DNA from: Secundilactobacillus similis DSM 23365 = JCM 2765 | GTDB taxonomy: Bacteria; Bacillota; Bacilli; Lactobacillales; Lactobacillaceae | Reading direction: 5' to 3' | Assembly (NCBI RefSeq): GCF_001311075.1 | Contig: NZ_BBAD01000034.1 | Coordinates: 1-32,398 of the forward strand | DNA length: 32,398 nt | In this document: positions 1 to 32,398 of the stretch, piece by piece | Layout: each line of letters starts with the position of its first letter | Numbering within the stretch: position 1 is the first letter of the stretch | The notes under the pieces: generated by a model | Database searches by the model: none | Told to the model about the DNA's origin: nothing | Seen by the model: the letters and a program-made list of their open reading frames with translations, nothing else | Program-made: the position numbers and the translations under genes

Positions 1-230
1 TCGATGTCGCCTTGCATGCAGTTCTCAGTCTCGCGCAGCACCATTCGGCGTGGTGGCCAGAAAGCGCGTGGTTGACAAGTTCTTACAACTTCAGGAACCC
101 TGGAAATAACAGTTTAAGTGGCGCCGAATTTTGTAGCCTGAGAGCGCCGGTTTTCATGCGACTTTGGCGAGCGAAGCGATGACAAACAGCCGACACCCAA
201 ATCGCACCCAACACTTACGCTGGACACAAA
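1..230 (-). repeat. Interspersed structured repeat, copy A (cut by the window edge)
   Basis: This is the reverse complement of the left two thirds of the 320-bp repeat copies at 7796-8115 and 28247-28566. The terminal motif CTTACGCTGGACACAAA lies at 214-230. The internal landmarks GGCGCCGAATTTTG and CACCATTCGGCG are both present in the expected order. The window begins inside the internal tip hairpin; the visible arm (GCAAGGCGACATCG when read on the minus strand) matches copy C rather than copy B. No coding sequence is supported in it. The stretch 231-367 holds only a 7-bp inverted repeat (TTGGGCA/TGCCCAA) ahead of the upp promoter. Confidence 0.85.
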
Positions 231-367
231 CGACAGTCGGTTGGGCAATAGAATGGTGCCGAGAAGGAACGAACACTGCCCAAATCAGTGACCCAAAATC
301 GAGAAAACGGATTCAGCAACTAACCGCGTGGTTCTGCTCGCTAGGCCTGTACGCCGCCGAACTGAAA

Positions 368-376
368 TGGTACAAT
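368..376 (+). promoter_or_regulatory. Extended -10 promoter of upp
   Basis: TGGTACAAT is an extended -10 element (TGn plus TACAAT) 30 bases before the upp start. A -35 box 17 bases upstream (TGTACG) is poor, which fits an extended -10 promoter. Inferred from sequence only. Confidence 0.5.
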
Positions 377-405
377 TGTAAGAAATACAAAAGGAGTGTC
401 AATTC

Positions 406-1035
406 ATGGGCAAGTTTCAAGTTATGGATCATCCACTGATTCAACACAAACTGACAATTATTCGAAACAAAAACTGCGGGACAAAGGTCTTTCGGGAAGT
501 CGTTGACGAAATCACGATGTTGATGGCGTACGACGTGGCACGTGATATGCCATTGAAAGACGTTGAAATCGAAACCCCAATTGCCAAGACAACTGTTAAA
601 ACCCTTGCCGGGAAGAAAGTGGCTATCGTGCCAATCTTGCGGGCCGGTATTGGGATGGTTGACGGCATTATGAAGTTGATCCCAGCAGCCAAAATTGGTC
701 ACATCGGGATGTACCGTGATGAAGAAACTTTGGAACCACACGAATACTTTGTTAAGTTACCAGCGGATATTGATCAACGGCAGATTTTTGTGGTTGATCC
801 CATGTTAGCGACAGGTGGGTCGGCTATCATGGCCATTGACGCGCTGAAGAAGCGTGGTGCCACGAACATCAAGTTTGTTTGCCTTGTTTCGGCACCAGAA
901 GGGGTTAAAGCTTTGCGTGAAGCTCACCCAGATATCGACATCTATACGGCAGCGTTAGATGATCATCTGAATGAAAATGGCTACATTGTACCTGGACTCG
1001 GGGATGCCGGCGACCGGTTATTCGGGACTAAGTAA
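406..1035 (+). CDS. upp: Uracil phosphoribosyltransferase
   Basis: Cytoplasmic pyrimidine-salvage enzyme that joins uracil to PRPP to give UMP. The product is 209 aa, the usual length for bacterial Upp. The PRPP-binding loop [10 protein letters not shown] is at residues 131-140, and the C-terminal uracil-contact segment [12 protein letters not shown] is intact. The ATG is preceded by AGGAG at good spacing. The gene has its own extended -10 promoter and a strong terminator, so it is probably a single-gene unit, although it sits just before the ATP synthase operon, an order common in Firmicutes. A reading frame on the opposite strand over this gene has no ribosome site and is ignored. Confidence 0.97.
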
Positions 1036-1050
1036 GTTGCCACAACAAAA

Positions 1051-1107
1051 AACAATTAATGTAATTGTCCCGTAAATCGTGGACAAATCTGCATTAATTG
1101 TTTTTTT
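1051..1107 (+). terminator. Rho-independent terminator of upp
   Basis: AACAATTAATG (1051-1061) pairs perfectly with CATTAATTGTT (1092-1102), with a second inner stem (TTGTCC/GGACAA), followed by seven T. The hairpin lies 16 bases after the upp stop codon. Confidence 0.9.
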
Positions 1108-1131
1108 GCTAACGATTTTTACAAGTTAGCT

Positions 1132-1160
1132 TTGTATTTTGCGAGAAAGGGTGGTATTAT
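1132..1160 (+). promoter_or_regulatory. Promoter of the ATP synthase operon
   Basis: TTGTAT (1132-1137), a 17-base spacer and TATTAT (1155-1160) preceded by TG in the extended -10 position (TGGTATTAT). It leaves a leader of about 130 bases before atpB. The -35 box is weak, so the extended -10 probably carries it. Confidence 0.55.
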
Positions 1161-1297
1161 TTTTGTTGTATTTGTAATGAAGTAGTAATGTTCATTTCAG
1201 TACCGCATTATGAATTGGTAGATCTAGTTTGATTAAAAAATCGGCTGGCACTTTCTGAATTCTTGCGTTAATTTGGTTTGAAAAGAGGTGATACTCT

Positions 1298-2017
1298 GTG
1301 GGAGATCCATCTTCAGTTCCTACCTTTCAATTTGGAGGGCTTACGTTTAACGCCGCAAACATTATTTCGGGGTTAATTGCGTTTGTGCTCGTTTTTTTAC
1401 TTGTATTCGCATTGTCGCGGCACATCACGATGAAACCTGGACGGGGTCAAAACATCCTAGAATGGTTAATTGAGTTTACAAACGGCATTTTGAAGGGGTC
1501 AATTCCTGGAAATGAAGCGGGCGCGTTTGGGCTATATGGATTCACCTTGTTTTTGTTCCTGTTCGTTTCCAACGAACTTGGATTACTTGTTCAAGTTGCT
1601 GTTGGCGGAAAGGACTACGTGAGAAGTCCAACTTCTGACCCAATGGTTACAATGGCGTTTTCACTCGCGACGTTAATGATCGCGCAATACGCTGGTGTAA
1701 GCAAACTGGGTTGGAAGAAACATTTCTCAGGATACTTAAAGCCATTCGTTTTCTGGCTACCAATTAGTATTTTTGAGGAATTTACGAACTTCCTAACGTT
1801 AGGACTTCGTATCTTCGGTGTGATTTTCTCAGGCGAAATGTTGCTGAAGATCATCGGAGAGATGGCCTTTTCGCACGGGATTGTAACGTTGATCGTTGCA
1901 GCTCCGATCGCAATGGTTTGGCAAGCATTCTCAGCGTTCCTTGGAGCCATTCAAGCGTTCGTGTTCGTAACACTGTCGTCAGTCTACATTTCGAAGAAAC
2001 TCGACGTGGAAGAATAA
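1298..2017 (+). CDS. atpB: F0F1 ATP synthase subunit a
   Basis: Membrane subunit of the Fo motor that forms the proton half-channels beside the c-ring. The product is 239 aa with several hydrophobic helices. The essential arginine is R171 in LGLRIFGVIFSGE; most relatives have Asn where this protein has V174 (RLFGN). Translation starts at GTG 1298, five bases after AAGAGGTGAT. It is the first gene of the operon; no atpI precedes it. In lactic acid bacteria this enzyme mainly hydrolyses ATP to pump protons out and keep internal pH, a family-level statement and not something seen here. Confidence 0.96.
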   Translation: MGDPSSVPTFQFGGLTFNAANIISGLIAFVLVFLLVFALSRHITMKPGRGQNILEWLIEFTNGILKGSIPGNEAGAFGLYGFTLFLFLFVSNELGLLVQVAVGGKDYVRSPTSDPMVTMAFSLATLMIAQYAGVSKLGWKKHFSGYLKPFVFWLPISIFEEFTNFLTLGLRIFGVIFSGEMLLKIIGEMAFSHGIVTLIVAAPIAMVWQAFSAFLGAIQAFVFVTLSSVYISKKLDVEE

Positions 2018-2030
2018 CGACAACCGTTAG

Positions 2031-2291
<261 letters not shown>

Positions 2292-2339
2292 TTACGTCAA
2301 CTCGTTAAAACAATTTTAACTAGAAGGAGGTGTCAATAG

Positions 2340-2843
2340 ATGTTTTCACATTTAGCCGTAGCTACTGGTTTAGCAGTTGGTGATTTGCTGTTCTACGCGA
2401 TTTGTTTCATTATTTTGATGTGGTTGATCAAGCTCGTTGCTTGGAAGCCAGTTAACGAAATGATGCAAAAGCGGGCGGATAAGATTTCTGATGATATCGA
2501 TTCTGCTGAAAAGTCTCGTGAAGAAGCGGCCCAACTGGCTACGCAACGTCAAGAAGCCTTGGCCAACTCTCGTCAAGAAGCATCGTCAATTGTTGATTCT
2601 GCTAAGAAGCAAGGTCAACAACAACGCGATGGTATCCTGGCACAAGCCCAAACCGATGCACAATCGTTGAAGGAAAATGCCCAAAAGGATATTGAACAAG
2701 AGCGTCAAGACGCATTGTCAAGTGTGCGAAATGATGTGGCTGATTTATCTATTGAGATTGCTTCCAAGATCATTCAAAAAGAATTAAGCGCTGATGATCA
2801 AAAGGCATTGATTGATTCTTATATCGAAGGGTTGGGGAAGTAA
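2340..2843 (+). CDS. atpF: F0F1 ATP synthase subunit b
   Basis: Peripheral stalk subunit that holds the F1 head against the Fo stator. The product is 167 aa: one N-terminal membrane helix (about residues 14-34, [17 protein letters not shown]) followed by a long charged helix rich in Glu, Gln, Lys and Ala with no proline after about residue 40, the expected coiled-coil stalk. AGAAGGAGGTG precedes the ATG. The stop codon is one base before the atpH start, so the two are probably translationally coupled. Confidence 0.95.
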
Positions 2844-2844
2844 C

Positions 2845-3387
2845 ATGAGTCTTGATAAGGTAACGGTAGCCAAGCGCTACTCCAAAGCACTGTTCGAGTT
2901 ACTCAACGCCAACGACCAACTGGACGCTGGTTATGAGGAACTTAAGCAGCTTCGTAAAGTCTTCCAAGACAACCCACAATTGGGCACTGCATTAACAGAC
3001 AAAAGTTTAGCACCTGCTAAGCGGGAAGCCTTAGTCAAACCGTTGCTAGATAACTCGACATCATACATTCATAATTTGATTCAAATGACTTACGATTACG
3101 ACCGGATGGATGACATGGTCGGTATTATCGACCAGTTCCAAAAGTTGTATGACGAGCAAAACCAAACGGTGTACGCTGATGTCACAACGGCGGTGGCCCT
3201 TGATGACGCCCAGCTTGATAAAATCAAAGCTGGTTACGCCAAACGGGTCGGTGCTAAGCAAGTCGTTTTAACTAACAAGGTTGACGCAGCCATTATTGGT
3301 GGCGTGATCATCAAGTCGGCCGGGACCATCTTTGATGGCTCGATCCAGACGAAGATCAATCGCGTCCGTCAAGCATTGCTAGCATAA
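2845..3387 (+). CDS. atpH: F0F1 ATP synthase subunit delta
   Basis: Delta subunit, linking the top of the F1 alpha-beta head to the b stalk. With the ATG at 2845 the product is 180 aa, normal for the family. An upstream in-frame start at 2812 would lie inside atpF and is not used. The N-terminal six-helix domain begins [15 protein letters not shown], typical of OSCP/delta, and the C-terminal part has [21 protein letters not shown], matching the conserved GGxxI...D.S...L pattern. A GGGGAAG within the end of atpF can serve as ribosome site. Confidence 0.95.
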
Positions 3388-3401
3388 CGAGATCTTTATA
3401 A

Positions 3402-4940
<1,539 letters not shown>

Positions 4941-4965
4941 ACTTGAGGAAGGATGGTGAGAGCTG

Positions 4966-5859
4966 ATGGCTGAATCAATTAGCGATGTCCAACATCGGAT
5001 TGCTTCAACAAAGAACACCCGTCAGATCACACAGGCCATGCAAATGGTTCAAACGTCAAAGTTGAACCAGATCCAAAAGGCTGCCGTAGGCTATCAAGAC
5101 TACGCGGCTAAGGTCAAATCGGTCGTGATGCATTTGGCGAAATCTCATCTGTTAGATGATTCCTCAAGTGAGTCGCAGTCAACGCAGTCGAAAAAGGCGG
5201 CTTACTTGGTCATTACTTCTGACCGAGGCATGGTTGGCAGTTATAACAGTAACGTTTTACGTGAGACCAACGAATTCATCGCTTCCCACAGTGGTGACGA
5301 TGACTACTTGATTTTAGCAGTTGGCGGAACTGGTGCAGACTTCTACAAGAAGCGCGGCGCAAACATTGCCTACGAATATCGTGGTGTCAGTGATGTGCCA
5401 ACTTTTAACGAAGTTCGCGAAATTGTCAAAACCGTCACATCAATGTATGATGACGGCGTCTTTTCTGAGCTTTACGTCTGCTACAACCACTTCGTTAACC
5501 GAATTTCATCCAGTTTCCGTGGTGAAAAGATGTTGCCAGTGGATAGCGAAACGTTAAGCGGTGACGCTGCTGAGGAAACTCAAGCACCAGCGTTGACCGC
5601 AGCTTATGACATGGAACCTTCTGAAGGTGAAGTGCTCAAGGTGGTCTTGCCACAGTATTCAGAAAGTCTCGTTTTCGGGGCAATCTTGGATGCTAAGACT
5701 GCTGAACATGCTTCAAGTTCAAACGCAATGAAGTCAGCGTCAGATAATGCCGACGACTTAATTGCGAACCTTGAACTACGGTATAACCGTGCCCGTCAAG
5801 CAGCAATTACGACTGAAATTACCGAAATTACTGGTGGGCAAGAAGCTTTAAATAATTAA
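4966..5859 (+). CDS. atpG: F0F1 ATP synthase subunit gamma
   Basis: Central rotor shaft of F1. The product is 297 aa, within the family range. The conserved N-terminal coiled-coil start is clear ([23 protein letters not shown]), and so is the C-terminal helix that pairs with it ([21 protein letters not shown]). The middle is more variable and acidic (about residues 200-215), as in other lactobacilli. GAGGAAGGA precedes the ATG. Confidence 0.96.
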
Positions 5860-5862
5860 TGA

Positions 5863-7292
<1,430 letters not shown>

Positions 7293-7305
7293 GGAGGGGT
7301 TCTAA

Positions 7306-7734
7306 TTGGCTGATGAACAATCAGTTTTAACCGTTAGTATCGTAACCCCCGATGGTAACGTCTATGATAATGCCCAAGCCAAAATGTTGATCGTGAAAAC
7401 GCAACTTGGCGAACTTGGGATCATGGCGAACCACGTTCCCGTTATTGCCTCATTAGCAGTTGACGAAGCTCGAGTCCAACTTGTCAGTGGTGGAGACGAC
7501 GATGAAATTGCCGTTAACGGTGGTTTCGTTGAGTTCTCTGATAATGCTGCAACCATTGTCGCTGATACTGCAGAAATGCAGAAGGATATCGATGTCGAAC
7601 GTGCTCAGAACGCCAAGAAGCGAGCGGAAGCTCACATCAAGGAAGCTCATGAGACTCACGATAGCGATTCATTAGCTCGAGCTGAAGTTGCACTTCGGCG
7701 GGCGATTAATCGAATTAACGTTGCTGGCAAGTAA
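7306..7734 (+). CDS. atpC: F0F1 ATP synthase subunit epsilon
   Basis: Rotor subunit that couples gamma to the c-ring and can inhibit ATP hydrolysis. It is 142 aa: an N-terminal beta sandwich (LTVSIVTPDGNVYDNAQAK, ELGIMANHVP) and a C-terminal helical hairpin with the usual ALxRAxxRI ending (ALRRAINRINV). Translation starts at TTG 7306 after AAGGAGGGG; no better start is in range. It is the last gene of the operon and is followed directly by a strong terminator. Confidence 0.96.
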   Translation: MADEQSVLTVSIVTPDGNVYDNAQAKMLIVKTQLGELGIMANHVPVIASLAVDEARVQLVSGGDDDEIAVNGGFVEFSDNAATIVADTAEMQKDIDVERAQNAKKRAEAHIKEAHETHDSDSLARAEVALRRAINRINVAGK

Positions 7735-7752
7735 TCCTTGCCATGCGAAGAA

Positions 7753-7781
7753 GGACCAGCGCATTGCGCTGGTCCTTTTTT
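7753..7781 (+). terminator. Terminator of the ATP synthase operon
   Basis: GGACCAGCGC (7753-7762), a 3-base loop and GCGCTGGTCC (7766-7775), then six T. This perfect 10-bp hairpin sits 19 bases after the atpC stop codon and 14 bases before repeat copy B. Confidence 0.95.
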
Positions 7782-7795
7782 GAATTTTACTGGTG

Positions 7796-8115
7796 CTTGT
7801 ATCCAGTGTAAGCATTGAGTGGATTTGGGGTGTAGGCTGTTTGTCATCGCTTCGCTCGCCAAAGCCGTATTGAAAAGCACTCATTGAGGCTACGAAATTC
7901 GGCGCCACTTGAACTGTTATTTCCGGGGTTCTTGAAGTTGTAGGAAGTTGCCAACCACGCGCTTTCTGGTCACCACGCCGAATGGTGCTGCGCGAGGCAG
8001 AAGGTTGCATGTAAGCATGCCCCAGCCAACCTACCAAAACCCGGTAGCTTCGCTGGGGCATGCTTACACTCCACCTTCTAACCGCCTCGCTCCGCACACT
8101 TACGCTGGACACAAG
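7796..8115 (+). repeat. Interspersed structured repeat, copy B (complete, 320 bp)
   Basis: Bounded by CTTGTATCCAGTGTAAG (7796-7812) and CTTACGCTGGACACAAG (8099-8115), imperfect inverted copies of each other. The internal order matches copies A and C: a GCGAAGCG segment, GGCGCCACTT, and CGCCGAATGGTGCTGCGCGAG. The right part is a nested hairpin: GCGAGGC (7992-7998) with GCCTCGC (8084-8090), AGAAGGT (7999-8005) with ACCTTCT (8073-8079), and a perfect 16-bp arm 8011-8026 with 8052-8067. It has no credible gene. It lies between the convergent terminators of atpC and lplA. Confidence 0.9.
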
Positions 8116-8128
8116 CGATAGCAAAACG

Positions 8129-8178
8129 AAAACACGACAGGCAAACTTCCATCCATGATAGTTTACTTGTCGTGTTTT
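8129..8178 (-). terminator. Terminator for the lplA transcript, possibly bidirectional
   Basis: AAAACACGACA (8129-8139) pairs with TGTCGTGTTTT (8168-8178), and the stem continues inward with one mismatch. A- and T-rich flanks allow it to work from either side. It is about 160 bases past the lplA stop. The stretch 8179-8335 between it and lplA is AT-rich and holds a weak cre-like site and a GAAAAT/ATTTTC hairpin, but no gene. Confidence 0.7.
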
Positions 8179-8335
8179 ATCGTTAAAATTATTATTACCA
8201 TTCGAATATCATAATCAATCAAATTTACCATTTCACGAACAAATCACCAAACACTTACGCTAACGTGTATGATAGCGCTTTCGATAAATCTGAAAATTAA
8301 ACCTAAGATTTTCAAAAAAATATTCCATAATCAGT

Positions 8336-9316
8336 TTAAAAAAATTGGTTTACAAGCTCTTCCGTGGTAATGCCCATAATGGGGGTTGCTTGCAAGACAG
8401 GGGTTAAAGCGGCCTGAATTGCGGTTGGTGTGTAAGTGACGCCCTGTAAGGTTTGCTCTAGTTGATCAGTCGGTAAATTACTAAAGAAATCGCCGGATAG
8501 TTGGACATCTGAGAGTCGTTGGTTGACTAAGTTATAGCGCAACCGCAGTAACCCAGCACCAGTGATGTAACTGGTATTCGTATGGTCAAATGTCCGGGGT
8601 GAACCATAAATGACCTGCTGATTCTGAAACTGAGTAACCGCAATTTCAGAAATTCGCGCCTCATCTTCAGCGTTCAGTGACCTTGTTTTTGCCCGGGTTA
8701 GTGTAATCAACGCTTGCGTTAACCGGGTAATGAACGTCGTTGCCGACCAAGAGGGGCACTGTTCCTTTAAGTTAATGGTGCGTTGATGAACGGATTGAAT
8801 CCGTTTGGCTTTCAACTTAACGGGATCAACTTGGAGCACTTGTGCCATCCAATCAAGGTTAGAATCGAATAGCAGACTACCATGGTGTAATCGGTACCCG
8901 GGGGTGACATATTGTGCACTCCCAGATACTTTACGACCAGCAACCTTTAAATCGTTTCGACTGTCGGTTTGCGCATCGATCCCAATCATTTTTAGGGCTT
9001 CACAGACCAGGGTCAACCCAGACGTGAAGTCAATGTCGTGGTGTCGATCTGGTGTGATCAAGGTAAACTGACAGCCACCCTGATCCGTGTAGATGGCACC
9101 ACCACCGGAGAGTCGGCGAACAACGTTGATCTGGTGTTCGGTAATGAAGTCCTGATTAAGCTCAGCCGCGGCTTCTTGGTATTTGCCCAGCATCACCGTT
9201 GGGGTGGTTGACCAGACGAGTAAAACGGGTTCTGATGGTCGTTTTTCGGTCATCAAATAGTACTCCAAGGCAAAGTTATGATAAACGTCCAACGACTTGA
9301 TCGGAATCGTGATCAT
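8336..9316 (-). CDS. lplA: Lipoate--protein ligase A
   Basis: Attaches lipoate (or octanoate) to the lysine of lipoyl domains through a lipoyl-AMP intermediate, in the cytoplasm. The product is 326 aa, with the catalytic domain and the C-terminal accessory domain (about residues 245-326). Visible motifs are RRLSGGGAIY (67-76), NDLKVAGRKVSGSAQ (121-135) with the expected active-site lysine K129, and HHGSLLF (144-150). The ATG overlaps the end of lipA by four bases, so the two are coupled. Together with lipA and the lipoyl-domain gene it forms one operon. A lipB or lipM octanoyltransferase is not present in the window. Confidence 0.93.
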   Translation of the reverse strand: MITIPIKSLDVYHNFALEYYLMTEKRPSEPVLLVWSTTPTVMLGKYQEAAAELNQDFITEHQINVVRRLSGGGAIYTDQGGCQFTLITPDRHHDIDFTSGLTLVCEALKMIGIDAQTDSRNDLKVAGRKVSGSAQYVTPGYRLHHGSLLFDSNLDWMAQVLQVDPVKLKAKRIQSVHQRTINLKEQCPSWSATTFITRLTQALITLTRAKTRSLNAEDEARISEIAVTQFQNQQVIYGSPRTFDHTNTSYITGAGLLRLRYNLVNQRLSDVQLSGDFFSNLPTDQLEQTLQGVTYTPTAIQAALTPVLQATPIMGITTEELVNQFF

Positions 9317-10206
9317 TTAGTGACCGCTTGAACTGCTTCGAGCTCTTCTCTGGCCTTGTAAGAGCTACGAACGAGTGGTGAGCTGGCAACGAACTTGAAG
9401 TGGCGTTTCATGGCTTCTTTGTAGTATTGCTGGTAGCGAGACATTGGCACCCATTCGCGTAAGCGGTAGTTCTTTGGTCCTGGTTGAACGTATTGACCAA
9501 TCGTTAAGAAATCAACGTCAACGGCGCGTAAATCGTCCATGAGTTGGTAAACTTCCTCATCGGTTTCGCCGAGGCCGAGCATGATCCCTGTTTTGACGTA
9601 CATGTCCTTTGGCGCGTGTTCACGGACGTATTTGAGAACCCCGAGGGAACAATCGTAGGTTGCCCGGTTCCGTACTTTAGGCGTGATGGAGCGTACTGTT
9701 TCCATGTTGTGGTTAAAGACATCGGGGCCGGCAGCAATCACCTTGTCTAAGCAATCTTCGCGACCTTGAAAGTCAGGGGTCAAAACTTCAATGGTTGTTT
9801 CTGGCGTCAATTCTCGAAGCGCGTTGATCGTGCGGACGAATTGGTCAGCGCCTAGATCCGGTAAGTCATCCCGGTCAGTACTGGTAACCACCACGTGGCT
9901 GATACCGAGTTTTTTGGTGGCCTGAGCGACTCTTAGGGGTTCGAACAGGTCAACTTCCTTGGGGTGGCCGTGAGGGACGTCACAGAAGCGACAAGCCCGG
10001 GTACAGTTAGGACCAAGGATCATGAATGATGCAGTCCCGCTCCCGAAGCATTCGCCCAAGTTAGGGCAGTTAGCTTCAGCACAGACGGTGTTTAATTTTA
10101 ATCCTGAAAGCAGACCGTTCATTTGATCGACCTTCTTTTGGTCGTACGTGACTTTGAGCCAGTCTGGTTTAGGTTGGTGAGTTGGTGTCGATTGTTGCGT
10201 TGTCAT
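9313..10206 (-). CDS. lipA: Lipoyl synthase
   Basis: Radical SAM enzyme that inserts two sulfur atoms into an octanoyl group already bound to a lipoyl domain. It is 297 aa. All six cluster cysteines are present: C42, C47 and C53 for the auxiliary cluster (CAEANCPNLGEC) and C68, C72 and C75 for the radical SAM cluster (CTRACRFC). The C-terminal RSSYKA motif that supplies a serine ligand is intact. The ATG at 10206 follows GGAGG at good spacing. De novo lipoyl synthesis is patchy in lactobacilli, many of which scavenge lipoate instead (general knowledge). Confidence 0.96.
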   Translation of the reverse strand: MTTQQSTPTHQPKPDWLKVTYDQKKVDQMNGLLSGLKLNTVCAEANCPNLGECFGSGTASFMILGPNCTRACRFCDVPHGHPKEVDLFEPLRVAQATKKLGISHVVVTSTDRDDLPDLGADQFVRTINALRELTPETTIEVLTPDFQGREDCLDKVIAAGPDVFNHNMETVRSITPKVRNRATYDCSLGVLKYVREHAPKDMYVKTGIMLGLGETDEEVYQLMDDLRAVDVDFLTIGQYVQPGPKNYRLREWVPMSRYQQYYKEAMKRHFKFVASSPLVRSSYKAREELEAVQAVTK

Positions 10207-10232
10207 AGTTAATAGCCTCCAGTGAGTATTGG

Positions 10233-10472
10233 TTAAGCAACTTCAATAGTTGCAACGAGATCACCGACGTTCGTTGTATCGCCGGTTGCGACTTTTTGAT
10301 TTTTGAGAATGCCGTCTTCTTGGCTTTCAACTTGACTGATGACCTTGTCCGTTTCAACTTCAAATAGAACGTCACCGGCCTTAACGGTCTCGCCAGGTTG
10401 CTTGACCCATTTCCCGAAAAAGTAACTATCGGACTTCGGACTCAGTTTTGGCATGTGAACTTCTTTTAGCAT
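10233..10472 (-). CDS. Stand-alone lipoyl-domain protein
   Basis: A 79-aa protein that is a single lipoyl/biotinyl domain and nothing else. Residues 1-79 read as the N-terminal domain of an E2 acyltransferase: a start MLKEVHMPKLSP, the hairpin EVETDKVISQVES with the modifiable lysine K43, and the closing GDLVATIEV strand. No E1-binding or catalytic E2 domain follows; lipA starts 27 bases downstream. I chose the ATG at 10472 because AGGAG lies nine bases before it; the TTG at 10490 would sit in that ribosome site. It may be a carrier on which LipA and LplA build lipoate, or a leftover of a lost dehydrogenase complex. The lysine and fold are intact, which favours a working carrier. Confidence 0.88.
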   Translation of the reverse strand: MLKEVHMPKLSPKSDSYFFGKWVKQPGETVKAGDVLFEVETDKVISQVESQEDGILKNQKVATGDTTNVGDLVATIEVA

Positions 10473-10515
10473 GTTGATCAGCTCCTGCAAGTGAATAAAT
10501 TTTGTTGACGCCTAG

Positions 10516-10543
10516 ACTATAACATGTTTTTAGAGATTGTGAA
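10516..10543 (-). promoter_or_regulatory. Promoter of the lipoyl domain-lipA-lplA operon
   Basis: On the minus strand: TTCACA (plus-strand 10538-10543), a 16-base spacer and TATAGT (10516-10521) preceded by TG in the extended -10 position. The -35 and -10 boxes match consensus at five of six positions each. Confidence 0.7.
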
Positions 10544-10948
10544 ATTAAAGCGGTTATTTCAACGAAAATGCGCTATAAATACCTATGTATCAACGATTGT
10601 GGCTATTTTATTCAAATCACAAAGTAATTGCTGTTTAACATAAAAATGGCATATTAAATATAACGATATGGAATTGCCAAATTACCCAACTTGCTTACTT
10701 TGTGAAACGGCAACCGCCAATCAAAAAATAGGGCACTAAGTTCGCAATCAAATCAATTTTATGATTATATTAACCATAAGAAAATAATCAGCAAGTGACA
10801 ACTCAAACGGCAATGTTCGGAAATTGACTACCAGGTTCACTAATCGCCTAATAATTGAAAATCAGACTGAAAACAGACAACTGTCCAGTTTAACGCAGAT
10901 AGTCAATTCAGTGATGAAAATCGTAATATTACAAATGACATAGAATCG
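10544..10948. other. AT-rich intergenic stretch with an 11-bp inverted repeat
   Basis: About 400 bases between the divergent promoters of the lipoate operon and the DUF1146 gene. I see no coding frame with a ribosome site. The only clear structure is TCACAAAGTAA (10617-10627) facing TTACTTTGTGA (10695-10705), a perfect 11-bp inverted repeat enclosing 67 bases that also contain a TGGCA/TGCCA pair. It is visibly richer in A and T than the flanking genes. Confidence 0.6.
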
Positions 10949-10977
10949 GCGACATTGTGAACAAAGTATGCTATATT
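10949..10977 (+). promoter_or_regulatory. Promoter of the DUF1146-murA unit
   Basis: GCGACA (10949-10954), a 17-base spacer and TATATT (10972-10977), with TG at the extended -10 position. It lies about 30 bases ahead of the DUF1146 start. Confidence 0.6.
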
Positions 10978-11008
10978 TTACTGGTAATGTAGAAAGGAAA
11001 GTTAATTT

Positions 11009-11239
11009 ATGCGAACAATTGGAGCGCAGGCCCTAATGACGTTAGTGAGTCATTTTGTTTTTATTTTCGTGGCCTTTTGGAGTATTCAAAAATTGCACAT
11101 TGAAAATTTAATGCGGCTGTATCCTAGTCAAGCGCGAGTCCTAATTGTGATGCTGTCAGTTACGGTAGGGTATACTTGCAGCGAATTTTTCCTAAACTTT
11201 ATTGATAATGTCCGGAATTTAATTTTTCTGGTTAAATGA
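11009..11239 (+). CDS. DUF1146 family small membrane protein
   Basis: A 76-aa protein with two predicted membrane helices (about residues 10-25 and 43-65) separated by a short basic loop. It resembles the YwzB/DUF1146 family, which lies between the ATP synthase operon and murA in Bacillus and lactobacilli; position supports the call as much as sequence does. Function unknown. AGAAAGGAAAG precedes the ATG. The next gene, murA, starts 23 bases after its stop, so they are probably cotranscribed. Confidence 0.85.
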
Positions 11240-11262
11240 CCGGAGCTGTGGAGGGAATTCAA

Positions 11263-12565
11263 GTGGAAAAGATTATTGTTCATGGTGGTAATGAATTAAG
11301 AGGATCTGTACATATTGAAGGCGCAAAAAACGCGGTCTTACCAATATTAGCTGCATCGATCCTGGCACAAGAAGACGAAATGGTCTTAACGAACGTTCCA
11401 ATTTTATCTGACGTTTACACGATGAATAACGTGTTACGTTTCTTAAACGTGGACGTTGATTTTGACGAAGCTGATAACCGAGTTCGCTTGAACGCGGCGA
11501 AGCAGTTATCGACCCAAGCACCGTTTGAATACGTGTCAAAAATGCGAGCATCAATCGTTGTGATGGGGCCGCTTTTGGCGCGCTACGGTCATGCTCAAGT
11601 GGCGATGCCTGGTGGCTGTGCCATTGGTTCACGGCCAGTTGATCTGCATCTCAAGGGCTTTGAAGCTTGGGTGCAACGATCAACCAGCACGATGGCTACA
11701 TTGAAGCAACGGCGGATGAATTGATTGGGACTAACATCTACCTTGATTTCCCAAGTGTGGGTGCGACCCAAAACATCATGATGGCCGCAACGATGGCCAC
11801 CGGGACGACGGTGATTGAAAACGTTGCTCGGGAACCTGAAATCGTGGACCTTGCGAACGTCTTAAACAAGATGGGTGCTAAAGTTCGCGGCGCCGGAACG
11901 GAAACGATTCGGATCGAAGGCGTTACTGCTTTACACGGCACGTCACACTACGTTGTTCAAGATCGGATCGAAGCAGGGACCTTTATGGTCGGTGCTGCGC
12001 TGACTCACGGTGACGTTTTAGTTGAAAACGCCATTTCAGAACACAACAAGCCCCTCATTTCCAAGTTAGAAGAAATGGGCGTTACGGTGATTGAAAATGA
12101 AGCTGGCGTTCGGGTCATTGGACCAAAGGAATTAAAGCCAACGAACGTTAAAACGTTGCCACACCCAGCTTCCCAACGGATATGCAACCCCAAATGACGG
12201 TCTTGCAGTTGGCTGCCAACGGGACGAGTACCTTGACTGAAACGGTGTTTGAAAACCGCTTCATGCACCTTGAAGAGTTACGGCGGATGAACGCTAACTT
12301 TAAAGTGGAAGGACGCACAGTTGCCCTTTACGGTCCTACGGAATTTAACGGTGCTGAAGTTGCCGCCACTGATTTGCGAGCTGCTGCGGCCTTAGTCTTG
12401 GCTGGTTTAGTGGCTAACGGGTATACCCAAGTGACGAACTTGAAGTACCTTGATCGTGGTTATTACCAATTCCACAAAAAGCTCCAAGCACTAGGGGCTG
12501 AAGTTGAACGGGTCTCCGTACCTGAGCAAGAAGAAATTATTTTAAAGTCGAAAGCAAATGATTAA
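11263..12565 (+). CDS. murA: UDP-N-acetylglucosamine 1-carboxyvinyltransferase, reading frame broken at two points
   Basis: First committed enzyme of peptidoglycan synthesis; it transfers enolpyruvate from PEP to UDP-GlcNAc and is the fosfomycin target. Start is GTG 11263 after GGAGGGA. Active-site residues are present: K22 and N23 in GAKNAVLPI, and the PEP-reacting cysteine C119 in [10 protein letters not shown]. One base is missing at about 11667 ([14 protein letters not shown] region, GCTTGGG for GCTTTGGG) and one at about 12168 (HPGFPTDMQ region). Restoring both gives 434 aa, the normal length. Since murA function is essential, these are probably sequence errors. A second murA copy elsewhere cannot be excluded; many Firmicutes have two. 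Confidence 0.9.
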
Positions 12566-12584
12566 TCGACAGCGTTAGTTTGAA

Positions 12585-12632
12585 AGTTCGAGCGTGGTCA
12601 GCGTTTCTGGCGCCCACGCCCGAACTTTTTTG
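12585..12632 (+). terminator. Terminator of murA
   Basis: GTTCG plus GCGTGG on the left arm pair with CCACGC plus CGAAC on the right arm (one internal mismatch), followed by a run of T (12625-12632). Confidence 0.88.
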
Positions 12633-12676
12633 CTGGCGTTCTTTATCAGATCTAAATACTTATCAACCCCGGGATA

Positions 12677-12685
12677 TGGTATAAT
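12677..12685 (+). promoter_or_regulatory. Extended -10 promoter of mbl
   Basis: TGGTATAAT is a perfect TATAAT with the TGn extension, 40 bases before the mbl start. The -35 region 17 bases upstream (TACTTA) is poor. Confidence 0.65.
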
Positions 12686-12724
12686 TAGCGGTTGAGATAT
12701 TAAGTTCAGGAGGAATGAAGCAGG

Positions 12725-13732
12725 ATGGCTAAAGATATTGGTATTGACTTAGGAACTGCCAATGTTCTAATTTACGCAGTCGGCAAGGGTATTGTTTTAA
12801 ATGAGCCGTCAGTGGTCGCAGTTGACACAAAAACGAATCAGGTATTAGCAGTGGGTTCAGAGGCTTACCGGATGGTAGGACGGACCCCTAGTAATATTCG
12901 GGCGATCCGACCATTGAAGGATGGGGTTATTTCAGATTTTGATATTACGGAAAGTATGCTGTCGTATTTTATCAGCAAGCTTAACGTCAAGGGCTTTTTG
13001 TCTAAGCCGAACATTATGATCTGTGCCCCAACCAACATTACGGAAATTGAACGGCGGGCGATTATTCAAGCTGCTGAAAAATCCGGTGGGGCCAAGGTTT
13101 ACTTGGAAGAGGAACCTAAAGTGGCTGCTGTTGGCGCGGGGATGGATATCTTCAAACCTCGCGGGAACATGGTGATCGATATTGGTGGTGGGACGAGTGA
13201 CATTGCCGTCTTATCATTAGGTGACATTGTCGCCAGCAAGTCAGTCCGGGTAGCCGGTGACGAACTGAACGTCAACATCATCAATTACTTGAAGACGGAA
13301 CATAACCTCCAAGTTGGTGAACGCACGGCTGAAACCATCAAAATCAAGATTGGTTCCGCCTATCTCGAAGAAAACGATACCGATAGTATGGAAGTTCGGG
13401 GCCGTGACTCAGTCACCGGGATGCCTCGGTCAATTGAAATTACAGCTGCTGAGATTCAACCTGCAATTGGGGCCATTATGGTTCAAATCGTTGCAGCAGC
13501 TAAAGAAGTGCTTGAAACGGTTCCTCCTGAATTGGCTTCCGATATTATTGATCGCGGGATCATGCTTACTGGTGGGGGCGCACTCCTCCGGGGCATTGAT
13601 AAGCTCTTCATCGAACAGTTAAAAGTGCCCGTCATGATTGCTGAAAGTCCGCTAGAGAACGTGGCTAAGGGTGCCGGGATCTTACTCGAACACATGGACG
13701 CTACTTCTAAAAAGCGGAACCGGCGAGACTAA
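12725..13732 (+). CDS. mbl: Rod shape-determining protein, MreB/Mbl family
   Basis: Actin-like protein that polymerises under the membrane and guides lateral wall synthesis. It is 335 aa. The actin-fold ATP-binding motifs are clear: phosphate 1 IDLGTANVLI near the start, phosphate 2 DIGGGTSDIAV, and the adenosine motif LTGGGALLRG. KGFLSKPNIMICAPTNIT and the position beside murA are closer to Mbl of Bacillus than to MreB of the mreBCD cluster, so I use mbl; many lactobacillus annotations call it mreB. AGGAGGAA precedes the ATG. RodA, its usual partner in the elongation machine, is encoded just downstream. Confidence 0.93.
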   Translation: MAKDIGIDLGTANVLIYAVGKGIVLNEPSVVAVDTKTNQVLAVGSEAYRMVGRTPSNIRAIRPLKDGVISDFDITESMLSYFISKLNVKGFLSKPNIMICAPTNITEIERRAIIQAAEKSGGAKVYLEEEPKVAAVGAGMDIFKPRGNMVIDIGGGTSDIAVLSLGDIVASKSVRVAGDELNVNIINYLKTEHNLQVGERTAETIKIKIGSAYLEENDTDSMEVRGRDSVTGMPRSIEITAAEIQPAIGAIMVQIVAAAKEVLETVPPELASDIIDRGIMLTGGGALLRGIDKLFIEQLKVPVMIAESPLENVAKGAGILLEHMDATSKKRNRRD

Positions 13733-13744
13733 AGGAATTTAAAT

Positions 13745-14020
13745 TTGAAACAATTATTAATGATGCTCGTTCGCGGATATCAACGATGGATCTCACCGTT
13801 ATTTCCACCATCGTGTCGCTATTCGCCAACGTGTTCACGATATACCCTGATCGCGTTAGAAAAACATGGCGCTGTGAAGGGGACGTTAATGGGGGTTGCG
13901 CGCATTATTCGGTGTAACCCGTTCGTCCGGGGTGGGTATGATCCAGTACCCGACCACTTTAGCCTACGACGTAATAAGCAGGCTGAAGCGGAGTACCGGC
14001 GGCAAATGAACCTGAAGTAG
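13745..14020 (+). CDS. yidD: Membrane protein insertion efficiency factor YidD
   Basis: Small protein thought to assist YidC-mediated membrane insertion (family knowledge). It is 91 aa with the diagnostic cysteine-rich core: [12 protein letters not shown] (about residues 22-33), then [15 protein letters not shown]. An N-terminal hydrophobic segment may touch the membrane. Start is TTG 13745, after AAAGGA; it lies 12 bases after the mbl stop, which suggests cotranscription. The stop codon lies inside the left arm of a terminator hairpin. Confidence 0.95.
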
Positions 14021-14040
14021 TCCTGGTGACTACTTTTATT
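14015..14040 (+). terminator. Terminator overlapping the yidD stop codon
   Basis: AAGTAGTC (14015-14022) and GACTACTT (14028-14035) form an 8-bp stem with a 5-base loop, followed by a T-rich tail (TTTTATTTT). The TAG stop of yidD is part of the left arm. Confidence 0.7.
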
Positions 14041-14083
14041 TTGGTACCTGCTAATTAAATTAAATGACCTAAAGGAGTTAAGT

Positions 14084-14302
14084 ATGTCCAAGAAAAAACA
14101 ACCAGTTGAAGTTGCAATTGATGAAATTACGCTTAACGGCGCTGATGCCCTCCAAGTTTCCATTAAGGATCAAGTTGTGGGTACGATCCAAACCACTGAA
14201 AAGGGCTTTGAAGCTCAAGTCGGCGATGACCGACCAGTTAAGGTCAAGTCACAAGATGAAGGCGTTGAATATCTGATTCAAGCCTACAATTTACACCATT
14301 AA
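14084..14302 (+). CDS. DUF2969 family protein
   Basis: A 72-aa soluble protein beginning MSKKKQPVEVAIDE; it matches the DUF2969 family that sits between yidD or mreB and rodA in lactobacilli (recalled from family context). Function unknown. AAAGGAG precedes the ATG. It lacks membrane segments or signal peptide and is rich in acidic and valine residues. I found no convincing promoter between the yidD terminator and this gene, so it may depend on read-through. Confidence 0.8.
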   Translation: MSKKKQPVEVAIDEITLNGADALQVSIKDQVVGTIQTTEKGFEAQVGDDRPVKVKSQDEGVEYLIQAYNLHH

Positions 14303-14355
14303 TGGCTAACACCGCGAGTGGAGTTTAAAAAACACTAAAGGCCATTCGTTTGGCC

Positions 14356-14383
14356 ATGACTTCGTGGCGGTGACCGTTATAAT
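14356..14383 (+). promoter_or_regulatory. Promoter of rodA
   Basis: ATGACT (14356-14361), a 16-base spacer and a perfect TATAAT (14378-14383), 29 bases before the GTG start of rodA. Confidence 0.6.
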
Positions 14384-14411
14384 AAAATTGAATAAGAGAG
14401 GAGGACGTGAT

Positions 14412-15610
14412 GTGAACGAACGTCGAGAAACAGACGACGGTGAATCACGAATCGATTACGGGGTTATCTTTTGCGTCCTGATGCTGGCATTGATCGGGTT
14501 AGCGTCGATTTACGTAGCTGCCTCACATGATTCTAGTGCCACTAGTGTGTGGTCACTGATTTTTTCTCAGTTAGTTTGGTACATTATTGGGTCGGTCGCC
14601 ATTTTGGTGATCATGCAATTTGATTCCGAACAGCTCTGGAAGGTGGCCCCGATTGCTTACTGGCTGGGGGTATTTCTCCTAGCGGCCGTGCTGGTCTTTT
14701 ATAGTCGAACCTACGCCGCCTCTACTGGGGCTAAATCGTGGTTTGCGATTGGACCGCTGACGTTTCAGCCATCTGAGGTCATGAAACCGGCCTTTATTTT
14801 GATGCTGGCTCGGGTGGTGAGTGATCATAACCATACGTTCTTCGAGCACACGCTGCACTCCGATTGGCTGCTGCTGGGCAAGTTGATTTTATGGACGTTA
14901 CCCGTTGCAGTACTATTGAAGTTGCAAAATGACTTTGGGACGATGCTGGTGTTCTTCGCCATTGTTGGTGGGATTGCCCTGATTTCTGGCATCACGTGGA
15001 AAATCATCGTACCAGCAGTGGTCCTTATCGGCGGTGTCGGTGGGACAGCGTTGACGCTAGTGACAACAACTTGGGGTCGAACGATTCTGGAACACATCGG
15101 CTTTCAAGCTTACCAATTTTCACGGATTGATACCTGGCTGAACCCGGCAAGTAATACGTCTGATCAAGGGTACCAATCTGGCAGAGTATGAAGGCAATTG
15201 GTTCAGGAGGGGTCTTCGGGACCGGCTTTAACGTCTCGAAGGTGTACGTGCCCGTGCGTGAATCTGATATGATTTTCTCCGTTATTGGCGAAAACTTTGG
15301 TTTTATCGGTGGTTGTATCTTGATCCTGTTGTACTTACTGCTGATTTACCAAATGATTCGGGTGACGTTTGATACCAAGAACGTCTTTTACGCCTATATT
15401 TCAACTGGAATTATCATGATGATTTTGTTCCATACCTTTGAAAATATTGGCATGAATATTGGCTTGCTACCACTGACCGGGATTCCCTTACCATTTGTGA
15501 GTCAAGGGGGGTCCGCCCTAATTGGGAACATGATTGGGATTGGCTTAATCATGTCGATGCGTTATCATTATAAGAGTTACATGTTTAGTCGTAACGATGA
15601 CTTCGAATAA
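14412..15610 (+). CDS. rodA: SEDS-family peptidoglycan polymerase RodA, reading frame broken once
   Basis: Integral membrane glycosyltransferase that polymerises lipid II during lateral growth, working with MreB/Mbl filaments. Start chosen at GTG 14412 after GAGAGGAGG; an in-frame start at 14364 lies inside the promoter. Conserved SEDS segments are visible: FQPSEVMKPAFI, LQNDFGTMLV, and near the end PLPFVSQGGSALIGNM. One base is missing at about 15176, where the SDQGYQ and QSMKAIGSGG segments fall in different frames. Restoring it gives 399 aa, normal for RodA. Probably a sequence error rather than a real break. Confidence 0.9.
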
Positions 15611-15642
15611 CGGAGTCAAATAATTGGTATGAGGTGAAAGGT

Positions 15643-15942
15643 ATGAATGAAGCAACTTATTTTTGGACTAAGGAAATCGATGGCAAAACACGTGTTGGTT
15701 TAACCAAGGCGGGCCAAGATGAACTTGGGAGCATCAAGTTTGCAAACTTACCAAGCGTCGGGGATCAAGTTACCGCTGGCAAAACGTTAATGAGTGTAGA
15801 GGCTGAAAAGGCCGTTTCCGACATTGACAGCCCAGTGAGTGGCAAGATTGTTGCCGTGAACCCACAATTAGATAACGACTTTGACGCGTTGAACGGCGAA
15901 GCCGAAGCGGATGCTTGGTTAGTTGATGTTCAACCCGCATAA
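15643..15942 (+). CDS. gcvH: GcvH-like lipoyl carrier protein
   Basis: A 99-aa relative of the glycine-cleavage H protein, shorter than the usual 120-130 aa. The modified lysine is K56 in EAEKAVSDIDSPVSG, matching the H-protein ESVK-type motif, and SPVSGKIVAVN follows as in true H proteins. Start is ATG 15643 with GAGGTG ahead; the GTG at 15634 overlaps that ribosome site. No gcvT or gcvP is in the window. In Firmicutes GcvH can act as a relay from which lipoyl groups pass to other enzymes, so it may connect to the lipA-lplA cassette 5 kb upstream (inference). It follows rodA by 32 bases and may share its transcript. Confidence 0.87.
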   Translation: MNEATYFWTKEIDGKTRVGLTKAGQDELGSIKFANLPSVGDQVTAGKTLMSVEAEKAVSDIDSPVSGKIVAVNPQLDNDFDALNGEAEADAWLVDVQPA

Positions 15943-15977
15943 TTGGGATTCCATTAAAATTACCTGTTAATCGGCGC

Positions 15978-16006
15978 TTGACATTCTCATGTGAGCTAGG
16001 TATACT
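15978..16006 (+). promoter_or_regulatory. Promoter of metNIQ
   Basis: TTGACA (15978-15983), a 17-base spacer and TATACT (16001-16006), the strongest consensus promoter in the window. Transcription should start near 16012, at the base of the T-box leader. Confidence 0.88.
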
Positions 16007-16011
16007 TTGGG

Positions 16012-16292
16012 CATTGATTCAAAATACTCCGGCAAGATGAGTAGATGTGAACGACCCTCGACAGAGAGTTCCGGTGGCTGAAAAGGAACAGGTGCGCACG
16101 ATTGAAGATGGTCTTGTACTAACGGGTGGTGGTGAGCTACGGCAAACCATGACTGGCTAACGTCCAATATCGCGTTGAGTCTTCATTGACTCTTAGAGGT
16201 TACGGTTGTGAGACCGTAACGAATTTAAGGTGGTACACGACAAGCTTCGTCCTTAATCAAACCTAGTGTTTGATTGGACGGAGCTTTTTTTA
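16012..16292 (+). ncRNA. T-box leader (methionine) with terminator
   Basis: A tRNA-sensing leader that permits transcription when uncharged tRNA-Met accumulates. Stem I shows the AGTA motif (GATGAGTAGATG), the distal AGAGAG...GGTGGCTGAAAAGG loop, and GAAG-ATG-GTC, where the specifier codon is ATG (16108-16110), pointing to methionine. The T-box sequence is TTAAGGTGGTAC (16225-16236), with TGGT able to pair with the ACCA end of tRNA-Met. A strong terminator follows: AGCTTCGTCC with GGACGGAGCT around an inner AATCAAAC/GTTTGATT stem, then seven T (to about 16291). The usual GGTGGTACCRCG is GGTGGTACACG here, possibly one base short. Confidence 0.9.
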
Positions 16293-16299
16293 TACAAGA

Positions 16300-16411
16300 G
16301 CGTGGAAAGAAGCGGTTAGAGAGTGGAGCCTAAGGTACCCCCGACCAAAAAGCTTGGGCCTGGATTTTTGGTCGGGGTACCTTAGGTGCAACTCTCTGCT
16401 TCTTGGAACGC
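16300..16411 (+). repeat. Long inverted repeat in the metN leader
   Basis: A large hairpin between the T-box terminator and metN. The core is 16329-16351 against 16365-16386 (TACCCCCGACCAAAAA against TTTTTGGTCGGGGTA, one extra C on the left) with a 13-base loop. The stem extends outward with AGAGAGT/ACTCTCT (16318-16324 and 16391-16397), AGAAGC/GCTTCT (16308-16313 and 16398-16403), and GCGT/ACGC. Its ends do not match the TTTGTGTCCAGCG repeat family. After it, 16418-16453 contains a smaller GCCCGG/CCGGGC hairpin just before the metN ribosome site. Confidence 0.85.
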
Positions 16412-16493
16412 GTTTCAGCCCGGTAACAGAAACGAGCAAGTAAAACCCGGGCCTAATATTTTATTAAACGAACGAAGAAGGGGGCAACTTACC

Positions 16494-17528
16494 GTGATTG
16501 AATTTAAAGACGTGACGAAGACGTTTAACACGAAGGAAGGCGATTTAACCGCCGTTTCCGATGTGAACCTCACCATTGAGGATGGTGAAATTTACGGTAT
16601 CGTGGGTTACTCTGGCGCCGGGAAAAGTACCTTGGTGCGGATGCTCAACGGCCTAGAAACACCAACGACTGGTGAAATTGATATTAACGGCGATAAGATG
16701 TCGACCTTGAGTGGGTCGGCACTTCGACAAAAGCGCCAAAAAATTGGCATGATTTTCCAACACTTCAACCTATTGTGGTCACGGACCGTGATTCAAAACA
16801 TCATGTTTCCGCTGGAAGTTGCGGGGGTACCACGCAAGGAACGGCTTGAAAAAGCGCAGAACTTAGTTGAACTGGTTGGACTGAAGGGCCGGGAACACGC
16901 TTACCCATCAGAACTTTCAGGTGGTCAAAAGCAACGGGTTGGGGTTGCCCGGGCGTTGGCCAATGATCCCGAAATTTTGATTTCAGATGAAGCCACGAGT
17001 GCCTTGGATCCGCAAACTACGGATGAAGTGCTCGACTTGTTGCTCGAAATCAATAAGCGCTTGAACTTGAGTATCGTCTTGATCACTCATGAAATGCACG
17101 CGATTCGCAAAATTTGTGATCACGTTGCCGTCATGGAAGCTGGCCAAGTTGTTGAACAAGGAACCGTATTTGAAGTCTTCCGGAATCCTAAGCAAGAGAT
17201 TACGAAGCGCTTCGTGAACGAAGAAGTTGACCCATCGTTGACGGATACCAACATCATCGTGGATGACTTGATCAAGAGCTATCCAAACGGGATGATCATT
17301 CAATTGGTCTTCCATGGCGATCAAGCTAAGTTGCCAATCGTGTCAGAAATTATTCATCAATACCCAGAACTTCAAGTTAGCATCATTGAAGGAAGTATTC
17401 ACCAAACGCAAGAGGGCGCTATTGGGACGCTGTATCTGCAATTAATTGGGGACGCCGATAGTTTAACTGGCGCCACCGAATTACTGAAGAAGATGCGGGT
17501 CGAAACGGAGGTGATCCACCATGACTAA
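16494..17528 (+). CDS. metN: Methionine ABC transporter ATP-binding protein
   Basis: ATPase of the methionine importer. Start is GTG 16494 after AAGAAGGGGG; the open frame extends upstream into the leader hairpin but has no ribosome site there. The 344-aa product has Walker A GYSGAGKST (38-46), signature LSGGQ (141-145), Walker B ILISDEATSALD (161-172) and the H-loop VLITHEMHAI. Residues from about 265 form the C-terminal NIL domain that binds methionine and inhibits transport when internal methionine is high (family knowledge). It overlaps metI by eight bases. Substrate assignment is supported by the methionine T-box. Confidence 0.95.
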   Translation: MIEFKDVTKTFNTKEGDLTAVSDVNLTIEDGEIYGIVGYSGAGKSTLVRMLNGLETPTTGEIDINGDKMSTLSGSALRQKRQKIGMIFQHFNLLWSRTVIQNIMFPLEVAGVPRKERLEKAQNLVELVGLKGREHAYPSELSGGQKQRVGVARALANDPEILISDEATSALDPQTTDEVLDLLLEINKRLNLSIVLITHEMHAIRKICDHVAVMEAGQVVEQGTVFEVFRNPKQEITKRFVNEEVDPSLTDTNIIVDDLIKSYPNGMIIQLVFHGDQAKLPIVSEIIHQYPELQVSIIEGSIHQTQEGAIGTLYLQLIGDADSLTGATELLKKMRVETEVIHHD

Positions 17529-18204
17529 TGGTTCATACTTTGCGTTTAAGACGGTTGACTGGGGTGCCATGGGGGCCGCCACTTGGGAAACCATTTGGAT
17601 GACCATTGTCTCCATGATCATGGTTGCCATCTTAGGGTTATTACTTGGGTTGTTGCTATTTGAAACTACTGGTAACCATAGTGCGGGTGTCCGGGCATTG
17701 AACTGGGTCGTCTCATTCTTAGTCAACGTGTTCCGGTCAATTCCATTTATCATCTTGATCATGCTATTATTGCCGATCACCAAAGGACTGGTTGGCACGA
17801 TTATTGGACCGACTGCCGCACTGCCGTCGTTGGTTGTTTCCGCCGCACCATTTTACGCCCGGATGGTTGAAATTGCGTTCCATGAAATTGATCATGGTGT
17901 GATTGAAGCCGCCGATTCAATGGGTGCAACGAAGTGGCAGATCGTTTACAAGGTGTTATTACCCGAAAGCATGCCGGCATTGGTTTCCGGCGCAACCGTC
18001 ACAACGATTTCACTGATCGGTTACACTGCAATGGCTGGTGCGATCGGTGCCGGTGGGTTAGGGAACCTCGCTTACATTGACGGTTTCCAAGCAAGTAACA
18101 ATACCATCGTGTTAGTGGCAACCATTATCATCGTGATTATTGTGTTTGCCTTTCAATTCATTGGGGATTTTCTCGTTCGCCGAATCGACAAGCGAACGCT
18201 ATAA
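17521..18204 (+). CDS. metI: Methionine ABC transporter permease
   Basis: Membrane subunit of the methionine importer, 227 aa, with about five transmembrane helices. The EAA loop that docks on MetN reads EAADSMGATKWQIVYKVLLPESMPAL in the usual position before the last two helices. AACGGAGGTGATCC inside the end of metN supplies the ribosome site, and the ATG overlaps the metN stop, so translation is coupled. No frame problems. Confidence 0.95.
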   Translation: MTNGSYFAFKTVDWGAMGAATWETIWMTIVSMIMVAILGLLLGLLLFETTGNHSAGVRALNWVVSFLVNVFRSIPFIILIMLLLPITKGLVGTIIGPTAALPSLVVSAAPFYARMVEIAFHEIDHGVIEAADSMGATKWQIVYKVLLPESMPALVSGATVTTISLIGYTAMAGAIGAGGLGNLAYIDGFQASNNTIVLVATIIIVIIVFAFQFIGDFLVRRIDKRTL

Positions 18205-18239
18205 AATTGTTCAACACTATTCTGTGGGAGGAATTAGCT

Positions 18240-19076
18240 ATGAAATTTTCGAAAAAATTATTAGGGATTTTGGGCGTCGCTGCGACGGCCGTTGTATTGG
18301 GTGCCTGTGGTAACAGCAAGTCAAGTGGTTCTAAGACAACTACGATCACCGTTGGGGCTTCAGCAGTTCCTCATGCTGAAATCTTGAAGCACGTGCAACC
18401 ACAATTGAAAAAGGAAGGCGTTAACTTAAAGGTCAAGGTATTCCAAGACTACGTAATGCCTAACAAGGCTTTAGCTGCTAAGGAATTGGATGCCAACTAC
18501 TTCCAACACATCCCATTCTTAGCTGAATGGAACAAGGAAAACAAGGGGAGTTTGGTTAGCGCCGGTGGCGTTCACTTGGAACCAATTTCAGCCTACTCCA
18601 AGAAAGTTAAGAACTTGAAGGACGTTAAGGATGGCGCAACTATTCTGGTTAGTTCAAACGTTTCTGATTACGGTCGGGTATTGACGATCTTGAAAGATGC
18701 CGGTTTGATCAAGATCAAGAAGGGCATTGATATCACTACTGCAACCTTCGCTGATGTCACTTCAAACCCTAAGCACTTGAAGTTCAAGCACAGTTACGAA
18801 CCAAAATTGATGCCAAGTATCTACAAGAACGGTGAAGGCGATGTGGTCTTCATCAACGCCAACTACGCCGTTCAATCAGGTTTGGATCCTCGTAAGGATG
18901 CCATCGTGACTGAAAAGTCGACCTCACCATACGTCAACATCGTTGCTGTACGTAAGGGCGACCAAAAGAAGCCAGCCATCAAGAAGTTGATGAAGGCTTT
19001 GCAATCTAAGAGCACACAAAAGTGGATCTACAACCACTACAAGGGTGCCGTATTGCCTGCTAAGAGTTACAAATAA
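18240..19076 (+). CDS. metQ: Methionine-binding lipoprotein of the ABC transporter
   Basis: Extracellular substrate-binding protein of the NlpA/MetQ family, 278 aa, tethered to the membrane by a lipid on C23. The signal peptide MKFSKKLLGILGVAA ends in the lipobox LGAC (residues 20-23). The mature part starts with a Ser/Gly/Thr linker and continues with TVGASAVPHAEIL and KELDANYFQHIPFL, both typical of the family. GGGAGGAA precedes the ATG at 18240. Last gene of the T-box-controlled unit; a terminator follows 17 bases after the stop. Confidence 0.95.
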   Translation: MKFSKKLLGILGVAATAVVLGACGNSKSSGSKTTTITVGASAVPHAEILKHVQPQLKKEGVNLKVKVFQDYVMPNKALAAKELDANYFQHIPFLAEWNKENKGSLVSAGGVHLEPISAYSKKVKNLKDVKDGATILVSSNVSDYGRVLTILKDAGLIKIKKGIDITTATFADVTSNPKHLKFKHSYEPKLMPSIYKNGEGDVVFINANYAVQSGLDPRKDAIVTEKSTSPYVNIVAVRKGDQKKPAIKKLMKALQSKSTQKWIYNHYKGAVLPAKSYK

Positions 19077-19093
19077 GCTTAAATAAATATGAA

Positions 19094-19130
19094 CGCCGCA
19101 GATTCTGATCTAGGATCTGCGGTGTTTTTT
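19094..19130 (+). terminator. Terminator of metNIQ
   Basis: CGCCGCAGAT (19094-19103) and ATCTGCGGTG form a 10-bp stem (one G-T pair) followed by six T. Element D begins eight bases further on. Confidence 0.93.
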
Positions 19131-19177
19131 GTTGTCGTTTGTGTCCAGCGTAAGCATTCTTGTGTTTAGTTTGTGAA

Positions 19178-19394
19178 GTGAGATTTGTGTGAACTGGCGA
19201 TTCCGGTAAGCGACTAGGTTCCTGCTGTGGGGCCGGTCTGAGCCGAAGAGCGGTCTCAGACCTCAAATGTAAGCCTCGCCAAGCCCCGTGCGAGTCTTAC
19301 ATTTGTCCCCGATAATTGGCGGTTGTTGGAAGACCATCAACAACCACCAATTATCGCGACACAGCATACACCTAGTCGCTTACCTGCATCTCAC
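19178..19394. other. Left branched fold of element D: stem enclosing three hairpins
   Basis: Enclosing stems: GTGAGAT (19178-19184) with ATCTCAC (19388-19394); the perfect 15-bp 19205-19219 with 19370-19384; TGCTGTG (19223-19229) with CACAGCA (19360-19366). Inside are three hairpins: GGTCTGAG (19235) with CTCAGACC (to 19262); AAATGTAAG (19265) with CTTACATTT (to 19304); GATAATTGG (19311) with CCAATTATC (to 19355), extended by GGTTGTTG/CAACAACC. All pairs are nested without conflict. Confidence 0.8.
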
Positions 19395-19623
19395 ATTGCG
19401 CAATTCGGCACTATCGCAGAACATCTCAAAACGCGTTGAACGGTAATGTTATCTCGTCGAATCAGCATGAACGTGACGTCCATCTGATGAAGACCAGCGT
19501 CCCGTAATCGTTGATTCATTACGCTTAATGAACATTAATTACAATCCTTTCTGCAGTTGTCAAGTAATTGTCTAACGTTGCTATCACACAGTTTCGTCAG
19601 CTTCAGAATGTGACAGTCAGCGG

Positions 19624-19870
19624 TTCTGGTTGCCAACAGCGCACCATGTAGCGGGAGGCGGAGGCGCGCGGGGCTCAGCAGTGCCGGTATGACTTAAGCA
19701 GTCGTGCCCCGTGGGGTTCGGGGTGCGAGTGCTTTAGTCATACGCCAGTCCGGAGAGATCCGGCATGGGCGGTTTTTGCCCATTCCTAGCTCGTAGGCTG
19801 GCCACTGCGTTCCAGTCCCCGCATAGCGCCGGAGTCTCCCGCGGCATCTTCCCACTATATAAAACCAGAA
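19624..19870. other. Right branched fold of element D: stem enclosing three hairpins
   Basis: Enclosing stems from the outside in: TTCTGGTT (19624) with AACCAGAA (to 19870); GCGGGAG (19651-19657) with CTCCCGC (19836-19842); GGCGC with GCGCC (19826-19830); GCGGGG (19668-19673) with CCCCGC (19817-19822); GCAGTG (19678-19683) with CACTGC (19803-19808). Inside are three hairpins: GTATGACT with AGTCATAC (19687-19743); CCGGA-GAGA-TCCGG (19750-19763), a GNRA-type tetraloop; ATGGGC with GCCCAT (19765/19783). Confidence 0.8.
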
Positions 19871-19937
19871 TCACTGTACTTCACAAACTAAGAATGCTTA
19901 CGCTGGACACAAGCGTGAGTAAATTTTTAACTGGATG

Positions 19938-19966
19938 TTGACAATTCAAACCGCTACCCTTATAGT
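19938..19966 (+). promoter_or_regulatory. Promoter of the BceAB-like operon
   Basis: TTGACA (19938-19943), a 17-base spacer and TATAGT (19961-19966). It lies 25 bases past the right end of element D and about 50 bases before the first gene. Confidence 0.85.
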
Positions 19967-20001
19967 TAGTTACATAAGTAATTAACCAAGTGAGTAACTA
20001 A
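19966..20001. promoter_or_regulatory. Possible operator just downstream of the -10 box
   Basis: TTACATAAGTAA (19970-19981) is a perfect TTAC-N4-GTAA palindrome lying where the transcript starts, and TTAGTTAC (19966-19973) faces GTAACTAA (19994-20001). Their position suits repressor binding. Which protein binds is unknown; the GntR-family gene at 22648 is the nearest candidate. Confidence 0.45.
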
Positions 20002-20016
20002 ATGGAGGATACAATT

Positions 20017-20769
20017 ATGACGGCACCAATTGTTTCAGTTAAAGCGTTGCGTAAGACGTATGGTAAGCCTGGTGAGAAGCAGTATGAAGCGTTAAAGGGG
20101 ATTACCTTTGAAGTGGCCCCAGGTGAGTTTGTGGGGATCATGGGGGCTTCTGGTTCCGGGAAAACCACGTTACTTAACATCCTAGCAACGTTGGACCAAC
20201 CAACCAGTGGCGAAGTCTTGATCAACCAGCAAAACGTCGCTAACCTGAAGGGCAACCAAGTTGCTGATTTTCGGGCGCATCAAGTTGGCTTTATTTTCCA
20301 AGATTTTAACCTACTCGAGAATTTGACGAATGCCGAAAACATCGCGTTGCCGCTGTCATTACAAAACGTCAGCGCCAAGAAGATTAAGCCTAAGGTTGAC
20401 CAAGTTGCAAGTCAGTTATCGATTGAAGCGATTTTAGACAAATATCCAACGGAAATCTCCGGTGGACAAAAACAACGGGTTGCCGCTGCTCGGGCGTTGG
20501 TGTCAGAACCAGCAATTCTGTTCGGTGATGAACCAACCGGGGCTTTGGATTCTGGGAGTGCTCGGGACTTACTTGAGATGCTAACCGAAGTTAACCAAGA
20601 ACAGCACGTTCCCGTACTATTGGTGACCCACGATCCGTTCTCAGCCAGTTATTGCCAACGAATTTTGTTTATCAAAGACGGGCAAATTGGTCAAGAGCTG
20701 GTTCGCGGTGAGCAATCACGGCAAGCATTCTATCAATCAATCTTAGACACGTTAGGCACGTTCCAATAG
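20017..20769 (+). CDS. ABC transporter ATP-binding protein, BceA/MacB type
   Basis: ATPase partner of the FtsX-type permease that follows. It is 250 aa from the ATG at 20017, which has GGAGG eight bases ahead; an ATG at 20002 overlaps that site. Motifs: Walker A GASGSGKT (43-50), Q-loop FIFQDFNLL, signature ISGGQ (147-151), Walker B LFGDEPTGALD (about 168-178). The family exports or removes cell-wall-active peptides such as bacitracin, or signals their presence. The usual two-component system partner is not in this window. Confidence 0.92.
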   Translation: MTAPIVSVKALRKTYGKPGEKQYEALKGITFEVAPGEFVGIMGASGSGKTTLLNILATLDQPTSGEVLINQQNVANLKGNQVADFRAHQVGFIFQDFNLLENLTNAENIALPLSLQNVSAKKIKPKVDQVASQLSIEAILDKYPTEISGGQKQRVAAARALVSEPAILFGDEPTGALDSGSARDLLEMLTEVNQEQHVPVLLVTHDPFSASYCQRILFIKDGQIGQELVRGEQSRQAFYQSILDTLGTFQ

Positions 20770-20780
20770 GAGGGATCATT

Positions 20781-22598
20781 TTGCTGAACAAATTAGCATT
20801 TACCGGGATCAAGAGCCGGTTAAAAGATTACGTGGTCCTCTTCTTTGGATTAGTGATCTCGAGTGCGATTTTTTACATGTTTGAAGCATTAGCCACGAAT
20901 CAGAGTTTTTTGAAGGCCAATGCGCAGGTGACCGGGGCCCAATTTATTTTCCAATTTGGGGCCGTGTTGCTGACGATTATTACGTTAGTGTATATTTTCT
21001 ACGCCAACTCGTTTTTAATGAGTATGCGGCGGCATGACTATGGGTTGTTCATGATGCTGGGCGCTAAACAGTCGAAAATCGGTCAATTGATTTTAGTTGA
21101 AACGATGGTGATCGGGACGATTGCCAGCGTGATCGGTGCGATTGTGGGTTGTGCGCTGACCGGGGTCTTAGGGCCATTTTTGATGACTAAGTTATTGCAG
21201 ACCCAGTTGCAGCATTTTGCGGCCTTTTACATGCCAGCATTTGTAACGACCATTGTGCTGTACGTCGTGTTGTTCTTCATTGCCGGAATCATCAACCGAA
21301 TCTCGTTAACGAAGACGCCGGTGCTGTCACTGTTACACGGCGATAGTCAACCAAACCGACCAAAGTTAAAACCCGTCAGCCAGTTACTTCAAGTGATCGT
21401 TGGTTTAGGGTTGTTGGCAGTTGGTTACTACGCGATGAGCCATCTGAGAACGCTACAGTTATTAGCAATTCCGTTAGCGTTAGTGACCATCGTGTTAGGG
21501 ACGTACTTCCTTTTCAACGCGATTTTCGTTTGGTTAGTGGTGTTATTGAAGCGGACTTCTTGGGCAACCAAGGGGCTGGGGAACTTTACGCTGGCCCAAT
21601 TGAGTTTCCGGATTCGCAATTACACGAAGATTCTATCAATTGTTTCGATCCTGTTTGCGTTGGCGTTAGGTGCCATTACAGTGGGGATCGGGATGAACCG
21701 GCAAGTGTACATGATGGCTAATGCCAACTCAGCTTACACGGCGGCGTTCGTTGATCCGAGTGTCAAGACACAACAATCAATTGATCAATTGAATTTGAAA
21801 ACGAAGGCTAAATACGATCAAAAAGAAACCAAAACGACGGTTTACTACGATGCTGAACAGTTAAAACAAACGCCAATTCAAACGAACAAGGGCTTAAATG
21901 ATATTGGTGGTGCCTCAGATAATCGACAGGCACTGAAAACACCTAAGTTCAGCGGAATTGCGGTTACTGACTTGCAACGAGATCCAAGTCCACTGAACAT
22001 GCTTCAATCAGGGACCCAACGGCAAAAAATCGCCAAGGTCGTCTCAGCGGCCAAGTTTAAGCAAATCGCTGGCGTAAACCACCAATTAACGGTGTTCCGA
22101 GTGAAGGACCTAAAGACCAGCCAACCAGCCCTTAAGAAATTGGTCGCTAATGCGGGGATCAAGTCCGTAATGGACCTTCCCGGAAGTTACAGCACGTTAG
22201 TTATGGGTATCACTTTCTTCGGCGGTTTTGAATTTATGGGCTTCTTCCTCGGCATTGCCTTTCTCGCAATGTTAGCCAGTTGCTTAATGTTCAAGATTTT
22301 AAGTGGGGCAGCGAGTGATCAAATTCGTTACCAGATGCTCAATAAGATTGGGACGCGGCAATCCGTTTTACGGCGGTCGATTGTCAAGGAAATCTTCGTT
22401 CTGTTCATTTTGCCAGCCATCGTTGGGGTCGTTCATGTGTTATTTGGCCTGCAGATGTTCAAACTATTAATGGTCGATCCGTACGATCAGCTCTGGTTAC
22501 CATTTACAATCTTCGGTCTGTTGTATATGATTTACTATGTAATTACCGTTTTACTGTACGAGCATATTGTGTTACCAAAGGTTAAAATCGACCGTTAA
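20781..22598 (+). CDS. FtsX-domain ABC permease, BceB type
   Basis: A 605-aa membrane protein. It has an N-terminal group of transmembrane helices with FtsX similarity, an extracellular domain of about 160 residues (about 310-470, from YMMANANSAYTA to MDLPGSYST), and a C-terminal FtsX-like helix group. The large external domain placed between the last and earlier helices is the mark of BceB-type transporters that bind lipid-II-linked peptide complexes. Start is TTG 20781 after AGGAGGGATC. It pairs with the ATPase 11 bases upstream. Substrate unknown. Confidence 0.9.
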   Translation: MLNKLAFTGIKSRLKDYVVLFFGLVISSAIFYMFEALATNQSFLKANAQVTGAQFIFQFGAVLLTIITLVYIFYANSFLMSMRRHDYGLFMMLGAKQSKIGQLILVETMVIGTIASVIGAIVGCALTGVLGPFLMTKLLQTQLQHFAAFYMPAFVTTIVLYVVLFFIAGIINRISLTKTPVLSLLHGDSQPNRPKLKPVSQLLQVIVGLGLLAVGYYAMSHLRTLQLLAIPLALVTIVLGTYFLFNAIFVWLVVLLKRTSWATKGLGNFTLAQLSFRIRNYTKILSIVSILFALALGAITVGIGMNRQVYMMANANSAYTAAFVDPSVKTQQSIDQLNLKTKAKYDQKETKTTVYYDAEQLKQTPIQTNKGLNDIGGASDNRQALKTPKFSGIAVTDLQRDPSPLNMLQSGTQRQKIAKVVSAAKFKQIAGVNHQLTVFRVKDLKTSQPALKKLVANAGIKSVMDLPGSYSTLVMGITFFGGFEFMGFFLGIAFLAMLASCLMFKILSGAASDQIRYQMLNKIGTRQSVLRRSIVKEIFVLFILPAIVGVVHVLFGLQMFKLLMVDPYDQLWLPFTIFGLLYMIYYVITVLLYEHIVLPKVKIDR

Positions 22599-22647
22599 CG
22601 CTAACTGACAGTAAAACCGGGTAAAGTGAGAGATCGGGTGGTGCAAA

Positions 22648-23019
22648 ATGCAGTTTAATTTTGATAGTACTGAACCGTTGTATCTCCAGGTTGCTGAACA
22701 GATCGAAGAAGCCATTTTCTTACAGAGCTTTCAAGAGGGTGAACAGGTACCATCTACAACGGAAATTTCCAAACAGTTCCACATTAATCCGGCCACGGTG
22801 CTGAAAGGCATGAATATTTTGGTGACGGCGGGATTTTTAGAAAAAAAGCGTGGGCTCGGGATGTTTGTGACGAGCGGCGCGCCTGAAAAGATTCGTGAGA
22901 AACGCCAGACGGAATTTTATCACGATTACGTCGTTAATTTAGTGAACGAAGCCAAGAAACTGACGCTAACCGAGACAGCGATTATCGACATGGTGAAGAG
23001 GGGGTTTAGTCAATCGTGA
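22648..23019 (+). CDS. GntR-family transcriptional regulator, YtrA type
   Basis: A 123-aa repressor with an N-terminal winged helix-turn-helix (about residues 10-75; PLYLQVAEQIEEAI, VPSTTEISKQFHINPATVLKGMNIL) and only a short C-terminal helix, the layout of the YtrA subfamily. These proteins usually repress the ABC transporter operon they head. Here the ATPase gene starts inside its stop codon (GTGA overlap), so the three genes form a unit. A weak GGGTGGTG is the only ribosome site. It starts 50 bases after the permease gene without a clear promoter, so it may also be transcribed from 19938. Confidence 0.9.
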   Translation: MQFNFDSTEPLYLQVAEQIEEAIFLQSFQEGEQVPSTTEISKQFHINPATVLKGMNILVTAGFLEKKRGLGMFVTSGAPEKIREKRQTEFYHDYVVNLVNEAKKLTLTETAIIDMVKRGFSQS

Positions 23020-23885
23020 AACCAATTGAGATTCAACAGTTAAAGAAACGGTTTGGTCAAAAATCGGTTTTAGATGGGATCAACCTGACCTTAAAGCCGG
23101 AAACGATTTACGCGCTACTGGGTCGTAACGGCGCCGGTAAGAGTACGCTGTTTAACATTATTGCGAACCGGATCCCTCAAACGGCGGGGACGGTGACGAT
23201 TGAGGGCCAGCCAATCAGTAATAATGATCAGGTGTTGAACCGGTTGTACCTGATGAGTGAAGTCAACCTTTATCCACCACGGATGCGGGTTGATGAAGTG
23301 TTTAAGACGACCGCGGCGTTGTATCAAGGCTTCGATTTTGACTTTGCTGACCGGATGGTGAATGAATTTGGATTGAACACTAAAACCCGGTTTAATAAGT
23401 TGTCAACGGGTTACCGGTCAATTTTGAAGTTGATCGTTGCACTGGCTGTTGATGTTGACTACGTGTTTTTAGATGAACCGACTTTGGGGTTAGATGCCAA
23501 CCATCGGGAGCTGTTCTATAGTCTCTTAATGGAGACCTATGCGGAGCGGCCCCGGACGTTTGTGATTTCAACACATTTGATTGAAGAAATCGCCAACTTG
23601 GTGGAGCAGGTGCTGGTGCTAGAGAACGGTCAGCTGACGGTGAACGATACGGCTGAACATCTTAGTCAATTAGGTCTTGCTGTGACGGGACCGGTTGCTG
23701 ATGTGCAGACGTACACGGCGGGCCTAAACGTGATTGGTCACGAAGCGCTGGGCAAATTGCGAGTTGATTACATCTATGGTGAGCTTAATGAGCAACGTGA
23801 GATTCCAGACACGGTTTCGATCAGTCACCTTGACCTGCAAAAACTCTTCATCTATTTAACTAGTCAGGAGGTCGTTAACCAGTGA
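23016..23885 (+). CDS. ABC transporter ATP-binding protein of the GntR-linked operon
   Basis: A 289-aa ATPase. Walker A is GRNGAGKST (36-44) and Walker B VFLDEPTLGLD (about 150-160). The signature loop reads LSTGYRS (129-135) in place of LSGGQ, a form also seen in other YtrB-like ATPases. The GTG start overlaps the regulator stop by four bases, and its own stop overlaps the next gene the same way. Probably works with the permease as a drug, peptide or envelope-stress exporter; the substrate is unknown. Confidence 0.9.
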   Translation: MKPIEIQQLKKRFGQKSVLDGINLTLKPETIYALLGRNGAGKSTLFNIIANRIPQTAGTVTIEGQPISNNDQVLNRLYLMSEVNLYPPRMRVDEVFKTTAALYQGFDFDFADRMVNEFGLNTKTRFNKLSTGYRSILKLIVALAVDVDYVFLDEPTLGLDANHRELFYSLLMETYAERPRTFVISTHLIEEIANLVEQVLVLENGQLTVNDTAEHLSQLGLAVTGPVADVQTYTAGLNVIGHEALGKLRVDYIYGELNEQREIPDTVSISHLDLQKLFIYLTSQEVVNQ

Positions 23886-24660
23886 GAGGAAAGGTTGCGT
23901 TTACGTACCAGTTAAAAAACTACTTTAAGCAGTTGGGGTGGACCTATCTCTGGGCGTTTTGCCTGATAGCGGTACTTCCGTTTGTGTTATCCGTCCTGTT
24001 AGGACAAGCCCACGTTTATTCGTTCACCGATTACCTCCCATCTGAGTTAACGTCAATGGTCTTAGGGTTGTTTGTGTTCGTGTCGGGTGCGATTACCTAC
24101 GATGGCTTTAAGCTGTTTATTCAAAACGGGATTGGTCGGCGGACGTATTTTAAAACCAAGGTTGCCGCTTTGGGCGTGATTATTTTGGCGGGAGAAGCCA
24201 TTAACTTGATTTATGGGGCCGTGTTTCAGGCGTGGTTGACGCCAAACGGACCTTACTTGATGGGATTTTCGAGTCTGTATGGTCACTACTTTGGAAATTC
24301 GGTTGCGGATATTTTATCGGTCTTGCTGATTACGTTACTTTTCATTGCGTGTGTCGCGGTAACGGGTATGGTGATCGGTGGCGTTTTAGGGCAGTTTAGC
24401 GGCGTGGTCAAATTATTATGATCGTTGCCGTGCCAATTTTGATGATTATTTTGCTCTTTGTGTTGGTGTTGTTGAATCAGCAAAGTAGCCTTAAACTCAC
24501 ATGGTTGGGGAACCTGCTATTATTAATGGTTGGTGCGCAACCAGACTTAAAGCTAGGTCACATGATTGCGTATGCGCCGATGATTTCGGGGAGTATCTAT
24601 ACGATCGTCATGTTAGCCATCGCGTATCGGTTAACGCTTCGGCTTCGAATCCCGCGGTAA
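23882..24660 (+). CDS. ABC transporter permease of the GntR-linked operon, reading frame broken once
   Basis: Membrane partner of the preceding ATPase, with about six hydrophobic segments. The frame runs from GTG 23882 to a TGA at 24419-24421 and continues in another frame from 24418 (GVVKLL then MIVAVPILMIILL). Adding one A in AAATTATTATGATC restores a single 259-aa protein whose fifth and sixth helices are in the second part. Two overlapping genes with an ATGA junction are an alternative, but the short second piece (80 aa, two helices) and the similar breaks in four other genes favour a lost base. No family name beyond ABC-2-like permease is justified. Confidence 0.8.
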
Positions 24661-24672
24661 TTTAAAATCGAG

Positions 24673-24715
24673 AAGGGTCTCTTGGTGTCGGTCGGTTGGC
24701 ATTAAGGGGCCTTTT
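24673..24715 (+). terminator. Probable terminator of the GntR-ABC operon
   Basis: AAGGGTCTCTT (24673-24683) can pair over 11 positions with AAGGGGCCTTT (24704-24714) using three G-T pairs, followed by a short T run. It starts 12 bases after the permease stop. Confidence 0.55.
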
Positions 24716-24787
24716 GAACTTTAAAGGTTAAAATGGCGTGAGGTAACGGTGAGTTCGGTCATACCGCTTCTCTCACCGGTCTAATCA

Positions 24788-24796
24788 TGCTAGAAT
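24788..24796 (+). promoter_or_regulatory. Extended -10 promoter of the DUF2785 gene
   Basis: TGCTAGAAT is a TGn plus TAGAAT element, 35 bases before the GTG start. No good -35 box is visible. Confidence 0.5.
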
Positions 24797-24830
24797 AAGA
24801 CTAATAGTTTGGGAAACGGAGCGAATTTGA

Positions 24831-25811
24831 GTGAATGTAGATAATCAAATCGATGAATTAAGAGCGCAGTTAGTCACGCTACGAGAAGAAGTGAACGCTG
24901 GCAAACGGTACCAGTCGTTAGGGCAACGCTTTGAGCAGTTGTTGGATTCAGTACCGACTGAACCTGCCACGGCGGTCAACTTACCGGATGACGATGATGG
25001 TATTCGAGCACTGCTGTTACAGCTAAACGGGCAGATTCAAGATGAAACGTTGCAAAACGTTCAGGATGCTGACGTCATGAAGCTGGTGCAACACATTGGC
25101 TCAACTGATGCCCGGATTCGGGATAAAGGGGTGTACTTTCTCTTTAACGACCTGATTCAGCAGCGATTACTGTCTAATTCGCAGATGTTGGTGCTGGTAC
25201 GCTACTTATTGGGTGATACGGTCCTCTTTGCGCACATTTTAGAACCTGAAAATGACGCCGTTTACCGTCGATCATTTGCGGTGCTCCTCTTATCGGTGTT
25301 GCTTTACGCCGACCGGGCTGGGTATCACTTCTTGACGGATGAGTTGGTCAACCAGGTTGTGGATCAATTAGCACTGTACATCCTCTTAGAAACGGATACC
25401 CGCGGCTTTATTGGTCAAAACGGTTGGGCACACACCTATACGCACATCGGCAATTTGCTAGACGAGTTATCTGAACGTGACCGCTTAACGCGAGCGGACA
25501 AGCTCTTTTTAATGGCTTTGTTGATCGAACGCTATAAGAAACTGAATGGCGCACTGATTTTTGGCGAACCACAGCGGCTGGCTGGGTACCTTGCTCGAAT
25601 CACAAACAAAAATCAACTCTACGCTGACTACTTATTAACTCAGTTGAAACGGTGGCGGCAACAGCTCGTCGTGATTCAATCGGAAGAGAGTCAGTCTGGC
25701 TGGAACCGCATCTATAATCGGGGACGGTTGATTGAAGCGATGATCATCCGGCACGATTTTAACCGAAAAATCATGCAGTATTTAACGTCCGTAATTGACT
25801 TTTTAGCGTAA
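24831..25811 (+). CDS. DUF2785-like protein
   Basis: A 326-aa soluble, mostly helical protein of unknown function. The first 45 residues form a likely coiled coil (NQIDELRAQLVTLREEVNAGK). From about residue 90 it resembles DUF2785 proteins: IRDKGVYFLFNDLI, then DTRGFIGQNGWAHTYTHIGNLLDEL. The repeated helix pairs suggest a HEAT-like fold. Start is GTG 24831; a GGAG-like GGAGCG lies 8-13 bases ahead. No enzyme motifs are visible. The family name is recalled from its RGF..GWAH pattern and was not checked. Confidence 0.75.
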   Translation: MNVDNQIDELRAQLVTLREEVNAGKRYQSLGQRFEQLLDSVPTEPATAVNLPDDDDGIRALLLQLNGQIQDETLQNVQDADVMKLVQHIGSTDARIRDKGVYFLFNDLIQQRLLSNSQMLVLVRYLLGDTVLFAHILEPENDAVYRRSFAVLLLSVLLYADRAGYHFLTDELVNQVVDQLALYILLETDTRGFIGQNGWAHTYTHIGNLLDELSERDRLTRADKLFLMALLIERYKKLNGALIFGEPQRLAGYLARITNKNQLYADYLLTQLKRWRQQLVVIQSEESQSGWNRIYNRGRLIEAMIIRHDFNRKIMQYLTSVIDFLA

Positions 25812-25886
25812 TGATAAGGGATGGGTGACCGGAATGGTGACTCGTCTTTTTATCATTTTGGCGACTTGATCTGACACTGAAAGGCA

Positions 25887-27557
25887 ATGTTCGTGATGAG
25901 CGAGGGGAAGATGAGGCAAATTAATTATTATCGACGATTATTCCAGACAAGTTATCAATTATTAAAAATTAGAGCCGTCAACTTAGGCTGGCTCGTCCTA
26001 TTAGCGGTATTGGTGTCACTACAAACGATGATGCTCAACAGCGGTTTGGCTGGTGTAAAATTGGTTTTAGCTGGGCTGTTTTTGATTGGGTTACCGTTTG
26101 AATTAACGTTGGTGTTAACCGCATTATCTGTGGACCAAGCGACGTTAAATCAAACTGATTTATTAATTTTAAATGCTTGGCAACGATTTAAGCGGCTTTG
26201 GCCGATGTTATTTGGGATGGAATTTCTTTTGATCCTCGTTTGGTTACCTTTTGGGGCTGCTGGGTTTTCAGCTACGATTCTTAACCTTTTCACGCTGCCG
26301 ACTAGTCTGGTTGATTTCATTGTGTTGCAACGTCGAATCGTTGCGGTTGGCTTGATCATTGTCTATATTGGCATTGTTATTGGCTTTATGGCGGTCTTGC
26401 GCCAACTTGTGCGTCATTTTTGCACTGTCTCAACCGTTAAGTGGTGGCAGTTACTGGGACGTTTTTGGCGACCATTTTTAAGCTTGTGGCTGCCATTGGT
26501 GATTATTGATCGGTTAGTTGTGTGGGGGTATCGGGCAATTGCACTTTCACTGTCGCACACCGTTAATCACGTGGTGGGGTTAATTTTGATGATTATCCTT
26601 GTGGCATTATCGCTTGTCATTTTGAGCGGCCTTTTGTTTGCCTTGGTGTGGGAGGCGCTTGACCAGCCTGCATTTTTACCGCATTTTGACGATAGCGATG
26701 ACGCGTTGCATACGATGGCGTGGTTTCCAACTGGGTTAGTGGTGTTGCTGATCGCAATGTTTAGCTTTCAGGCCTTTAACGTTGGGGGCGTTGCAGCGCC
26801 AGCGGTTACGGTTGCTCATCGCGGTGTGGTTGGTCATAACGGTGTGCCAAATTCGATTGCGGCACTTCAACAAACGGTTAAGCATCATCCCAATTTCGTT
26901 GAGATCGATGTTCAAGAAACTGCGGATGGCCAGTTTGTTGTGAGCCACGATCAACGCATTAAGCCTAAACAGGCCGCTGGGTCGCGTAGCATCCAAAAGT
27001 TGACCTATTCCCACCTTGCGAAGGAAAACGTCGTGGTGAATGGTAAATCGGCTAAATTAGCAACGCTGGCAACCTATTTGAAGGCGGCTAAGGCAGCACA
27101 ACAGCGAGTGATGGTGGAAATTAAAGTCACGCCACAAGATTCTAACGATATGGTACGGCGGTTTGTTTCTCAGTATGGGAACCGGTTAACTGCGCAACAT
27201 GCGCTGATCCATACGATGAGTTATCAGACAGTTTTGGCGTTGAAGCAACAAAATACCAATTTAATTGTCGGCTATATTTTACCGATCAATCTCTTTTCGA
27301 TTCATAACTTACCCGCTGATTTTTACTCACTGCAGGTGATTGGGTTAAATCAAGCGATGGTGAAACAGGCGCATTCAATTGGGGCACCGGTATTCACGTG
27401 GACGCCGGACAAGGTTCACGAGATGCAGATGATGCGGGTGTTGGGAACGGATGGCCAAATTACGAACCGGGTCGATCGACTACAGCAAGTTAATCGCCAG
27501 TCAATTGACCGGTATAGTTGGGCAATTTTACAAAATGCTTTGAATCAGTTGATCTAG
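25887..27557 (+). CDS. Membrane-anchored glycerophosphodiester phosphodiesterase
   Basis: Hydrolyses glycerophosphodiesters to glycerol-3-phosphate and an alcohol; in Gram-positives it may trim lipoteichoic acid or phospholipid head groups outside the cell. The 556-aa protein has an N-terminal membrane domain with about eight helices (residues 30-300, the GPDPase membrane family) and a C-terminal GDPD TIM barrel starting at TVAHRGVVGHNG. Catalytic and metal residues visible are H311 and R312, E339 and D341 (VEIDVQE), and H354 (VVSHD). Starts at 25887, 25896 and 25911 are all possible; the last has GAGGGG close ahead. Confidence 0.92.
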   Translation: MFVMSEGKMRQINYYRRLFQTSYQLLKIRAVNLGWLVLLAVLVSLQTMMLNSGLAGVKLVLAGLFLIGLPFELTLVLTALSVDQATLNQTDLLILNAWQRFKRLWPMLFGMEFLLILVWLPFGAAGFSATILNLFTLPTSLVDFIVLQRRIVAVGLIIVYIGIVIGFMAVLRQLVRHFCTVSTVKWWQLLGRFWRPFLSLWLPLVIIDRLVVWGYRAIALSLSHTVNHVVGLILMIILVALSLVILSGLLFALVWEALDQPAFLPHFDDSDDALHTMAWFPTGLVVLLIAMFSFQAFNVGGVAAPAVTVAHRGVVGHNGVPNSIAALQQTVKHHPNFVEIDVQETADGQFVVSHDQRIKPKQAAGSRSIQKLTYSHLAKENVVVNGKSAKLATLATYLKAAKAAQQRVMVEIKVTPQDSNDMVRRFVSQYGNRLTAQHALIHTMSYQTVLALKQQNTNLIVGYILPINLFSIHNLPADFYSLQVIGLNQAMVKQAHSIGAPVFTWTPDKVHEMQMMRVLGTDGQITNRVDRLQQVNRQSIDRYSWAILQNALNQLI

Positions 27558-27594
27558 CGATGTCGTAGGTAACCCTACGAAGGAGTTGATCAAT

Positions 27595-28191
27595 ATGAGT
27601 CATCGATGTCAGTGGGCTGAAAAGAGTCCACAGTTATTGAGATATCACGATTTAGAGTGGGGCGTGCCGGTACGAGATGAACGGCAGTTATTCGAAAACT
27701 TAGCACTGGAAGTCTTTCAGGCTGGATTGAACTGGCAGGTTATCTTGCGTTATCGACCAGCACTTAAAGCTGCGTTCGCTCAATTTGATGCTGAACGAAT
27801 CGCCCACTTTACGGTGCCGCAAATTAAAGCTCTTTATACCGATCCGACGATTATTCGAAATCGGGCTAAGATTGATGCGGTGATTGAAAACGCTCGGGTG
27901 CTAACCGGCTTACATGATTTAGGGTGGCAGTTAAGCGAAACATTGTGGCAGCAGGTTAATCAAACCCCGTTAGATCATCAATTGCGTGAGGGTGACGTGC
28001 TCCAGCCGGGGTGGTTTGTGGCTGATTTGGTCCAGACGCTCAAACAACTGGGTTTTAAACGAATCGGACCGAAGACCTGCTATGCGTTATTGCAGGCTTC
28101 TGGGATGGTGAACGATCATTTGCAGTCCTGTTTTCGGCATGATGAAGTTGCTGGTGTTCGGCCGGATACTGGGTTTGAAGTAGTACCATAA
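27595..28191 (+). CDS. tag: DNA-3-methyladenine glycosylase I
   Basis: Base-excision repair enzyme that removes 3-methyladenine from alkylated DNA. It is 198 aa from ATG 27595, which has GAAGGAG nine bases ahead; a TTG at 27586 lies in the ribosome site. The zinc ligands expected for Tag can be seen: C5 (SHRCQWAEKS), H18 (RYHDLEWG), and a histidine and cysteine near the end (DHLQSCFRH). The pocket segment FQAGLNWQVIL and GPKTCYALLQASGMVNDH are also typical. A small TCGTAGG/CCTACGA hairpin (27563-27580) lies just before the ribosome site. Confidence 0.95.
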   Translation: MSHRCQWAEKSPQLLRYHDLEWGVPVRDERQLFENLALEVFQAGLNWQVILRYRPALKAAFAQFDAERIAHFTVPQIKALYTDPTIIRNRAKIDAVIENARVLTGLHDLGWQLSETLWQQVNQTPLDHQLREGDVLQPGWFVADLVQTLKQLGFKRIGPKTCYALLQASGMVNDHLQSCFRHDEVAGVRPDTGFEVVP

Positions 28192-28204
28192 TTGGATATT
28201 GTTG

Positions 28205-28239
28205 AGCAGCTTGCAGCATGTGTTGTGGGCTGCTTTTTT
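28205..28239 (+). terminator. Terminator of tag
   Basis: AGCAGCTTGCA (28205-28215) pairs with TGTGGGCTGCT (28224-28234) over 11 positions including three G-T pairs, then six T. Confidence 0.85.
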
Positions 28240-28246
28240 GTTGTCG

Positions 28247-28566
28247 TTTGTGTCCAGCGTAAGGGTTGGTTGGATTTTGGGTGAAGGCTGTTTGTCGTCG
28301 CTTCGCTCGCCAAAGCCGCATGAAAACCAGCACTTTCAGGCTACAAAATTCGGCGCCACTTAAACTGTTATTTCCAGGGTTCCTGTCATTGTAAAAACTT
28401 GTCAACCACGCGCTTTCTGGCCACCACGCCGAATGGTGCTGCGCGAGACTGAGAGCTGCATGCAAGGCGACATCGGTAAACCCGCCAGACCCGGGCGCCT
28501 TCACCGATGTCGCCTTGCACACTGCTCTCAACCCGTCTCGCTCCGCACACTTACGCTGGACACAAA
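28247..28566 (+). repeat. Interspersed structured repeat, copy C (complete, 320 bp)
   Basis: Ends are perfect 17-bp inverted repeats: TTTGTGTCCAGCGTAAG (28247-28263) and CTTACGCTGGACACAAA (28550-28566). Inside, ATTCGGCG (28348-28355) faces CGCCGAAT (28427-28434). The right part is a nested hairpin: GCGAGAC (28443-28449) with GTCTCGC (28535-28541), GAGAGC (28451-28456) with GCTCTC (28524-28529), and a perfect 16-bp arm 28462-28477 with 28503-28518. It lies between the convergent terminators of tag and uspA. No gene is supported. Confidence 0.92.
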
Positions 28567-28587
28567 CGTAAGCAAACAACAGCACAA

Positions 28588-28623
28588 AAAAGCCTCACTA
28601 CGAATAATCGCAGTGAGGCTTTT
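28588..28623 (-). terminator. Terminator of uspA
   Basis: Read on the minus strand, AAGCCTCACTGCG pairs with CGTAGTGAGGCTT (one G-T pair) followed by T residues. The A run on the other side may make it bidirectional. Confidence 0.9.
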
Positions 28624-28662
28624 CATCACTAATTAACGCTAAAATAATTCAAAAATTAAAGA

Positions 28663-29142
28663 TTAATCTCGTTTAGCCGGTTGTTTAGCTGGCTTGTTTT
28701 GAAGATCGGTCCGAACAACGAGGACGTCGCAAACGGCGGTCCGGGTAACGTATTCGGTAACTGACCCGATCAAGAGACGTTCAACGGCGTTTAAGCCAGT
28801 TGCACCGATCATAATGAGGTCGATATCGAGCTTTTTAGGCATATCGCGCGCAATGATGGTCTTGGGTGCACCGTATTCAATCGAGTAGTCAACGCTGGTA
28901 ACCCCATCGTCTTTAGCTTGTTGAATGTACTTGTCCAAAGTCTTCTTGGCCGTATCGGTCACTTCTTCAACCATCGTTGTATCGAAACTCGAGATGTTTT
29001 GGAAGGCCCGGGTATCCACAACGTGAACTAAGTGTAAATCGGCGTCGTTTCGTTTGGCAACGGCAACCGCTTTCTCAAAGGCTAGTTCTGCTTCGTATGA
29101 TCCATCAACGGGAACTAAGATGTGATTGTATTGTTGTAGCAT
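28663..29142 (-). CDS. Universal stress protein UspA family
   Basis: A 159-aa cytoplasmic single-domain Usp. The first strand is YNHILVPVDGSYEAELAF, and the ATP-binding loop near the end reads GATGLNAVERLLIGS, matching the G-x2-G-x9-G-S pattern of nucleotide-binding Usp proteins. The tail after LVVR is short and basic (KPAKQPAKRD). AGAGGTGAG precedes the ATG. Members are induced by starvation and acid stress in lactobacilli (general knowledge). Confidence 0.93.
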   Translation of the reverse strand: MLQQYNHILVPVDGSYEAELAFEKAVAVAKRNDADLHLVHVVDTRAFQNISSFDTTMVEEVTDTAKKTLDKYIQQAKDDGVTSVDYSIEYGAPKTIIARDMPKKLDIDLIMIGATGLNAVERLLIGSVTEYVTRTAVCDVLVVRTDLQNKPAKQPAKRD

Positions 29143-29227
29143 AATGACTCACCTCTCTCTACTTGTTACCTCTATTTTACGTTATTTTCAGCAAAATAAA
29201 AAGTAAAAGGCGAATCCGGTTACAAGT

Positions 29228-29524
29228 TTATTTTTTCGGGCTCTTTGGGAAGAAGGTGATCAACATGAGCTGGATCCCGACCACGTCAAGAACAACGATC
29301 AATAAGCTGATTGAAATAAAGATATCATTTTGAGAAATCGTTGCCGCTGCGGCAATTAAGCCGGCGATGATCAGGGAGACACCACTGAATTTAACAACGC
29401 CTGAGAGGTTCGGGTTGCTTTCGGGGTGAAAAACGAGGAACGGTTTGTGTAGGTGACGCAGGAAGAACCCGCCGACAAAGAGGGCGAGACAAACAAAGAT
29501 GACCATTAAAATGTTGATTACCAA
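29228..29524 (-). CDS. Small membrane protein of unknown function
   Basis: A 98-aa protein with three hydrophobic segments: residues 2-22, 45-62 and 69-90. Between the first two is a polar stretch (LRHLHKPFLVFHPESNPNLS), and the end is basic (FFPKSPKK). Start is TTG 29524, with GGAGG nine bases ahead. I do not recognise a family with confidence. It lies between the 6S RNA terminator and uspA on the same strand; 85 bases separate it from uspA. Confidence 0.75.
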   Translation of the reverse strand: MVINILMVIFVCLALFVGGFFLRHLHKPFLVFHPESNPNLSGVVKFSGVSLIIAGLIAAAATISQNDIFISISLLIVVLDVVGIQLMLITFFPKSPKK

Positions 29525-29576
29525 AACAAAATACCTCCAGTAGGGCGGAAGGCTCCGCGCTAACTCATTTTCAATA

Positions 29577-29610
29577 TAAAAAAAGCTGACTCACAAGGTG
29601 TAAGCCAGCT
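29577..29610 (-). terminator. Terminator downstream of the 6S RNA region
   Basis: On the minus strand, AGCTGGCTTACA pairs with TGTGAGTCAGCT over 12 positions (two G-T pairs) around a 5-base loop, followed by seven T. A second hairpin, CAAAACG-GCAA-CGTTTTG on the minus strand, lies at 29612-29632. Confidence 0.88.
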
Positions 29611-29635
29611 CTCAAAACGTTGCCGTTTTGAAAGA

Positions 29636-29819
29636 TCTAATAGTGCCGTTAATTTGCCCGATAGGTTTTGGCCCGCTCAAAAAGCAGGTGGGACGGGTAT
29701 ATCTGCCTTCAAACTACCAAGTGAAAAGGCCTGTTATCCAACAGAGTTATCCCAAGTCCCAATGTAACAATAATTGTTCGGCAAACACGTATGTGGGCAA
29801 CGCGCACACCCTAGAACTC
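29636..29819 (-). ncRNA. ssrS: 6S RNA (probable)
   Basis: A transcript of about 180-240 nt with its own promoter and terminator and no coding frame. Long-range pairs give the rod shape of 6S RNA: TTGCCC with GGGCAA (29795-29800 and 29654-29659), GCAC with GTGC next to it, and GTCCCA with TGGGAC (29756-29761 and 29689-29694), leaving a central open region. It lies directly downstream of rarA; in Bacillus subtilis the 6S-1 gene is also beside rarA (yrvN). 6S RNA binds the housekeeping RNA polymerase by mimicking an open promoter. The exact ends are estimates, and a covariance-model search was not possible. Confidence 0.72.
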
Positions 29820-29825
29820 GAGTTA

Positions 29826-29854
29826 ATCTTAGCATAGGGCATTGAATTTTTCAA
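29826..29854 (-). promoter_or_regulatory. Promoter of the 6S RNA
   Basis: On the minus strand: TTGAAA (29849-29854), a 17-base spacer and TAAGAT (29826-29831) with TG in the extended -10 position. Transcription would begin at about 29819. Confidence 0.68.
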
Positions 29855-29877
29855 GCAACGTGCGATTAGAACTGGGA

Positions 29878-31160
29878 CTAATGCTTGTTTTGATGTTGCG
29901 CTGAACGAAGGCGGTCATATTGCTGGCCCAATGCAGTTTCAAATTTACCGTTTTGTTTGGGCACGTAGTATTGCGCGTCTTTGATCTTATCAGGCAGATA
30001 TTGCTGTTTGACCCAATCGTTTTTAAAGTTGTGGGGGTAGGCGTACCCGACGCCATGGCCAAGACCCGCTGCCCCTTTGTAGTGCGCATCCTTCAAATGA
30101 GCAGGAATGTCACCATAGTGCCTTTAGCGATGTCGGCCATGGCAGCGTCGATAGCCATCATACCTGAATTCGACTTAGGTGATAGGCATAGTTCGATCAC
30201 GGCATCCGCCAGTGGAATTCGCGCTTCTGGGAAACCCAGTCGTTGTGCAGCGGTGACGGATTCAACGACGCGAGCACAGGCTGGCGGATTCGCTAACCCG
30301 ATATCTTCATAGGCAATCACCGTCAGTCGGCGGGCAATCGAAGGCAAGTCACCAGCGGTAACGAGCCGGGCGAGGTAGTGAAGCGCTGCATCGGTGTCGC
30401 TGCCTCGAATGGATTTTTGAAATGCCGAGATGACATCGTAGTGGGCATCGCCGTCTTTGTCATGGCTAAACGCTTTTTTTTGAACGCATTCTTCAATGAT
30501 CGGCAACGTTAAATTAATGGTGCCATTGGCATCGGGGTTAGTTGATTTGGCGGCGAGTTCGAGCCCATTCAACGCACTACGGAGATCACCGTTGGTGGCC
30601 GTTGTCAGGAAGGTTTCCGCGGCGGATTCGAGCTTGATATCGGTATCGCCTAATCCGTTAGTCGTGTCCGTCAGTGCCCGTTCAATCGCCGTTTTGATGT
30701 CATCGGCAGTGAGGGGCTTAACCTCAAAAATTTGAGTCCGACTACGAATGGCCGGGTTGATACTCATATAGGGATTTTCAGTAGTCGCACCAATCAAAAT
30801 GATGCGACCGTTCTCAAGGTGGGGGAGAAGAAAATCCTGTTTGGTTTTATCCAGCCGGTGGATCTCGTCCAACAATAAAATGACCGTCCCACTCATTTTG
30901 GCTTCTTCGGCGACGACCTGAAGATCCTTCTTAGAGTCGGTGGCGGCGTTTAGTTTTCGAAAAGCGTACTTGGTCGACCCCGCAATAGCACTGGCGATAC
31001 TCGTTTTCCCAGTACCAGGTGGTCCGTAAAGAATCATCGAGGACAGCATCTTAGCTTGAACCATTCGGGCGATGATTTTGCCGGGTCCCACTAAGTGTTG
31101 CTGACCCACAACGTCTTCGATCCGTTGCGGGCGCATGCGATAGGCAAGTGGTTGTGGCAT
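29878..31160 (-). CDS. rarA: Replication-associated recombination protein RarA (AAA ATPase), reading frame broken once
   Basis: Clamp-loader-like ATPase (MgsA/WRNIP1 family) that acts at stalled replication forks. Walker A is GPPGTGKT (46-53), Walker B LLLDEIH (to residue 101), and the sensor/arginine region ends in SRTQIFEV. One base is missing at about 30113 (minus strand ATGGTGAC for ATGGGTGAC), so KGTMG and [20 protein letters not shown] are in different frames. Restoring it gives 427 aa, the normal length, including the C-terminal tetramerisation part. AGAAAGAAG precedes the ATG at 31160. It follows the YueI-like gene by 29 bases. Confidence 0.92.
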
Positions 31161-31189
31161 AGTTTGACTTCTTTCTCTAAATTAGTTCG

Positions 31190-31654
31190 TTATTGACCAA
31201 AAAACTGTTTGAATTTTGTGCGCCAATTAGGTTTATCAGCAGTTGACGTAGTGGGTTCAGCTGTAGCTGGATACTTTTCAGCAACCGCAATTGGATAAAC
31301 GTTGATCGCAGTTTTGGCGACCACGACCAAACCGGAATCCGCTGGCTGGTTGCCATAGAAATCATCTTGGACAATGGTAAATGCAGTATTAGACTGCGCT
31401 GCAAGTCGAATATAGGCGCGCAGGTTGCCCTGACCAACGTGACCGTTAAAAATAACTTGGTAGGTGGGGTTCGCCGCCAATTCACGTTGGAAAGCAGTGA
31501 GATATTCTTGCGCTGCAACCTGTTCGAAGGTCATCAGCAGCGACACACGTTCCCGGAAAGTGCCTAAGTAGTGGCGTTGTTCGTCCGGATGGAGTAACTG
31601 GGGGCCATACATGGCATTGTCAAGATGAGACGATAATTGATCTTTGTCAGGCAT
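31190..31654 (-). CDS. YueI-like DUF1694 protein
   Basis: A 154-aa soluble protein resembling YueI/DUF1694: GPQLLHPDEQRHYLGTFRERVSLLMTFEQ near the start, then the beta-rich core with YQVIFNGHVG and FTIVQDDF. Its C-terminal 30 residues are low-complexity Thr/Ser/Pro and basic. Function unknown. AGAAAGGATG precedes the ATG. It heads the unit with rarA on the minus strand, diverging from the DUF1054 gene. Confidence 0.82.
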   Translation of the reverse strand: MPDKDQLSSHLDNAMYGPQLLHPDEQRHYLGTFRERVSLLMTFEQVAAQEYLTAFQRELAANPTYQVIFNGHVGQGNLRAYIRLAAQSNTAFTIVQDDFYGNQPADSGLVVVAKTAINVYPIAVAEKYPATAEPTTSTADKPNWRTKFKQFFGQ

Positions 31655-31729
31655 TGCAGAACATCCTTTCTTTTAAGCTTAACTCAGTTTAACATATGGG
31701 TAGAGAAAAGTTGAATGAGGTGGGTTAAG

Positions 31730-32326
31730 ATGTTTAATCAAGAAGACTTTGCGGTGTTTGATGACCTAACACTGGCTGGGCGGTTGGCCAAGGTTCGGTC
31801 GGTGATCGACCCGAAATTTGAGGCGTTAGCGCCAGCAATTATTGAAACGATGGGCCAAACGAAGCCGGTTTACGGGCACGTTGCCAAGCATTTACGGCGA
31901 TTCAAGAATCCGCCAATGAATACCTGGATCGCGTTTAGTGGCAATCCAAGAGGGTATAAGATGGCACCGCACATCATGCTGGGGTTCTGGGATGACCGGT
32001 TATTTATCTGGTTAGCTGTTTTGGCCGAAGCCAAGGAACGCCAACGGTTAACGCCAGTGCTAGCGGGAATGTTACCACAGTTTACGACGTTGGGGGCAAC
32101 TTATGAAATTAGCCAGAACCATATGGCTAAACCGGCGGCCGACTTAACGTTGCGCAACCTTGAAAAGCAGCTGGAACATTACCAAACGGTTAAACAGGCC
32201 GACTTTTTGGTTGGCCGTCAGTGGTTCAAAAATGATCCAATCTTTGATGACCCGGATCAATTACGGGCAACGTTGTTGCAGACGTTTGCGGAACTGGCAC
32301 CGTTTTATGAGACGTTGAATCTTTGA
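31730..32326 (+). CDS. DUF1054 family protein (YktB-like)
   Basis: A 198-aa cytoplasmic protein of unknown function that matches the YktB/DUF1054 pattern: FNQEDFAVFDDLTLAGRLAKVR at the start, WIAFSGNPRGYKMAPHIMLGFWDDRLFIWLAVLAE in the middle. Start chosen at ATG 31730 because GAGGTGGG lies six bases ahead; the ATG at 31715 precedes that site. The 75-base gap to the divergent YueI gene must hold both promoters, but I could not fix either with confidence. Confidence 0.88.
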   Translation: MFNQEDFAVFDDLTLAGRLAKVRSVIDPKFEALAPAIIETMGQTKPVYGHVAKHLRRFKNPPMNTWIAFSGNPRGYKMAPHIMLGFWDDRLFIWLAVLAEAKERQRLTPVLAGMLPQFTTLGATYEISQNHMAKPAADLTLRNLEKQLEHYQTVKQADFLVGRQWFKNDPIFDDPDQLRATLLQTFAELAPFYETLNL

Positions 32327-32334
32327 TACTGACG

Positions 32335-32398
32335 TTTGTGTCCAGCGACAGCGTGCGAAGTTTGTGAAAATTGGCTTCGTTGGTGCGTTAATCATGGA
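32335..32398 (+). repeat. Start of another interspersed element, copy E (cut by the window edge)
   Basis: TTTGTGTCCAGCG (32335-32347) is identical to the left end of the repeat family and lies nine bases past the DUF1054 stop. The following AGTTTGTGAA recalls the extended terminus of element D rather than copies B and C. GCGAAG/CTTCG forms a short hairpin before the window ends. Confidence 0.65.

Follow-up and report, generated by a model that had tools for sequence, protein, structure and literature searches.

Element D of Secundilactobacillus similis, a gene-free dispersed repeat, and a family of cloverleaf-folding units in the Lactobacillaceae

The structure of element D, an intergenic repeat of Secundilactobacillus similis, is real and conserved, as shown by folding far beyond that of shuffled sequences and by homologues with covariation. 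The left half of D is part of a large family of repeats that is apparently unnamed: no name for it was found in the full-text literature searched, a coverage from which subscription journals were mostly absent. As an explanation we prefer that D is a non-autonomous repeat without genes, acting through folded DNA ends and spread in trans by an enzyme, a proposal for which belief and doubt are about equally balanced. D was analyzed within a window, the whole 32,398-bp stretch of DNA under study, which is one contig of a draft genome (G000; 3.45 Mb in 176 contigs).

Element D, its copies and its sister element

D sits between an NlpA-type lipoprotein gene (18207–19076) and an ABC transporter gene (identified with Pfam). 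Its features and the adjoining terminator are located in the window as follows:

19091–19130 (+): intrinsic terminator of the NlpA-type lipoprotein gene from the terminator scan; its T-tract abuts D
19131–19920 (+): element D with full ends, as compared over the copies in the source genome; encloses the earlier limits 19138–19913
19131–19154 (+): left end of D, GTTGTCG followed by TTTGTGTCCAGCGTAAG; imperfect palindrome with loop TTGTGTCCA
19205–19384 (+): left unit including a 15-bp outer stem (19205–19219 with 19370–19384); predicted fold
19225–19364 (+): left cloverleaf core, closing stem and three hairpins; 161.8 bits with model R1, 105.5 bits with model R2
19235–19262 (+): hairpin H1, interrupted by one bulged T; compensatory change in 3 of 10 pairs, one pair unpaired in 21 of 42 rows
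19264–19305 (+): hairpin H2; compensatory change in 11 of 16 pairs
19311–19355 (+): hairpin H3; compensatory change in 8 of 10 counted pairs
19395–19623 (no strand): spacer between the folds; z-scores of 0.3 (+) and −0.1 (−), no better than shuffles
19624–19870 (−): right fold, at the position where relatives have an inverted partner unit
19897–19920 (−): right end of D, the left end inverted

The common sequence of the ends extends on each side 7 bp beyond the limits set by a preceding sequence-only reading (GTTGTCG from 19131, CGTGAGT to 19920), and each end is a small palindrome centred on TTGTGTCCA. The matching ends described in that reading were recovered, with 16 of 17 terminal bases agreeing between left and right, as were the terminal extensions on both sides, GCATTCTT (left copy at 19154) and TAGTTTGTGAAGT (left at 19167, right at 19878 as the reverse complement). 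It had also rightly taken D to be free of genes, the longest overlapping open reading frame (ORF) encoding 68 amino acids and running out of the element. With terminal inverted repeats and no internal transposase gene D shows two characters of MITEs, which it further resembles in being dispersed and lacking a long ORF, but it differs from them in that neither a convincing target duplication nor, in the stretches read, a parent insertion sequence (IS) was found and in that its units are elaborate junctions.

The whole of D folds with −362.2 kcal/mol on the plus strand (z = −17.2) and −359.2 kcal/mol on the minus strand (z = −14.4), values equalled by none of 20 shuffles on either strand. When the parts were compared with 100 dinucleotide shuffles each, z-scores of −11.8 (+) and −11.0 (−) were obtained for the left fold (19178–19394) and of −7.8 (+) and −6.3 (−) for the right fold (19624–19870). 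The folding signal of D sits in these two folds, with none in the middle. Both had been described as junctions with exactly three hairpins, which holds for the left fold but not for the right one, whose minimum-energy structure has two hairpins on the plus strand and four on the minus strand. The hairpin with a GAGA loop reported for the right fold is disrupted, as judged by eye, in four of the 24 aligned copies (L025, L026, L042, and L055).

A BLAST search of D against its own genome gave at least 99 matches (40 of 234 candidates scored; 39 further stretches were fetched). D-like long matches lie at about 40 places with approximately 80–91% identity among the 40 candidates scored, and no pair of copies with more than 500 aligned columns exceeds 93% identity. 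The end motif YTTGTGTCCAGCG occurs exactly 108 times on the plus and 106 times on the minus strand of this genome, against 0 and 0 for the reversed control. The ends of D are also found in a sister element, S, whose copies, together with the start of a further element, are located in the window as follows (no strand assigned):

1–237: S copy truncated at the contig end, with inverted repeats I1 and I2
7785–8126: further S-like copy; 75% identity over 300 bp with the other S copy
28240–28573: sister element S (319 bp from inner end to inner end); ends of D, different interior
32327–32398: first part of a further element that has this end motif and is interrupted by the contig end

Since both contig ends (1–237 and 32327–32398) lie inside repeat copies, these repeats probably break the assembly. 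S has at least 40 long matches in the genome (40 of 319 candidates scored). The suggestion that D is the larger parent of these 320-bp copies was rejected on interior sequence, as the sequence common to D and S by BLAST is confined to the 16–17-bp ends. Three chimeric loci (L257, L259, and L261) combine a left part of D with a right end of S.

The gene region left of D was matched in all 14 genus mates, whereas D was detected by BLAST in only three of the 14, always partially, in keeping with D being a dispersed copy. S was found in two of the 14, with weak matches. One genus mate, G008, matches the left fold of D only; at four of its loci (L098, L100, L110, and L118) a second structured sequence type (GTAGCAGTGACTAGTCC...) was seen by eye near the first. 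Seven loci of genus mates (L230, L232, L235, L236, L237, L245, and L248) represent the position behind the orthologue of window 18207–19076. This spot is without D and carries a different long nested hairpin instead (by eye), and several of these loci have CCAGA...TATAA and TATA..GGCCGG-like pieces flanking a variable, near-perfect stem. Elsewhere in the window, a stretch at 16297–16419 that contains a 33-nt inverted repeat (16318–16397) has matches of approximately 75–79% at multiple positions in several of the genus mates and no Rfam match at gathering score; it is perhaps a further dispersed structured repeat.

A cloverleaf family in the Lactobacillaceae

For covariation analysis, 42 left-fold sequences from the source genome and G008 were aligned to one structure (alignment A1). 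They were taken from 48 refined units, with L021, L022, L027, L032, L043, and L054 omitted, and three G008 loci yielded no junction in refinement. Of 1821 cells, 96.3% are paired, a percentage that for the closing stem is flattered by the omission of L022, L027, and L032, in which this stem is altered or cut; shifting the structure by 1–3 columns lowers pairing to 29–43%. Changes on both sides were found in 22 of 44 pairs (14.1 in shuffles) and double-change cells numbered 160, compared to 36.8 in shuffles; homologues with covariation, a test proposed in the earlier reading, thus exist. The compensatory changes are confined to the three hairpins, the closing stems (8 pairs) being without any, and further pair types show no excess (39 versus 38.4 shuffled). 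Loop and junction bases of the units are conserved in the alignments, and the junction measures about 100–145 nt.

Two covariance models were built, R1 partly from D copies and R2 without any sequence of the source genome, on the best 150 of 189 units that R1 had found in other genomes (alignment A2). The left fold of D matches both cloverleaf models with the scores listed above. The Rfam library includes the large RNAs GOLLD and ROOL. It gave no match at gathering score in the window, and on 14 related loci searched at E ≤ 5 only a tRNA reached the gathering score. GOLLD, whose name refers to lakes and the Lactobacillales, and ROOL are like D in being large and highly structured; D differs from them in the lack of an Rfam match in its window and in that its signal consists of two folds around an unstructured middle.

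R2 units were detected in 71 of 301 Lactobacillaceae genomes and 11 of 40 genera, leaving 230 genomes without a match, and R1 units in 47 of the 301 genomes and 8 of the 40 genera. Carriers include, by name, Levilactobacillus, Secundilactobacillus, Lactiplantibacillus, and Companilactobacillus. Among 398 genomes drawn from the class the source genome alone matched R2, at least two of the 397 others being Lactobacillaceae, and among 348 genomes drawn from the phylum it alone matched R1. Individual genomes carry (E ≤ 0.001) at least 87 R2 units in the source genome (150 of 503 candidates scored), at least 132 in G008 (150 of 418), and at least 144 in G208 (150 of 595).

In relatives, neighbouring units separated by under 500 bp are predominantly inverted: 49 neighbours are in "+−", six in "++", five in "−−", and none in "−+" order. 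These counts use 188 of the 189 R1 matches (an antisense match on L178 was omitted) and include four duplicate loci (L124 = L188, L133 = L152, L127 = L209, and L131 = L173), after whose removal 47 "+−" pairs remain, and several orthologous sites. Neighbours in "−+" order occur only beyond 800 bp (four below 2000 bp). The 37 "+−" pairs with both flanks called lie between tandem (22), convergent (10), and divergent genes (5) alike, which rejects gene direction as the cause of this pairing and indicates that the order belongs to the element. The layout of D resembles these inverted pairs, with the right fold as the putative partner unit. Its common descent with the unit stays putative because on the minus strand, searched within 1 kb, it scores only 5.2 bits with R1 (E = 0.33) and 8.4 bits with R2 (E = 0.13); over the whole window no match to the right fold was obtained at E ≤ 1. 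An alignment of 24 of its 25 copies (A3; L035 omitted) shows changes on both sides in 11 of 68 predicted pairs.

Genomic placement and signs of mobility

The units are intergenic, with 4 of 146 overlapping an ORF of at least 400 nt, and in 99 of the 146 the 5' side faces the 3' end of a gene. In the source genome, 113 D or S ends of fetched copies were evaluated with genes taken from simple ORF calls (L049 omitted). Where the neighbouring gene points at the element, a T-tract is present at 54 and an abutting hairpin at 47 of 77 ends, compared to 9 and 3 of 25 ends at which the gene is directed away. No gene lies within 300 nt of the remaining 11 ends. Six elements (L025, L027, L028, L062, L083, and L084) have an abutting terminator on either side, the two differing in their stems, for which a single insertion into one T-tract is no explanation. 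No fixed abutment to terminators was seen by eye in the flanks read from other genera.

No convincing target duplication emerged from 46 copies with both flanks, for which all offsets and lengths were compared; the best signal, a 2-base match seen 10 times versus 4.4 expected, is the top of many combinations. Among the absences read, no clean empty site was found. L173 compared with L165 is a deletion remnant, L214 compared with L215 shows a 186-bp indel at which no R1 unit is present, and L177 compared with L227 is a tandem amplification; L199 compared with L201 is the second candidate absence. The tandem array at L177 (3159–4103, against L227), seen in one species, repeats a unit together with its flank; the starts of the final two model matches are separated by 295 bp, and hairpins one and two are missing from an additional copy. 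Sixteen further stretches of the source genome, consisting of D, S, or chimeras, contained no autonomous copy or parent IS with the same ends. Three wide "+−" pairs elsewhere contain ORFs, and the three ORFs scanned had no Pfam transposase domain. D had no match in plasmids and phages, nor did two related stretches in plasmids.

In Levilactobacillus, a unit is spanned by 42 alignments (counted in both directions and irrespective of a unit in the partner) and units are present in both species at 19 site pairs; these sites look old. Among 112 sites, a single Levilactobacillus–Secundilactobacillus pair has both flanks orthologous. Units were observed in orthologous gaps of two genera at L166 (6740–6858) and L212 (4171–4300), where the flanking proteins are approximately 67% identical. 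As the elements have fixed ends and occupy many different unique positions between genes, we infer that an insertion mechanism is required.

Candidate explanations and their meaning

Folded DNA ends served by an enzyme in trans are our first choice, followed by a function as RNA. The left fold belongs to the Lactobacillaceae-wide cloverleaf family, whose members are three-hairpin junctions. Head-to-head pairs of such units, separated by a short spacer, are common in relatives; D has a similar layout, in which the kinship of the right fold is putative. According to the preferred explanation, the folded units and palindromic ends would act as DNA, either as an extruded cruciform or as a single strand, and the inverted pair of ends would be recognized by an enzyme supplied in trans. 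Past spread would have led into tolerant space behind terminators, and selection that acts on the fold, either through mobility or through a function at the individual site, may keep the stems paired. Two ideas came from the sequence-only reading, a large structured RNA and a DNA structure recognized by a transposase. The structure as such was confirmed, one RNA through D is disfavoured, and a DNA structure fits better; since no transposase was found, recognition by an enzyme is something that we infer.

The objection to a single RNA spanning D is twofold: neighbouring units are inverted in relatives, and the mismatch trends in the two folds are weak and opposite, without the excess of G-U on one strand that a single long RNA would produce. 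Residual stem mismatches on the unit strand comprise 28 A-C and 11 G-U in A1, and 180 A-C versus 83 G-U in A2 (116 versus 49 without two outlier pairs). The right fold has 102 G-U versus 8 A-C mismatches in a structure that was predicted with RNA energies. When mismatches were tested strand-symmetrically, using four reference rows per fold, A-C ranged from 15 to 56 versus 5 to 16 G-U in the left fold, and G-U from 34 to 49 versus 10 to 35 A-C in the right fold. The asymmetry is weak and varies with the reference row, and a control of nine tRNAs (seven G-U, one A-C) is too small for calibration. These trends are compatible with DNA or with two outward RNAs.

A reading in which each unit is transcribed, for example as two outward RNAs from the spacer or as an element of mRNA 3' ends, is possible but on balance rather improbable. 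It would account for the strong compensatory change, the conserved loop sequences, the frequent orientation of unit 5' sides towards gene 3' ends, and the fewer in-place changes at stem positions described below. The A-C lean in unit orientation in A2 equals G-U on the opposite strand, and on the plus strand of D the mismatches of the right fold tend to be G-U, as two outward RNAs would give, but the dependence of this asymmetry on the reference row and the small tRNA control weaken the argument. Transcription is further disfavoured by the position of many ends in the source genome directly behind terminators, by the lack of an Rfam match, and by the lack of a promoter-like site inside D, the sole such site in 19050–20010 lying at 19938–19966 (mean of 1.3 in shuffles).

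Orthologous copies allowed the stems to be followed at fixed sites. Differences were counted at 47 of 1619 paired positions and at 74 of 761 unpaired ones over 19 comparisons, which are not all independent; the contrast may be inflated because the unpaired positions include fast loops. Stem positions thus appear to be constrained at their sites, and such constraint suggests a role beyond mobility. This is what a structural mark between genes selected by the host, serving as insulator, terminator aid, or nucleoid-protein site, would lead one to expect, and the intergenic position with a preference for the space behind rather than in front of genes, the presence of units at shared sites in several species of one genus, and the terminators abutting elements in the source genome point in the same direction. 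We nevertheless regard a host mark as unlikely, as positions in the sample compared are generally not kept across genera (the one both-flank pair among 112 sites mentioned above), more than two thirds of the Lactobacillaceae genomes lack a match, and units occur in tandem in one species.

The covariation itself might be mutational in origin if template switching copied one arm onto the other and restored pairing without selection. In 32 D cores double changes are frequent and intermediates few (57 double Watson-Crick cells versus 37 single mismatches), and the outer stems of the units are variable yet well matched (by eye), both as expected from such copying. However, stem positions of orthologous copies change less, not more, than unpaired ones and contain 5 double changes versus 33 single mismatches, and conservation extends to loops and junction bases, which makes this origin quite improbable.

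The least probable of the explanations is a REPIN-like system, in which inverted doublets of palindromes fold in single-stranded DNA and are mobilized by a Y1 tyrosine (RAYT) transposase: REPINs, as described in PMC3116915, share with the D family the inverted doublet around a spacer, the extragenic location in many copies, and the lack of a gene. REPs are short hairpins of 20–40 bp that bear a GTAG or CGTC tag. In size they contrast with the units here, which are far larger junctions with conserved loops, and no Y1 link was seen. Y1 genes (PF01797) are present in six of the eight carriers searched and absent in two, G008 with its many units and G277, and a unit lies within 3–4 kb of only 1 of 13 Y1 loci, when about two would be predicted by chance from the density in G208; a Y1/RAYT link as a general rule was therefore rejected.

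BOX and RUP repeats are not known to share the sequence or fold of the units described here. They belong to other bacteria, and the present units form inverted pairs of junctions. BOX and RUP of Streptococcus pneumoniae are described as tightly folded and regarded as likely non-autonomous mobile elements (PMC3049150), and their many copies in one lineage and tight folds are shared by the units. Returning to folded DNA ends and an enzyme in trans, we raise more tentatively, with doubt clearly outweighing belief, that the family may be a class of DNA without a name so far, mobile now or in the past, with large cloverleaf junctions read by a protein as its termini, which was dispersed by an enzyme, later used by the host, and came to occupy gene borders in many lactobacilli with more than 100 copies per genome. 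The proposed cloverleaf-junction ends would be a bacterial counterpart of T-shaped terminal repeats.

More than 100 copies per genome of a strongly covarying and conserved structure in food bacteria, lacking an Rfam match and, in the literature searched, a name, amount to a sizeable blank in annotation. If the unit is a transposition end, it would be an unusual substrate and point to an as yet undescribed enzyme; if the host maintains it, the unit would represent a new type of gene-border element. With models such as R1 and R2 the units can be counted, and tested in food-grade laboratory strains.
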